A stretch of 64,000 bases of DNA from Desulforegula conservatrix Mb1Pa (GTDB lineage Bacteria > Desulfobacterota > Desulfobacteria > Desulfobacterales > Desulforegulaceae). Below are positions 1-64,000 of the stretch, piece after piece. How positions within the stretch are numbered: position 1 is the stretch's first letter; every line of letters starts with the position of its first letter. Both the position numbers and the translations under genes were made by a program. Under the pieces are notes generated by a model that was given only the letters and a program-made list of their open reading frames with translations, was not told the origin of the DNA and ran no database searches. The stretch covers positions 62,001-126,000 of the forward strand of contig NZ_AUEY01000001.1 of assembly GCF_000426225.1 (NCBI RefSeq), in the 5' to 3' direction.

Positions 1-442
1 CAAGGAACAGGACTGTCAGATACAAAGACACACAGGCTGCGACTTCAAACAGAAGTGACGTTGTTCCGCTTTGCATAATAAACGGATATGGAAGCCGCCA
101 CGGCCTTCCCACGTCATAGGTCAGGGCTATAACTACGAAAAGATACCCCAGAAATCCGGTAAGCACGGCAGGCCGGACAGCAAAATGAAATCTTTTTAAT
201 CCGAAAATATATACGGCCGCAGAAGTGACATACCCGCCAGCGGCAAGCGCGACCCCCACCAGCAGGTCAAAACCGATCCATATTCCCCAGGGATTATAAT
301 CTGAAAGATTTGTTACGGCACCGAGTCCTTTTGTGAAACGGATTACAGTAATAATCAACCCCATCAGAACTATTATTCCGGAAACAATATTAAATGGAGT
401 AAACAACCTCTTTTCTGGTGCAATAATGGCAATTTCGTCCAT
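1..442 (-). CDS. hmcC: HmcC/NrfD-family integral membrane subunit (partial, C-terminus outside window)
   Basis: Reading the minus strand from an ATG at 442 gives an open frame to the window edge (147 codons). It starts [18 protein letters not shown] and shows hydrophobic helices separated by short polar loops, with the NPWGIWIGFD stretch typical of NrfD/HybB/HmcC quinone-site subunits. The start codon overlaps the hmcB stop (TGATG), so the two are translationally coupled. In Hmc-type complexes this subunit anchors the periplasmic Fe-S protein and 16-haem cytochrome and passes electrons to or from the quinone pool or cytoplasmic partners. Family is clear; the HmcC name rests on the two upstream genes. 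Only the N-terminal third or so is visible. Confidence 0.85.
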   Translation of the reverse strand, partial: MDEIAIIAPEKRLFTPFNIVSGIIVLMGLIITVIRFTKGLGAVTNLSDYNPWGIWIGFDLLVGVALAAGGYVTSAAVYIFGLKRFHFAVRPAVLTGFLGYLFVVIALTYDVGRPWRLPYPFIMQSGTTSLLFEVAACVSLYLTVLFL

Positions 443-1497
443 CAGGCAGCCTCCTCTGTATTGGCTTTGACGGCATTGTCGACCGCACTTTTGACAGCTT
501 TTTCAACGATTTCTTCTTGCTCTTTTTCAGCTTTTGCAAGAGCCTCACCGATCTTTAATTCCGCGACTGCCTTAGTCGCTTTAATAGCTGAATTGACTGC
601 CTGATTTTTTTCTTCGTTTTCAATTTTCTCTTTTCTCTTTGTAATGGCATATACCCCGGTCAGCAGAACAGGCCAGAGAGCCGCCACCATCGGAACCACG
701 CTCAAAGCGCCGGAAGTAAGTTCAGGAGCTGGTTTTATTCCCAGATCCTCGCGCATACCGATCTTTTGAAAAGCAACTCCTGACAGATACATCCAGCTCG
801 TTCCGCCCATTTCATGCTCGCCATAGATATGATCCACATAATTTTTCGGATATCTGGCTATACGATTACGGGCTATTTTAATCAGATCATCGCGTTTCCC
901 AAAAACAAGAGCCTCCCTTGGGCAGGACTCAACACACCCCGGCAGCTTCCCCTCCAGGATTCTGGGCTGGCACATGGTGCATTTTACCACTTTGGGAGAA
1001 AGTGCATTGTCATATTCATAGGCTGGGATGTCAAAAGGACAGGCCATCATGCAGTATCTGCATCCAACGCATACACTTGCATCATATGTCACTGCTCCGG
1101 TCTTTGTTTTTTTGAATGCCTTTACAAAACATGCGGATGCACAGGCAGGTTCGAGACAGTGGTTGCACTGGGTTTTATTGAATACTGGCGCGATGCCGTC
1201 CTTCGCACGATCATGACGGTTTACCACTGTATAGGCTTTTGCAGTTGTTCTCCGTTTCTTATCCAATACCGAGGCATCGGAAAAAGGCTGATCAGGCTCT
1301 GGGAGATCATTGACCTTGTTACATGCCTCTTCACACTGCCTGCATCCGACACACCGAACCGAGTCATGTAATACGGCAAAGCTTTCTGGATAACCGGTAA
1401 AATGTTTATTAGAAGCAGCAAACACCGAGTTGCTCACGGCTGTACCAACTCCAGCCGAGCCTATCAATCCAAGAAATTTTCTTCGTGAAATGGACAT
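442..1497 (-). CDS. hmcB: HmcB-like periplasmic four-cluster ferredoxin with Tat signal and C-terminal anchor
   Basis: About 351 aa. The chosen ATG (1497) gives [13 protein letters not shown], a twin-arginine signal, and has a GAGG ribosome site 8 nt upstream; a longer frame to 1533 overlaps the hmcA stop (TAATG) but lacks this logic. Four cysteine groups follow: [35 protein letters not shown] and CTMCQ...CVESC, as in DmsB/HybA/HmcB proteins carrying four [4Fe-4S] clusters. A hydrophobic helix ([20 protein letters not shown]) near residue 280 is followed by a charged Lys/Glu/Ala-rich coiled tail. Fe-S protein with one late transmembrane helix plus the adjacent 16-haem cytochrome and NrfD subunit match the Hmc complex of sulfate reducers. 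Confidence 0.85.
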
Positions 1498-1532
1498 TTT
1501 TAATACCTCAAAAGATTCAGCCTTTAGTATCA

Positions 1533-3143
1533 TTATTTTTTCGGTTCATGCGCTTTTTCCTTGTGACAGTCTGTGCATGAAACAGGTTTTTCCATTCCCA
1601 TTTCCTTATGACAGCCCATGCATTGCAAGTGATATGCCCCCATTAAGCCAATTTTAAACGAACCCTTATCCTGAGCCTGCTTTACATGACAGCTTACGCA
1701 TCTCGGCGGCTGTTTGCCAGGAGGAGTATTGTGATGGCATCCCTGGCAGATCGTGCCTTTTTCAGCATGGAAATAACTGGCTAATTTATTGTTATTAATA
1801 TTGTTAACAAGCGCCTTAACGATCTTCCGATGCGGGAATTCAACGGGTTCGTATTTATTCGATAAATCCTTGATTAGTATTTTCTCGGGAATATCTTCAT
1901 CATTATATGTGGCGGTAATCGGAGTCCTTGACTTCAGCATCATCTCGGCAAGCCTGGCTGATTTGTCAGTTTTCGACTTGTGAGACGTAGTTGCTTCCTT
2001 CATATTACCCACCTGCTCCATATGACATTTGCCGCAGTTGGAGGAATTATTAGAATGCTTACCCATCAATTCATGGCAGCCTGCGCAATCTTTATCCTTC
2101 TTTTTAGATTCATGGCATCCGACACAGCTCTCTTTTGCATCAGGATTATGCATAACCTGTTCAAGACTTATAAACCCGCCTTCCTTTTTCCCTTCAATGG
2201 AATGACAACTTGAGCAGGAGGTCAAATCCTTGTGATGACAAACAATGCAAGAATCATTGTATCCCTCGTGGGCCTTATGATCGAAAGGCACTGAATCCAT
2301 GACGCCCTTTTGTTCCTTGTCATTGACATCCGTTTTGACCATCGTGAAATCAGGTTGTTTGCGCTCCATCCGTGGAACATCGACAATATTTTTAATGTCA
2401 GTCCGGTTGATGGTATTCGGGCTGTCAGGATCATGACAGCCGCCGCATTGAACAGGGCCGGCTTCCATCTTATTTTTAAGTGTTTTCTGATGACAATCTA
2501 TGCAGGCAATATGGGATGCCGATTTCATGGACATCCGGTTTTCTTCGTTTACATCCTTATGGCAATACCGGCAGGAGCCTTCTTGACCTTCCTTATATAT
2601 TAGTTTTTTGGTGCTATTGTCGTATTCATGGTGACAAAGCTCGCATTTGTTTTCCTGACTCTTTGAATGACGATAATGGAGGGATTTGTCAAAAGTCGGA
2701 GGTTGACCAGAAGCAACATAAGCGGAAGTTTTTACATGACACTCGCCGCAAGTAGTTGGTCCTGATTTATCGCCTTTGCCTGCCACTTCCACATGACAAC
2801 TAATACAGTTATCGTGGTAAATATTCATGACTTCATTTTTAGAGGTGTCTTTCAGGCGTTTAAATTTCAGGGACAGCTTGCTGTTGTCAGATAAGTGGCA
2901 GGCGGTGCAGTCTTTGTCAACTTTCTGCAATGCGCTGGTATGAAGATCATGAAGAAATACGACCCCGGATCTTTCGAGATTGCCAAAAGATTTCATCCCA
3001 TCTATTTTTATGATGTCAGCCCTTTTCTGGCCGGAATCCTGAGATGGCTGATCAAACGCCTGGACGCTGCCATAAAGGATTACGGCAACCGCAAGCACTG
3101 TCAACACCACGGTCAGTCTGGTTATAACCATTCCATTCTCCAT
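1533..3143 (-). CDS. hmcA: HmcA-like 16-haem high-molecular-weight cytochrome c
   Basis: About 536 aa from an ATG at 3143 preceded by GGGGA; an N-terminal signal peptide ([18 protein letters not shown]) ends near VQA. I count sixteen CXXCH haem motifs: CTACH, CISCH, CGECH, CELCH, CRYCH, CIDCH, CGGCH, CIVCH, CSSCH, CVGCH, CAGCH, CGKCH, CQGCH, CVSCH, CMGCH and CTDCH. Sixteen haems in a protein of this length is the signature of HmcA, the periplasmic subunit that receives electrons from cytochrome c3/hydrogenase in sulfate reducers. The stop overlaps the hmcB open frame and the genes form an operon hmcA-hmcB-hmcC, with the rest beyond the left edge. Confidence 0.9.
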
Positions 3144-3337
3144 AACTATATCCCCAATCAATTCAAAGTGACATTTACCCCGTAGTTCTCATATTTTTTT
3201 ACAACTAGTAAAATTAAAGTATTTTTTATTAGTTTCAATGATCAGTTTTCACATACACCCTTTTAAAAAAGCACAAGGCACGTGCAGTTATCAAAGCCAG
3301 ACAAAACCAGCAAAGGTTCTGAATAATTAAAAAAAAC

Positions 3338-3392
3338 AAAGCTCATGAAAATATATGACGCAACTGTCCCGACTCTATATTTCATGAGCTTT
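3338..3392 (-). terminator. Rho-independent-type hairpin ending an unidentified minus-strand transcript
   Basis: AAAGCTCATGAAA (3338-3350) pairs perfectly with TTTCATGAGCTTT (3380-3392), extended by ATATA/TATAT. On the minus strand the stem is followed by TTTGTTTTTTTTAATT, a good U-tract. No gene lies just upstream on that strand, so the terminated transcript is unknown. Confidence 0.65.
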
Positions 3393-3598
3393 AAAAAATG
3401 AGCTGTAATGATTATCCTGGATTTTACTCGAAGAACTACGATTCGAAAGAATGGCTGATACGAAAACACTGATACCAGTAAAAGGCGAACCCGCCTGCTG
3501 TTTCCGAAGAATGCAGTGCGAATTTTAAATAATTTCAAACCTATGGTGCCACACCTGTTTTTCAGATTCGGCCCTTTTCAGAGCCAAACCGCTGAATT

Positions 3599-3733
3599 TT
3601 GATGGACTCGCAAAAAGTCCGATTACCGTCATTCCGGCAAAGGCCGGAATACAGAAGTAATTGAAAATACTGGATGCCGGATCAAGTCCGGCATGACTCC
3701 GACGCATTTCTTGACTTTTTGCAACCTTGTCAA
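3599..3733. repeat. Dispersed MITE-like repeat, copy 1
   Basis: 135 bp bounded by TTGATGGACTCGCAAAAAG on the left and CTTTTTGCAACCTTGTCAA on the right, which are imperfect inverted repeats. Inside are two hairpin-forming modules, CATTCCGGCAAAGGCCGGAAT and GCCGGATCAAGTCCGGC. Related copies lie at 7953-8068, 15786-15940 and 23838-23972. There is no coding capacity, so if mobile it would need a transposase in trans. Confidence 0.75.
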
Positions 3734-3856
3734 TTTTAATCTACTAATAATATTAATTTGACTACTTTAACTCACTTATCGAACTAACATATTTATCAGA
3801 TGAATTCCATTACTGATATTTTCTGAAACCATTTTTTTACAAACCAGATCCAAAGT

Positions 3857-4261
3857 CTAAGGCCCAAGTCTGTAAAATCTGTTTGGAGTCATGGCTCCTG
3901 CAAGTTCATCCAGTCGCCCTTTCAGGGCTTTTATTTCATCAAAGCCCTGGGTTCTCAGGAATGCATAGCCCATTGCAGCTCTGAATCCTGAAACGCAGAA
4001 AAGGATGACGAATTTATCCCTTGGCACCTCATCAACCCTGTCAGGCAAATCGCTCAAAGGAATATGAAGCGCGAACGTAAAAACGAGATGATCATGTTCT
4101 TCCTTTGTTCTTACATCCAGAAAAACGAAATGACTGTTTCCAATGAATCTGGCTGCATCCTCAACGGTTATGCCATACTCACCCGATACCAGAAAGTCGA
4201 TGTCCATTTCACGCAAAACATCGGCCATTGACATTGTTCCATTTGAATCCGTATTAGCCAC
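3857..4261 (-). CDS. Single-domain rhodanese-like protein
   Basis: About 134 aa. A GGAGG site sits 8 nt before a GTG at 4261, preferred over the TTG at 4276. The central and C-terminal part is a rhodanese fold: VFLDVRTKEEHDH, then IPLSDLPDRVDEVPRDKFVILFC, an active-site loop CVSGFRAA with the catalytic Cys, and FDEIKALKGRLDELAGA. Such proteins carry sulfane sulfur as a Cys persulfide in the cytoplasm; the acceptor cannot be deduced. About 35 N-terminal residues precede the domain. It stands alone, downstream of a 160-bp gap after the hybrid kinase. Confidence 0.8.
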   Translation of the reverse strand: MANTDSNGTMSMADVLREMDIDFLVSGEYGITVEDAARFIGNSHFVFLDVRTKEEHDHLVFTFALHIPLSDLPDRVDEVPRDKFVILFCVSGFRAAMGYAFLRTQGFDEIKALKGRLDELAGAMTPNRFYRLGP

Positions 4262-4419
4262 TAGTATTGCCTCCAATAGCAGTCTTTATCAAAAAAACTC
4301 TTCAGAAAGCACACTTACTATAATTTCAAAAATAATAATGAAAAATATCTAAAATACAAATAACGATCCCTAAAATAGAAATGGAATAATATGCAAAAAT
4401 GGCAATTGAGGTTTAACTG

Positions 4420-7400
4420 CTAAGCGACAAAAAAAGGCTCGGCTTCAATATTTTCAAGCCCCCCTTCTTCAGTTTTGAACTCTCTTTTCAAACCATCCAT
4501 AACAATCCCCAGGTGTCTGTTAAAAGAGCTGATCAGATCATCTACAGAAGCTACCCCATTATCAATGGCTGACTCAAGTGCCCCGGACACAGTTGACAAT
4601 TCTGCGGCCCCGATTGTAGCTGCCACGGATTTCATGGAGTGCGCCAATCTGCCCGCAGATTCTCTATCTCCACACGCAAGCCCTTTTTCTATTTCGTATC
4701 CGGTTTCACAATATGCTTCTGTAAACATATAAAGCAGCTCCCGGTATAGGCTTCTATCCCCAACCAGCATTTTAAGCCCTGAAGATACGCATATTCCTGG
4801 CAAATCAGTGGGCAATTCTATTTCATCACAAGTCTCACAGTCAGTAATTAGGGGTATATCTTCCCCAACAATTCTGGCAGAGCAGAGCCATTTCCCAAGA
4901 ATTATAAACAGTTCATAACGATCGATTGGCTTTGTCACATAATCATTCATGCCCTCATCAAGACATTTTACCCTGTCAGAGGCCATTGCATGGGCAGTCA
5001 TGGCTATTATCGGAAGATTTTCAAAACGGGGCTGGCAGCGTATGAGCCTTACAGCCTCGTAACCATCCATGACCGGCATCTGAATATCCATGAGTACAGC
5101 GTCGAAATTCTGAACATCCAATTTATCAAGCGCCTGCTGCCCATTTTCAGCAGAAGTCACGGTCACTCCCCATTTTGAAAGAAATCCGATGGCGACCTCC
5201 CTGTTCAATCGATTATCTTCAACAAGGAGAACTCTGCTACCCCTCAGGGAAACATCAGGATCAGTCATTCTTATTTTCCAAGGAACTTCAGCTTTTTGGG
5301 CTGATCCCTTGGCCGGGTTATCTTTCAATGCCTCGAAAAGAGCCTGAACAGTAATTGGTTTTTGTAAAAAGCCGTCCAGGCTGTCCTGCTCGATTATATT
5401 TTTCAGATACTCGAATCCTGAATCCGCGGTGAGATATATCTTGGTATTTGGATTGTAATTCCTGTGGTTTTTTATAAGTCTTGCAGCATAAACCCCATCA
5501 AGGCCAGACATTTTCCAGTCAACAACAATGAGATCGATAAATAAGATCCCGCCATTTTTTTCAAACTTATCCAGCCCTTGTTCAGCAGAGCCTGCAACTA
5601 TTACGTCACAGCCCAAAGAGGAAAAAAACGCCTGAAATGAATCAAGAGAAACTTCATTATCATCAATTATCATTATTCGCTTGCCACTTATGATGGCCTT
5701 TTCTTCCGCTATCTCCTTTTGATTTTCTTCTTCAACTGCAAACACAGCCGTGAAAAAGAACTCGCTGCCAACATCTGGAGTGCTCTCAAACCAGATTTTT
5801 CCGTCCATCAATTCCACCAGCTGTCTGCTGATGGCAAGCCCAAGCCCTGTCCCGCCGAATAACCTTGTGGTTGATGTGTCAACCTGGGTGAATGGCTCAA
5901 AAAGTTTTTGACCCTGCTCGGCAGTCATCCCTATCCCTGTATCAAGAACAGAAAAAAGGAGAGTAACACGATTGTCATGGTCATCGCCCGGCAAGACCTG
6001 AACCGAAACCGTGATTGCTCCTTTATCAGTAAATTTAACCGCATTATTGCATAGGTTGGTCAAAACCTGGGCAAGCCTCAGAGAATCACCAATCAGTGTT
6101 TTCGGAACATCAGGAGCAATATTAATTAGAAATTCAAGATTCTTTTCCTTTGCTTTAAGTCCGACAATCATTTTTATGCCATCAAGAACATCCGAAAGCC
6201 GGAATTCAGCATTTTCCATTTCAAGCTTTCCAGCCTCTATCTTTGAAAAATCGAGTATGTCATTAATTATCTCAAGAAGGGACTCGCCCGCAAACCTGAT
6301 TTTTTCCAAATAGTCTTTCTGCCGGGGCTGGGGTTCTCCATCAAGGGCCAGGCTGGCCATACCGATAACCGCATTCAAAGGAGTCCTTATCTCGTGGCTC
6401 ATATTCGCCAGAAAAAGCCCTTTTGAAAGATTTGCAGCCTCCGCAGCATCCCTTGCCGCCCCCAATTCCGCAGTACGAATAAGAACCTGATCTTCAAGAT
6501 GCTCTCTGTACATCCGAAGTTTTTCCTCTGTCTGTCTGCGTTCAGTTATGTCCTCGAATACTCCGAGAATTCCGTATGCAAGTCCTGTCGCGTCAATCAG
6601 GGGAATTTTTGTTACGCTGACCCATACGCGGCCACCGTCTGCGAGCTGAAAAGGCTGTATGACATTTCGCTTGGCGTGTTTACTTGCAATGACTTCACTG
6701 TCATCGGCTATATAGATCCGGGCATCCTCATTCGGCTGGGGCAGATCGAAATTGGTTTTTCCGGCTATTTCCCCAGGATCATCAAGACCAACGGCCCTTG
6801 CATAGTTTTTGTTGCAGCCAAGAAAAATTCCGTCACTGTTTTTCCAGAAAATTGCCTGGGGGATTGAGTTCAAAATATAAGCGAGCATGCTCCTGCTCTT
6901 ATAAAGATCGTATTCTGCACGCTTTCGTTCATTCACCTCTTTTTTAAGCGCATGATTCAATTTTTCAAGATCAAGGGTTCTCTGCCGAACTCGTTCTTCC
7001 ATTTCTTCATTTGCAGAGCGAAGACTGTCTTCGGTTTCCTTGAGTTCTCTGAAAATAAGTGAATAAGGCTCTTTGATACCGGTTACAACGATTGCCCTGC
7101 ATATATAGTAAAAAGCTATAAGATTAAAATACTGACCGACCATTGTTGCAAATCCGAAAAAATTCATTGAAGAGGCAAACATTATCTCTGACAGAAATGT
7201 TGATGTTATAGACATAACCAAATAGACAGTGACCTTCACATCCAGCTCGGAACGATTTCTAATAAAACCGCACAAAGATACCAGCATGACTATGATTATT
7301 GAGTACTCGCTAATAATTTTAAAATCAGTAAACCCTTTACCTTCAAGATAACAATCAGGAAATACTCCTAAAAACACTGACCAGACAAGCAAAAATGCCA

Positions 7401-7833
7401 ATAGAGTAAAGCCGGTAAAAATTACGTCGATACGTATTTTTTTTTCTGAAAGGAAGGGGGCCAGCATTAACGTAAATGCCTGGATATAACGGGCGCAGAT
7501 CCAAAACTGTGAAGCGTGATTCAACCCAAGCTCATGAAAAATTCCTGAGCCTTCTTGTAAACTGAGCAAATAAAGAAGATCAGCAATTCCTGCCGCAGCG
7601 TAACCGGTCGCTATGAACGCCAAGCATGAATTGGCAAGATACTGCCTTGAATTCCAGATGATTATTACCATTGAAAACGCAACGGAAATGGTTGCTATCT
7701 CAATCAGAGAATGAAAAAAAATATAACTTTTGAGACTCGCAAAATAAAGACCTGCGAGTATAACAATAAGAGAGCATAAAGATGTGATTTTTCTTAAATT
7801 ACCATTTATCAAAGTAAAATCATGACTTTGCAT
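4420..7833 (-). CDS. MASE3-PAS hybrid histidine kinase with two receiver domains and HPt
   Basis: 1137 aa. Residues 12-255 form about seven membrane helices resembling MASE3; a coiled coil spans 260-310; a PAS domain is at 312-432 ([20 protein letters not shown]). The HisKA phospho-acceptor is His480 ([17 protein letters not shown]). HATPase_c follows with N-box LCNNAVKFT near 595, G1 DTGIGM at 631 and G2 GGTGLGLA at 660. Receiver 1 (718-835) has Asp772 and receiver 2 (865-983) Asp916. A C-terminal HPt carries His1065 ([15 protein letters not shown]). This is a complete BarA/EvgS-like phosphorelay in one chain; its terminal response regulator is not nearby. The ligand is unknown. The ribosome site is weak. 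Confidence 0.92.
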
Positions 7834-7952
7834 TTTTCAATAATATGTTCTCTTTAAGTGTGGGTGGTTTTATTATTCCGATAGCCATTTAATATTTTTG
7901 ATGAAGGAATGGCTTCAGGAGATCATAAAATCAATAAGGTCTTGATCTAAAA

Positions 7953-8068
7953 TTGATGGACTCGCAAAAAATCAAAAAAATGGAGTTAGCGTCATGCCGG
8001 ACTTGATCCGGCATCCAGTATTTTCAATGATTCCCGTCATTCAGGCCTGCACCGGAATGACGGGAAAA
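7953..8068. repeat. Dispersed MITE-like repeat, copy 2 (right end degraded)
   Basis: Starts TTGATGGACTCGCAAAAA and carries the modules GTCATGCCGGACTTGATCCG and GTCATTCAGGCCTGCACCGGAATGAC. The right terminal repeat is not recognisable; the sequence runs out after CGGGAAAAAGG. It lies between the start of the hybrid kinase and the end of the chemoreceptor gene and may act as a transcription terminator for the latter. Confidence 0.65.
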
Positions 8069-8101
8069 AGGCCAGAGTAGTTATGCCTCACGCAAATACC
8101 A

Positions 8102-10105
8102 TCAGACCTTAAACTGGTCGACCATTGTCCTTAATTGCTCAGAAAGCCTTGAAAGCTCCTGGGCGCTCGTATTTACCTGATTACTGCCCGCAGACATATC
8201 AGACATGGAAGCGCTCACACCTGCAATATCACCCGAAATTTCAGACACCACCCCAGAGCTTTGATTAACGTTTGCATTTACCTCCTGAATCCCTGCCGAA
8301 ACCTGGGCAACATTTGAGGCAATTTCTTTTGTGGCTGCGGACTGCTCCTCAACAGCGGCTGCTATTGTAGACACAACCTCGTTAACTTCTACGATGACAC
8401 CTGCTATTTCAGATATCTGGGTCACTGTCACAGATGTGGTTCTCTGAATACCCTCAACTTTCCCTTTTATATCCTGGCTAGCATCCGCAGTCTGCCTTGC
8501 AAGCTCTTTGATTTCATTGGCAACGACGGCAAATCCCCTGCCCGCCTCTCCTGCCCTGGCAGCCTCAATTGTTGCGTTAAGAGCCAGAAGATTTACCTGA
8601 TCGGAAATATCACTGATCGTCTCTATGACCTTGCCTATTGCGTTGGCGGCAAGACCAAGCTGATCAATATTTACGGATGCTGATGTAGCCTTTTGAGATG
8701 CCTGACCTGAGATATTTCTGGCCTTTTCGGCATTTATGGCAATTTCGCTTATTGTCGAAGACATCTCCTCCGATGCAGTCGCCAACATATTAGTATTGGC
8801 CGCGGACTGCTCCATTGCCACTGCGACATTGCCCATACTTGCGCTCATTTCTTCAGACGCTGCTGCCACAGCCACAGCCTTTTCCGAAACAATTCCTGTT
8901 GACACTGACATACCCTCAGATATTACCGAAAGCTCCGTCGATGACGAAGCAAGGGTCTGGACTCCGCCTGAAATATCCCTGATTATGCCCTGAAGCTTTT
9001 CCATGAATATATTAAACCATCTGGCAAGCTCGCCCACCTCGTCCTTTGTTCTGACATCAAGTCTCTTGGTAAGGTCACCCTCGCCGCTGGCAATATCCTT
9101 AAGGCCTTCCACCGCGCTGTTGATTGGATTGACGATGGCTCTGGATGACAAAAAGATCACTATCCCGACTATCAGCATTGTAAAAAAGCCAACTATAAGG
9201 CTGACATTTCTAATTGAACTGGCTGCTCTCAAAAATTCTTCGGAATCCTGGGCGACATTGATTGACCAGCCATTAATGCCAACAGGGGCAAATCCTCCGA
9301 TTTTATGAACACCATTGAACACATAGGACTCAACGCCTGATTTGCCCGCAAGCATCTGGCTGTTAATGCTTTCCATCCCCTTTAACGTGGAAGCCTGGAG
9401 CTTCAGCACATATTCCTGCTTGGGATGGGCAATGACAGTCCCGCTGCCGTTGATCATGTATCCATAGCCTGTATCACCTATCTTCCTGTCTGAAATAAGA
9501 TGTGAAAAATATTCGGCTTTGATGACTGCCCCATAAACGCCTATTACCTGACCCTGATCCGACTTTATAGTTGAAACAACGGTGAGTATCGGGCTTCCAG
9601 TGACTTTGGATGTTATTACATCTCCGACAAATGTGTCTTCCCCCTTCATGGCCCTTGCAAAGTCATTGCTGTCAGAAATGTTTATACCCTTATATTCCTT
9701 TCCGCCTTCAAGAATTCCAGTGACAATATTACCTTTAGTATCTGCGACAAATATCCCCTGGTAAGAGTCACCCATCTTCTCAAATTTTTTCTTGAGATTA
9801 TCAAAAAGGATTCTGACTGATTCAGGACTATTCTCCCCGCCGTTCTGCGTGATTATGCCCATGTGCTTGATGATGTTCTGGGCCGAGGAAAAAGTCCCGG
9901 CCAGCTTAACTTCATCATTTAAGGTTTTATTTACAAGACTTGAGAGATCCTGGGCGACCATTTGAACCGTTTCTTTTGACAGTTTCATCAGGGCGTCAGA
10001 TGACTTTGATACGGATATAATTCCAACGGTTGCGAGCGGAACAAGAACCGAAACAAAACCGATTGCCATAAGCCTGAAACTGATTGATCTAAAATTCACA
10101 TTCAT
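8102..10105 (-). CDS. Methyl-accepting chemotaxis protein with periplasmic Cache sensor
   Basis: 667 aa, ATG preceded by GAGGG. Membrane helix 1 is near residues 10-32; a periplasmic region of about 260 residues reads like dCache_1 ([15 protein letters not shown] ... [17 protein letters not shown]); helix 2 is at about 298-322, followed by HAMP ([23 protein letters not shown]). The cytoplasmic coiled coil has the highly conserved tip [20 protein letters not shown] and [17 protein letters not shown]. The C-terminus (VDQFKV) lacks a CheR/CheB-tethering pentapeptide. It should signal through CheW/CheA encoded elsewhere; no che genes are in the window. The ligand is not predictable, though dCache domains often bind amino acids or carboxylates. 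Confidence 0.95.
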
Positions 10106-10490
10106 TTGAACCCTCTATTATATTATTGCAACTCAATCTATTTGAACTCAAAAAACATTTTCAGAATCATTTCGGGCATTATCTGATGTGAGTAGGCTTC
10201 AGTCCTGGGTACATCCTCAGAATAAGAGCTGAAATCATCCTGGGGATCTGGAAAATAAATATTATTTCAAACCGCTTTATGTTCAGAAAGTTACCATTGA
10301 TGATCTGGAAAGCATCACGCACATAAAAATCAGATGTTGCACAGATGTCGTTTTTCGTGGAAGCTGGCTTGAAGAAAATCAATATTCCAAAAAATCGGTT
10401 TATTAAGTATCTCAATCATGGATGATATTACAACAGGGGATAAACAGAGGTATAATGAGGGGCTAAAACCCCCTATAACAGATCCGAACT
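10106..10490. other. 385-bp intergenic region, no gene seen
   Basis: Lies upstream of the chemoreceptor and downstream of the PocR-type regulator. A 78-codon minus-strand frame at 10179-10415 has no ribosome site and no recognisable family. The only structure noted is a short GGGG-CTAAAA-CCCC hairpin near the regulator's stop. Confidence 0.5.
10458..10473 (-). terminator. Weak hairpin downstream of the PocR-type regulator
   Basis: AGGGGCTAAAACCCCCT forms a 4-5 bp GC stem just after the regulator's stop codon on the minus strand. No proper T-tract follows, so it is at best a weak terminator. Confidence 0.35.
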
Positions 10491-12362
10491 TCAGCAAAGG
10501 GCTTTAAGAAAAGTCTGTAAATTAGTTTTTTTGTTTGTAAGTTCAAATTTTTCACGGAGATTTTTTCTGTGCCACTGGACAGAGCTAGGCGAAAGCCCGA
10601 GTATATCAGCAATTTCCTTGGTATTTCTGCCACTTCGGATCAAGTCCGCTATTCTTATTTCTGTGGGTGTAAGATTTATGTACTTTGAAAAAATTGTATT
10701 TGAAATAGGTGCAACAAGTTCATTAAGATTGCTTTCTATTATGTTCAAATATGCTTTTGCATCGTTATCAAGACGGCATTTTGCAAGATCTGTAATATAA
10801 GGAAAAACAAATTTTTTCAGATTGGACAAAAAGCTTTCCTCAACCGCCCTCCTTTCAATTTCTCGATGATCCAGGGATGCAGTCAAAGCCTGATTAACCT
10901 TTTCAAGATAGCTTGTTTTTTCATCAAGCTCCGCCTCCCTCACTCTCAGGGCATTTATGAGCTGCTTTGTGGAGCTGATATCCCTTATAATTGCAAGAGC
11001 GTAGATACTTTCAGAAATCATTATTTTAGAAATACTTACACCTGCATCAAAAGAAGTCCCTTCTTTTCTTATGAAGCGCCACTCGAATGTAAGAGGTATG
11101 TCCTGATATACGATATTTGTCTTTCTTTCCATCTCGACACTTGATATTTCTCCTCCTGGTTGTATTTCAGGTGAAATATCAAGTGGAGAAAGCCCTATCA
11201 GTTCATCCATTGTGCACCTGAAAAGAAAAAGGGCTTTCTGGTTGCAGTCTTTTATTATTCCATGCTTGATAAGAAGTATTGCGTCATTCGCCGATTCGAA
11301 AAGATGACGGTACCTCTCTTCACTGGCCCGGAGTTCTTGCTCGGCCATTCTGATTTCAGTAACGTCCTGAAGTGTTGTAATTGCGCCTGTTATCTGACCA
11401 TTACCGTCTTTGAGAGGAGACGCGGTATAAAAAAGAGTCTTTCCGCTGCTGCCTATTTCAGGAAAAAAATCCTCGCCCTCATAAGAATCAGGACTCTGGC
11501 CCGTTTTTTTTATTTTTCCGCCATAATAGCCGAAAATATCATCCATTGAAGCATTTCTGAGCAGAAGATCAGCAAGCAAGGGCCTTTTTGAGGAATAGAA
11601 CACTTCTTGATGCCTGTCCGTACCAATGACATCATGACTACAATATCCGGTAAGAAGTTCACATGCCTTATTCCAGTGAGTAACCCTGCTGTCCGCCCCA
11701 ATTACAAATGTGGAAATAGCGTTTGCGTCTATTATCTGGGAGAGTTTGTCAGCCTCTGCCTTGCGCAGATTTATTTCATTCTCGAGTTCCTGATATGTTT
11801 TAAGCATTTCCTCCTTGGCCGAATTCTCTTTAAGGTAAAAAGCTCCCATCTCCCCAATCATTCCGACAAGCAAAAGAAGTCTTTCCCTTAAAATATCCAT
11901 CTGGGCTTCGGATATGACAGGGACTCTATCCAGTGCCCCAAGATATTCCTTGCTTTCAAAGCCCCATTTCTGAGCCTGATCCTTAAAAAAATTGACAACT
12001 GAAGCGTCCGGTTTTTCAAAAAGAATCTGCCCCCTCATAAAATTAGCTATATGTTCGCCATTTATTCTGATCGGGACAATTATGTTCATCAGTCCCAAAG
12101 GGCAAATATTGTTTATATAAGACAAGCCAGAAGCTAATTGAGCGTTTGCCTTTTCATATGCCAGGGAACAAATTTTAAGAGTATCCTGATTTTTCAGATG
12201 GAAAAGGGAACAGATATCCTGATTATCACTCGAAGCATATATTTTCCCATCCAAGTCGATCAAAGCAGATGATATGCCAAGCTGTCTGAAATGAAGATCA
12301 AAGAGCTTCTGCAATCTTTTTAGGTCAATCATTTTTTCCAGCGGAAATGCCATCATGGTCAC
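10491..12362 (-). CDS. PocR-PAS-PAS-LuxR sensory regulator
   Basis: 623 aa. Residues 10-178 match the PocR sensor domain (LQKLFDLHFRQLGISSALIDL ... CSLAYEKA ... NICPLGLMNIIVPI), with Cys51, Cys65 and Cys87. Two PAS domains follow at about 205-340 and 346-466; the second has FEWRFIRKEGTSFDAGVS. A coiled coil leads to a LuxR/GerE helix-turn-helix at 562-618 (LTPTEIRIADLIRSGRNTKEIADILGLSPSSV). There is no receiver or kinase domain, so this is a one-component sensor-regulator. PocR domains are known or predicted to bind hydrocarbon derivatives such as propanediol; the ligand here is unknown. The start could be the GTG at 12362, the ATG pair just inside, or the ATG before IDLKRLQ. Confidence 0.9.
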   Translation of the reverse strand: MTMMAFPLEKMIDLKRLQKLFDLHFRQLGISSALIDLDGKIYASSDNQDICSLFHLKNQDTLKICSLAYEKANAQLASGLSYINNICPLGLMNIIVPIRINGEHIANFMRGQILFEKPDASVVNFFKDQAQKWGFESKEYLGALDRVPVISEAQMDILRERLLLLVGMIGEMGAFYLKENSAKEEMLKTYQELENEINLRKAEADKLSQIIDANAISTFVIGADSRVTHWNKACELLTGYCSHDVIGTDRHQEVFYSSKRPLLADLLLRNASMDDIFGYYGGKIKKTGQSPDSYEGEDFFPEIGSSGKTLFYTASPLKDGNGQITGAITTLQDVTEIRMAEQELRASEERYRHLFESANDAILLIKHGIIKDCNQKALFLFRCTMDELIGLSPLDISPEIQPGGEISSVEMERKTNIVYQDIPLTFEWRFIRKEGTSFDAGVSISKIMISESIYALAIIRDISSTKQLINALRVREAELDEKTSYLEKVNQALTASLDHREIERRAVEESFLSNLKKFVFPYITDLAKCRLDNDAKAYLNIIESNLNELVAPISNTIFSKYINLTPTEIRIADLIRSGRNTKEIADILGLSPSSVQWHRKNLREKFELTNKKTNLQTFLKALC

Positions 12363-12430
12363 TTAAAAAACGAGACAAAATAAAAGGCATGCAGCAAAGG
12401 CATGCCATCGAAACATACAAGAATATCCAC

Positions 12431-12952
12431 TTATTTTGTTCTTGGCGACACAATGATCTTGTCAGCAGTAACCTTGGAATTAGGTATAACGGCAAGCTTC
12501 CCGTCCGCCATCTCGATTATGGTGGTGAAAATCTGAATTTCTTTTACTATGCCCGTTGATCCGGCTGTTTCGATCTCGTCTCCCACCTTAAAGGGCTGAA
12601 AAAGCACGAGAAGAACTCCTGCTGAAAAATTTGAGAGAGAGCCCTGGAGGGCAAGCCCGATGGCGAGGCCGGCAGCGCCGAGAACGGCAACAAAGGACGC
12701 GGTCTGAATCCCGAGCCTGTTAAGAACTGCGATGACTATAAATGCCATCAGGGCTATATAAAGAAGATTTTTTGCAAATGATATAAGAGTCGGCTCTACC
12801 TTTGACTTGATCATAACCTTTTCAGTGATGCTGGTGGCAACTTTTGCCGCCCAGCGGCCAATAAAAAAAATCAGTATGGCAGAAATCAGGTTAAGTCCGT
12901 ATTTTGCAAGATATTCGTAGATGCTCCATAAAAAGCCTGTTGCAGATTCCAT
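12431..12952 (-). CDS. Short MscS-type mechanosensitive channel lacking the C-terminal cage domain
   Basis: 173 aa with an AGGAGAG site before the ATG. It has about three membrane helices, then the pore helix (VAVLGAAGLAIGLALQGSLSNFSAGVLLVLFQPF) and the beta domain (KVGDEIETAGSTGIVKEIQIFTT ... VIPNSKVTADKIIVS). This is the core of small-conductance channels that release solutes on hypo-osmotic shock. E. coli MscS (286 aa) continues for about 110 residues as the alpha/beta cage and barrel; here translation stops at SPRTK and only 68 bp separate the stop from the next start. It could be a natural minimal MscS or a truncated gene. Confidence 0.88.
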   Translation of the reverse strand: MESATGFLWSIYEYLAKYGLNLISAILIFFIGRWAAKVATSITEKVMIKSKVEPTLISFAKNLLYIALMAFIVIAVLNRLGIQTASFVAVLGAAGLAIGLALQGSLSNFSAGVLLVLFQPFKVGDEIETAGSTGIVKEIQIFTTIIEMADGKLAVIPNSKVTADKIIVSPRTK

Positions 12953-13020
12953 TATTCTCTCCTTAGCATTTTAATATAAAGATTATCGTAACGTTGAACA
13001 CACGCCTAATTATATCATCA

Positions 13021-14934
13021 TTATTCGTTTGGGATGAATTTTCTGTTATCCAATATTTTTCTAACTGCCGTTGAAAGAGTCTGCAATGTCATTGGTTTCA
13101 TTATGAAATCTATAATACCAACTGAATTCATTTTCTCAGAAGCGACATTAGGACTATAACCGCTGCATAGAATAATAGGAATATCACCTTTAATTTCTAT
13201 AAGTTTTTCTGATAATTCAAGCCCCGACATCAAAGGCATATTCAGATCAGTAATGACCAGATCAAAATTAGCCGAATGCCTGGAAAAATGCGATAGAGCT
13301 TCAAGGCTGTTGCTAAACCCTTTCACTTTGTATCCCAGTGAGGTTAGTTGCATTTTTACGACATTAACTATCTCCGCCTCGTCATCAATAATCAATATGC
13401 GTTCGTTTCCAGGCAAAGAAGCAAGAATCACTTCCTGGCCGTCAGCTTTTTCCCAATAAGCGGTTGGCAGATAAATCATAAAAGTTGAACCGTGCTTTGG
13501 TTCGCTATACACACGAATTTTCCCATTGTATTGCTTTACGATGCCGTGGACAACGGAAAGGCCCATACCAGTTCCCTGGTCAACAGCTTTAGTAGTAAAA
13601 AAAGGGTCAAAAATTTTTTCAATTACTTCCGGAATAATACCTTGTCCTGTGTCACTCACCGTCAGCCTTACATAGCTTCCTGGAGTTAAGGGATCACCTG
13701 TATCTAAGAATTCTTTGTCTATTAAAATATCTTCAACTTTTACAGAAATTTTTCCCTTATTATTATCAAATGCTTGGTATGAGTTTGTACACAGATTCAT
13801 TATTATTCTATGAAACTCACATTCATCTCCAATAACAAAGGCTGAACTTTCAATTTCTTGTGCAATATCTATGTTTGATGGAATTGATGCACGTAACAAT
13901 TTCACTGCCTCAGATACGACTTTTCCCAGCTGCACCGGTTCCATTTTTCGTTCTGTTTGTCTGCTGAATGTGAGGATTTGCATAGTCAGCTCTTTGGCTC
14001 TCATTCCAGCCTGTAAAATTTTTTTATTATACTCATATTCTTCAGAATTCTTATCCAGGGTTGCCATTGACAACTCGGAATATCCAATCACGGCAGTCAA
14101 AATATTATTAAAATCATGTGCAATTCCACCGGCAAGCGTTCCAATAGCCTCCAATTTATGTTTCTGACTAAGTTCCCTTTCCATTTTTATTCTCTTATTT
14201 TCAGAGATTATTCTATCTTCAATTTCTTTTGAAAGTTGTTCATTTGCCTTTGAAAGTGATAAAGTCCTCTCTCTAACCCGTTGATCCAACTCTAAATTGT
14301 TTTGAATGACTTTATTTTTTTCTTGTTCCAACCTGAAGCGAGAAAAAAAACGATTGCGAGTATTTAACTCCATAGAATAGCCAGCCAGCATGCATAAAAT
14401 ATTGGCTGAAACAAAGAAAAAATTATTATTTATCAGCATGATGCGAGGCGTATCAGCAAAAACAGCGCCAATTTCATAACCTGCAACAATAAGCCATGAG
14501 CAGGCCATAGCCCAAAAAAAACGCATCCTTATGAAAGTATATATGGTTATGAAAATAAGTATTATTCCAGCATAATAGGAGTAGCTCGCAGGCGGATCCG
14601 CAAGAATGACCATAAGCTCTATGCCGAGTCCTCCTATAAGGCACATGATAAAAAGACAGGGCTGATCATAGAATTCAAATTCAGGTCGGAAAGAAAACAA
14701 AAGTACTATGAGTGCAATTGGGCAAACCACTCCGTATCTAATAGCCCAAAATATGATTTTTTGCTCAGGGACAATAATTGCGTCAAGGAATCCAAAAATA
14801 GCGTAGAAAAATAGTGCAATAAGAATAGCGGTTCGTACTCGAATTAAAGATTCTCTAAAATTCGATTTTATAAATTCGGGCTCAAGGTATTCCCACTCTC
14901 CCGAAAATGACAGCGTAAAAAAATTGTAGGTCAT
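13021..14934 (-). CDS. Membrane hybrid histidine kinase with one C-terminal receiver
   Basis: About 637 aa from the ATG at 14934 (GGGGA upstream). Residues 30-195 contain about six hydrophobic helices with no family I can name; a coiled coil runs 205-255. The phospho-acceptor is near His274 (GTLAGGIAHDFNNILTAVIGY, the HDFNN subtype). HATPase_c shows the N-box NLCTNSYQAF, DTGQGI and GTGMGLSVVHGI. The receiver covers about 512-630 with Asp564 (VITDLNMPLMSG) and Lys614. No partner output gene is adjacent. The membrane sensor and histidine kinase subtype differ from the other hybrid kinase, so the two are not recent duplicates. Confidence 0.9.
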   Translation of the reverse strand: MTYNFFTLSFSGEWEYLEPEFIKSNFRESLIRVRTAILIALFFYAIFGFLDAIIVPEQKIIFWAIRYGVVCPIALIVLLFSFRPEFEFYDQPCLFIMCLIGGLGIELMVILADPPASYSYYAGIILIFITIYTFIRMRFFWAMACSWLIVAGYEIGAVFADTPRIMLINNNFFFVSANILCMLAGYSMELNTRNRFFSRFRLEQEKNKVIQNNLELDQRVRERTLSLSKANEQLSKEIEDRIISENKRIKMERELSQKHKLEAIGTLAGGIAHDFNNILTAVIGYSELSMATLDKNSEEYEYNKKILQAGMRAKELTMQILTFSRQTERKMEPVQLGKVVSEAVKLLRASIPSNIDIAQEIESSAFVIGDECEFHRIIMNLCTNSYQAFDNNKGKISVKVEDILIDKEFLDTGDPLTPGSYVRLTVSDTGQGIIPEVIEKIFDPFFTTKAVDQGTGMGLSVVHGIVKQYNGKIRVYSEPKHGSTFMIYLPTAYWEKADGQEVILASLPGNERILIIDDEAEIVNVVKMQLTSLGYKVKGFSNSLEALSHFSRHSANFDLVITDLNMPLMSGLELSEKLIEIKGDIPIILCSGYSPNVASEKMNSVGIIDFIMKPMTLQTLSTAVRKILDNRKFIPNE

Positions 14935-15157
14935 CAATTCATTCCCCGGTTCTTTTGATTTTATCCGGTGCGAACCTAATATATAGGCGAAGCCATCGAA
15001 TTACTGGTCCGAAACATTTTTAGCTGTTATATTTTGCTGACCTTGCAGTTAAGATATAATTAATAATGAATAGTCTAATATAAATACCATGTCTGCTGCT
15101 AATTAACTTGTTAAAAAAAGAGGGTTAATTGTGAAGGACTATCAAAAAGACAAAATA

Positions 15158-15200
15158 AGGCGTCATCGTCATGCCGGACTTGATATGGTATCCGAGTTAA
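15158..15200. repeat. Fragment of the dispersed repeat
   Basis: GTCATGCCGGACTTGAT, the same module seen in the full copies, occurs here without terminal repeats and overlaps the last codons of the broken acetyltransferase. The match is short, so the call is tentative. Confidence 0.4.
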
Positions 15201-15704
15201 TCTGCCTTGTTAGAGCATTTTTTGCATCCATACAGTATCAAATATCTGACCATTTTTTTCCCAACCTTCTTAAATATCCCGCATTCGATAAAGCCATTAT
15301 TCTTGTGAAAACTTATGCTGCCAGTATTTAGAGATGATATGTTTGCCAATATGGTTGTAATCCCTTTTTTACGTCCTTCCTTTTCGATGAAATCAAGCAG
15401 TTTTTTTCCAAGTCCTTTACCAGTGTGGTCGCTGTTGATAAAATAGGTTATTTCGGCTGTATGTGAAAATGCGGGCATTGGATTAAATGTCCGAAGCATT
15501 CCGAACCCAAGCAGTAGTTCTCCATTTTGGTGTTTTGGCGGTAACTGTCGGTAAATCTTTAGACATTTGCAAGAACATATCAAATGCCTGATACGGCAGT
15601 TTGTATTCCGGATATGCAGCAAATGAATTCTCAACATAATAGTTGAATATATCAATTATTTGTTTTCGATCTTCAGTTACTATTGGGCTGATTGAATACT
15701 CCAT
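15197..15704 (-). pseudogene. GNAT N-acetyltransferase (phosphinothricin acetyltransferase-like), frameshifted
   Basis: The start ATG at 15704 (AAGGAT upstream) gives MEYSISPIVTEDRKQIIDIFNYYVENS and runs to about 15540, where the family match moves to the +1 frame: KHQNGELLLGFGMLRTF ... TAEITYFINSDHTGKGLGKKLLDFIEKEGRKKG, then SFHKNNGFIECGIFKKVGKK to a stop at 15197. The second part holds the acetyl-CoA loop (GKGLGKKLL). The two frames join around GTTACCGCCAAAACACC by a single-base change. The C-terminus runs into repeat-derived sequence. It is either a decayed gene or a sequencing indel. The intact protein would be about 165 aa and acetylate a small amine or amino-acid analogue. Confidence 0.8.
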
Positions 15705-15785
15705 TTTTTTATATCCTTGATCTATCACAAATCTAATCGGCAGGTTTTTAGCCTTCCGGTTGAGCGCCGGGTTATTTGCATAATG

Positions 15786-15940
15786 TTGACAAGGTCGCAA
15801 AAAGTCCGATTACCGTCATTCCGGCGTGGCCTATCCCGGTCAAAACAGGGAGCCGGAATCAGAAGTGTCTGAATATACAAAAACGCAGGATCAAATCCGG
15901 CATGACGCAGTTGCCTTTTTTGTTTTTGCGAGTCCAACAA
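15786..15940. repeat. Dispersed MITE-like repeat, copy 3
   Basis: 155 bp from TTGACAAGGTCGCAAAAAG to TTTTTGCGAGTCCAACAA. It has the same two internal modules as copy 1, but with the TTGACAAGG-type and GATGGACTCG-type ends exchanged relative to copy 1. It lies directly upstream of the broken acetyltransferase and downstream of the osmC gene. Confidence 0.75.
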
Positions 15941-15970
15941 TGTTGCAACTACAACACCTTCTGAAAACTG

Positions 15971-16528
15971 TTACTCCTTTAATTCATAGGTAACAGGAGT
16001 CGTATTCAGAATATTGTCACACATGGGACACCGGGAACTGATTTCCTGAAGAAATTTTTTCTTATCTTCGATTGACATGTCGGAATCAATCTTTGCAATG
16101 ATCTTAAATCCTGTAAATCCGGCTCTTTTTTCCTGACTCATTCCCAGAGCCTTTTCAAAAGACAGTTCGCTTTCGACGACGGCCTCAATAGACCGCAGAT
16201 TCATATTTCTCTGCATAGCAATTAAGCGCCCAGTTGAAACGAAACAACTCCCCAGAGCAAATGCCAAAGTTTCAGGCGGAGTTGGAGCAGTATTGCCCCC
16301 TCCGAATTCCTTAGGCTGATCGATATGAATGACGTGATCACGGACTTTGCCCTCAACTATCCGGTTTTTCACTTCTTTTACCTCTACTTTGACTTTGTAT
16401 ATCGTATCGGTCTTTTTGCCATCGTTCTCTTTATCTGTCTCGCCAAAGGCTGAACTGATTGTCAAAAAGAGACTCGCTGAGAGAATGACAGTTAAAAGGC
16501 CTGCATGTTTCATCTTCATAATTTTCAC
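15971..16528 (-). CDS. Exported OsmC/Ohr-family protein
   Basis: About 185 aa. GGGAG sits 5 nt before a GTG at 16528; an ATG at 16516 is an alternative. An N-terminal signal (AGLLTVILSASLFLTISSAFG) ends near AFG-ET. The rest is an OsmC fold: IHIDQPKEFGGGNTAPTPPETLAFALGSC, the first conserved Cys (GSCFVST), and the second in SRCPMCDNI, the pair that reduces hydroperoxides in OsmC/Ohr. Family members are normally cytoplasmic; a secretory signal implies a periplasmic place of action. It is 286 bp downstream of... the ars operon reads toward it from arsM, but the gap and its own putative control sites suggest a separate unit. Confidence 0.85.
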   Translation of the reverse strand: MKIMKMKHAGLLTVILSASLFLTISSAFGETDKENDGKKTDTIYKVKVEVKEVKNRIVEGKVRDHVIHIDQPKEFGGGNTAPTPPETLAFALGSCFVSTGRLIAMQRNMNLRSIEAVVESELSFEKALGMSQEKRAGFTGFKIIAKIDSDMSIEDKKKFLQEISSRCPMCDNILNTTPVTYELKE

Positions 16529-16567
16529 CAATTCTCCCTTTTCTTAAGCACAAACGATTCATTCATC

Positions 16568-16625
16568 AAAGGTTCCATGCTGCATAAATACTCACAGCTT
16601 GCTGTTATCATGGAGAACCTTTTTT
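16568..16625 (+). terminator. Hairpin upstream of the osmC gene, T-tract on the plus strand
   Basis: AAAGGTTCCATG (16568-16579) pairs with CATGGAGAACCTTT (16609 onward, one bulge) and is followed by TTTTTTAATT on the plus strand. The loop contains a nested ACAGC-TT-GCTGT hairpin. No plus-strand gene precedes it, so it may instead be a structured leader of the divergent minus-strand osmC transcript. Confidence 0.4.
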
Positions 16626-16668
16626 AATTAAAAAGCATACAAACTTTTTTGGAAAAGCAAAAGGAATA

Positions 16669-16682
16669 TTGATCTGGATCAG
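16669..16682. promoter_or_regulatory. FNR/CRP-family-like box
   Basis: TTGATCTGGATCAG is one base from a perfect TTGAT-N4-ATCAA dyad, the consensus of FNR/Dnr-type regulators. It lies about 140 bp upstream of the exported OsmC gene and 33 bp... after the arsM-side gap begins, in a region with no gene. The binding protein is not identified. Confidence 0.35.
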
Positions 16683-16817
16683 GCAGGACGCCCATGACAG
16701 ACAAAAACTGAACTTATAAATTCCTATTCAGTTGCCAAGTCAAGCGGCCTTATGAAATTTTGAATCGCTCAAAGCGGTAAAAATTGGGATCATCTAAAGG
16801 TGATTAATCAAACAGCC

Positions 16818-17615
16818 CTATTGGCGCAATGGTTTTATTGCATTGATAATTGCAGATAACACATAATCATTAATATTGTTGCCTGGCGCCCATTCTCTAA
16901 TAAATTTCCTGCTTTCATCCTTTGGAATAATTTTGATTTCTTTAAAACCTGAATTTTGAAGCATTTTTTTGATTTCAGGTATAGGGGAAGCGCCTGCAAT
17001 GCAACCAGTATAAAGAGCAATATTATGTTTTGTAGTTTCAGGAAATTCGGCAATTGCAACAATATCAGAAATAGCGATTCGGCCACCCGGCTTAAGCACC
17101 CGAAAAGTTTCATTAAAGACTTCTTGCTTGTCAGGGGAAAGATTTATAACACAGTTCGAGATGACAACATCGACCGAGTTATTATCAACAGGTAATTTCT
17201 CGATTTCACCAAAACGGAAGTCAACGTTTCCAAAACCTCCTTTTAATGCGTTTGCCCTGGCTTTGGAAATCATTTCAGGAGTCATGTCAACGCCAATCAC
17301 ATGGCCATTTCTGCCGACTTTTTCTGCCGCAATAAAACAGTCAAAACCTGCTCCGCTCCCAAGATCAAGAACTGTTTCTCCTGCCGTTAAAGAAGCAAAC
17401 GCATGAGGGTTTCCACACCCAAGACCGAGATTGGCACCTTCAGGAACAGACTTCATTTCAGCGTCCGAATACCCCATTCGCCCTGACATGTCAGGAGTTG
17501 GCGTTATGCAGCAGCCACCACCGCATCCACATCCTGACACAACTTCTCCATATTGATCTTTTACTGCTTGCCTGATTGCATCTCCATCCAGCCTGTCAAC
17601 ATTTTTTCTATCCAT
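16818..17615 (-). CDS. arsM: Arsenite S-adenosylmethionine methyltransferase
   Basis: 265 aa. The start is the ATG at 17615 that overlaps the acr3 stop (TAATG); a frame to 17636 has no ribosome site. The SAM-binding motif VLDLGSGAGFDCFIAAEKVG is at 82-101. The three As(III)-binding cysteines of ArsM are present at Cys67 (GLGCGNPHAF), Cys155 (VISNCVINL) and Cys205 (LYTGCIAGAS). An extra N-terminal cluster GCGCGGGCC (28-36) is common in bacterial ArsM. The enzyme methylates arsenite stepwise to methyl- and dimethylarsenicals using thiols in the cytoplasm. It is the last gene of the ars operon. Confidence 0.95.
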   Translation of the reverse strand: MDRKNVDRLDGDAIRQAVKDQYGEVVSGCGCGGGCCITPTPDMSGRMGYSDAEMKSVPEGANLGLGCGNPHAFASLTAGETVLDLGSGAGFDCFIAAEKVGRNGHVIGVDMTPEMISKARANALKGGFGNVDFRFGEIEKLPVDNNSVDVVISNCVINLSPDKQEVFNETFRVLKPGGRIAISDIVAIAEFPETTKHNIALYTGCIAGASPIPEIKKMLQNSGFKEIKIIPKDESRKFIREWAPGNNINDYVLSAIINAIKPLRQ

Positions 17616-18673
17616 TAGTTCTGGCCTTTGACCCATTCAAATTTATTTTTAAAATACAGGGCCACGTTAACAAGCCCTATAAGAACAGGAACCTCTACAA
17701 GCGGCCCTATTACTGCTGCAAAAGCCTGTCCGGAGTTCACTCCGAAAACAGCCACGGCCACAGCTATTGCAAGCTCAAAATTATTGGATGCGGCGGTAAA
17801 GCTTAAGGTCGCAGCCTGGCCATAATTTGCCCCTACTTTTTTGGACATAAAGAATGAAATAAGAAACATGACCACAAAATAAATGCACAGAGGAATCGCG
17901 ATTCTCACGACATCCAAGGGAAGCTGGACAATGTACTCACCTTTTAGTGAAAACATCACAAGAATCGTAAAAAGCAGGGCTATGAGGGTGACAGGGCTGA
18001 TTTTGGGTATGAATCTATGCTCGTACCATTCCTTGCCTTTAAGCTTTATGCCGACAAATCTTGAAATTATGCCTGCGATAAATGGAATGCCAAGATAGAT
18101 AAAAACGCTTTCAGCTATCTGTCCCATGGAAATATTCACAACAGCGCCGGAAAGCCCCATCAATTTCGGCAGAAAAGTAATAAAAAACCATGCGTACACA
18201 GAAAAAAACAGAACCTGAAAAATGGAATTGAATGCCACGAGTCCTGCGCAGTATTCGTTATCTCCGCCCGCAAGCTCGTTCCAGACAATGACCATGGCTA
18301 TGCATCTTGCAAGACCTATGAGAATAAGTCCCACCATGTATTCATGATGTCCTGAAAGAAAAGCTATGGACAGAAGGAACATCAGCACAGGCCCTACTAT
18401 CCAGTTCTGAACGAGGGAAAGGGCAAGAACCCTGAAATTCCTGAAAACGCTTCCAAGTTCTTCATATTTTACCTTGGCAAGGGGCGGATACATCATAAGA
18501 ATCAGGCCAATAGCAATTGGGATATTGGTTGTCCCTGCCTGGAAGAAATTTATGAAGTTCTTTACATTAGGGTAAACCCATCCGCCAAGAACTCCTGCAA
18601 GCATGGCGAGAAAGATCCAGAGAGTTAGATAGCGGTCAAGGAAAGATAATTTTTTTATAATAGTCGTTTCCAT
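17615..18673 (-). CDS. acr3: ACR3-family arsenite efflux permease
   Basis: 352 aa, ATG with GGAGG 4 nt upstream. About ten membrane helices. The family's essential cysteine lies in [17 protein letters not shown] (Cys124, followed by Glu133); the late [17 protein letters not shown] helix carries the second conserved Asn/Glu region. ACR3 exports As(OH)3 using the proton motive force, without an ATPase subunit, and no arsA is present here. Translation is coupled to arsM. A TIR-bounded element separates it from arsC. Confidence 0.95.
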
Positions 18674-18687
18674 ACAGCCTCCATAAG

Positions 18688-18829
18688 GCCACCTCTAAAA
18701 ATTGCCTTTTCGCGCGTTAGCTGCGTCAGCGTCGTACTCGAAGCCTCATTTATACCGCATAAACTCTGGTTCTCCGTGCGACACGTCCTTGCTACCACAT
18801 CAAAAATTCTAATTTTTAGAGACACCCAT
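18688..18829. repeat. TIR-bounded non-coding element inserted between arsC and acr3
   Basis: The inner ends are CTCTAAAAATT (18693-18703) and its exact reverse complement AATTTTTAGAG (18811-18821), enclosing about 107 bp with no open frame. The interior includes TTCGCGCGTTAGCTGCGTC and GGTTCTCCGTGCGACACG. It fills essentially the whole arsC-acr3 gap. It is unrelated to the GATGGACTCGC repeat family. Only one copy is in this window, so calling it a repeat rests on its structure. Confidence 0.55.
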
Positions 18830-18834
18830 AAATC

Positions 18835-19278
18835 TTAAAGATTTATCAGTACTTCAGGTAACGTTTCAACAAACGCCCTGATTTCATCCCTTACCCTTCT
18901 GTAGCAGTTCAGTTTTTCTTCTTCACCCTCAACTGCCTTTGCAAGCGCTGGAGGATCGTCAAAACCCACATGAACAACCTTTGCTTTTCCAGGAAAAAAA
19001 GGGCAGTTTTCATTTGCATGACCGCAGACTGTGACCACATAATCAAACTGAATATGAAGAAGGTCATTAACATTTTCTGACTTGTGGCCGGATATATCAA
19101 CGCCAGCTTCTGCCATGACCTTAACTGCATTGGGATTAAGACCGTGGGTTTCTATTCCTGCTGAATAAGATTCGACAACATCACCTTTAAGATGCTTTGC
19201 CCATCCTTCTGCCATCTGGCTTCTGCAAGAATTTCCTGTACACAGAAAAAGGATTTTCTTTTTTTTATTGTCAGTCAT
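18835..19278 (-). CDS. arsC: Thioredoxin-coupled arsenate reductase
   Basis: 147 aa, AAGGTG before the ATG. The low-molecular-weight phosphatase P-loop CTGNSCR holds nucleophilic Cys13 and Cys18; the redox pair Cys85 and Cys92 ([14 protein letters not shown]) is that of the Staphylococcus-type ArsC that is recycled by thioredoxin. It reduces As(V) to As(III), the substrate of the adjacent Acr3 and ArsM. The substrate and coupling are inferred from family residues and position. Confidence 0.95.
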
Positions 19279-19345
19279 TTATGAGCACCTTTATTTTTGG
19301 ATATTTTATAATTTCGCTCACCAACTGGCGAACATCAGGAAGACA

Positions 19346-19522
19346 TCATCTGCCCTTGGGATTTTTAATTGCACACGAACATCCGCCGGATTTCTTTTCC
19401 TCCATTATTCTTTCCAGAATAGAAGAACTTCCATTTTTCAAGACATCTTCAATAATATCCTGTCTGGAATAACCAAAACAGAAACAGATTTTTTCATTGC
19501 AGCTGTTGCTGTAATTTTCCAC
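19346..19522 (-). CDS. [2Fe-2S]-type mini-protein (BFD/CopZ N-domain-like)
   Basis: 58 aa from a GTG at 19522, 4 nt after the arsG stop and with GGGAG inside the end of arsG as the likely ribosome site. The sequence has NEKICFCFGYSRQDIIEDV and EEKKSGGCSCAIKNPKGR, that is CXC followed about 32 residues later by CXC. This spacing matches the [2Fe-2S] BFD-like domain found at the N-terminus of CopZ-type metallochaperones, including the C-terminal NPKGR. The role in the ars operon is unknown; electron transfer to a neighbour or metalloid/metal delivery are both possible. Confidence 0.75.
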   Translation of the reverse strand: MENYSNSCNEKICFCFGYSRQDIIEDVLKNGSSSILERIMEEKKSGGCSCAIKNPKGR

Positions 19523-19526
19523 AAAC

Positions 19527-20234
19527 CTAAAACCACTCCCATACTGAAACTTGAAAATACTGTTCCAGGATATAAAAAGCCCCTGCAAGAATAAAAACAG
19601 TACCTGTAATTCTCCTTGCCCAGATTTCAAAAACAGTCACTTTGTCAAAGGCATTTGCGACCTTGTTTGCGCCAAGGGCAACAAGAACGGCAAAACCTAT
19701 TACAGGAAGACCAGTAGCGAGTCCATAAACAGCAGGAAGCATTACTCCTGACTGAAATTTAAGCGCCACAGGAATAAGGCTTCCAAAAAAAAGAGCAGCC
19801 GAAACAGGACAGAAGGACAGCGCAAAGATAATTCCAAGAACTATGGCCCCGGCCAGCCCCATCTTTTTAATTCTTTCCTGGAAACCGGCACTTATTCCAC
19901 TCCCTGAAAAAAAACTGAATGATAGAGCTCCTGTCAGAACAAGCCCTGTTAAAATAAGAAGCGGCCCAAGAGCCTTGGGCATATAAGTCTGAAGGAAACT
20001 TGACACAGAAGGTGCTGAAAGCAAACTTGAGACAAGGGCTATTCCTATCAGAAGATAAGCAAAGGAACGACCGGCCGTGTATAGAACGCCTCCCATTAAA
20101 ACCCTTGACGGACTTGCCACGTCCTTTCCGACATAAGAAATTGCCGCAATATTTGTCGCAAGCGGGCATGGGCTTATGGATGTGAGAATTCCAAGCCAGA
20201 ATGCAGAACCAACGGCTATGGCAAATTCGTTCAT
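19527..20234 (-). CDS. arsG: ArsG-like (CcdA/DsbD-fold) aromatic arsenical efflux permease
   Basis: 235 aa with six membrane helices. Two cysteine-proline motifs, SISPCPLATN near residue 22 and SFCPVSAALF near 142, are those of CcdA/DsbD-like transmembrane thiol carriers. Family members next to ars genes are named ArsG and described as exporters of trivalent aromatic arsenicals. The start overlaps the arsF stop (TGATG), so the pair is coupled. An alternative reading is transfer of reducing equivalents to the periplasmic ArsF-like protein; the CcdA fold and the ArsF CXXC make that plausible. Confidence 0.8.
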   Translation of the reverse strand: MNEFAIAVGSAFWLGILTSISPCPLATNIAAISYVGKDVASPSRVLMGGVLYTAGRSFAYLLIGIALVSSLLSAPSVSSFLQTYMPKALGPLLILTGLVLTGALSFSFFSGSGISAGFQERIKKMGLAGAIVLGIIFALSFCPVSAALFFGSLIPVALKFQSGVMLPAVYGLATGLPVIGFAVLVALGANKVANAFDKVTVFEIWARRITGTVFILAGAFYILEQYFQVSVWEWF

Positions 20235-20755
20235 CAGCTTTTTCCCTCAATCATTTTCTTTGTTTCATCCCTGACATATTCGATGAATTTATCGTGGTCA
20301 CGCACAAGATTCCAGATCATATCCAGATTTTTCCATTTTACCTCTTTGCCATTAACTGTCTTAGAAAGAACAAGAGCCTTGCTGACAAGTGCGTAATCCC
20401 TGATATAATGACTGTTGCCATCTTGATCGACATTCAGGGGAATGAATTCCAGGGAGCCTTTTTTAATTTCTTCAGCAAATCCCTGATTGACAGCTTCTCC
20501 AGAGTATTCCTCAAGCTTCATGCAAGTTGGACAACGAACATTACCGTGAAAATAATATGCGATTACTTTAGCGCCTTCCTGTTTCTGTTGGACTTCGGAT
20601 GAAGTGGCTTTTGCATCTTTGGGAGCTTCTGATTTTAAAACTGCGATCGTTTTTTTATCCTCTGCAGTCGCTTTCCGGCTGTCAAAAGCCATGAAGCCGC
20701 CAAAAGCGACCAAAGCAATTAGGCCTAAAACCATCAATGATTTTATCTTTTTCAC
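20234..20755 (-). CDS. arsF: ArsF-like membrane-anchored thioredoxin-fold protein
   Basis: 173 aa from a GTG at 20755 that overlaps the upstream stop (TAGTG), with AAGGAG upstream. An N-terminal signal or anchor (SLMVLGLIALVAFGGFMAF) exports the domain. The body has a thioredoxin-like motif HGNVRCPTCMKLEEYS (Cys75, Cys78) and the pattern seen in proteins annotated as ArsF-family nitrophenyl reductase subunits. Its neighbour ArsG and the ars setting support that name. The reaction here is unproven: reduction of aromatic arsenicals and delivery of reductant are the two candidate roles. Confidence 0.75.
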   Translation of the reverse strand: MKKIKSLMVLGLIALVAFGGFMAFDSRKATAEDKKTIAVLKSEAPKDAKATSSEVQQKQEGAKVIAYYFHGNVRCPTCMKLEEYSGEAVNQGFAEEIKKGSLEFIPLNVDQDGNSHYIRDYALVSKALVLSKTVNGKEVKWKNLDMIWNLVRDHDKFIEYVRDETKKMIEGKS

Positions 20756-21141
20756 TAATATACTCCTTTTGAAATCAGCTTTGCTCCTGCTTCTGCAATT
20801 TTTGCCACAGCATCTTCTGTCACAGGAGATTCTCCTTTCTGAAAACCAAGATCAGAAACAAGCAGGTGTTCGAAGTTTTTAAATCCGGCTTCTTCAAGGC
20901 TTTTACTGGCGCAGTTCAAGGCGCAACCGTCTATGGCAAGTATTGCTGCGGCAGCCTCGGTGTTTTTCATTATTCCGGAAATCCTTGCGCCAATTCCTGC
21001 AAGGCAGAACATCTTGCCGTTCCCATCCCTTGTCATCTTTCTTGCTGCCTGATCAGAAAGTGCGCCGACATCTGCCGCGCCCGAACAGGCAAAAATCAAT
21101 TTTGGAGCTGTTGAACATTCGCATGCTTTAGATTCGCCCAT
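20755..21141 (-). CDS. DGC-domain putative zinc-binding protein
   Basis: 128 aa with a GGGGG site before the ATG. Cys-rich motifs in order: KACECSTAPKLIFACSGAADVG, MFCLAGIGARISG and the defining AIDGCALNCASKSLEEAG. This is the DGC domain, predicted to bind zinc, of unknown biochemical function and often found beside thioredoxin-like and ars genes in anaerobes. Its conserved cysteines could equally bind As(III). Its stop overlaps the arsF start. Confidence 0.8.
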   Translation of the reverse strand: MGESKACECSTAPKLIFACSGAADVGALSDQAARKMTRDGNGKMFCLAGIGARISGIMKNTEAAAAILAIDGCALNCASKSLEEAGFKNFEHLLVSDLGFQKGESPVTEDAVAKIAEAGAKLISKGVY

Positions 21142-21154
21142 ATTTACCCCCGCC

Positions 21155-21391
21155 TTAAATACCTGAAATTATTTTCTTAATTTCTTCAACCGTCGGAACC
21201 TTGCCAACAATCTTTACTGAACCGTCTATGGCAAGAGCGGGAGTGGTCATGACACCCATCTTCATGATGTCCCTTATGTCAGTAAGCTTCTCGATTTCAT
21301 AATCAGCGCCGAGCTGCTTTGCCGCTTCTTCAGCCTGTTTTGCCAGGGTGGAACATTTGGGGCATCCTGTTCCTAAAATCTGAATTTTCAT
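21155..21391 (-). CDS. Small thioredoxin-fold redox protein (redox-active disulfide protein 2 type)
   Basis: 78 aa from the ATG at 21391 with AAGGAG upstream; a longer frame to 21445 lacks this site. MKIQILGTGCPKCSTL carries the CXXC (Cys10, Cys13), and MGVMTTPALAIDG holds the cis-Pro loop. Such mini-thioredoxins sit beside arsenical permeases and DGC proteins in many anaerobes. It likely supplies thiols for arsenate reduction or for the permease branch. Confidence 0.85.
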   Translation of the reverse strand: MKIQILGTGCPKCSTLAKQAEEAAKQLGADYEIEKLTDIRDIMKMGVMTTPALAIDGSVKIVGKVPTVEEIKKIISGI

Positions 21392-21466
21392 GATTTGTTT
21401 CTCCTTTTGTATGTCCATGAAAGGTCGCTTTGTGAAAGCTCGCAAAAAACCTGTAAATTTTGATCC

Positions 21467-22558
21467 TTAAAAAATCATATTAAAAAGGTATCCGACAAAA
21501 AGAATCCCTGTTCCAACAATACCGATGAAAGTAGCAATCAACCTCATTTTAAGAACCTTTCTGAGAATAACGGTTTCAGGAAGGGAAAGCCCTATCACCG
21601 CCATCATGAAAGCGAGGGCAGTGCCGAGTGCAGCTCCTTTGCCCACAAGCGCCTGAACAATCGGAATCATGCCTGCAGCATTGGAATACATAGGGATACC
21701 TATTATTACAGCCAGAGGCACAGACCACCATGTGCCCTTTCCCATTATTGAAGCCATGAAATCCTGGGGAACATAACCATGTATTCCGGCTCCTACAGCT
21801 ATGCCGGCAACAACGTAAGGCCAGACTTTAGCCACAATTTCACGAACAGCATCGATTCCGTAACGAATACGCTCTTCAAACGATATTCTCATATCTCCTG
21901 AATCAACCGCATTTGCTCCAGTTTCATAGACCCATTCTTCAACATATTTTTCCATTTTCAGCTTACCGATAACCCATCCAGAAAACATGGCGATAAAAAG
22001 ACCGGTACCCATATAAATCAAAGCGGCCTTCCACCCGAAAAGGCCAAAAAGAAGAACAAGCGCAACCTCATTAACCATCGGAGCCGAGATAAGAAATGAA
22101 AAAGTAACTCCAAGCGGAACCCCGGCAGTCACAAATCCTATGAACAATGGAACCGCAGAGCATGAACAGAAAGGGGTCACAATGCCAAGAAGCGCAGCAA
22201 GAACATTGCCTAAAGACTCCCGCTTTCCGGCAAGAAATTTTCTGGTCCGTTCTGGAGTAAAAAAAGATCTTATTATGCCAACCCCAAAAACCACTATCAC
22301 CAGAAGCATCAAAACCTTGGGAGTATCATAAACAAAAAAATTCAATGCGCTTCCGAGATGAGATTCAGGAGGAAGGCCTATCAATTTATAGGTAAACCAG
22401 TCTGCAAAAGGTTTCAGAAAAACGTATAGAGACAGCCAAGCAAGAATAAATAAAAAAAGCCTTAAAAAAATTATCCATAAGTTTTTTTTAAAACCCGCTT
22501 CAGAAACAGCTTCATTCTGATCTGTTGAAGCCGGAGTCCCAATAATTTGGTTGGACAT
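21467..22558 (-). CDS. ArsP/YraQ-type permease (DUF318)
   Basis: About 363 aa from the ATG at 22558 (GGGGGG upstream). Eight or more helices. The signature PFCSCSAVPLFIGFVTAGVPLG and SAPMVNEVALVLLFGLFGWK is that of the UPF0718/ArsP permease family, in which adjacent cysteines (here CSC) are implicated in trivalent organoarsenical export. It is the first structural gene after arsR and is preceded by a second ArsR-like dyad. Substrate (MAs(III), other metalloids) is inferred from context. Confidence 0.85.
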   Translation of the reverse strand: MSNQIIGTPASTDQNEAVSEAGFKKNLWIIFLRLFLFILAWLSLYVFLKPFADWFTYKLIGLPPESHLGSALNFFVYDTPKVLMLLVIVVFGVGIIRSFFTPERTRKFLAGKRESLGNVLAALLGIVTPFCSCSAVPLFIGFVTAGVPLGVTFSFLISAPMVNEVALVLLFGLFGWKAALIYMGTGLFIAMFSGWVIGKLKMEKYVEEWVYETGANAVDSGDMRISFEERIRYGIDAVREIVAKVWPYVVAGIAVGAGIHGYVPQDFMASIMGKGTWWSVPLAVIIGIPMYSNAAGMIPIVQALVGKGAALGTALAFMMAVIGLSLPETVILRKVLKMRLIATFIGIVGTGILFVGYLFNMIF

Positions 22559-22579
22559 TTTGCCCCCCACTCAATGGCT

Positions 22580-22599
22580 ATTTGCCAAAAAAGCCAAAT
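22580..22599 (-). promoter_or_regulatory. Second ArsR-type operator, between arsR and the permease gene
   Basis: ATTTGCCAAAAAAGCCAAAT is a 20-bp dyad with one mismatch per arm, the same length and half-sites as the dyad on the arsR promoter (ATTTGG-N8-CCAAAT). It lies about 20 bp upstream of the permease start. No clear promoter was seen with it. Confidence 0.5.
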
Positions 22600-22617
22600 A
22601 AAAAAGTTTTTAAAAAA

Positions 22618-22938
22618 TCACGCGATCATCTTCATGCGACAATCAGCCTCTGATTTTATTACCGCCTCTATGCAGCCCATGAAATTAAGAACGCATGGAA
22701 CCTTCAAACGATAGTAAACCTGCTGCCCCCGCTTTTCATCAACAACAATTCCAACCTGCTTCAAAATGGAAAGATGCTTTGAAATGGTTGAAAAATCATG
22801 CCCCACAAGATCGACAAACTCGCAAACGCATTTTTCCCCATGGGCAAGTTCTTCAATGATAAAAAGCCTTGTGGGATGGCCCATTGCTTTAAGTATTTTT
22901 GCTTTTGCTTCTATCAGTTCAGAATTTTTTACAGCCAT
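22618..22938 (-). CDS. arsR: ArsR/SmtB-family metalloid-responsive repressor
   Basis: 106 aa with a GGAG site. A winged helix runs from about residue 8 to 90: HPTRLFIIEELAHGEKCVCEF, then the recognition helix DFSTISKHLSILKQVGIVVDEKRGQQVYYRL. Cys37 and Cys39 (EKCVCEF) match the alpha-3 metal site of As(III)-sensing ArsR (CVC motif), and additional cysteines are at the C-terminal side (VPCVLNFMGC, DCRMKM). It would repress the operon until As(III) or a related species binds. First gene of the unit. Confidence 0.93.
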   Translation of the reverse strand: MAVKNSELIEAKAKILKAMGHPTRLFIIEELAHGEKCVCEFVDLVGHDFSTISKHLSILKQVGIVVDEKRGQQVYYRLKVPCVLNFMGCIEAVIKSEADCRMKMIA

Positions 22939-22956
22939 TTATTTCTCCATGTATTT

Positions 22957-22976
22957 ATTTGGTAGTTTAGCCAAAT
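22957..22976 (-). promoter_or_regulatory. ArsR operator on the ars promoter
   Basis: ATTTGGTAGTTTAGCCAAAT, a perfect 6-bp dyad with 8-bp spacer, 19 bp upstream of the arsR start and covering the proposed -10 box. Repeats of this half-site occur again at 22580-22599. Confidence 0.65.
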
Positions 22977-22993
22977 AACCATACAAATGTCAA
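22964..22993 (-). promoter_or_regulatory. Sigma70-type promoter of the ars operon
   Basis: On the minus strand TTGACA (22993-22988) and TAAACT (22969-22964) are separated by 18 bp, 25 bp upstream of the arsR ATG. The -35 is a perfect consensus. The -10 lies inside the ArsR dyad, so binding would block polymerase. Confidence 0.6.
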
Positions 22994-23031
22994 GAATGTT
23001 TTTAAATACAAATACTCCGATTGTCGCAGAA

Positions 23032-23805
23032 TCAGCTTTTCTTCTTCAAGGCCCTGATAATCAATAATAACCCGGCAAGCGCAAAAGGAATACTCAGCCA
23101 CTGCCCAACACTTATAGCAAAACCGGATTCATAGTCTGCCTGTTCAGTTTTTAAAAACTCCAGCGCAAAGCGTGCGGAAAAGACCAGAGCAAGAAAAAGA
23201 CCGGACAAAAATCCTCTGCGTTCCGAGTATTTCTTAATCCTGTAAAAGAAGAACAGTATCCAGAAAACAGCCATATAAGCCAAAGCCTCATAAATCTGAA
23301 CAGGATGCCTTGGCACCATGTCCACTCTTTCGAAAATGACCGCCCACCAGCCTTTAGTCTGAGTTCCAAGTATTTCTGAATTAAAAAAATTCCCTACGCG
23401 GATATACGAACCGCCAAGTGCCGTTGGGATGACCACTCGATCAAGAATCCACAGCAAATCCGGCATTCCGGGTTTCCTTGAATATAAAAACAGGGCCAGA
23501 ATTATCCCGATCGCGCCTCCGTGGCTCGCAAGCCCACCTTCCCAGATCTTCAAAATATCGAGAGGATTATGGAGATAATACAAAGGCTCATAAAAGATAC
23601 AGTGCCCAAGCCTTGCGCCTATTACTGTTCCTGCAAGCATATATGTAAAAAGTGATTCAAGCTCCTCAGCAGATCGTCCTTCTTGCCTGTAAATCCATTG
23701 CATAATCCAGAAGCCTGCAATAAAAGAGGTCGCAAAAAAAAGCCCGTACCATCTGAATGCAAGCGGGCCTATTCTCAAAATTTCAGGGTCAATATTCCAG
23801 ATCAT
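23032..23805 (-). CDS. lgt: Prolipoprotein diacylglyceryl transferase
   Basis: 257 aa. The family motifs are clear: FRWYGLFFATSFIAGF, IGARLGHCIFYEP, WEGGLASHGGAIG (the HGG(A/L) region), GSYIRVGNFFNSEILG (the Lgt signature with Arg and Asn) and PRHPVQIYEAL. Seven membrane helices. It transfers a diacylglyceryl group from phosphatidylglycerol to the lipobox Cys of prolipoproteins in the inner membrane. It follows arsR by 90 bp on the same strand but upstream of the ars promoter, so it is a separate unit. Confidence 0.95.
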   Translation of the reverse strand: MIWNIDPEILRIGPLAFRWYGLFFATSFIAGFWIMQWIYRQEGRSAEELESLFTYMLAGTVIGARLGHCIFYEPLYYLHNPLDILKIWEGGLASHGGAIGIILALFLYSRKPGMPDLLWILDRVVIPTALGGSYIRVGNFFNSEILGTQTKGWWAVIFERVDMVPRHPVQIYEALAYMAVFWILFFFYRIKKYSERRGFLSGLFLALVFSARFALEFLKTEQADYESGFAISVGQWLSIPFALAGLLLIIRALKKKS

Positions 23806-23837
23806 AAAAGCAGCCTATATTTTTTGTTAATAAATAT

Positions 23838-23972
23838 TTGATGGACTCGCAAAAAGTCGAAAAATGGCTTTAGCGTCATGCCGGGCTTGACCCGGTATCC
23901 AGTATTTTCAGCTACTTCTGGATTCCGGCCTGCGCCGGAATGACGAAAATCGTACTTTTTGCGACTTTGTCA
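23838..23972. repeat. Dispersed MITE-like repeat, copy 4
   Basis: 135 bp from TTGATGGACTCGCAAAAAG to CTTTTTGCGACTTTGTCA. The inner modules GTCATGCCGGGCTTGACCCG and GATTCCGGCCTGCGCCGGAA appear in the opposite order to copy 1. Confidence 0.75.
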
Positions 23973-24089
23973 TATTTAACAAGCAACCAAAGCCCCTCCG
24001 GGAGGCAGAGACACGTTAGTATATAATCACAACCAGCACAACTTTAACAGATTGCATCCTTGTTCATGATTTTTTAATTCCCGAGCAAC

Positions 24090-24118
24090 TTGACTTTGAT
24101 CAATCTGATAAGATATAT
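24090..24118 (+). promoter_or_regulatory. Possible promoter of rlmE-yebC
   Basis: TTGACT at 24090-24095 and ATATAT at 24113-24118 with a 17-bp spacer, about 55 bp upstream of the rlmE start. The -10 is only a partial match. Confidence 0.35.
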
Positions 24119-24172
24119 ACGCAAGGTTTTACTTGAAAAAATGAATTCAGCCTGTAATAAATCCGGATAATT

Positions 24173-24787
24173 ATGAAGTTTTCCAATAAAAACAAACAAA
24201 AATCGAACTCTTGGGATGACGACCATTACACCCTTCTTGCCAGAAAGGAAAATTATCCGGCACGTTCGGTTTATAAGCTCAAAGAAATCCAGCAGAAAGT
24301 AAACCTCATAAAAAAAGGCCACAAAGTCCTTGATCTTGGGTGCGCTCCTGGCTCCTGGCTTATGTACGCAGCTGAACAGGTTGGCAATGCAGGCAGAGTA
24401 GCGGGAATTGATCTCAAACCAGTCGAGATACCATTACCATCCAATGCAACAGCACTTGTGGGAGATGTTTTTGAATTTGATTTCGGTCCATTCAATCCTC
24501 CGTTCGACCTTGTAACCAGCGACATGGCTCCGGCAACAACAGGGCGCAAGGATGTGGACGCTGCAAGATCATATGACCTGAGCCTTGCAGCGCTTGATGT
24601 AGCCTTAAAGCTTCTGAAGCCAGGAGGTTCTTTTGTATGCAAGATTTTCCAGGGCAGCGGATTTGATTCATTTGTGGCAACTGTAAAAACGAAATTCAAA
24701 ACACAGAAAATATTCAAACCCCAGAGTTGCAGAAAAGAAAGCAAAGAAATTTATATCATCGGAATCGGAAAGAACGAGGAGGAATAA
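24173..24787 (+). CDS. rlmE: 23S rRNA (uridine 2'-O-)-methyltransferase
   Basis: 204 aa. RrmJ/FtsJ fold: [15 protein letters not shown] supplies the first catalytic Lys, [17 protein letters not shown] the SAM site, [16 protein letters not shown] the catalytic Asp, and [15 protein letters not shown] the second Lys; a late Glu completes the KDKE tetrad. It modifies U2552 (E. coli numbering) of 23S rRNA in the assembling large subunit. yebC starts 4 nt downstream and shares the transcript. Confidence 0.95.
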
Positions 24788-24791
24788 AAAT

Positions 24792-25535
24792 ATGGCAGGT
24801 CATAGTAAATGGGCCAATATCCGTCACAAAAAAGGCAAGGAAGACGCCAAGAGGGGCAAGGTTTTTACAAAACTGATCAAGGAAATTACTGTTGCGGCAC
24901 GTACTGGCGGAGGTGATCCTTCTGCCAATCCACGCCTCAGAACAGCCATTGATGAAGCCAAAGCCAACAACATGCCCAAGGACAACTGGGAAAGGGCCAT
25001 CAAAAAAGGGACGGGAGAACTTGAAGGTGTAAACTACGAAGAAAACACCTATGAAGGCTATGGCCCAGGAGGAGCTGCAATCATTGTTGAATCAATGACA
25101 GACAACAAAAACAGGGCAATAGCGGAAATCCGCCACATTTTCAATAAGTATGACGGCAACATCGGTGCAACGGGCTGCGTTGGCTGGATGTTCGACCGAA
25201 AGGGCCTGATTGTAATCAACAAAGAAGGCATTGATGAAGAAAAGGTCATGGAAACAGCCATAGAAGCAGGCGCCGAAGATGTGCGCGAGGAAGATGGCAC
25301 TTTTGAAGTGATAACTGCTCCTGAAGATTTCGAAGCTGTCAGAGATGCTCTTGCAAATGAGAAGTTTCAGTTCGAAATGTCTGAAATAACCATGATTCCC
25401 CAGAATATGGCTCCGCTTGAGGGCAAGGATGCTGAAAAGATGGTCAAGATGATGGATGCCTTTGATGACTGCGACGATGTCCAGAAGGTTTACACAAACG
25501 CTGACATCCCTGATGATATAGCTAACGCAATGTAG
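24792..25535 (+). CDS. yebC: YebC/PmpR-family regulator
   Basis: 247 aa with GGAGGAAT overlapping the end of rlmE. Starts [32 protein letters not shown], the family hallmark, followed by [26 protein letters not shown] and [14 protein letters not shown]. Members act as DNA-binding regulators or, more recently, as translation factors easing ribosome stalling; which applies here is not evident. The end is marked by a strong terminator. Confidence 0.93.
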
Positions 25536-25557
25536 CGCCACGCAATTCATTGCATTT

Positions 25558-25583
25558 AAAAGGGGAGCCTGCCTCCCCTTTTT
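25558..25583. terminator. Bidirectional rho-independent terminator
   Basis: AAAAGGGGAG-CCTGC-CTCCCCTTTTT: six GC-rich pairs flanked by A and T runs. It separates convergent yebC (plus) and the TPR gene (minus) and should serve both. Confidence 0.85.
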
Positions 25584-25595
25584 ATAATATAGATA

Positions 25596-26549
25596 CTATT
25601 GTTTGTCAGCTGCGGCTTTCTTTATCTCTTCCATTTTTACAGAAATTTTGCCGGCCTCCTCATTCCTACCGGTCTTAGCTAATACTTCAGACAGATTTTG
25701 AAGAGTTGCCAGATATCTTGAGACAGGAGGGGCCGCCGCTCTTTCAAATATTGTTATTGACTTTTTGTAGCATTCTTCCGCTGCTGCGTATTTTTCCTGT
25801 TTTTTATACAGAGTTCCAAGATTATTATATGAAGAAGCAAGGTCAGGATGCATAGTTCCAAAGGCTTTTTCCCTTACCGCAATGGATTTTTTGTAATATT
25901 CTTCAGAGAGTGCGTAATCACCTTTTTCAGAATAAAGGGACGCAAGATTATTGTAAGAAGAGGCAATGTCAGGGCTGTTGGGACCAGAATTCTTTTCATC
26001 TATGGCAATCGCCCTTTTGTAAAGAGCCTCGGCTGCAGGGTATTTTTTCCATGACTGATAAAGAAGGGCAAGGCTGTTTATATCATTAGCAACAATGGGA
26101 TGATCCGGGCCGTTTACCTTTTCATTTATTTCCAGGGCTCTTTTGAAAAGAGGCTCTGCCTCGGCATATTTTTTCTGCTCAAAATAAAGAAGGGCAAGAT
26201 TGTTCAGGGAAGTTGCAATATCAGGATGACCGGGCGTCAGTGTTTTTTCACTGACTTCAAGAGCTTTCCTGAAAAGAGGCTCTGCCTCGGCATATTTCCC
26301 TTGAATTCTATATACTTCCCCAAGATTATTGGCTGAAACCGCGACTTTCTGACTATCCTTTCCATATTTTGCCTCAGCAATATCTATGGCTTTTTTCCCT
26401 GAAACAGCAGCCTGATCATACTGCCCCTGACCATACATATTCATTGTTTGCTGGCTATATTTAAGCCATTCATCTTCTTCTGCAAAAAGAGATGAGAATG
26501 AAAGAATGGTTAAACACAAAGAAAAAAATACGGTCTTTTGCCATGACAT
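25596..26549 (-). CDS. Exported TPR (kinesin-light-chain type) repeat protein
   Basis: 317 aa, GGGAGAG before the ATG. A signal peptide (TVFFSLCLTILSFSSLFA) is followed by about six 42-residue tetratricopeptide repeats, e.g. NNLGEVYRIQGKYAEAEPLFRKALEVSEKTLTPGHPDIATSLNNLALLYFEQKKY. The 42-residue spacing with GPDHP/GPNSP links is the TPR_12/KLC subtype. It is a protein-protein interaction scaffold, probably periplasmic; the partner is unknown. Confidence 0.85.
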   Translation of the reverse strand: MSWQKTVFFSLCLTILSFSSLFAEEDEWLKYSQQTMNMYGQGQYDQAAVSGKKAIDIAEAKYGKDSQKVAVSANNLGEVYRIQGKYAEAEPLFRKALEVSEKTLTPGHPDIATSLNNLALLYFEQKKYAEAEPLFKRALEINEKVNGPDHPIVANDINSLALLYQSWKKYPAAEALYKRAIAIDEKNSGPNSPDIASSYNNLASLYSEKGDYALSEEYYKKSIAVREKAFGTMHPDLASSYNNLGTLYKKQEKYAAAEECYKKSITIFERAAAPPVSRYLATLQNLSEVLAKTGRNEEAGKISVKMEEIKKAAADKQ

Positions 26550-26650
26550 AATGCTCTCCCTGATTGCGATGTACTATTGTAAATTTATGGAGTTGAAACA
26601 TGAGTCCAATAACAGGATATAAAATTAGACAACAATTTAATGTAAAAAGC

Positions 26651-27040
26651 TCAAATCCCCGTACCAGTTTCCTGATCACGGCATTCTTCATAAATGCTTT
26701 TTTTAAAAGGCGGCGTGCAGACCGCAAAGAATATCAAATCTTCAGGCCCGATGTTTGAAATTCTTTGTCTGCACATTGCAGGAATAAGTACGACATCTCC
26801 GGCCGAGACCATAACCGGCCTCTGATCGCCAATTTCCACAAACCCGGATCCTGACATGATCAAATATCTTTCTGAAGTTTCTCTAAGCCTATGCCATTTT
26901 GTGGTCACACCCGGTTCAACCCTTGCCCTGGCGATCGAGACATCAGGATCATCCCCTGAATTTGATATTTCAATTATGTGACAGCCCTCATCAAAAAAAT
27001 ATTCTGAGCAGATGTCTGATTTTTTTACGCATACATTCAT
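26651..27040 (-). CDS. Small cupin-domain protein
   Basis: 129 aa. One cupin barrel: ARARVEPGVTTKWHRLRETSERYLIMSGSGFVEIGDQRPVMVSAGDVVLIPAMCRQRISN. Candidate metal ligands His (KWHRL) and Glu (ETSERY) are present, but the second-motif His is replaced (CRQRIS), so metal binding may be incomplete. Enzymatic or sensory role unknown. The ribosome site is weak. Confidence 0.8.
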   Translation of the reverse strand: MNVCVKKSDICSEYFFDEGCHIIEISNSGDDPDVSIARARVEPGVTTKWHRLRETSERYLIMSGSGFVEIGDQRPVMVSAGDVVLIPAMCRQRISNIGPEDLIFFAVCTPPFKKSIYEECRDQETGTGI

Positions 27041-27140
27041 ATGTATTATTCAAGAATTATGAAAGAGGAAGTTTTAAAGAGGATATTGACTATTAGAAAA
27101 AATGCCCGGAGAAAACAGTCATTCCCCAGGCTCAAATATA

Positions 27141-28049
27141 TTATTTTGAAAGATCGACCATGGCCTGGACAGACCTTAAAGCCGGTATTCTTATTTCTTC
27201 AGGTACCTTGACCTCTCCGCTCATATTCTCAAGACTCACTAAAATATCTTCAATTTTTATTTTTTTCATCTCAGGACACTCCATCCTCAGAGACGCGGGA
27301 TAAAAAATCTTATCTGGGCATGTTTTTTTTAGGGGATAGAGAAGCCCGACTTCAGTTCCGATTATAAACTCCCTGTTCTTGGAACTGGCCGCATACCTGA
27401 GCATGCCTGAAGTACTTAAAACAGCATCGGCCATGGCAACTATTTCAGGAGGACACTCAGGGTGAGCTATGAACTCTGCCTCTGGATAAGCCTTTTTTAC
27501 GTTTTCCACTTCCTGAACAGTCAGGGCGTTATGAAAAGGGCAATAGCCTTCCCATAAATGGATCTTCTTATTGGTCTTTGAAGCTGCATACATGGCGAGA
27601 TTTCTGTCCGGAGTCATGAGTATCTCAGGGGCAGATATGCTGTTCACAACACTCAGCACATTTGCGGAGGTACAGCATATCGTTGAAATAGCCTTAACAG
27701 CTGCCGAAGAATTGACATAGGTCACGACTGGCAGATCGCCAAGTTCTGCGAGCCTGGTTTTAAGCTTTTCCGGCGTAATCATGTCTGCCATAGGACATCC
27801 TGCGTCCTTAACCGGAAGAAGCACCTTCTTGTCAGGAGATAATATTGACGCAGTTTCAGCCATGAAATGCACTCCGCAAAAAACTATCACATCGGCATCA
27901 GTATCTGCTGCCTTTATGCTGAGTTCAAGGGAGTCGCCGCAAAGATCCGCAATATCCTGGATTTCAGGCGGCTCGTAATTATGGGCCAGAATTATTGCGT
28001 TTCTTTCTTTTTTAAGTACTTTAATACGATCTTTCATTTTGCATCTCAT
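27141..28049 (-). CDS. nadA: Quinolinate synthase (iron-sulfur)
   Basis: About 302 aa. AIILAHNYEPPEIQDIADLCGDS and VDVIVFCGVHFMAETASIL-type motifs identify NadA. The three [4Fe-4S] ligands are in AGCPMADM (about 86), GYCPFHNAL (about 171) and MECPEMKKI (about 259). It condenses iminoaspartate with dihydroxyacetone phosphate to quinolinate in NAD synthesis. nadB and nadC are not adjacent. The start may be the ATG at 28049 or the one 12 nt inside. Confidence 0.95.
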   Translation of the reverse strand: MRCKMKDRIKVLKKERNAIILAHNYEPPEIQDIADLCGDSLELSIKAADTDADVIVFCGVHFMAETASILSPDKKVLLPVKDAGCPMADMITPEKLKTRLAELGDLPVVTYVNSSAAVKAISTICCTSANVLSVVNSISAPEILMTPDRNLAMYAASKTNKKIHLWEGYCPFHNALTVQEVENVKKAYPEAEFIAHPECPPEIVAMADAVLSTSGMLRYAASSKNREFIIGTEVGLLYPLKKTCPDKIFYPASLRMECPEMKKIKIEDILVSLENMSGEVKVPEEIRIPALRSVQAMVDLSK

Positions 28050-28080
28050 CAAAAATCTTTTGCCGGCAACAGGTAAAAAA

Positions 28081-28779
28081 TCAATCCTTTTCCTGACTGC
28101 CTAACTTAAGTTTGTGTACGCCTTCAGGTATTTTAAAATCAAATTCAGCATCGGACGGATTCAGTCCGAATTTGAGATCCTTGAAATTAAGTTCTGTTTT
28201 ATCCTGATACTCATTTTCATATACGATCTTAAGGATATCGAATGACTGGGCAGAAATAACAAGGCCTGCTTTTGTAAGCGCTCCGGTCAGCTCCTTTGGC
28301 ATCAGCTTGAGTTCATGATCGCCATTGGCGTTCTTTCCGGTATAGGTTACATCGAATTTTTTTCTTATCATCTTAACATCTGAGAGAAGACTTCCACCCT
28401 TACCATCTGCGAGGTAGCTTTCTGGCTTTCCAGTCATGACCTGGCTGTCTTCTGGCCTGTAAATCCATAAAGTAACTCCATCCGTTACAATGAGCTGCTT
28501 TTCAGGAGTTTCATATGTCCACTTCATTTTCCCGGGCTTTTTAAAAATAGCGCTTCCGGTCGCTTCTTCGGTCATCTGCATTGCTGCGAGATATGATTTC
28601 TGGGTAAAAACAGCGGAAAAACCGGGGCCGCCATATCGCGCCTCTATCTTCGACAGGATATCATCCACCTGGGACTTTGCCTTTTCAGCAACTTTTTCCG
28701 CAGCTGGTACAGAAACAGCTGAAAAAAGAATAAAGCAGGAAAGAAACATGATCATTGAAGCAGCAATATATTTTTTCAT
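28081..28779 (-). CDS. lolA: Outer-membrane lipoprotein carrier LolA
   Basis: 232 aa. Signal peptide MKKYIAASMIMFLSCFILF...VPAA; mature part has DILSKIEARYGGPGFSAVFTQKSYL, ATGSAIFKKPGKMKWTYETPEKQLIVTDG and LWIYRPEDSQVM, the LolA half-barrel pattern. It shuttles lipoproteins released by LolCDE across the periplasm to the outer membrane. Upstream of nadA with 28 bp between, so likely co-transcribed. Confidence 0.93.
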   Translation of the reverse strand: MKKYIAASMIMFLSCFILFSAVSVPAAEKVAEKAKSQVDDILSKIEARYGGPGFSAVFTQKSYLAAMQMTEEATGSAIFKKPGKMKWTYETPEKQLIVTDGVTLWIYRPEDSQVMTGKPESYLADGKGGSLLSDVKMIRKKFDVTYTGKNANGDHELKLMPKELTGALTKAGLVISAQSFDILKIVYENEYQDKTELNFKDLKFGLNPSDAEFDFKIPEGVHKLKLGSQEKD

Positions 28780-28954
28780 AATTTTAACAGATATTTATTT
28801 TAAATGTTTATGGTTAAAAGAAAACTTACTATCGCAATAAGTATTTTTTGTAAATACTAATAATCATGCGGCATAAGATCTCATTTTCAAGGTCATGATT
28901 AAAGCAAGCACGAGCATTTTATAAATTCTTGAAACAGACCAAGGCACAATAAAA

Positions 28955-29401
28955 TCAAAGAAACTGCCTCATCAGTTTTCTGAGATCGCCCTTTGAAACA
29001 GCACCGACAAGACGCCCATCGGATGCACCTGAATCGAATGCCAAAAAAGTTGGAATGCTTGATATCTTGAATCTGGAAGATGTCATTTTGTTGTCATCAA
29101 CATTAAGCTTGGCAACCCTGACTTTCCCTTTCCATTCTTCGGCAAGCTCCTCCATTACAGGCCCCATCATCTTGCAGGGCCCGCACCATGATGCCCAGCA
29201 ATCAAGAAGAACAGGAAGAGGAGATAAAAGAACTTTGTCCTCAAAAGTCGCATCCGTAACTTTAACTACTTTACCGTCGAATATATTTTCCGTCTTGATT
29301 GGGGTCTTGCATTTTCCGCATTTTGGATTGTCTGAAACGCGTGCCTTGGGAATTTTATTGCGAGCCTTGCATTTCTGACATCTCAGAATAAGTTCGTCCA
29401 T
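28955..29401 (-). CDS. trxC: Thioredoxin 2 with N-terminal zinc ribbon
   Basis: 148 aa, GGGGAAAG before the ATG. An N-terminal zinc ribbon (RCQKC ... KCGKC, two CXXC pairs) precedes a thioredoxin domain with WASWCGPCKMMGP and the cis-Pro loop SIPTFLAF. TrxC-type proteins reduce disulfides in the cytoplasm and respond to oxidative stress. 14 bp after the NtrC-type regulator, so probably one transcript with it. Confidence 0.93.
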   Translation of the reverse strand: MDELILRCQKCKARNKIPKARVSDNPKCGKCKTPIKTENIFDGKVVKVTDATFEDKVLLSPLPVLLDCWASWCGPCKMMGPVMEELAEEWKGKVRVAKLNVDDNKMTSSRFKISSIPTFLAFDSGASDGRLVGAVSKGDLRKLMRQFL

Positions 29402-29415
29402 ATCTTTCCCCTTTT

Positions 29416-30783
29416 TTAGTCAGCTATGCCATATTCTCTGAGTTTTTTATGAAGAGTCTTCCTTGTAATGCCCAACCTGCGAGAAGCTTCACTCTTGTTG
29501 CCGCCTGTCCTTTCAAGCATGCTTGCGATGGCCCTTTTTTCCATTTCGTCAAGGGGCTCGTCAGGACATTCGATTTCGGTGGGTATCCTGTATTGCTGCT
29601 GCTCAGTCGTGAGCCTGATGGAAAAATCATGTTCATCCAGCCATTCTGTCCTTGAAAGAACAACGGCTCTCTCAATCATATTCATAAGCTCTCTTACATT
29701 TCCTGGCCAATCGTACCTGACAAGTGTGTCCATAGCCCTCGGAGTAAAACCTTTTATATTTTTTTTGTTTTTCTCGGCAAAAGAAGCCATAAATCTTGAC
29801 GCAAGAAGAGAAATGTCATCTCTTCTGTCCCTTAGAGGCGGAAGATTAAGGTCGACAACATTAAGACGATAATAGAGATCTTCCCTGAATTCACCATTTT
29901 TTACAGATGTGGCAAGATCCCGATTTGTAGCGGCCACCATCCTTACATCCACAGGAATCACCGAATCTCCGCCAACCCTTGTTATTTCTCTTTCCTGAAG
30001 AACCCTTAAAAGCTTTGCCTGCATTGGAAGCGGCATTTCTCCTATCTCGTCAAGAAAAAGGGTCCCACCGTTTGCCTGGACAAATTTACCTTCCTTTCTT
30101 TTATCAGCGCCCGTAAAAGCGCCCTTTTCATGGCCGAACAGCTCTGACTCAAGGAGGGTATCAGTAATGGCTGCGCAATTGATTTTAATAAGCGGCCCTT
30201 CTTTTCTGGGGCTGTTGAAATGAATGGCTGAAGCTACAAGCTCCTTTCCAGTTCCTGATTCGCCGGAAATAAGAACGGTGGCCTCTGATGGAGCCACCTG
30301 GGCGATTACTTCTGTAAGCCTGACAATGGCAGGACTCTGGCCTATTATGCGCCCCCGGTCAAACTGATCCATTAGACTGGCCCTAAGTCTTTTATTTTCC
30401 TCAATCAGACCGGAATGCTCAAGCGCCCTCTTCAAAGTCAACTTGAGCTTTTCAAAATCCAGGGGTTTTATCAGGTAATCCCAGGCTCCGCTTTTCAAAG
30501 CCTCAACAGCGGTCTCCACAGAAGAATATGCCGTCATGATTATTACCGGAATTACAGGATTAAAGGCCTTTATATAAGGAAGAGCTTCGAGGCCTGACAT
30601 TCTGACCATTTTTATATCCATCAGAATAATGTCAAAAGCTTCATCTTTTACGGCTTTTATGGCTGTTTCGCCATCATCAGCCTCCCTGATATCATATCCC
30701 CATTCACGAATAAGGGTTTTAAGCATTGTTCTGTGTGCAGTATCATCGTCAACAATAAGAATAGTACGTGGTTTCTGTATCAT
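29416..30783 (-). CDS. NtrC/ZraR-family RpoN-dependent response regulator
   Basis: 455 aa. Receiver 1-120 with Asp56 (IILMDIKMVRMSG); AAA+ domain with Walker A GESGTGKE, the RpoN-contact loop GAFTGA, Walker B GTLFLDEIGEMP and arginine finger region FREDLYYRLNV; Fis-type helix-turn-helix at the C-terminus (GGNKSEASRRLGITRKTLHKKL). All key residues are intact, unlike the second AAA+ regulator at 33514. It pairs with the kinase immediately upstream. Confidence 0.95.
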   Translation of the reverse strand: MIQKPRTILIVDDDTAHRTMLKTLIREWGYDIREADDGETAIKAVKDEAFDIILMDIKMVRMSGLEALPYIKAFNPVIPVIIMTAYSSVETAVEALKSGAWDYLIKPLDFEKLKLTLKRALEHSGLIEENKRLRASLMDQFDRGRIIGQSPAIVRLTEVIAQVAPSEATVLISGESGTGKELVASAIHFNSPRKEGPLIKINCAAITDTLLESELFGHEKGAFTGADKRKEGKFVQANGGTLFLDEIGEMPLPMQAKLLRVLQEREITRVGGDSVIPVDVRMVAATNRDLATSVKNGEFREDLYYRLNVVDLNLPPLRDRRDDISLLASRFMASFAEKNKKNIKGFTPRAMDTLVRYDWPGNVRELMNMIERAVVLSRTEWLDEHDFSIRLTTEQQQYRIPTEIECPDEPLDEMEKRAIASMLERTGGNKSEASRRLGITRKTLHKKLREYGIAD

Positions 30784-30871
30784 AATAAATTCCAGCGAAA
30801 CCGGCTAAAAACTTAAAACAAATACCGGATTCATTCTACCCTGCTCCTCTAAATTTTTAATTAATATCATA

Positions 30872-32605
30872 TCAGCAAGATGGCTGAGGCAAGATAATAG
30901 AGACCTCTGTTCCGTATCCCGGAGAACTTGAAATCTTGATCTCTCCGCCGTGGGATTCCACAATGCTGTTGGTTATCGCAAGACCAAGACCCGTGCCCGT
31001 GGATTTTGTGGTGAAATAAGGGTCAAAAATCTGTCCGAGATCTTCGTCCTTGATGCCGCAGCCATTGTCTGTAATTGTTATTACAAGCCTTGATTCATCC
31101 CTCGAGGCCTTAATGGACAAAACGCCACTCTCGCCCATGGCTTCCACACTGTTAAGATAAAGATTAAGAAGCACCTGGCGCATCATATCTGAATCAAGGC
31201 AGGCTGTTTCAGGAAAAGATTCATGATCAACGACAATTTCGATTGATTTTGCCTTTGGCTGCCCCTCAAGTATGAAAATAGTTTCTGAGATAAAATTCTT
31301 CAGATCTGTCTCCCTTGGGGCGGGCTTTGCAGGCCTGGCAAATTCAAGGAGCTGGCTAACAACCCTGTTAAGTCTGTCTGTTTCCTGAATCATAATGGAA
31401 GCGATTTCCTGATCTTCAGGTCTTTCCTTGTATCTTTCCTTGAAATAGGTTGCAAAGCCCTTGATTGAACTAAGCGGATTTCTAATTTCATGGGCAACTC
31501 CGGCTGCCAGCTTGCCTACGGTAGCAAGTTTTTGTGAACGCACAACCTCATTCTGGAGATGCCGTAGTTCTGTCATGTCCTTGATAAGGATTATATGACC
31601 TGATATTTCACCTGAGTTATTGTACAAAGGAGCCGCGCTCACATCCAGAAACATTGAAACGCCGCCGACTTTGCATTCAAGAAGAGTAGCAGGATGAACC
31701 TTTTCATTGTTTTCTATATTATCTATAAAAGCAGAAATTTCTTCGGGCAACAGGGCAGACCGATGCTCCGGAAGAAGAGAATTTTCAATGTTAAGGATTG
31801 ATCCCGCAGATGGGTTCATTGCTGTCACCATGCCTGAAACATCTATAGTAAGAAGACCTACAGGCATATTTTCTACAAGATTTTCCGAAAAAGCCTTTAT
31901 TTTTGTAAGCGAGGCTTTTGTCTGACGATTGTTGTAAATCATGAACATAAGAAGAACGCCGGAAATGCCTATCAACAGAAGAACCCCGCCTGTAAAAAGC
32001 AGTTGGCGTTCATCTGACAAACGCGCAGTTTCGACATCTGTCATATCAAGTCCGACAAAAATATTAAGTTCAGGAGGAGTTATTTTTGCCTTTATTGTCT
32101 GGCCTGTGCCAAACAGAGAATTAATTATGATCTGCTGATTACCTTCCTGACCTCCGGGGAGGAATTTTTTATAAACCGTGAATATTTTTTTGCCTTCCGG
32201 GGTTTGATTAATCTGCCATTTAGCATCAAGTGACTTTTCCCAGGGAGGAAATCCTTCCCCAAGCTTTTTGCCGACATAGGCAGGATTATTATGCGCAACT
32301 ATCGTGCTGCTCTCGTCTGCAACCAGGATATAAAGAATATCCCTTTGCTTGGCAGTTTCAGTAATGAGATTCTGGAGATGGGTTTTCCCCCACTGTCTCA
32401 AAATCATTCCGGTTTTTGTACCGGCCTCAAAAGACCTGATCAGTGCGGTCCCCTTTTCAAAAAGAAGTCTTCCCGTGCTTGAAGTCTGAATTTTGATATG
32501 CTGGTAGGTAAGGCCGGCAAAAAGAGGAAAAAGAAGAATTATTACGCTTGGTATTGCCCAGGGTGGAACAGGCAAAGTTCTGGCTTTTTTTTTTCTAATA
32601 TTCAT
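30872..32605 (-). CDS. ZraS-like membrane sensor histidine kinase
   Basis: 577 aa. Membrane helices at about 16-35 and 203-223 enclose a periplasmic sensor of about 165 residues ([23 protein letters not shown]). Then a PAS domain (240-345), HisKA with His372 ([18 protein letters not shown]) and HATPase_c with DNGCGI and [18 protein letters not shown]. Order kinase-regulator on the minus strand, 88 bp apart, gives a complete two-component system of the ZraSR/HydHG type. Periplasmic ligand unknown. Confidence 0.93.
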
Positions 32606-33033
32606 ATTTTTTGACTTGCAAATTTAATGCCCTGCAAATTTAATATCCAAAGACAGTTCTATCTGTTCAGGATCGGATTGAACAGCACGGACAAATAAGA
32701 AACAAGGCAAAGAGCTCAAATAGAAGTTTAGTAAAACTGATACTTCAATGTTCGAAATATAATTTTTTCTATCATCTAAATCTAATCATATCCTGAACTT
32801 GCTCATACGTATTTGTTAGTCATTATCACAACTATTTCATTGTGCATACTTTTTCCACACTACAAGCACCATACAAGTGCAAATGTATATTTTTTATACA
32901 CCACACACCTGCAAATCCTGCATTCATAAATGCATATTAAAAACAAAACACCCTAAATACAGTATATTACAAACCAAGCTTTAATACAAATCACATACGG
33001 CATATAGTTTGCATTAATAGTATATCAGAAATG

Positions 33034-33095
33034 ATCTCCTTCATTTTCTCCTCTTCCTTTTTTGTGGCGGGGGGCACGGGCTCCCCGCATTGTTT
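33034..33095 (+). ncRNA. Candidate small RNA, module A
   Basis: A CU-rich stretch (ATCTCCTTCATTTTCTCC, then TCTTCC, 33034-33063) resembling an anti-Shine-Dalgarno seed is followed by the hairpin GCGGGG-N10-CCCCGC (33067-33088) and ATTGTTTTAATT. Layout matches a bacterial sRNA 3' part with terminator. No defined promoter. Confidence 0.4.
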
Positions 33096-33136
33096 TAATT
33101 AGGCTTTAACCGAAAAGGTTTTGCATATATAGGTGT

Positions 33137-33190
33137 CATCCCCTCTCTTCCTTGTTTTGCGGGCAGAAAAATTCTGCCCGCATTTTTTTT
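33137..33190 (+). ncRNA. Candidate small RNA, module B, with strong terminator
   Basis: A second CU-rich stretch (TCATCCCCTCTCTTCCTTG, 33137-33155) is followed by GCGGGCAGAA-AAA-TTCTGCCCGC (33159-33181) and eight T (33183-33190). The 10-bp perfect stem plus T-tract is a textbook terminator with no gene in front, repeating the design of module A 100 bp upstream. Confidence 0.5.
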
Positions 33191-33513
33191 GCTCTGACTG
33201 ATTTATTCTCGGTTTTAAGGATAGCTGAAGCAGCTTCCTAAATCAGGCGTGCAGATAGATCAGGGCTTACAATATACTTTTGATCGGCATGGTAGCTCAA
33301 CAACCATAATCAGTTTTAATAGCTCTACAGATACTGGGTATTTTTTATACGCCATTCAAAACGAATCAAACTGGTGCATCCTTCCGAACAAATAAATATT
33401 TCTGATTGCAAAAACACCCAATTGCCGCATATATCAAGGCCATCGTTTTAAAACGTTTCAGAATAGTTTATATTGTGCTATCGATAAAGAATCTAACAAG
33501 ACTAATAAATACC

Positions 33514-34926
33514 ATGAATTCTTCATTAATACTTCAACTTCTTCAAAAGCATGATTTTTTTCAAGATTTCATCGATGAACTGCCAATTGGCATAGCCATC
33601 ATTGATATTAATCTTCGCGTAATAACACTCAACAGGGCAATGACAGCGCTGACAGGCTATTCAGAGTCTATGGCTAAAAATGTTCTGTGCCGAGATATCG
33701 TAAGAGCAAGGGCATGCATTGAAAAATGTCCGGCAGCCAATCAGCTTATCAACCCTGGATCAATTTCCTGTGAAACAGATATAATAAATACTGAAAGACA
33801 AAAAATACCAATTAGGCTGACTACGGCTTCAATAAGAGGGGAAACAGGAGAAATTGTCGGGTTCATTGAAGCCGCTGAAGACCTCAGACAAATAAAGAAT
33901 CTTGAGGTATCGAAGCACTCTGCTTATAATTTTTCCATGATTATAGGCAAAAGCAAGGAAATGGAAAAAATTTTCAACACACTCCCTGTTCTCGCCCTGA
34001 GCGACACATCAATTCTTATCACCGGTGAGACAGGAACCGGCAAGGATTTAATCGCAGAGGCCGTTCACATCGCTTCGCCCAGATCCAACGGGCCTTTTAT
34101 AAAAATAAGCTGTGGCGCCCTTCCTGAATCGATTCTTGAATCTGAGCTGTTTGGTCACCAACGAGGCGCCTTTCCTGGTGCAATAGATAACAAGCCTGGG
34201 AAATTCAGACTGGCTCACAATGGCACTCTTTTTCTCACCGAAATTGGAGACCTGCCCGTCAATCAACAGGCCAAGCTGCTTGCTTTTCTCGATGGAAACC
34301 TGATTTATCCATTGGGCAGCCTAAACGCTTTTACAGCAAATGTTAGGATTATTGCTGCGACCAACAGGAATCTTGAAGAAATGGCAAGACAGGGGCTTTT
34401 CAGAAAGGACCTTTTGTACAGACTTAATGTAGCAAGGCTCGATCTCCCATCACTTAAAGACAGGATGGGTGATATCAGAATACTCCTGGAACATTTCAGA
34501 CAGAACTTCAATGCAGAGGCAAAAAAAAGTATCAGGGCATTTTCAAAATCTGCATTGAATTTTCTATTGTCCCATTCATACCCCGGCAATATTCGCGAGC
34601 TTAGAAACATCACTGAATATGCAGTCAATATATGCCAAGGATCAGAAATTGAAATTGACCATCTGCCTACCTACCTTACTGAACACAAGGATTCTTTTTG
34701 CGGAACCGGGGATAATACTGATTCCCCCCCCCTTTCTATCGAAAGCACAGTAACTCTCATCGATCAAAATGCAAGCTCCCTCGATTCATGGAAAATTACA
34801 GAAAAAAGAATGATCCTTGATACCCTTGTAAAGACAGGTGGCAGAAAATCAAAGGCGGCTGACATTTTAGGGTGGTCTAGATCAACTCTCTGGAGAAAAA
34901 TGCGAGAGCACAATATTGAGGACTAA
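33514..34926 (+). CDS. PAS-AAA+-Fis regulator with substituted RpoN loop and Walker B (degenerate enhancer-binding protein)
   Basis: About 470 aa from ATG 33514; the frame opens at 33406 but the extra 36 residues look non-coding. PAS at about 20-120 with a Cys group (CRDIVRARACIEKC); AAA+ at 143-375; Fis-type helix-turn-helix at 430-468 (GGRKSKAADILGWSRSTLWRKM). Walker A GETGTGKD (171-178) and the arginine-finger segment FRKDLLYRLNV are intact. The normally invariant GAFTGA loop reads GAFPGA (218-223) and Walker B reads GTLFLTEIG, with Thr242 where Asp is required. Both changes are clear in the DNA (CCT, ACC). It may bind DNA and sense without activating RpoN in the usual way. Neighbours are a NifX-like protein and ahbB. 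Confidence 0.88.
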   Translation: MNSSLILQLLQKHDFFQDFIDELPIGIAIIDINLRVITLNRAMTALTGYSESMAKNVLCRDIVRARACIEKCPAANQLINPGSISCETDIINTERQKIPIRLTTASIRGETGEIVGFIEAAEDLRQIKNLEVSKHSAYNFSMIIGKSKEMEKIFNTLPVLALSDTSILITGETGTGKDLIAEAVHIASPRSNGPFIKISCGALPESILESELFGHQRGAFPGAIDNKPGKFRLAHNGTLFLTEIGDLPVNQQAKLLAFLDGNLIYPLGSLNAFTANVRIIAATNRNLEEMARQGLFRKDLLYRLNVARLDLPSLKDRMGDIRILLEHFRQNFNAEAKKSIRAFSKSALNFLLSHSYPGNIRELRNITEYAVNICQGSEIEIDHLPTYLTEHKDSFCGTGDNTDSPPLSIESTVTLIDQNASSLDSWKITEKRMILDTLVKTGGRKSKAADILGWSRSTLWRKMREHNIED

Positions 34927-34944
34927 TAACGAGAAATCCATCAT

Positions 34945-35286
34945 ATGCTTCAAAAAATACTAATCCCGATAACAGGTAATGACATAGCTCCGAGATTTGA
35001 TCTTGCGACTGAAATCCAAATAATAACTTTATCCAACAATATTGTTGAGGAAAGCAAGACAATTGTACTGCCGGCTGCATCTGCTGAAAAGCTTTGCCAT
35101 CTGATAATTACAGAAAACACAAAAGTAGTTATTTGTGGAGGTATAGAAGATGAATATCATCAGTATTTGTCGTGGAAAAGAATACAGATTATTGATTCAG
35201 TAATTGGTAAATGGGAGTTGGCGATTGAATACCTGGTGAAAGGGAAGCTTTTGACTGGCGTTATTTTACCTGAAGCCACTATTTAA
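34945..35286 (+). CDS. NifX/NifB-C-domain-like protein
   Basis: 113 aa, 18 bp after the AAA+ regulator. MLQKILIPITGNDIAPRFDLATEIQIITL and VVICGGIEDEYHQYLSWKRIQIIDSVIGKWELAIEYLVKGKL match the dinitrogenase iron-molybdenum cofactor-binding (RNase H-like) domain of NifX, NafY and NifB C-termini. No nif genes are near, so nitrogenase cofactor handling is unlikely; small orphan members of this family are widespread in anaerobes with unknown roles. Probably one operon with the regulator. Confidence 0.75.
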   Translation: MLQKILIPITGNDIAPRFDLATEIQIITLSNNIVEESKTIVLPAASAEKLCHLIITENTKVVICGGIEDEYHQYLSWKRIQIIDSVIGKWELAIEYLVKGKLLTGVILPEATI

Positions 35287-35417
35287 TCATAGACTAATAA
35301 CTTAAATCCTCCATAGCTGGCATAATAATCTGTATATTGGTCTATCACTTGATAAAAACATCGATAATGCTATAAAGATTTACCAAGTTATTTATAAAAT
35401 TAGTCAAGGACTTAAAC

Positions 35418-35915
35418 ATGATTATTTCATATATTGAGAAGAGAGTTATTGCCGCCATTCAGGGGGATATCCCCATCTGCGAAAAACCTTATGAAAGACT
35501 GTCTAACGACATAGGTATAAGTGAAAAAGAATTTATTGAGGTTCTATCTAAACTCACTGAGAAAGGTCTTATCAGAAGATTTGGGGCTACACTCAGACAC
35601 CAGAAATCAGGATTTTCCTCAAACGCAATGGTTGCCTGGAAAACCGAGGAAATACAAGTTGCGGACATTGGAAAAAAAATGGCGGCCTTTTCAGAGGTGA
35701 GTCATTGCTATAGAAGATCACCTGAGCACGATTGGAAATATAACCTATATACCATGGTGCACGAAGCAAACAAAAATAAATGCCTTGATAAAGTGGCTCA
35801 AATATCAAAAGCAACAGGAGTTACAGATTATGAAATATTATTCAGCGTCCGTGAACTCAAAAAAACCTCAATGACTTATTTTAGCAATGCACATCTTGAG
35901 GACGAGGATGACTAA
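35418..35915 (+). CDS. ahbB: Sirohaem decarboxylase subunit (AhbB-like)
   Basis: 165 aa, AAGGA before the ATG. An Lrp/AsnC-like N-terminal wing (YERLSNDIGISEKEFIEVLSKLTEKGLIRRFGATLRHQKSGF) and the C-terminal half VSHCYRRSPEHDWKYNLYTMVHEA are diagnostic of AhbA/AhbB. These decarboxylate sirohaem to didecarboxysirohaem in the alternative haem route of sulfate reducers and methanogens. The RRFGA-LRH motif favours AhbB over a transcription factor. The partner AhbA and the radical-SAM AhbC/AhbD are not in the window, and the usual ahbAB pairing is absent. Confidence 0.85.
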   Translation: MIISYIEKRVIAAIQGDIPICEKPYERLSNDIGISEKEFIEVLSKLTEKGLIRRFGATLRHQKSGFSSNAMVAWKTEEIQVADIGKKMAAFSEVSHCYRRSPEHDWKYNLYTMVHEANKNKCLDKVAQISKATGVTDYEILFSVRELKKTSMTYFSNAHLEDEDD

Positions 35916-35962
35916 AAAAGTTCAGATTTTTTTTGGAGAGTACGAGGTATATTAAATTAAAA

Positions 35963-35996
35963 AGAGCCGTTTATCCACAATAGATATAACGGCTCT
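35963..35996. terminator. Bidirectional terminator between ahbB and rplQ
   Basis: AGAGCCGTTA (35963-35972) pairs with TAACGGCTCT (35987-35996), flanked by A-rich and T-rich runs. It lies between convergent ahbB (plus) and the end of the ribosomal superoperon (minus). Confidence 0.8.
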
Positions 35997-36014
35997 AATT
36001 ATTTTAAAAGGGAA

Positions 36015-36413
36015 CTATGCTTCTGGGGATGTCGAAGTCACATCAGATGAAGCCACAGGTGGATCGACAAGCTCAATAAGTGCTATCTGAGCTGCGTCAC
36101 CGGGTCTGAATCCCATTTTGACAACTCGTGTATAACCGCCCTGTCTTCCAGAAAATCTTTCAGTTGCTTCAGCAAAAAGCTTATGAACAACATCCTTTTC
36201 ACGGATGACTGCAAGAGCCTGACGTCTGGCATGAAGATCACCTCTCTTTGCGAGGGTTATCATCTTGTCTGCCCATCTGCGAAGCTCTTTTGCTTTTACA
36301 TCAGTGGTCTTAATACGATCATGCTTGAACAGCGAAGTCACCATATTACGAAACATTGCATCGCGATGACTTGATGTTCTGCCTAATTTTAATCCGGCTT
36401 TTCTATGTCGCAT
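36015..36413 (-). CDS. rplQ: Ribosomal protein bL17
   Basis: 132 aa, [64 protein letters not shown]. Standard core length plus a short acidic tail ([17 protein letters not shown]). It is the last gene of the superoperon, 6 bp after rpoA, and is followed by the bidirectional terminator. Confidence 0.97.
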
Positions 36414-36419
36414 GGAATA

Positions 36420-37445
36420 TTACTCTCCTTCCTCGAAATTATCCTCAGGGGGTTCAAAACCATCAATTTTCATCCCCAGGGAAAGGCCCATCTCTTCCAA
36501 AACTTCCTTGATCTCATTCAGAGATTTACGTCCAAAATTCTTAGTTTTGAGCATTTCGCTCTCGGTTCGCTGGACGAGTTGGAATATTTTTGTAATATCA
36601 GCATTCTTAAGACAATTTGCACTGCGCACTGAAAGCTCAAGCTCATCTACACTTCTGTAAAGATTTTCGTTATAATTTGTCTTAATCGGCTCTTCAGATT
36701 TCTCTTCGACAGTAGGCTCAATTTCTTCATCAAAACTGATGAATGAATTCATCTGCTCCTTAAGAATTTTCGCCGAGAAAGCCACGGCGTCAACAGGAAC
36801 AATGCTGCCATCTGTCCAGACTTCGAGTGTAAGCTTGTCATAGTCAGTACGCTGACCGACACGTGCATTGCCAACAGTATATCGAACCCTTTTTATGGGT
36901 GAAAAAACAGAATCTATGGAAATGGTACCAACAGGTGCTCTTTCATCTATGTTCTCAGATGCGAGTGCATATCCCTTTCCAACTTTTACAGTCATCACCA
37001 TATTAAGTGTACCACCATCATTTAGTGTAGCAATATGCTGAGATGGATTCAGCACTTCTACCCTTCCATCAGGAGATACAATATCGGCCGCGGTTATTAA
37101 CTTCGGACCAGTCGCTTCTATTGTGATGGTTTTTGGTTCAGGATCGTTGACTTTCAATCTGACTTCTTTAAGATTGAGTATAATCTCCGAAACGTCCTCA
37201 AGAACATTTGGAACCGCACTAAATTCGTGCATAACCGATTCAATATATACAGAAACAATTGCAGCACCATGAAGCGATGACAGGATTGTCCGCCTGAGCG
37301 CATTGCCGATTGTCGTTCCGAAACCTCTTTCAAGAGGTTCGCAGACAAATTTCCCATAATCCGGCGCACCAGTTACCTGAATTCTTTCAGGACTGATCAT
37401 ATCACGCCAATTCATAAACATGAGTTCATTAGAGGATGATGACAT
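36420..37445 (-). CDS. rpoA: RNA polymerase alpha subunit
   Basis: 341 aa. The N-terminal dimerisation domain ([29 protein letters not shown]) and the C-terminal helix-hairpin-helix domain ([52 protein letters not shown]) are joined by an acidic linker. The CTD residues that contact UP-element DNA and activators are in the usual place. In the alpha operon between rpsD and rplQ. Confidence 0.98.
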
Positions 37446-37521
37446 TTTTAATCTCCAGAGCTATCTCAGAGGAAGATATTGTACACAGATATCCGATTAA
37501 TTCTGATTCTCCAGAAATTTC

Positions 37522-38148
37522 TTACTTCGAATAAAGCTCGACAATCAGCTGTTCCTGAATTGGCATGGTTATATCATCTCTGACTGGTATTGATCTTACA
37601 ATACCCTTGAAGCCTGATTTATCCAATTCGAGCCACTGGGGAATACCTCTGCGAACAACTGCATCCAGAGCATCATTTACAACCTGAACACTGCGGCTGC
37701 CTTCCTTGAGTTCGATAACATCATTTGGTTTGATTACATACGAAGGTATGTTAACCTTTCTGCCATTAACTAGAAAATGGCTGTGACGAACAAGCTGACG
37801 AGACTGTGCTCTCGAGCTTCCGAAACCAAGTCTGTAAACCACGTTATCAAGTCTGCGCTCAAGAGACATAAGAAGATTTGCGCCTGTTACGCCTTTGAGT
37901 CTATCAGCTTTAAAAAAAGTCAAACGAAACTGTTTTTCTGAAAGTCCATAATTTCTTTTAACCTTCTGCTTCTCGCGCAGCTGGATTCCATACTCAGACA
38001 GTTTTGTGCGTCTCTGTCCATGCTGACCAGGTGCATAACCTCTTCTGTCAAAAGCGCATTTATCTGAGTAGCAACGATCGCCTTTCAGAAAAAGCTTCAT
38101 ATTCTCACGTCTACAAATCCTGCAGACTGATTCACGATATCTTGCCAA
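37522..38148 (-). CDS. rpsD: Ribosomal protein uS4
   Basis: 208 aa. The N-terminus [25 protein letters not shown] is the zinc-binding (C+) form. An S4 RNA-binding domain follows ([39 protein letters not shown]). In proteobacteria S4 represses the alpha operon; no leader hairpin was recognised here. Confidence 0.97.
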
Positions 38149-38192
38149 ATCTTCCTCCTTATGATCCTTTTATAAGATTTCTAAAAGTGATC

Positions 38193-38579
38193 TTATACAC
38201 GACGACGCTTTGGTGGCCTGCATCCGTTGTGAGGAACAGGAGTTACGTCTCTTATAAAGGTAATATTGAATCCGGCTGACTGAAGAGCCCTGATTGCAGA
38301 CTCTCTTCCTGCGCCTGGGCCCTTCACGTATACCTCTACATTCTTCATTCCGTGTTCCATAGCTTTCTTGGCAGCGTCCTCTGCAGCAACCTGTGCAGCA
38401 AAAGGAGTACTCTTACGTGATCCCTTGAAGCCATGTGCACCCGAACTTGACCAGGAGATTGCATTCCCGGCAGTATCAGTCACTGTAATAATGGTATTAT
38501 TAAAAGTAGACTGAATATGGACAACGCCACTATAAATATTTTTTTTGACCTTCTTCTTTGTGGTCCGGACTTTCGCCAT
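38193..38579 (-). CDS. rpsK: Ribosomal protein uS11
   Basis: 128 aa, [46 protein letters not shown] is the uS11 core; ends with [18 protein letters not shown]. Between rpsM and rpsD in the conserved order. Confidence 0.97.
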
Positions 38580-38601
38580 GAGTTATTCTGCTCCTATTCA
38601 G

Positions 38602-38970
38602 CTATTTTTTCTTTTTGACGGAAGCTTTTCTAGGCCCTTTTCTTGTCCTGGCGTTCGTCTTGGTTCTCTGACCACGAACAGGAAGTGCCTTACGATGACG
38701 AAGTCCTCTGTAGCAACCAAGATCCATGAGTCTTTTTATTCCCATGGAGACCTGGGCTCGCAACTCTCCTTCGACCGTATATTCGGTATCTATCGCTTTA
38801 CGAATCAGACCGATTTCAGCTTCAGTCAACTCATCAGAATTTCTGGACGGATCAATATCAAGCCTGGCAAGAATATCCTTGGCAGTGCTCCGGCCGATCC
38901 CATAGATATAGGTTAAAGCAATATCCATGCGCTTACGTCTAGGTAAATCAACACCCGCAATACGTGCCAA
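38602..38970 (-). CDS. rpsM: Ribosomal protein uS13
   Basis: 122 aa, [34 protein letters not shown] with the basic C-terminal tail ([23 protein letters not shown]) that contacts tRNA and intersubunit bridges. Starts the alpha operon after rpmJ. Confidence 0.97.
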
Positions 38971-38984
38971 ACCTAAGCCCCCCT

Positions 38985-39098
38985 TTATCCTTGCTTCTGT
39001 TTGTGTCTTTTGTCTACACAGATAATTCTAACAACGCCCTTACGGCGAACAACCTTACACTTGCTGCAAATTTTCTTAACCGACGTCCTAACCTTCAT
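38985..39098 (-). CDS. rpmJ: Ribosomal protein bL36
   Basis: 37 aa, too short for a routine frame search. ATG at 39098 with AAGGAG upstream gives [19 protein letters not shown] and ends RHKQKQG. Contains the CXXC-CX..H zinc ribbon of the C+ form. Between infA and rpsM as in most bacteria. Confidence 0.95.
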
Positions 39099-39136
39099 TA
39101 TAAACTCCTTAGCTATTCACTATAGATAATCATCGG

Positions 39137-39355
39137 CTATTTGGATCGATATGTAATTCTTCCGCGAGTCAGATCATAAGGTGAAAGTTCAACTGTAACT
39201 GTATCACCGGGTAGAATTTTTATGAAATGCATTCGCATCTTTCCAGATATATGGGCAAGTATTTCATGCTTATTCTGGAGCTGAACTCGAAACATTGCGT
39301 TCGGCAATGTCTCAACTACTGTGCCCTGAACCTTTATAGGTTCTTCTTTTGCCAT
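39137..39355 (-). CDS. infA: Translation initiation factor IF-1
   Basis: 72 aa OB-fold protein ([70 protein letters not shown]). Blocks the ribosomal A site during initiation. map and adk, often found between secY and infA, are absent here. Confidence 0.97.
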
Positions 39356-39412
39356 AATCCACTCCGTTTCTAATCCTTACTGATTTGATTAAGCCATCAG
39401 CTTCGGACAGAA

Positions 39413-40723
39413 TTAATATCTTCCTTTTACCCTTGTGCTGCCTTTTTTCAGGAATCCCTCATAATTTCTTGAAATCATGTGAGACTCAAGCTGCGCCATA
39501 GTGTCAATAGATACACCAACTACAATCAGGAGAGCTGTCCCCCCAAAGTAAAAAGGCGCGTGCAACTGGGTAGCCAAAATAGTCGGCAACACACAGACGG
39601 CTGATATATATAAAGCACCGCCAACAGTAATTCGGGTCAATACCTTATCTATGTATTCAGCTGTTTTAACACCTGGTCGTATCCCAGGAATGAACCCGCC
39701 ATTTCTTTTCATATTTTCAGCAATCTCGTTAGGCTTGAATATGACAGCCGTATAGAAAAAGCAGAAAAAGCAGATAAAAGCAACATAAAATACATTATAA
39801 AATAAAGAACCTGGATGTAAGAAGCTTAGATAATCTTTTAGACCAGGTGCAAAATTGGCCAGAGTTGCTGGAAACATAAGGAGTGACGAAGCAAATATGG
39901 CAGGAATTACACCCGATGTATTTATTTTCAATGGTAGATGAGTATTTATGCCACCGTAGACTTTCCTACCAACAACCCTCTTTGCATACTGAACCGGTAT
40001 TCTTCTTTGCGCCTGTTCCATAAAAACAATGGCAGCTATAACGCCGACAATGATTACAGCAATAAGAATAAGAGAAAAAACACCGATTTCACCGGCAGAA
40101 ACCATCTTAAATGTATTACTTACAGCAGCGGGCATTCTGGCAACAATACCCGCGAATATAATCAATGAAATACCATTACCAATACCGCGCTCAGTAATCT
40201 GCTCACCGAGCCACATTATAAATGCGGTTCCTGAGGCAAGAGTGAGAGCTGCAAGAATCTTAAACCCAAGACCTGGAGCTACAACAATGGGAGCACCACC
40301 TGGGGCAACCATACTTTCAAGCCCCACAGCTATCCCAAATCCCTGGAAAAGACTCAGAATAACTGTAGCATAGCGAGTATACTGGGTAATTTTCTTACGA
40401 CCTCTTTCACCTTCCTTGGAAAGCTGCTCAAGATGGGGTATGGCAACAGTCAATAGCTGAAAGATAATAGAAGCCGTAATATATGGCATAATTCCAAGCG
40501 CAAAAACAGAAAGTCTTTCAAAGGCTCCGCCAGAGAACATATCGAACATTGCAAACAATGTCCCGGACTGAGATTTGAAAAACGATGCAAGAGCGGCAGT
40601 ATCAATTCCAGGTGTAGGAATATGAACACCAATTCTATATACGAATATAAGAACGAATGTTGTAATAATCTTACGTCTTAATTCTGGCAGCTTCGAAATA
40701 TTCTCCATTATATGGCTTGCCAT
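39413..40723 (-). CDS. secY: Sec translocon subunit SecY
   Basis: 436 aa with ten membrane helices; PELRRKIITTFVLIFVYRIGVHIPTPGI, LGIMPYITASIIFQLL and FKPNEIAENMKRNGGFIPGIRPG (the cytoplasmic loop that binds SecA/ribosome) are typical. Central channel of protein export. 5 bp after rplO at the end of the spc operon; its partner secE is at the far end of the same superoperon. Confidence 0.98.
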   Translation of the reverse strand: MASHIMENISKLPELRRKIITTFVLIFVYRIGVHIPTPGIDTAALASFFKSQSGTLFAMFDMFSGGAFERLSVFALGIMPYITASIIFQLLTVAIPHLEQLSKEGERGRKKITQYTRYATVILSLFQGFGIAVGLESMVAPGGAPIVVAPGLGFKILAALTLASGTAFIMWLGEQITERGIGNGISLIIFAGIVARMPAAVSNTFKMVSAGEIGVFSLILIAVIIVGVIAAIVFMEQAQRRIPVQYAKRVVGRKVYGGINTHLPLKINTSGVIPAIFASSLLMFPATLANFAPGLKDYLSFLHPGSLFYNVFYVAFICFFCFFYTAVIFKPNEIAENMKRNGGFIPGIRPGVKTAEYIDKVLTRITVGGALYISAVCVLPTILATQLHAPFYFGGTALLIVVGVSIDTMAQLESHMISRNYEGFLKKGSTRVKGRY

Positions 40724-40728
40724 ATGGA

Positions 40729-41166
40729 TTAAACCTCTACGCTTCCGCCAGCCGCCTGGATCTTATCCACAGCCGCCTTACTGGCTTTATCGACTTTGAC
40801 AGTCAATGGAACTGTTATTTCTCCAATTGCAAGAAGTTTAATACCATCGCGAGGGCCTTTTACAATTCCGGCCGCACACAGTGACATGGCATCAACTACC
40901 GAGCCTGGTTCAAAAATAGAAAGATCCCTTAAATTCACAAGTGCATAGACTTTCTTAAAAAGGTTATTGAAACCTCTCTTAGGAAGACGTCTGTGAATAG
41001 GCATCTGACCGCCTTCAAACCCAGGCCTAGTTCCACCACCGGATCTGGCTTTCTGACCTTTGTAACCACGACCAGCTGTTTTACCTAGGCCGGATCCTAT
41101 GCCACGACCTACGCGCTTGCGTGGCGTATTTGAACCTTTAGCTGGAGTAAGATCATGCAGTCTCAT
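40729..41166 (-). CDS. rplO: Ribosomal protein uL15
   Basis: 145 aa, [45 protein letters not shown] with the Gly-rich N-terminal extension that reaches into 23S rRNA. Confidence 0.97.
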
Positions 41167-41167
41167 A

Positions 41168-41350
41168 TTATTTCTCCACTACTTTTACAAGGTGGCAGAC
41201 TTTGTCTGCCATACCCCTGTTTGCAGGTGTATCAGATATGGTTACAGTCCTGTTGACCTTGGTCAGCCCAAGGCCTTCAAGTATTTTTCTATGCTTCTCA
41301 GGCCGTCCTATCATGCTCTTAACTAAAGTTATTTCTAGCTTCTCAGCCAT
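41168..41350 (-). CDS. rpmD: Ribosomal protein uL30
   Basis: 60 aa from the ATG at 41350 (GGAGAG upstream), [37 protein letters not shown] longer frame starting inside the rpsE stop (41365) is not used because the ribosome site fits the inner start. Confidence 0.95.
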
Positions 41351-41364
41351 TTTTTCACTCTCCA

Positions 41365-41850
41365 TTAAAGCTCTTCAGGACTCAGGCCGCGTCTTCTTGC
41401 CACCTGATCCCGTGTCTGAAGCATACGAAGGCCATTTATTGTGGCTTTGATAACGTTATGCGGGTTGTTGCTGCCAATGCACTTTGTCAGAATATTTCTG
41501 ACTCCGACAGCCTCAAGAACTGCACGTGCAGCTCCACCAGCAATAAGTCCCGTACCTTCAGAAGCAGGTTTGAGAAAAACTTTTCCGGCGCCAAAACGAC
41601 CTGTTATCTCGTAAGGTATGGTACCATTAATGATGCCCACCTTAGACATATTTTTCTTGGCCTGTTCAACACCTTTACGTATTGCCTCAGGAACTTCTGT
41701 GGCTTTACCAAGGCCGTAACCGACACTGCCTTCGCCGTCGCCTACAACTACAATTGCACTAAAGCTGAATCTACGACCGCCTTTAACAACTTTGGCAACG
41801 CGGTTAATGTGTACAACTTTATCGATTAACTGCTTTTCTTCCTTAAACAA
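41365..41850 (-). CDS. rpsE: Ribosomal protein uS5
   Basis: 161 aa. Double-stranded RNA-binding motif [57 protein letters not shown] followed by the uS5 C-terminal domain ([25 protein letters not shown]). Confidence 0.97.
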
Positions 41851-41868
41851 GGGAGCCTCCTAATCTGA

Positions 41869-42237
41869 CTAGAAATCCAAACCGGCTTCACGGGCGCCAT
41901 CGGAAACTGCCTTGATACGTCCATGATAGATATATCCGTTTCGATCAAAAACAACCTTGTTGATCCCCTTGGCCAGAGCTCTCTGGCCAACGATTTTGCC
42001 AACGAGTTGAGCCTCTGCCTTTTTATTACCAGAATCAGGAAGTGCCTTGATTTCCTTATCAATTGTAGAAGCGGAAACCAGAGTTGTTCCAGTTGTATCA
42101 TCTATTATCTGCACGTAGATATTACTAAGACTTCTATACACGCACAGACGAGGTTTATCCGAAGAACCTTTTATCTTTTTCCGGATCCTTATCTTTCTTT
42201 TAAGGCGTGCATCATTTTTTGAAATATTTGAAGCCAT
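41869..42237 (-). CDS. rplR: Ribosomal protein uL18
   Basis: 122 aa, basic N-terminus then KPRLCVYRSLSNIYVQIIDDTTGTTLVSAST and GINKVVFDRNGYIYHGRIKAVSDGAREAGL; binds 5S rRNA. Confidence 0.97.
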   Translation of the reverse strand: MASNISKNDARLKRKIRIRKKIKGSSDKPRLCVYRSLSNIYVQIIDDTTGTTLVSASTIDKEIKALPDSGNKKAEAQLVGKIVGQRALAKGINKVVFDRNGYIYHGRIKAVSDGAREAGLDF

Positions 42238-42298
42238 TTCGCCAACCTCATAGCTAATTTAGAAAATCAGCGCTAATCCCAAGAACAAGTCCTAAAGA

Positions 42299-42835
42299 TT
42301 ATTTCTTGCCGGTTTTACCAGCCTTACGCTGAATTGTTTCTTCCAGAAATTTAACGCCTTTACCTTTATAGGGCTCTGGTGGACGCAGTTTTCTGATATT
42401 TGCTGCTATCTGACCCAAAGTTTCCTTGTCATAACCGGACAGTTTGATCTGATTCTTATCAACACTGGCGGTTATATCTGGAGGCAACTTGAAGTCCACA
42501 GGATGCGAATACCCAAGACTGAAGGATATGACATCATCCTTAACTTCAGCCTTGTAGCCGATTCCATTTACTTCAAGAATTCTCTCAAATCCGGTTGTCA
42601 CGCCTGTTACCATATTTGCTATAAGAGCTCGTGTCATGCCTTGAAGAGCACGAGTCTGCCTGCTGGCATCAGCAGGAATAACATTAATGATATTATCTTC
42701 AATTTTCAGTTCAACTGATGAGTGAACTGTCCTCTCAAGCGTACCTTTAGGACCTTGTACTTTGAACACGCTGCCATCAAAGGTAATCTTCGCTTTATCA
42801 GGTACTATAACCGGTTTTTTACCGATACGAGACAT
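42299..42835 (-). CDS. rplF: Ribosomal protein uL6
   Basis: 178 aa from the ATG at 42835 (MSRIGKKPVIVPDKAKI); a frame to 42883 overlaps rpsH and is not used. Two L6 domains, ending with LRPPEPYKGKGVKFLEE and a basic tail. Confidence 0.97.
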   Translation of the reverse strand: MSRIGKKPVIVPDKAKITFDGSVFKVQGPKGTLERTVHSSVELKIEDNIINVIPADASRQTRALQGMTRALIANMVTGVTTGFERILEVNGIGYKAEVKDDVISFSLGYSHPVDFKLPPDITASVDKNQIKLSGYDKETLGQIAANIRKLRPPEPYKGKGVKFLEETIQRKAGKTGKK

Positions 42836-42848
42836 GGTCACACCCCTC

Positions 42849-43247
42849 TTACCAGATTTTGCAAAGGACTTCACCACCGACATTCTGCGTTCTTGCCTGC
42901 TTGTCGGTCATGATGCCTTTTGAAGTGGAAAGAATCGCAATACCAAGCCCATTCAGAACAGGTTTTATATCCTGACTCTTAGAATACATTCTACGGCTAG
43001 GCTTGCTAACTCGCTCAAGACCATATACGGCATGGGTTTGTTTTTCATCATATTTGAGATATAACCGGAGAATTCCCTGCTTGTCATCCTCAATAATTTT
43101 GTAATTCTTTATATAACCCTGCTCCTGCATGACCTTGGCAATTTCTATCTTCAGCTTGGAGCCCGGAACATCAACGCTTTTCAATTTGGCTTTCCCGGCG
43201 TTACGGATGCGGGTCAGCATGTCCGCAATTGGATCAGTCATCGCCAT
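42849..43247 (-). CDS. rpsH: Ribosomal protein uS8
   Basis: 132 aa, MTDPIADMLTRIRNAGKAKLKSVDVPGSKLKIEIAKVM and the C-terminal GIAILSTSKGIMTDKQARTQNVGGEVLC. In E. coli S8 autoregulates the spc operon at rplE; no matching site was examined here. Confidence 0.97.
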   Translation of the reverse strand: MAMTDPIADMLTRIRNAGKAKLKSVDVPGSKLKIEIAKVMQEQGYIKNYKIIEDDKQGILRLYLKYDEKQTHAVYGLERVSKPSRRMYSKSQDIKPVLNGLGIAILSTSKGIMTDKQARTQNVGGEVLCKIW

Positions 43248-43311
43248 AGTCTTCTCCGTATTTGAAACTGCAATTTATTTCAGACATAAAATTATAGCCA
43301 TTATACTGGAT

Positions 43312-43497
43312 TTACCAGCTTGATTTAGTAACGCCTGGCAGCTGGCCCAGCGATGCGAGATTTCTAAAACAGATACGGCAAGTTCCGAATCTGCGCATAT
43401 AAGCCCTGGGCCGACCACAAATCTGGCACCTGCTATATCCCCGAACCGAGAACTTAGGCTTTCTTTTTGCCTTTTCGATCATTGCTGTTTTAGCCAA
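43312..43497 (-). CDS. rpsZ: Ribosomal protein uS14, zinc-binding type Z
   Basis: 61 aa, short zinc form: [39 protein letters not shown] with two CXXC pairs. Longer zinc-free uS14 is not present here. Confidence 0.96.
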
Positions 43498-43547
43498 AAC
43501 ATCCTCCTTTATGATTCAAGCCGGCAATGTTGCGCCAGCACCGCTCA

Positions 43548-44087
43548 TTAATTTCGGAACGGCATTCCAAGAAGTTTCAAAAGCTCTTTTGCCTCTGCGT
43601 CCGTCTTTGCAGTCGTCACAACGGTAATATTGAAGCCTTTGATTTTTTCTATCTTATCGTAATCAATTTCAGGGAAAATTATATGTTCCCTTATACCTAA
43701 TGTATAGTTGCCTCTACCGTCGAATCCCTTACCTGATACGCCCTTAAAATCACGTACACGGGGCAGAGATATATTAATAAGTCTGTATAGAAAATTATAC
43801 ATCCTATCTCTGCGGAGCGTGACAGAGCACCCGATAGGCATTCCTTCACGAAGCTTGAACGCCGCAATTGACTTTTTGGCTCTCGTAACAACTGGTTTCT
43901 GGCCAGCTATCAGCATGAGCTCATCAGCTGCTGCATCAATTATTTTGTTATTGTTTACCGCTTCTCCAAGGCCCATATTCAGAACAACTTTAGTGATCTT
44001 GGGCACTTCGTTGATATTCTTATATTTATAAGTATCAACAAGTTTTGGAATTATTTCTTCATCATATACTTTTTTTAGTTCTGACAT
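43548..44087 (-). CDS. rplE: Ribosomal protein uL5
   Basis: 179 aa from the ATG at 44087 (GGAGG 6 nt upstream), chosen over the ATG two codons earlier. [19 protein letters not shown] and [30 protein letters not shown] are family motifs; contacts 5S rRNA and P-site tRNA. Confidence 0.97.
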
Positions 44088-44122
44088 GATCATCCTCCGG
44101 CAAACGCTCGAAAGCGGTCATT

Positions 44123-44452
44123 CTATCCGTCGATAAGTTCATTGCATTTACCGCACATCCGAACTTTCTTACCGTCATCGAGTATGCGCATTTTAGCTTT
44201 CATGGCAGACATGCAATGATTGCACATGAGCATCACATTGGAAAGATGAATCGGTGCCTCTTTATCAATTATTCCGCCTTGTCTGTTCTGAGCGTTTGGC
44301 TTAACGTGTCTTTTTACTATGTTTACATTCTCGACAATAACCCGGTTGTCCTTGCGGATAACACTGAGAACCTTGCCGATTTTACCATTGTCTTTACCGG
44401 CAATTATCTTGACTTTATCGTCTTTTTTGATGCAAGTTTTATAAGCTTCCAT
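44123..44452 (-). CDS. rplX: Ribosomal protein uL24, zinc-ribbon form
   Basis: 109 aa. KOW motif [44 protein letters not shown], then a C-terminal pair CNHC...CGKC that can bind zinc, a variant seen in some Desulfobacterota and other phyla. Confidence 0.96.
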
Positions 44453-44477
44453 TGTTCATTTCTCCGCCGAATGAAAT

Positions 44478-44846
44478 CTACAGCACTTCGGGCGCCAGAG
44501 ACACAATTTTTGTAAAACGCTTTGCGCGGAGTTCCCTTGCCACAGGCCCGAAGATACGCGTGCCGATGGGCTCACGGTTTGCGTTTATAAGAACCGCCGA
44601 GTTGTCATCAAAGCGTATCACAGAACCATCAGGTCTCGACACAGAATGCTTTGTACGCACAACGACAGCTTTTGCCACATCGCCTTTCTTTACTTTTGAA
44701 TTCGGCAAAGCTTCTTTCACGGAAACTACAATTATGTCGCCAACAGTTGCGTATCGTCTCTTGGTTCCACCGAGAACCTTAATGCAATACACTTCCTTGG
44801 CACCTGAATTATCTGCCACCGTCAGTCGGGTTTCTGTCTGTATCAT
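44478..44846 (-). CDS. rplN: Ribosomal protein uL14
   Basis: 122 aa, [49 protein letters not shown]; near-universal sequence and length. Confidence 0.97.
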
Positions 44847-44868
44847 TTCCGTATTCCTTATCTAAAAA

Positions 44869-45126
44869 TCAAGCAGCCTTCTCAACGATCTGACTTACCC
44901 GCCATCTTTTAGTTTTGCTTAAAGGTCTGGACTCTATGATTACTACCTTGTCGCCTACCTGGCAAGAATTCTGCTCGTCATGCGCTGCGAATCTTTTATA
45001 GCGCTTGACAAACTTCTTGTAGAGAGGATGCTTTACCGTTCTTTCCACAAGGACGACGACAGATTTTTCCATCTTGTCGCTCACGACAGTACCGAGCAAC
45101 TGCCTTTTCATCCCTCTTTCTTTCAT
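44869..45126 (-). CDS. rpsQ: Ribosomal protein uS17
   Basis: 85 aa from the ATG at 45126 (GGTGG upstream), [46 protein letters not shown] frame to 45165 overlaps rpmC and is not used. Confidence 0.96.
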
Positions 45127-45142
45127 ATTGCCACCATAATCT

Positions 45143-45337
45143 TTAATTTTTGAGTTCGACTTCACGCATAATTGTATTTATGCGGGCTATATCGCGCTTA
45201 GCAGCTCCAAGCAATCTGTCATTCTCAAGCTGTCCGATACTTTTCTGAAATCTCAGTGTGAAGTGTTTCTCTTTCAGCTCGTTAACCTTGGCAGCCATTT
45301 CCTCTAAAGTAAGCTCTCTTATCTCTTTAGATTTCAT
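45143..45337 (-). CDS. rpmC: Ribosomal protein uL29
   Basis: 64 aa helical hairpin, [57 protein letters not shown]. Start overlaps the rplP stop. Confidence 0.96.
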
Positions 45338-45750
45338 TATATTTCTCCCCTTTCGACAAATCTCGTTTTGAGAGGGAGTTTATGCGACGCCAATCTAAAA
45401 GCTTCCATGGCCACTTCTTTTGAAACCCCTTCCATCTCGTAAAGGATTCTGCCGGGTTTTATTACTGCAACCCATGAATCATGAGGCCCTTTACCTTTAC
45501 CCATACGAACTTCAGCTGGTTTTTTTGTTATGGGCTTGTCAGGGAAAATTCTGATCCACATTTTACCGCCACGTTTAGCAAATCTTGTCATTGCAATACG
45601 AGCAGCTTCAATCTGGCGTGAATTTATATATCCGCATTCAACCGCCTGCAGAGCGAACTCGCCAAAAGCGACTGTTGCACCTCTGGTAGCCTGCCCAGTC
45701 ATACGACCACGCATCTGCTTGCGGAATTTTACCTTTTTAGGACTCAGCAT
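45337..45750 (-). CDS. rplP: Ribosomal protein uL16
   Basis: 137 aa, [56 protein letters not shown] and [23 protein letters not shown]; sits near the A-site tRNA. Confidence 0.97.
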
Positions 45751-45768
45751 TACTTCTTCTCCTTAATC

Positions 45769-46431
45769 CTAATTACCGGCGGCTGCAAGAGCTGGAGAAT
45801 CTTTCTTGAGAACTTCACCATTGAAAACAAAAACCTTAATACCAATAAGACCGTATGTGGTTTTTGCCTCAGCGAATCCGTAGTCTATATCCGCTCTTAG
45901 TGTATGCAGAGGTACTCTTCCTTCTCTGTACCATTCGGTACGCGCCATTTCAGCACCGGCAAGTCGTCCTGAGCATATTATCTTAACGCCCTGTGCACCG
46001 AAACGCATTGCAGACGAAACGCCTCTCTTCATTGCACGCCTGAAAGCTGTTCTTTTCATAAGCTGCAATGCTACGTTTTCTGCAATTAGCTGTGCATCAG
46101 CTTCTGGCTTTCTGATTTCCTGAATATCAATCAGAACGTCCTGAGTAGTTAGCTTGCTTATTTCATCTTTAAGCTGGGCAATTTCAGTTCCCTTTTTACC
46201 AATGACTATACCTGGCCTGGCTGTAAAGATACGCAGCTTGATGCGCTTTGAAGAGCGTTCAATTTCTACTTTTGAAACGCCCGCATGGGATAGACGCTCT
46301 TTAACAAATTTCCTTATCCGAATATCCTCAAGGATATAATTCGAATAATTCTTCTTATCGGCGTACCAGCGGGAATCCCACGTTCTGATTACCCCTATTC
46401 TCAATCCAACAGGATTTACCTTCTGGCCCAA
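45769..46431 (-). CDS. rpsC: Ribosomal protein uS3
   Basis: 220 aa. KH domain with [26 protein letters not shown] and the C-terminal domain [31 protein letters not shown]. Confidence 0.97.
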
Positions 46432-46445
46432 GCTTCGGTCCTCCT

Positions 46446-46784
46446 TTAAGCCATATCATCAGCAACAGTGATGGTAATGTGACTTGTGCGTTTAAGTATC
46501 CTTGCGCCTCTGCCGCGAGCTCTGGCCCGGAATCTTTTCAGCATTGGCCCCTGATCTACCACGATATTCTTAACAATCAGCGAATCAATATCGAGATTGT
46601 TATTATTCTCCGCATTGGCGATGGCAGAACGCAAAATCTTCTCAAGTAGAGTTGCAGCCTTCTGGGGCATGAACTTCAATGTATCAAGTCCGGCACCAAC
46701 TGGCTTACCCTTAACTGTTCCAAGAACTTTGCGGACTTTCTGAGGAGAAATGCGCACATATCGAGCTACAGCTTTAACCTCCAT
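46446..46784 (-). CDS. rplV: Ribosomal protein uL22
   Basis: 112 aa from the ATG at 46784 (AAAGGTG upstream) rather than the GTG two codons earlier. [28 protein letters not shown] and the exit-tunnel loop [22 protein letters not shown]. Confidence 0.96.
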
Positions 46785-46794
46785 ATCCACACCT

Positions 46795-47076
46795 TTATTT
46801 CTTCAGTTTCGATTTCTTATCGGCTGCATGGCCGTAGTAGGTGCGCGTCGGAGCAAACTCACCGAGCTTATGACCCACCATATTTTCTGTCACAAAGACA
46901 GGGATGAATTTCTTTCCGTTATGCACTGCCATTGTGGCACCAACCATTTCAGGCAGTATGGTCGAACGTCTCGACCAAGTCTTTATTACTTTATTGCTTC
47001 TATTGTCATTTGCCGCTAGAACCTTTTGCATCAGCTTTTGGTCAACAAAAGGACCTTTCTTTAACGACCGAGGCAT
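46795..47076 (-). CDS. rpsS: Ribosomal protein uS19
   Basis: 93 aa, [64 protein letters not shown]; typical. Confidence 0.97.
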
Positions 47077-47124
47077 GTCTACTCCTGCTTGTGACTTCGC
47101 CGCAAGCGGCTCTCTTGTTAGTTG

Positions 47125-47949
47125 TTATTTAGTCCGACGCTTTACTATAAAACGATCAGTAGCCTTGTTATTTCTGGTCTTACTGCCCTTGGTAGGTTTA
47201 CCCCAAGGAGAACAAGGATGACGGCCACCGGAAGATCTACCTTCACCACCACCCATAGGATGGTCAACCGGGTTCATAGCAACACCGCGTACGCTCGGAC
47301 GTACCCCAAGCCAACGAGTTCTACCTGCTTTACCTATACTAATATTTTCATGGTCTTTATTGCCAAGCTGACCAATGGTTGCACGGCATTTAAGATTGAC
47401 CATTCTTACTTCACTTGATGGCAACTTTACAAGAGCATATTCAGTTTCTTTTGCCATAAGCTGGGCATAAGCTCCAGCACTACGAACAATCTGACCGCCC
47501 TTACCGCTCTTAAGTTCAATATTATGTATCAAAGTACCTAAAGGTATCTTTTCAAGAGGCAGCGTATTACCAAGTTTAATATCTACTGAAGGACCTGATT
47601 CAACAACATCACCAACCTTCAAGGCAAATGGAGCAAGTATATAACGCTTTTCACCATCTGCATAATTCAGAAGGGCAATACGCGCTGAACGATTTGGATC
47701 ATACTCTATTGTGGCAACTTTTGCTGGAACTCCGTCTTTATCACGTTTAAAATCGATGATTCTATAGTGACGACGGTTTCCGCCTCCCTTGTGACGGCAG
47801 GTAATTCTACCATTTACATTTCTTCCGCCGGTTTTCTTCAATGTGCTGAGGAGACTTTTTTCCGGCTGATCAGTCGTAATATCATCAAAAGCCGAATATT
47901 CCTGAAAACGCCGGCCTGGCGATGTCGCCTTTACTCTCTTAATAGCCAT
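47125..47949 (-). CDS. rplB: Ribosomal protein uL2
   Basis: 274 aa. RNA-binding core [26 protein letters not shown] and the peptidyl-transferase-centre loop [36 protein letters not shown] with the conserved His. Confidence 0.98.
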
Positions 47950-47963
47950 AGTTTACTCCCAGT

Positions 47964-48251
47964 TTAAACACCCTCAAAAATATCTATTCGCTCACCCGGC
48001 ATGAGCGTCACGACAGCTTTTTTCCAGTCTCTTCGCTTACCAAGTATTCGGCCTCTCTGTTTGCGCTTACCCTTTACCTGGATAGTGCGTACATCCTTGA
48101 CCTTTACCTTGAAAATCTGCTCAACGCTCTTTTTGATCACAATCCGGTTGGCTCCACAATCAACTTCAAAACTTACCTGATTAAAATCTTCCTTCAGGAT
48201 ATTTGTTTTTTCAGTGTTGAGTGGTCTCTTTATAATGTCATAAGCATTCAT
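47964..48251 (-). CDS. rplW: Ribosomal protein uL23
   Basis: 95 aa, [53 protein letters not shown]; sits at the tunnel exit where SRP and trigger factor dock. Overlaps rplD by 4 nt. Confidence 0.96.
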
Positions 48252-48871
48252 TCGGAAAGCCTCCCTTCTATACCTGAAACCGAAGGCTCAAGAAGCAATA
48301 GGCTCTGGTATTTAAGAACATCATAAACGTTAAGGCCTTCAGTCCTCATAACCTTGACGCTGGCAACATTGCGTGATGAAAGCTCGAGATTCTCATTTTC
48401 ACCTGAAGTTACTATAAGCACATTTTCAAGCTTCAGTGCATTCATTACATCCAGAAACTTCTTGGTCTTGGGAGTATCAAAATCCATGCTGTTCAGAACA
48501 ATAAGTTCCTTGTCCTGAAATTTGCTGCTTAGAGCCATTTTCAGTGCAAGACGGCGAACCTTCTTTGGAACACTGTAAGCATAAGACTTTGGTTTAGGAC
48601 CAAAAACAACACCACCGCCACGCATAACCGGCGACTTTATATCGCCACGTCTTGCCCTGCCAGTTCCCTTCTGGCGGTAAAGCTTGCGGGTGCTGCCTTT
48701 AACATCCGAACGCCTTTTTACTGAGGCCGTACCTGCACGTCTGCATGCAAGCTGCATCTTAACCACTTCGTGAAGAACCTCGGACTTGACTTCAATGTTG
48801 AAAATGCTGTCCGAAAGATCAATCTGAGAGACCTTATCCCCAGCCATATTCTGAACATCAACGACAGCCAT
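48248..48871 (-). CDS. rplD: Ribosomal protein uL4
   Basis: 207 aa with the tunnel loop [47 protein letters not shown]. In gamma-proteobacteria L4 autoregulates the S10 operon through the rpsJ leader. Confidence 0.97.
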
Positions 48872-48916
48872 ACTAACCCTCGTAAAAATAATTAACGGGC
48901 CAAAAACCCGAAAATA

Positions 48917-49540
48917 TTAGTTAACCTTTTTTATTTCAACTATACCCATATTATGGCCAGGAACTGCTCCCTTAACCAGGATAACGTTGTATTCAGGACG
49001 GATATCCATAACTACAAGATTTTTAACAGTAGTACGGTCAACTCCAAAACGACCAGGCATTTTCTTGCCCTTGATTACCTTACCAGGCCAGGTTGCACAA
49101 CCAATTGAACCTGGTTCTCTAACATTACGGCAACCGTGGGTTTCTGGACCTCTTGTGAATCCATGCCTTTTGATTGTACCTGAAAAGCCCCTGCCCTTGC
49201 TCAAGCCACTAACAACCAATTTTTCACCAACGGCAAAAATATCGGCTGTCAGAGCCTGCCCAAGTTTGTAATCCGCAGGATTATCGATACGGAATTCCTT
49301 GAGAGCTGAATAAAAAGTTCCACCGCTTTTCTCAAAATGGCCCTGAAGAGGTTTGGTTGTTTTTTTTGCTTTCTTTTCACCAAAACCTATCTGAATAGCT
49401 TCATAACCATCTTTTTCATTTGTCTTTATCTGGGTTACTACGCAGGGGCCTACCTCAAGGACGGTTACAGGAACCAACCTTCCATCTGAGGTAAACAGAC
49501 TGGTCATACCCAGTTTTTTGCCAATCATACCTTTACTCAT
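48917..49540 (-). CDS. rplC: Ribosomal protein uL3
   Basis: 207 aa, MIGKKLGMTSLFTSDGRLVPVTVLEVGPCVVTQIKT and GFSGTIKRHGFTRGPETHGCRNVREPGSIGCATWPGKVIKGKKMPGRFG. Confidence 0.97.
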   Translation of the reverse strand: MSKGMIGKKLGMTSLFTSDGRLVPVTVLEVGPCVVTQIKTNEKDGYEAIQIGFGEKKAKKTTKPLQGHFEKSGGTFYSALKEFRIDNPADYKLGQALTADIFAVGEKLVVSGLSKGRGFSGTIKRHGFTRGPETHGCRNVREPGSIGCATWPGKVIKGKKMPGRFGVDRTTVKNLVVMDIRPEYNVILVKGAVPGHNMGIVEIKKVN

Positions 49541-49557
49541 GGCGCCTAAATCCTCAC

Positions 49558-49863
49558 CTACAGTTTGATCTCAACATCAACACCGGGAGACAGGTCTAGC
49601 TTCATCAGAGCATCTACTGTCTGCTGATTTGGCTCAATTATATCAATCAGTCGCTTATGCGTTCTGATTTCAAACTGCTCCCTTGACTTTTTGTCTATAT
49701 GCGGCGAGCGCAGTACACAAAACTTATTAATTCTAGTTGGCAAGGGTATTGGACCAACTATTTTAGCCCCCGCCTTTTTTGCCGTATCCACAATATCCAG
49801 AGCAGCCTGGTCCAGGAGCTTGTGGTCATAAGCCCGGAGTCTTATTCTAATTTTGGTGTTCAT
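49558..49863 (-). CDS. rpsJ: Ribosomal protein uS10
   Basis: 101 aa ([65 protein letters not shown]). A second ATG one codon upstream is possible. Also the NusE antitermination partner. First gene of the S10 operon, after a 225-bp structured gap. Confidence 0.97.
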
Positions 49864-49908
49864 CATAGCCTAAAACCCAAATTGCTAACGTTATTATGAT
49901 TAAAACCA

Positions 49909-50019
49909 CATCCGTCAGGCAGCCTTATAGAGCTGCGGATTGATGAAAGCCGTACAATCCGGTCCGCTCATACCTGCAGAACCTCAATACTTTTCAGCAC
50001 AAGAGGGCCCTGACGGATG
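49909..50019 (-). promoter_or_regulatory. Long-range stem-loop leader upstream of rpsJ (putative)
   Basis: CATCCGTCAGG (49909-49919) pairs perfectly with CCTGACGGATG (50009-50019), enclosing about 90 nt that contain smaller hairpins. It lies 46 bp upstream of rpsJ in the rpsG-rpsJ gap. This is where the L4-responsive S10 leader sits in gamma-proteobacteria, but I do not recognise the specific L4 leader, so the function is inferred. Confidence 0.45.
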
Positions 50020-50091
50020 GATCACCAACCGCCAATGCCCTTCACGGCTATTCAATTCCGACATGCGTTAAAAGACTGCCGGATAAATTAA

Positions 50092-50562
50092 CTACCAGCG
50101 GTAATGAGCGAATGCCTTGTTAGCTTCGGCCATCTTATGGGTGTCCTCACGCTTTTTAACCGCTGATCCACGGTTATTATACGCATCAAGGAATTCTCCC
50201 GCCAGCTTGTTAGCCATACTCTTCTCACCACGCTTTTGTGAATACGTGATAATCCAACGAATAGCAAGCGCTGTTCTTCTGTTCGGACGAACTTCAGTTG
50301 GCACCTGATATGTTGAACCACCGACTCTGCGCGATTTAACTTCAACATGTGGGCGAACGTTTTCCATAGCCTTTTCAAAGACCTGAAGCGGAGACTCACC
50401 GGTTTTCTGGTTAAGTATTTCCAATGCGCCGTACACAATCGACTCTGCGACACTTTTTTTCCCGTCATTCATTATACAGCTGACAAACTTTGAAACAAGC
50501 CTGCTGTTGTATCTTGAATCAGGAACAACTTCTCTTTTTGGAACTTCTCTACGTCTTGGCAT
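50092..50562 (-). CDS. rpsG: Ribosomal protein uS7
   Basis: 156 aa, [50 protein letters not shown] and [32 protein letters not shown]; nucleates the 30S head. fusA, usually next, is missing. Confidence 0.97.
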
Positions 50563-50592
50563 AATTCACACCATCTCTAAGCATAAGCAGTA

Positions 50593-50964
50593 TTACTTGG
50601 GTTTTTTCGCGCCGTATTTAGACCTGCTTTTCCTGCGATCTGCAACACCCAAAGTATCCAAAGCACCACGTACAATTGTATAACGAACACCTGGTAAGTC
50701 CTTTACACGACCACCGCGCACGAGCACAACTGAGTGTTCCTGAAGATTGTGACCAATACCAGGAATATATGCAGTCACTTCCATTCCTGTGGTCAATCTG
50801 ACTCTCGCTACTTTACGTAACGCTGAGTTTGGTTTTTTAGGCGTCGTAGTATAAACGCGAGTACATACTCCACGTTTTTGAGGGCCGCCTTTGAGAGCCG
50901 GAGTATTAATCTTAGTCTCGGCTCTCTTTCTACCCTTGCGAACCAACTGGTTAATGGTAGGCAT
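50593..50964 (-). CDS. rpsL: Ribosomal protein uS12
   Basis: 123 aa, [33 protein letters not shown]-type core and [33 protein letters not shown]. The streptomycin-site Lys residues ([17 protein letters not shown]) are wild-type-like. Confidence 0.97.
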
Positions 50965-51061
50965 CTTAAGCTCCTTCTAGTAACACCTTTGCGATACCAC
51001 AATTCGGCAAATGTTTGACCATATATATATTTAGTGATGTTGTCAATAAAGTTATTAAAGC

Positions 51062-54000
51062 CTAATAATCATTAGCCTCATCAACAACTTCAACCTCTGT
51101 ACCGTAATAACCAGGAAAGCCAGTGCCTGCAGGAATAAGACGACCCATGATAACATTTTCCTTAAGCCCTTTAAGGTAGTCGGTCTTACCCTTAATCGAC
51201 GATTCTGTCAAAACCTTTGTTGTTTCCTGGAAAGAAGCAGCAGAAATAAAGCTGTCAGTAGAAAGCGAAGCCTTGGTAATACCCAGGATCAGAGGCTCGC
51301 CGTAGGCAGGAGTTCCGCCCTTGTTTATTATCTCCTGATTTATCTCTGCAAATCTTGCACGGTCAATTTGTTCATCAGTAATGAAATCAGTATCACCAGG
51401 ATCATGGATTTTTACGCGTCTCATCATCTGACGGACAATTACTTCAATATGCTTGTCGTTAATCTTAACTCCCTGAAGTCGGTAAACTTCCTGAACTTCA
51501 TTAACAAGGTAAGTGGCCAAGGCAACCTCACCCTTGATATTAAGAAGATCCTGAGGGTTTACAGATCCGCCGATGATCTGCTCACCTGCACGGACGTAAT
51601 CACCATCATAAACATTAATATGTTTACCACGGGGAATCTGGTATTCCTTTTTCTCACCGACATCAACAGGACTAACAACCACTCTCTGCTTTCCTTTAGT
51701 ACCCTTGGATATTGAAATATATCCGTCGATTTCTGAAAGGATAGCAGTTTCCTTAGGCTTTCTTACTTCAAAAAGTTCAGCAACTCGAGGAAGACCGCCG
51801 GTAATATCCTTGGTCTTCATTGTCGCCCTTGGAAGCTTTGCAATAACGTCACCGGCTTTTACAGTGTCATGTTCATCAACAAGAAGAATTGCTCCGACCG
51901 GAAGTGTATACCGACCAATGGTTGTTCCGTCAGTCTCGTCCTTAATTGAAATTCGTGGGCGAACATCAGCTGTAAGTTTCGATTCAACAATGGTTCTACT
52001 TGACTTTCCGGTTACAGAGTCGAGTTTTTCCATCATTGTCTTACCTGCAACAATGTCTCCGTATTTTGCAGAACCTGATACTTCGGCTATGATCGGTGTG
52101 GTGAAAGGGTCCCAGCTCGCAATAAAATCTCCTGCTTTTACCCTCTGGCCATCCGCGACCTTTAACTGAGCTCCGTAAATAACAGTAAAGCGTTCGAGCT
52201 CACGGCCGGTTTCACTCACTATTGTGAGCTCACCACCGCGCCTGTTCATAACGATCTGTTCTTTATGAGCATTTTCGATAATCTTTGCGTCGAGAAACTT
52301 GACAGTTCCATCAACACGGGACTTTACATCGGCCTGCTCGACCTTACCGCTGGCAGTACCACCTATATGGAAAGTACGCATCGTAAGCTGGGTACCAGGT
52401 TCGCCGATGGATTGAGCAGCAAGTATACCAACTGCCTGACCAATCTCGACAATCTTTCCATGCGCGAGATCTCGTCCATAGCACTTTGCACAGACACCGT
52501 TTTTGGCATTACATGTCAGTACTGATCTGATTTTTACAGTTGTTATTCCGGCATCTTCAATTGACTTGTAATTTTTTTCATCAATCTGTGTTCCGGCCGC
52601 GACAATAACCTCGTCAGTGAATGGATCCAGAATGTCTTCAAGCGGGAAGCGTCCTAAAATTCTTTCACCGAGACGCTGAATAATTTCACCGCCTTCGGTC
52701 AGTGCTTCAACTTCGATGCCCATGGTTGTTCCACAGTCAATTTCCATGACAGTACAATCCTGGGCAACGTCAGCAAGTCTACGAGTAAGATAACCGGAGT
52801 TTGCTGTTTTAAGAGCGGTATCCGCAAGACCTTTTCGGGCACCATGAGTAGATACGAAATACTGTAAAACCGTTAAGCCTTCACGGAAATTTGCGGTGAT
52901 CGGAGTCTCGATGATCTCGCCCGAAGGCTTGGCCATAAGTCCGCGCATACCAGCTAGCTGGCGCATCTGGTCCTTACTACCTCTCGCGCCTGAGTCAGCC
53001 ATCATGAATATGGCGTTGAGCCTTGCATTGGCAGGATCAGTAACCTCCCCTGAAATGACAGGAGGCTTTTTCATCGACTCCATCATGGCGTTGGCAATAT
53101 CATCTGTCGATTTTGCCCAAATATCCACAACCTTATTGTATTTTTCACCTTGGGTAATCAAACCTTCTGTGTACTGTCTGCTTATTTCAGCTACTTTGCC
53201 TTCTGACTGACGGATTATTTCCCATTTATTTGCAGGGATGATCATGTCCTTGATGGCAATTGAAAGGCCACCAAGGGTTGATTCTGTATACCCGAGGTCT
53301 TTAAGCCTGTCTGCAAGTATAACAGTATTTTTTGCGCCTATGTTTCTGTAGGCATAGTCGACAAGATCTCTGAGCGCGCCTTTGTCCATGACCTTATTGA
53401 TCATCTTGAAAGGGATATTGCTTTCGCGCCCTGTTATTTCAAAAATATAGGCAAAATCACGGCCATTTACCACAGGGGAATAATGTCCATTTTGAACTGA
53501 TGGTATCTTCCTTAATGCGTCCTGGGTAAGATTGAAAAAGCTTTCAAGCTCATCTATACAGAGAGATCCATTTCTATCACTGGTGAGTCCTCTTCCTGAT
53601 CCTGCATATTTAGATGCAATATCCTGGATGGCGGCGCCTGCTTGCAGTTCCTCATAAGCAGCGGCCATTTCTTCTCTGTTTCCTGATATGATATGTCCGA
53701 TTGAATATATTTCTTCAATTGGCATTACTTCCCAGAAGAGAATTCTTCCAACTGTTGTCTCGACTCGTTTGCCTGCCATGCGAACTGTAATTTTTGCATG
53801 TCTGCTAACAGCGCCTGCGTCAAAAGCCGAGCGGACCTCGTCAGTACTTGAAAATACCTTTCCTTCGCCTTGTGCGCCTTTAATACTCTGGGTCAGATAG
53901 TACAATCCAAGTACTATATCCTGGGTTGGCACGATAACTGGGCTGCCGTTCGCAGGAGACAGAGTATTGTTACTTGCAAGCATCAAAACCCTTGCTTCTA

Positions 54001-55432
54001 TCTGCGCCTCAACTGAAAGCGGAAGGTGAACTGCCATCTGGTCACCGTCAAAGTCGGCGTTAAAAGCCGTACAGACCAGAGGGTGAAGCTGAATAGCCTT
54101 TCCTTCTATAAGAACTGGCTCAAAAGACTGTATACCAAGTCTGTGAAGAGTTGGTGCTCGATTCAGAAGCACGGGATATTCACGTACAACTTCATCAAGG
54201 GTATCCCAAACTTCCGGAGTCTCCTTCTCAACCATCTTTTTTGCGCTCTTGACAGTTGAAACCAGACCTTTCTGCTCAAGATGATGATAGACAAATGGTT
54301 TGAATAGCTCCAAAGCCATTTTCTTGGGCAAGCCACACTGATGAAGTCTCAGTTTAGGACCAACAACAATAACGGTACGACCTGAATAGTCGACGCGCTT
54401 TCCAAGAAGGTTCTGACGGAAACGACCCTGCTTGCCTTTAAGAGTATCACTCAATGATTTGAGCGGACGTTTATTGGTTCCGGTTACAACCCTGCCATGT
54501 CGACCATTATCGAAAAGAACGTCGACAGCTTCCTGAAGCATTCTTTTTTCATTTCTGACGATGATATCCGGTGCACGCAGTTCCATAAGTCTTTTCAGAC
54601 GGTTATTTCTGTTTATAACCCTGCGGTAAAGATCATTAAGATCCGATGTTGCAAAGCGACCGCCTTCAAGCGGTACAAGAGGTCTTAGATCCGGAGGAAG
54701 TACAGGGATACATTCCATTATCATCCAGGCAGGACTGATTCCTGAAGTACGGAACGCATCCAATATTCTGAGACGCTTAGCCAGTTTCTGTTTTTTAGCC
54801 ACAGAAGTTGTATTATGAAGTTCTTCTCTAAGCTCTATATAAAGAGTCTCGAGATCAAGCTCTTCAAGAAGTTTTTTTACAGCTTCGGCACCAATTCCTG
54901 CATCAAATTTTGTACCATAAAGGTCAAGAGCTTCACGATACTTGTCTTCTGTAAGAAGCTGGTATTTTGTGAGCCCTGTTTCCTTTGGGTCAAGAACTAT
55001 ATAACAGTCAAAATAAAGAACCTTTTCCATGCTCTTCAATGTTAGGTCGAGCAGGTTTCCAATTTTACTCGGAAGACTCTTCAAAAACCATATATGAGCA
55101 ACAGGGGTAGCCAGCTCAATATGAGCCATGCGATCCCTTCTGACTTTGGACTGAATAACCTCGACACCGCATTTTTCACATACTACACCGCGGTGTTTCA
55201 TTCTTTTATATTTACCGCAATTACATTCATAGTCTTTGGTCGGGCCAAAGATCTTGGCACAGAACAGACCGTCGCGTTCCGGCTTGAAAGTTCGATAATT
55301 AATGGTTTCCGGTTTTGTTATCTCACCGAACGACCATTCCCTTATCTTCTCAGGAGAAGCCAGAGATAACTTGACACCAGTATAGGTTCTTGGGTCAACG
55401 GGCTTGGCGAAGAAGTCATAAATAGTATCCAA
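51062..55432 (-). CDS. rpoC: RNA polymerase beta-prime subunit
   Basis: About 1456 aa. The likely start is a TTG at 55432, with AAGGAG just downstream of the rpoB stop and giving [17 protein letters not shown]; a longer frame reaches into rpoB (55459). Zinc site 1 is [23 protein letters not shown], the catalytic [15 protein letters not shown] holds the three Mg-binding Asp, and zinc site 2 includes [12 protein letters not shown]. Runs straight into rpsL. Confidence 0.97.
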
Positions 55433-55442
55433 GACAATCTCC

Positions 55443-58400
55443 TTATACTTTGCCTTCAATCAAATTTATATCAAGTCCAAGGGCCTGCAATTCCTTGATC
55501 AAAACACGGAATGATTCCGGGAGACCTGGCTCCAGAACGTTCTGACCCTTGACTATTTTTTCATACATACGAGTACGACCAGCCATATCATCCGATTTTA
55601 CAGTGATGAACTCCTGCAATGCATGAGCCGAGCCATATGCTTCCATGGCCCAGACTTCCATTTCACCGAGTCTCTGACCGCCGAACTGGGCCTTACCGCC
55701 AAGAGGCTGTTGTGTAACAAGCGAATATGGACCAATTGATCTTGCATGGAGTTTATCATCGACAAGATGATGAAGCTTAAGAATATACATGGTACCAACT
55801 GTGATTGGGCCGTCAAAACGATCACCTGTTCTTCCGTCATAAAGCACGGCCTGGCCGGTTGTACTGACACCAGCCTCTGTGAGGAGGTCCTTGATCTTCT
55901 CCTCGCTTGCACCGTCAAATACAGGAGTGGCTGTACACACACCGTTTTTGTAAAGCTTGGAAAACTGAACGAGCTCACTTTCTGTCAAGGCATCTATCTC
56001 AGCATCAACATTCTGCTCAGGGAATATACGCTTGTATTTTTCCCTCAGCTCCTGATATTTCTTCTCCTCGACCATGGCATTAATCTGGTCACCCAGACAT
56101 TTTGCGGCGCGACCGAGGTGAATTTCGAGTATCTGGCCGACGTTCATACGAGAAGGAACGCCAAGCGGATTCAGAACCATGTCCACCGTGGTTCCATCTT
56201 CAAAATATGGAAGATCTTCCACTGGCAATATGCGAGAAACAACACCCTTGTTCCCGTGGCGTCCGGCCATCTTGTCACCGACTGAAAGTACACGTTTCAT
56301 GGCGACGTATACCTTGATCATCTTGATAACGCCAGGAGGAAGATCATCACCTTTTTCGTATCTGCTAACCTGCTCCTCAAATTCTCGACGGCATTTATCA
56401 GTATGTTTCCTGCAGCTTGCAAGAATTGAATGTATTCTCTCGGTAAGCTCCGAATCCTCAAGCACTATGCTTTCAAGTGCGGAGATTGACGCATCGGCAA
56501 GATCTTCATGCTGAATAACAGATCCGGAATTCAGAATTACGTTCTTGCCTCTTCTGACCGGAGCTGTACAGACCTTGCCCGAAGCCATGTCTATAATCTG
56601 CTTCTTTGCCATATTCTCGATCAGACGGATCTTATCCTCTCTGTCCTTTTCAAGAGCGGCAATTTCAGAATCCTCAATGTATCTGGTGCGATCATCCTTG
56701 TCGACTCCTCTTCTGGAGAAGACTTTAACATCTATGACAACACCTTCAATTCCAGGTGGAACTCTCAGTGAAGTGTCTTTTACATCACCAGCTTTTTCAC
56801 CAAAGATAGCGCGAAGAAGTTTCTCTTCTGGAGACAGCTGGGTTTCACCCTTGGGAGTAATCTTGCCAACAAGTATATCACCAGGCTTCACATCAGCTCC
56901 CAAGCGTATTATTCCGCTTTCGTCGAGATCTTTGAGAGCTTCTTCACCAACATTTGGTATGTCTCTTGTGATCTCTTCCTTTCCGAGCTTCGTATCTCTG
57001 GCTACGGTCTCAAATTCTTCTATATGGACGGATGTAAAAACTCCGTCTCTTACGAGTCTCTCACTGACAAGAATTGAATCTTCAAAGTTATAGCCGCCCC
57101 ATGGCATGAAAGCCACTGTGACATTCTTCCCGAGGGCAAGTTCGCCTTTGTCAGTGGATGGGCCGTCAGCGATTATCTCACCGGCTGAAACCCTTTGGCC
57201 TTTTTTAACAATCGGCCTGTGGTTGAAGCAGGTGTTCTGATTCGATCGGGTGAATTTATTAAGATTGTGTATTGTTACGGCATTGTCCGAGTTAGTACCT
57301 TCAGACTCATGGAGAAGCACTATTCTCGAAGCATCGATCTCGGCAATCACAGCATCTCTGTCTGCAACAACTGTTACTCCCGAATCCTTGGCAACTACAT
57401 GCTCAATACCTGTTCCCACAAGCGGAGCCGCGCACTGCATAAGAGGAACAGCCTGACGTTGCATATTTGAACCCATGAGAGCTCGGTTGGCGTCGTCGTT
57501 TTCAAGGAACGGAATCAGGGAAGCAGAGACGCTGACCAGCTGATTTGGTGAAATATCCATCAGCTCGACATCTTCCTGCAAAACCATCTGGTACTCACCC
57601 TCTACACGGGCAGTAATCAGTGGGACAGCAAATTTGCCATTTTCATCAACTGGAACGTTCGCCTGGGCAATCGGAGACTTCTTCTCCTCAAAAGCGCTGA
57701 GCATCCTGACTTCTTTTGATACCTGACCTTCTTTGACGACTCTGTATGGAGTCTCGATAAAACCGAAATCATTTACCTTGGCATAGGTACACAAAGAAAC
57801 AATAAGGCCGATGTTTGGACCTTCGGGTGTTTCAATCGGACAGATTCTTCCGTAATGCGAAGGATGTACGTCACGGACTTCAAAGCCTGCTCTTTCTCGC
57901 GTAAGACCCCCCGGTCCAAGTGCACTCAATCTTCTTTTATGAGTTGTCTCTGAAAGAGGATTGGTCTGATCCATAAACTGGGAGAGCTGACTTGTTCCGA
58001 AAAATTCTTTTACCACTGCTGAAACAGGCTTAGGATTAACAAGATCATGGGGCATGAGAGCATCGACTTCCTGCATGCTCATACGCTCCTTGATGGCTCT
58101 TTCCATTCTAACGAGACCGATTCTGTACTGGTTCTCGAGAAGCTCGCCGACAGCCCTGACGCGCCTGTTTCCTAAATGGTCGATATCATCAACAGCGCCC
58201 TGGGTATCCCTGAGATCAATAAGGGTTTTAGCAGTGAGAAGGATATCCTCTTTTCTGAGCGTATGAATATCAATCTTGGTATCAATTCCGAGACGATGAT
58301 TCATTTTAAGTCGTCCAACGCCTGAAAGGTCATAATAGGACGATTTAAAGAAATGATCGTCCAATGAGTTCTGGGCGACTTCAGGTGTTGCAGGGTTACC

Positions 58401-59540
58401 CGGTCTTAATCTTCTGTATATGTCAACAAGCGCATCTTCGCGCCTTGGAAGCTTATCCGCAGCAAGGGTCTTTCTTATACAGTCCGCACTGAAAGCTGCG
58501 TCAACATAAATGATGTCAAATTCGCTGATACCTGCTTCAGCAAGATTCTCAACTATTTTCTCATCGATTACGTCTCCGGCTTCGGCAAAGACCTCTCCTG
58601 TTTCAGGAAATAAAACTTTTCCCGCGAATGATTTGCTCAGGAGGTCATCAATATGTATTGGAACGTGCTTCATCCCGGAAGCTTTAAGCTGACGAATTGC
58701 ACGCTTGGTAAATGCACGGCCTTTCTTAACTATTATTTCGCCAGTGGCAGGATCTTTTACATCAAAACTTGATCTTTGGCCCTTAAGATTGGTCTCGTCA
58801 AAAGTTTTGAAATAGCTGCCTTCTTTTACAACGATCCGCTCTTTTATATAGAAATAATTCAATATATCTTCAACAGAATAGCCAAAAGCCTTGAATAGAG
58901 TAGTTACCGGGAACTTTCTTCGGCGGTCTATCCTGATATATACAACATCTTTATGGTCAATCTCCATGTCGATCCACGAACCACGGACAGGAATTATCCT
59001 GGCGGTATACACAACTTTACCGCTTGAATGGGTTTTGGCTTTATCGCGATCGAAAAAAACGCCTGAAGATCTGTGGAGCTGACTTACAATAACACGTTCA
59101 GTACCGTTAATAATGAATGTTCCTCTTCTTGTCATAAGAGGAATAGTGCCGAAATAAATTTCCTGTTCTTTAATATCTCTAATGCTTGATATGCCGCGGT
59201 CCTTGTCTACATCAAATACAACAAGTCGAACACGAATTCTGATGGGAATTTCATAGGTCATCCCTCTGTGTATGCATTCTTTTTCAGAGTGCTTTGTTTC
59301 AGCAAATGAATAGGAAACAAACTCAAGGGAAGCACTACCTGTAAAATCCTTGATGGGAAATACAGATTTAAACACTGCCTGAAGACCTGTTTCAGTTCTA
59401 TTATCAGGCTGAACATTCATCTGGAGAAAACGTTCATAAGATTCTCGCTGCATACCAATCAGATCTGGTATATCAACGATTTTATGCATGCTTCCGAAGT
59501 TTTTTCTCAGTCTGCGGTTCGCCAACGGGCTTGCGGTCAT
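55443..59540 (-). CDS. rpoB: RNA polymerase beta subunit
   Basis: 1365 aa, a normal length. [56 protein letters not shown] is the rifampicin region, with wild-type-like residues; [24 protein letters not shown] and [22 protein letters not shown]-type C-terminal motifs are present. Preceded by a hairpin in the rplL-rpoB gap. Confidence 0.98.
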
Positions 59541-59563
59541 GTCGTCTCCAAAAAAATAATTTA

Positions 59564-59604
59564 CGCAATTACAAAAAATGGCTTACGCCATTTTTGTAAT
59601 TGCG
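59564..59604 (-). promoter_or_regulatory. Hairpin in the rplL-rpoB spacer (attenuator or RNase III site)
   Basis: CGCAATTAC...AATGGC (59564-59582) pairs with GCCATTTTTGTAATTGCG (59587-59604) with one bulged base and a TTAC loop. The stem is 18 bp. The right place for the attenuator or processing site that separates ribosomal and polymerase expression in bacterial rplKAJL-rpoBC operons. Confidence 0.65.
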
Positions 59605-59639
59605 ATTATAATAAAAAAAATTAGCTTGTATTTGAGGAG

Positions 59640-60029
59640 TTATTTCAGTTCGACTTGAGCACCAGCTGCTTCGAGCTGTTCTTTGTATTTCTGGGCGTCT
59701 TCTTTAGATATGCCTTCTTTAACTGGCTTTGGAACTGCTTCTACAAGATCTTTTGCTTCTTTAAGACCGAGTCCTGTAATAGCGCGAACTTCTTTGATTA
59801 CGTTAATTTTCTTCTCACCTGCATTAACAATAACAACGTCGAATTCAGTTTTTTCTTCAGCCGATGCTGAACCTGCGCCTGCATCTGCTGCTGGAGCTGC
59901 TGCAAAAGCCATTGGGGCTGCTGCAGTTACGCCAAATTTTTCTTCAAGCTCTTTAACAAGCTGAGAAAGCTCAAGAACTGACATATTAGCAATAAATTCA
60001 ACTACATCTTCTTTAGTAATGTTTGACAT
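59640..60029 (-). CDS. rplL: Ribosomal protein bL12
   Basis: 129 aa. Helical N-terminal dimerisation part ([19 protein letters not shown]), an Ala/Gly-rich hinge ([17 protein letters not shown]) and the C-terminal factor-binding domain ([37 protein letters not shown]). Present in multiple copies on the L10 stalk. Confidence 0.98.
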
Positions 60030-60070
60030 GACATTCCTCCAAAAAAATCGGATCTATATAATTATCTAAA

Positions 60071-60595
60071 CTAAGCGGAAGCTTCTTTTTTGTCCTTGAT
60101 CGCCTGAACGACTTGAACAAGACTACGCGGCACAGCGCTGAGCACATTGACAAACGATGTTGGTACGGCCTGCATTGCAGACAGAACCTGAGAAAGCAGT
60201 GCTTCGCGGGAAGGCAACAGCGAGAGAGCTTTTATATCTTCAAAATTGAGAACTCTGCCATCAAGTGCTGCTACGCGAATTTGAAGCTTATCGTTAGTCT
60301 CTGCAAACTTTGTAAGAACTTTAGCCGGAGCAACAGGGTCCTTATAGCTGAACGCTATAGCACTCGGGCCGGTATAGTACTCAGAAATAGCAGCTGCACT
60401 AGTGTTTTCAGAAGCGCGTCTGAGAAAGGTATTTTTTACAACCTTAAACTCAACTCCTGCTGCTCTAAGCTGATCACGTAGCTTAGTGACAGACTCAACA
60501 TTGAGCCCTTTGTAGTCAGTTAGGATAACAATCGCAGCTTTTTTAAGTCGCTCATGAAGATCCTCGACAATTTGTTTCTTTTCGTTAAGATCCAA
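60071..60595 (-). CDS. rplJ: Ribosomal protein uL10
   Basis: 174 aa, MDLNEKKQIVEDLHERLKKAAIVILTDYKGLNVESVTKLRDQLRAAGVEFKVVKNT and a C-terminal helix (VVQAIKDKKEA) that carries the L12 dimers. SD is GGAGGGAGGTGG. Preceded by the L10 leader. Confidence 0.97.
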   Translation of the reverse strand: MDLNEKKQIVEDLHERLKKAAIVILTDYKGLNVESVTKLRDQLRAAGVEFKVVKNTFLRRASENTSAAAISEYYTGPSAIAFSYKDPVAPAKVLTKFAETNDKLQIRVAALDGRVLNFEDIKALSLLPSREALLSQVLSAMQAVPTSFVNVLSAVPRSLVQVVQAIKDKKEASA

Positions 60596-60627
60596 TCAGT
60601 CCACCTCCCTCCTAGTTTGTATCTGGA

Positions 60628-60683
60628 GGCGCCATAGCATACATAGCTTATAATTACAGCTGTCTATGTAGGCCGGCGGCGCC
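60628..60683 (-). promoter_or_regulatory. L10 ribosomal-protein leader (autoregulatory RNA)
   Basis: Within the rplA-rplJ gap GGCGCC (60628-60633) pairs with GGCGCC (60678-60683), and an inner stem TACATAG/CTATGTA (60640-60646 with 60664-60670) closes a 17-nt loop, with unpaired bases between the stems as in a kink-turn. Position and two-stem layout fit the L10 leader bound by the L10(L12) complex to repress rplJL. Confidence 0.6.
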
Positions 60684-60708
60684 GATTATACACATTTTAT
60701 GTGCACCT

Positions 60709-60723
60709 ACTGTCTTTGACAGT
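60709..60723 (-). other. Small hairpin downstream of rplA
   Basis: ACTGTC-TTT-GACAGT, a 6-bp stem with a 3-nt loop about 12 nt after the rplA stop, at the upstream edge of the rplJ leader. No T-tract. It may be part of the same folded leader. Confidence 0.4.
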
Positions 60724-60734
60724 TAAAATGCCTA

Positions 60735-61436
60735 TTATTTCAGGTCTTTTACAAAACTTGTGTCAACTTTAATGCCAAGACCCATTGTTGTGGAAACTGT
60801 TACGGTTTTTACGTATGTTCCCTTGCTCGTAGATGGTTTGAGCTTAATAATAGTTTCCAGAAAAGCAGTAATATTTTCCTGAAGTTTTTCCGGGCCAAAG
60901 GAAGCCTTGCCAACTGGGACATGAACGATTCCGGCCTTCTCTACCCTGAAATCAATTTTACCTGCTTTTAGCTCTTTAACAGCCTTATCAACATCAAACG
61001 TAACAGTACCTGTCTTGGCATTTGGCATGAGCCCACGAGGTCCGAGGACACGGCCTATTTTACCTACAATACCCATTACATCAGGTGTCGCGACAGCTTT
61101 ATCAAATTCGAACCAGCCGCCCTGAATCTTTTCCATCAAGTCTTCTGCGCCAACATAGTCAGCGCCTGCATCACGAGCTTCTTTTTCTTTTTCGCCCTTT
61201 GCAAAAACAAGCACGCGAACATCTTTACCGAGACCATTTGGCAGAACCACGGTTCCACGAACCATCTGATCAGCATGGCGCGGATCGACACCAAGACGTA
61301 CTGCCACATCAACAGTTTCATCAAATTTGGCGTATTTGCATTCAAGGGATTTTGCTATCGCTTCGGACAGGAGATATCTTTTCTCGCTGTCTATATTTTT
61401 TCTGAGTTCGATGTATCTTTTCCCGTGCTTTGGCAT
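60735..61436 (-). CDS. rplA: Ribosomal protein uL1
   Basis: 233 aa, [70 protein letters not shown] and [23 protein letters not shown]1 stalk; also a known autoregulator of rplKA. Confidence 0.97.
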
Positions 61437-61454
61437 GTCTGTCTACTCCTTATA

Positions 61455-61877
61455 TTAAACCACTTCTATACCCATGCTACGGGCAGTACCGGCAATGATC
61501 CGGAAGGCAGCATCCATATCAGTAGTATTCAGGTCAGGAAGTTTAAGTTTTGCGATTTCTTCCACCTGCTGAACAGTTACCTTACCCACTTTGTTTCTAA
61601 GTGGATTGCTTGATCCCTTATCAAGCTTGGCTGCTTTTTTGATCAGTATTGAAGCAGGAGGTGTTTTAGTTATAAAAGTAAAAGACCTGTCCTGATATAT
61701 TGTAATCACAACAGGTATTATCATGCCAACTTCATTCTGGGTACGTGCGTTGAAAGCCTTGCAGAACTCCATGATATTGACGCCATGCTGGCCCAGAGCG
61801 GGTCCAATGGGCGGAGAAGGATTAGCTTTTCCAGCCGATACCTGTAATTTTACTTGTGCGACAACCTTCTTGGCCAT
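61455..61877 (-). CDS. rplK: Ribosomal protein uL11
   Basis: 140 aa, [46 protein letters not shown]; the Pro-rich N-terminal thiostrepton region is present. Confidence 0.97.
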
Positions 61878-61892
61878 TTTGTATTACTCCCA

Positions 61893-62423
61893 CTATAGCT
61901 TTGTAACCTGTACAAAATCTAGCTCAACGGGTGTTGAACGTCCGAAAATACTGACAAGCACCTTAATCTTACCTTTTTCCGGATTAACTTCTTCAACTAT
62001 TCCGTTGAAATTAGTAAAAGGTCCGTCAATTACTCTAATCTCGTCACCGGCCTCAAAGTGAAATTTTGGTTGAGGCTTCAGTTTTCCAGCTTCTATTCTG
62101 CCAAGTATTTCCATGGCTTCCGAATCTGGTATTGGTGCTGGTTTATCCCTGCCGCCAAGGAAACCGGTTACTTTTGCAGTGCTGGTAACAAGATGCCATG
62201 TTGCGTCATCAAGCTCCATCCTTACAAGAATATAGCCGGGATAGAATTTTCTTGATGATTCCTTTTTTTCGCCCTTGACCAGCTCAACTACTGTTTCAGT
62301 CGGCACCAGAATATCACCAAACTTTTCAGGATCTACATAGGAAGCTATTTTCTCCTCAAGGGAGCGTTTGACTTTATGCTCGAATCCAGAATATACGTGG
62401 ACTACATACCACTTAAGAGCCAT
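61893..62423 (-). CDS. nusG: Transcription antitermination factor NusG
   Basis: 176 aa. NGN domain (KWYVVHVYSGFEHKVKRSLEEKI, VRMELDDATWHLVTSTAKVTGFLGG) and C-terminal KOW domain (EAGDEIRVIDGPFTNFNGIVEEVNPEKGKIKVLVSIFGRSTPVELDF). Between secE and rplK as usual. Confidence 0.97.
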   Translation of the reverse strand: MALKWYVVHVYSGFEHKVKRSLEEKIASYVDPEKFGDILVPTETVVELVKGEKKESSRKFYPGYILVRMELDDATWHLVTSTAKVTGFLGGRDKPAPIPDSEAMEILGRIEAGKLKPQPKFHFEAGDEIRVIDGPFTNFNGIVEEVNPEKGKIKVLVSIFGRSTPVELDFVQVTKL

Positions 62424-62449
62424 ATTGGCTTCTCCTAGAGGTCAAATCT

Positions 62450-62833
62450 CTAATATGCCAACTTGATGATCCAAGCCAATAAACTATCCGCAATCCCAAG
62501 AAAAACAGAAATAATGACAACAAGAACAAGAGCAACTGCGGTTGAGAGCATAGTTTGTTTTCGAGAAGGCCATACAACTTTTTCAAGTTCGATTTTTACT
62601 TCCTGAAAAAATTTTGAGGTCTTTTCGAAAAAAGTATCTTCTCTTTCAGCTATGGATTCAGATTTAATAGTTGTTCCTGTCTTTTGTGATTCAATATACT
62701 GTTTTTTCTTCTCTTCTTTAGCCTGAAGAGCCTTGGCTTGGTATTCGTCCTGTTGAACAACATGATCGGTTAAACGGTCATCTTTCTTTTTCCGTTTTTC
62801 AAGCTCTGTCTTTTTTTTCAGCAAGCGACCCAT
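62450..62833 (-). CDS. secE: Sec translocon subunit SecE
   Basis: 127 aa from the ATG at 62833 (AAGGTGG upstream); a frame to 62872 is not used. A Lys/Glu-rich coiled N-terminal region precedes the core EKTSKFFQEVKIELEKVVWPSRKQTMLSTAVALVLVVIISVFLGIADSLLAWII with one membrane helix. The long charged N-terminus is more than minimal single-helix SecE. Confidence 0.93.
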   Translation of the reverse strand: MGRLLKKKTELEKRKKKDDRLTDHVVQQDEYQAKALQAKEEKKKQYIESQKTGTTIKSESIAEREDTFFEKTSKFFQEVKIELEKVVWPSRKQTMLSTAVALVLVVIISVFLGIADSLLAWIIKLAY

Positions 62834-62916
62834 TTGCCACCTTAACTGCCCTAATTTTTGGCATATAAGCAAACACCACAGGCTTTAAGCCAACGGCTTC
62901 GTTACCATATAAAAAA

Positions 62917-62992
62917 TGGCAGGCCAGGAGGGATTTGAACCCCCATCCATCGGATTTGGAGTCCGCCGCTCTACCGTTAGAGCTACTGGCCT
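62917..62992 (-). tRNA. trnW: tRNA-Trp (CCA)
   Basis: 76 nt. Acceptor AGGCCAG pairs with CTGGCCT, discriminator G and CCA is encoded. D arm GCTCTAACGGTAGAGC, anticodon loop CTCCAAA with anticodon CCA at 62957-62959, T arm GGGGGTTCAAATCCC. Between rpmG and secE, as in many bacteria. Confidence 0.96.
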
Positions 62993-62996
62993 GCAA

Positions 62997-63023
62997 ATTC
63001 TCCGGTCATTATAACCGGAGAAT
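62997..63023 (-). other. Hairpin between rpmG and tRNA-Trp (likely processing site)
   Basis: ATTCTCCGGT (62997-63006) pairs with ACCGGAGAAT (63014-63023) around a 7-nt loop. No T-tract, so it is better read as an RNA-processing structure at the tRNA 5' side than as a terminator. Confidence 0.5.
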
Positions 63024-63027
63024 TAAA

Positions 63028-63177
63028 CTATTTCGTTTCCTTATGAGCAGTATGCTTTTTACAGAATCTGCAATACTTGCTGAACTCAAGCTTATCCGGT
63101 GTGGTTCGCTTATTTTTAGTCGTGGTATAATTACGACGCTTACATTCGGTACACGCCAACGTTATTATAATTCTCAC
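63028..63177 (-). CDS. rpmG: Ribosomal protein bL33
   Basis: 49 aa, too short for a routine frame search. GTG start at 63177 with AAGGAG 7 nt upstream: [17 protein letters not shown]...[21 protein letters not shown]. The CTEC and CRFC pairs make this the zinc (C+) form. Confidence 0.94.
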
Positions 63178-63199
63178 GGATAAACTCCTTCTTCACCGC

Positions 63200-64000
63200 T
63201 TACGCGATAATTTCAGCCACAACGCCAGCCCCAACAGTTCTGCCGCCTTCACGGATAGCAAAACGAAGCTCTTTTTCCATAGCGATTGGCGCAATAAGCT
63301 CGACTATGATTGAAGTATTGTCGCCAGGCATGATCATCTCAACGCCTTCGAGCAGATTGAGAATACCTGTAACGTCAGTTGTTCTGAAGAAGAACTGAGG
63401 TCTGTAGCCAGTAAAGAAAGGAGTATGACGACCGCCTTCTTCCTTGCTAAGAACGTAAACTTCAGCCTTGAATTTTGTATGAGGTGTAATTGAACCTGGT
63501 TTTGCAACAACCTGACCACGCTCAACTTCTTCACGCTTTGTACCACGGAGAAGAAGACCAACGTTGTCGCCAGCACGGCCTTCATCAAGTATTTTTCTAA
63601 ACATTTCAACGCCGGTACATACGGTGGTGATGGTTGAACGGAGACCAACGATTTCAACAGTCTCACCCTGCTTGATTATACCGCGCTCAACCCTACCTGT
63701 GATAACAGTACCACGACCTGATATACTGAAAACGTCTTCAACAGGCATAAGGAATGTCTTATCAACGTCACGGACTGGCTCTGGGATATAGCTGTCTATT
63801 GCGTCCATAAGTTTCTGGATGCATTCATTTTCAGGAGCCTTAGGATCTTCACTGTTAAGAGAGTTAAGGGCGCTACCATGAATGATAGGAGTGTCATCGC
63901 CTGGAAAATCATATTTATCAAGAAGCTCGCGAAGTTCCATTTCAACAAGTTCGATCAACTCAGGATCATCAACCATGTCACATTTGTTGAGGAAAACAAC
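63200..64000 (-). CDS. tuf: Elongation factor Tu (partial, N-terminus outside window)
   Basis: C-terminal 267 codons, opening at the window edge with [42 protein letters not shown] is the G4 guanine-specificity motif. Domains 2 and 3 are complete ([55 protein letters not shown]). Carries aminoacyl-tRNA to the ribosome. First gene seen of the superoperon. Confidence 0.97.

Follow-up and report, generated by a model that had tools for sequence, protein, structure and literature searches.

Comparative analysis of an ars operon from Desulforegula conservatrix Mb1Pa suggests that the operator lying just past arsR, in conjunction with a T-run that precedes it, is a repressor-dependent terminator. 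Such a device, consisting of a roadblock and a U-tract, would halt read-through into the efflux genes until metal is sensed, and we put the probability of this reading at roughly 65%. The operon lies in the window studied here, a stretch of 64,000 nucleotides (contig NZ_AUEY01000001.1, positions 62,001 to 126,000), and sequence comparison with relatives showed that both sites are genuine and recur, that the second is without a promoter, and that a T-run stands before it, on a consistent side and at a nearly constant distance. The elements around arsR are as follows.

22957..22976, minus strand: operator 1, ATTTGG-N8-CCAAAT over the -10 hexamer (pattern match and matrix score)
22580..22599, minus strand: operator 2, ATTTGG-N8-GCAAAT in the arsR/permease gap (pattern match and matrix score)
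22988..22993, minus strand: -35 hexamer TTGACA of the arsR promoter (promoter scan; its offset matches the upstream sites of relatives)
22964..22969, minus strand: -10 hexamer TAAACT, within operator 1 (promoter scan)
22612..22617, minus strand: T-run 1 (T6), directly after the arsR stop codon, ending 22 bp before the center of operator 2
22600..22605, minus strand: T-run 2 (T6), adjoining operator 2 (T-run count)

The two dyads had been described in the earlier note, and both their sequences and their positions were confirmed. On the coding (minus) strand, operator 1 reads TTATTTGG-CTAAACTA-CCAAATAA (24-mer 22955-22978) and operator 2 reads TTATTTGG-CTTTTTTG-GCAAATAG (24-mer 22578-22601); the two are 377 bp apart and identical in 11 of the 12 named arm bases. 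That operator 1 covers the -10 of the arsR promoter, as that note proposed, was borne out by the promoter scan, in which TTGACA-N18-TAAACT is the sole promoter-like match in 22400-23050 and has its -10 inside the dyad. Operator 2 is situated inside the transcribed unit, 3' of the arsR stop codon, with arsR and the permease gene running in the same direction. The scan of 22400-23050 retrieved no terminator-like match, and a sigma-70-type scan found no promoter-like match near operator 2 (22560-22640). With the window excluded from training, operators 1 and 2 score 30.9 and 26.8 bits, respectively, against a matrix built from relatives, and operator 2 ranks fourth by this score among 98 downstream regions. 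The evidential weight of the dyads comes from this position and from the relatives rather than from the frequency of the bare pattern, which shows no enrichment: allowing for 2 mismatches, the window has 12 matches versus 22.9 expected. Across the whole genome, 11 places match with at most 1 mismatch, versus 5 for the reversed pattern. The proposed genome search for ATTTGG-N8-CCAAAT did yield one more perfect match (C1:48775-48794), but it falls within a reading frame of 441 aa, at its 3' end, and is presumably due to chance.

The repressor and the genes that follow operator 2 were identified by profile searches.

22618..22938, minus strand: arsR, an ArsR/SmtB-family repressor of 106 aa (PF01022, 43.9 bits, cut-off 22; NF033788, 87.1 bits, cut-off 55)
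21467..22558, minus strand: ArsP_1-family permease, the first gene past operator 2 (PF03773, 254.3 bits)
21155..21391, minus strand: arsE, an MTH895/ArsE-type thioredoxin-like protein (TIGR00412, 112.3 bits)
20755..21141, minus strand: DGC-domain protein (PF08859, 104.7 bits)
20234..20755, minus strand: arsF-family protein (NF040494, 113.6 bits)
19527..20234, minus strand: arsG-family permease (NF040495, 287.2 bits)
18835..19278, minus strand: arsenate-reductase-like protein of the LMWP type (PF01451, 71.8 bits; TIGR02691, 160.2 bits, under the cut-off of 174.3)
17615..18673, minus strand: acr3 arsenite efflux transporter (TIGR00832, 455.6 bits)

The regulator is thus an ArsR/SmtB-family member with a dyad over its own promoter, and its translation displays the motif Cys37-Val-Cys39. 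The gene order on the minus strand, arsR, ArsP_1 permease, arsE, DGC protein, arsF, arsG, arsenate-reductase-like gene, and acr3, is reminiscent of the arsEFG-type organoarsenical resistance operons, with which the window shares homologs of arsE, arsF, and arsG and a CVC-type ArsR. It goes beyond them in adding the ArsP_1 permease, the DGC protein, the arsenate-reductase-like protein, and acr3. The Shewanella relatives possess the second site only. The Rfam search gave a single match, outside the feature and below threshold, to RF02748 FtrB (34.8 bits versus a gathering score of 66) at 23852-23973 on the minus strand, between an lgt-like gene and the next; it has the look of a dispersed repeat bearing inverted arms, and not of that sRNA.

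The relatives were collected in two sets. The first combined 30 of the 55 loci of one search with 71 of another and the window (102 loci, or 98 without 4 duplicates), leaving out 25 of the 55 (L038-L062), which are of low identity except for one. The second comprised 124 loci, namely, 107 places picked to favor different genera and 17 new ones, of which 115 were retained after 9 duplicates were dropped; its families already had members in the first set, so that it adds new sequence without opening up another branch of the tree of life. The scoring matrix, derived from 62 distinct upstream sites other than that of the window, was run across 93 bases beginning at the stop codon, a second site being defined as one within 90 nt past the arsR stop, and dinucleotide shuffles served as controls. 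Across both sets, 169 of 213 arsR loci have an upstream site, and the half-site, whose absence before orthologous arsR genes had been named as grounds for discarding the proposal, is therefore present before most of them. A second site occurs within 90 nt of the arsR stop in 109 of the 213 loci; both sites flank arsR in 94, and 75 have the upstream site alone. In the first set, 34 of 98 downstream regions score at least 8 bits, versus a mean of 0.41 in the shuffles, and the scores fall into two groups separated by a gap between 2.1 and 8.0 bits; at 7 bits, 35 of 98 loci have a second site, and 23 of these also have a strong (16-bit) upstream one. The second set displays second sites in 74 of 115 loci (shuffles: mean, 0.17; maximum, 2). 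This recurrence upholds the view of the earlier note that the second dyad is an ArsR operator like the first, and the sequence evidence supports operator 2 as a site of the same kind as operator 1; we consider it very likely to be bound by the ArsR of the window.

The arms of the second sites are strongly conserved, with TTTGG and CCAA near 0.9 at most positions in the first set. Furthermore, upstream and second-site arms are more alike within a locus (12.16/16) than across loci (11.11/16; 0 of 5,000 permutations), as expected if one protein reads both sites, although relatedness alone would also be expected to produce such likeness. Mapping of the second site onto a tree of 98 ArsR proteins yielded 14 gains or losses, at least 5 of which are forced by well-supported branches. 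In nine Shewanella loci (L026, L028-L033, L035, and L036) the sole recognized operator lies after arsR and before arsE; these nine have neither an upstream site nor a canonical promoter at the second site. In another five loci the site is over 90 nt past the stop, mostly without a T-run, although inspection by eye shows a long one in L105. A different arrangement is seen in L019, where two operators precede arsR in tandem, at distances of about 90 and 46 bases, one of them lying upstream of the -35 and the other overlapping the -10.

Promoter elements distinguish the two positions sharply. At upstream sites there is typically a TTGACA, and the dyad spacer holds a TA...T core; second sites are without these: a -35 matching in at least 5 of 6 positions accompanies 113 of 140 upstream sites versus 1 of 100 second sites outside Shewanella and 1 of 9 within it, and the -35 together with the -10 core is found at 77 of 140 upstream sites versus 0 of 100 and 0 of 9. 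The second site is, by this comparison, an operator without a sigma-70 promoter. The earlier note had offered repression of an internal promoter as one function for it, by which operator 2 would control the efflux genes apart from arsR. The nine Shewanella loci, whose downstream genes must somehow be controlled from a post-arsR site, speak for this idea, as does the restriction of the promoter scan to the sigma-70 type. The lack of a promoter-like match near 22560-22640 and of paired elements at the second sites of relatives speaks against it, and we regard it as improbable. The roadblock that the same note proposed fits the sequence much better: the operator lies past the transcription start within a transcribed unit, and no sigma-70 promoter overlaps it.

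A second feature of these sites, which adds to the earlier note, is a T-run, defined as 5 or more consecutive T's within the 22 nt preceding the 24-mer. It was first found by aligning the second sites of the first set, where it precedes 23 of the 26 outside Shewanella (shuffles of 26: mean, 3.5; maximum, 9) and 4 of the 9 in Shewanella, along with 6 of 69 upstream sites, and it then held in the second set, in which it precedes 63 of 74 second sites (shuffles: mean, 12.8; maximum, 25) and 1 of 95 upstream sites. Its orientation is consistent across both sets: 90 of 109 second sites have a run on the upstream side and 1 of 109 on the downstream side, while 19 of the 109 have no run of 5 before them. 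When near-identical contexts are grouped, a run is found in 60.3 of 74 groups. Its end lies 17, 18, or 19 bp from the dyad center in 83 of 90 cases, and its distance to the 24-mer has a median of 6 and an interquartile range of 5 to 6. As this distance is steady while the operator lies anywhere from 10 to 87 nt past the stop codon, the spacing belongs to the operator and not to the stop. The T-run and operator pattern is not specific on a genome-wide scale: in 395 genomes, 6 of the 45 matches among those listed, with overlapping ones counted, are known second sites. T-runs also follow arsR without a recognized second site in 8 of 63 loci of the first set and 16 of 41 of the second; the latter have at least 5 T's within 40 nt of the arsR stop, and their operators may have drifted beyond the matrix.

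An ordinary intrinsic terminator or attenuator after arsR, in which the T-run alone matters, would be suggested by the GC-rich stems found directly before the run in some loci (L302, L310, L311, and L249). However, a stem precedes the run in only 12 of 90 cases (shuffles: mean, 6.2; maximum, 13), the window has neither such a stem nor any terminator-like match, and the run keeps its distance to the operator and not to a stem, all of which makes this explanation highly unlikely. In these four loci, and likewise in L278 and L286, a hairpin terminator and an operator sit side by side, the stem lying directly before the T-run.

The same layout was encountered in a second ArsR/SmtB subclass. Among 30 loci of other ArsR/SmtB proteins, 28 of them readable, inspection by eye indicated a T-run and second site in two (L335 and L338). 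The upstream sites of the subclass are close to ATATATGAACATATGTTCATATAT, an operator different from the ArsR dyad. In 70 of its loci (69 with enough sequence), which include the two prompting ones, L335 and L338 (= L347), 14 of 69 second sites exceed the threshold (shuffle means, 1.16 at 4 bits and 0.29 at 8 bits), and 12 of these 14 have a T-run (L335, L338, L348, L349, L353, L354, L360, L361, L368, L378, L380, and L415; shuffles: mean, 1.9; maximum, 7). The run ends 18 bp from the center in 9 of the 12 and at 16, 17, and 20 bp in the others; without the two prompting loci, T-runs occur in 10 of 12, and 8 of these 10 end at 18 bp. A looser first pass over the subclass with a typed consensus had found 12 of 70 second sites at 11/16 or better (shuffles: mean, 1.6; maximum, 7), 11 of the 12 with T-runs and 8 of those 11 at 16 to 20 bp. 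That unrelated operators share one spacing suggests that RNA polymerase sets it.

On the basis of these observations, we infer binding, stopping, release, and benefit along the following lines. Operator 1 would be an ordinary autoregulatory site, where arsenite-free ArsR masks the -10 of the arsR promoter. Polymerases that escape repression would read through arsR and run into the ArsR sitting on operator 2, which would act as a roadblock to them. At the T-run just upstream, the stopped complex might backtrack or fall apart because a U-rich RNA-DNA hybrid is weak. Leaky transcription would thereby end past arsR, with the repressor still made and the efflux genes silent, and arsenite would free both sites together, so that the whole operon would be read. 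The T-runs of the window depart from the usual spacing, one ending 22 bp from the center in place of 17 to 19 and the other adjoining the site, and for this reason our confidence in the roadblock is moderate as far as the window goes, and the part of the T-run is claimed mainly for the family. Operator 2 is likely to work as a roadblock; a role for the T-run in stopping or release across the family is somewhat less assured, if still probable, and we would extend it to the off-spacing runs of the window with more reserve. More generally, there is perhaps an even chance that bacteria possess a two-part, metal-gated terminator, in which a run of about 5 to 10 T's is followed by the operator of the just-transcribed repressor, with its dyad center about 18 bp further on. 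Bound repressor would hold the polymerase at the U-tract, transcription would end past the repressor gene, and the metal would lift the block. Under this generalization, the spacing would be set by the polymerase and not by the repressor, as two ArsR/SmtB subclasses with unrelated operators keep it.

A simpler version would have ArsR stop the polymerase and Mfd or Rho remove it, with the T-run serving otherwise, for instance, in DNA stiffness or bending or in polymerase pausing. Plain roadblocks of this kind are described for LacI, CcpA, and CodY, ArsR sites are described as acting so in engineered circuits, and the off-spacing runs of the window agree with it. It nevertheless leaves unexplained both the orientation of the T-runs (before 90 of the 109 second sites, after 1) and the 17- to 19-bp spacing in two subclasses with different operators, and we consider it unlikely as the full account.

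A further explanation places the signal in the RNA: the transcribed palindrome would form a hairpin and the preceding U-run a cleavage site, such that the mRNA is cut after arsR and its parts decay differently. Small hairpins can indeed be drawn at the second sites (-2.1 to -12.1 kcal/mol among the 25 first-set loci listed; -5.8 kcal/mol in the window). However, the hairpin of the window has a G-G mismatch, the arms keep the sequence of the repressor site and not mere pairing, they resemble the upstream site of their own locus, and a fixed spacing of 17 to 19 bp is not expected of a cleavage site. We therefore judge this explanation very unlikely. Another possibility is DNA looping, in which ArsR on both sites would hold a repression loop, of 377 bp in the window. 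Sites of like strength do flank arsR in the 94 loci, but the two sites show no helical phasing (89 loci; R = 0.12; p about 0.30), a dimer of an ArsR/SmtB protein binds one site, and the T-run is left unexplained; looping thus appears extremely improbable.

The proposed terminator resembles several known systems in part. In 2003 work on bioreporters described in PMC3918153 and PMC3690029, a second ArsR site engineered after arsR lowered the background without arsenite by blocking read-through. As in the window, that second operator sits between arsR and the controlled gene; those constructs, however, are man-made from E. coli R773 parts, whereas the layout here is natural and recurrent, and the set-distance T-run found here receives no mention in the available portions of these two sources. 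ArsR is counted among roadblock repressors in PMC10310618. The bacterial roadblocks of LacI, PurR, CcpA, and CodY (PMC10310618 and PMC4132739) likewise have a repressor within the transcribed region that stops RNA polymerase, as proposed here, but the accessible sections of these papers credit release mainly to Mfd, which accounts for about 90% of termination and release at the E. coli LacI roadblock (PMC4132739), and mention no conserved T-run placed at a constant spacing before the operator. Closest in the order of its parts, a T-rich stretch followed by a protein roadblock, is the Pol I terminator (PMC12366685), in which the T-rich sequence upstream of the Reb1/Nsi1 site forces irreversible backtracking and lowers read-through. 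A T-rich stretch at a set distance before a protein site is likewise found across the arsR family, the window deviating at 22 bp. That terminator differs in working on a eukaryotic polymerase, in being constitutive, and in its need for an RNA hairpin before the T-rich part for efficient release; at the ArsR second sites, stems before the T-run are not clearly enriched (12 of 90, within the shuffle range given above). Yeast Pol I facing a roadblock and T-rich DNA without a hairpin was stopped but not released within one minute, according to the same source. Given this result and the share of Mfd at LacI, the T-run need not be what releases the polymerase.

The position of the stopped polymerase offers another point of comparison. 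Pol I stops 15 bp before the Reb1 site (PMC12366685). If a polymerase stopped 15 bp before the edge of the 24-mer, the RNA end would not quite reach a typical T-run, unless the edge of ArsR lies inside the 24-mer. Polymerase meeting EcoRI Q111 is reported to halt 14 bp ahead of the 6-bp site, or some 17 bp from the center of that site, a distance that would fit an RNA end at the T-run.

If correct, the repressor-dependent terminator would resolve a conflict inherent to autorepressed operons, in which the repressor must be made and yet leaky transcription also reads the genes meant to be silent: a post-repressor site that ends read-through only under bound repressor meets both needs, and builders of biosensors did likewise by hand. 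The part added by sequence comparison is the set-distance T-run, which for bacteria does not appear in the accessible text of PMC3918153, PMC3690029, PMC10310618, or PMC4132739. It gives a testable statement on how a protein-blocked bacterial RNA polymerase is released, a process for which Mfd is the main factor described in these sources, and it would offer a compact ligand-controlled terminator to synthetic circuits. The literature search found neither a natural second ArsR operator after arsR nor a set-distance T-run before a bacterial roadblock, and as subscription journals lay mostly outside its coverage, this is weak evidence of novelty.

The device may also extend to other autorepressors, such as MarR proteins. 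Searches with CsoR- and BlaI-type regulators (36 loci, of which 7 have a T-run no more than 50 nt from the stop) yielded nothing firm; the only lookalike with a shared motif, the MarR-like L449, was picked out by eye and at 14/18 is not above the best shuffle. Among the 19 loci of its relatives, p is <0.01 in two, L458 (T7 at 16 bp) and L460 (T4 at 20 bp), and near 0.02 in L453 and L456. These MarR-type loci are suggestive only of a shared device. In L458, L453, L456, and, by eye, L465, the MarR-type gene is followed by T7 and then, 16 to 21 bp on, by a copy of the upstream dyad.
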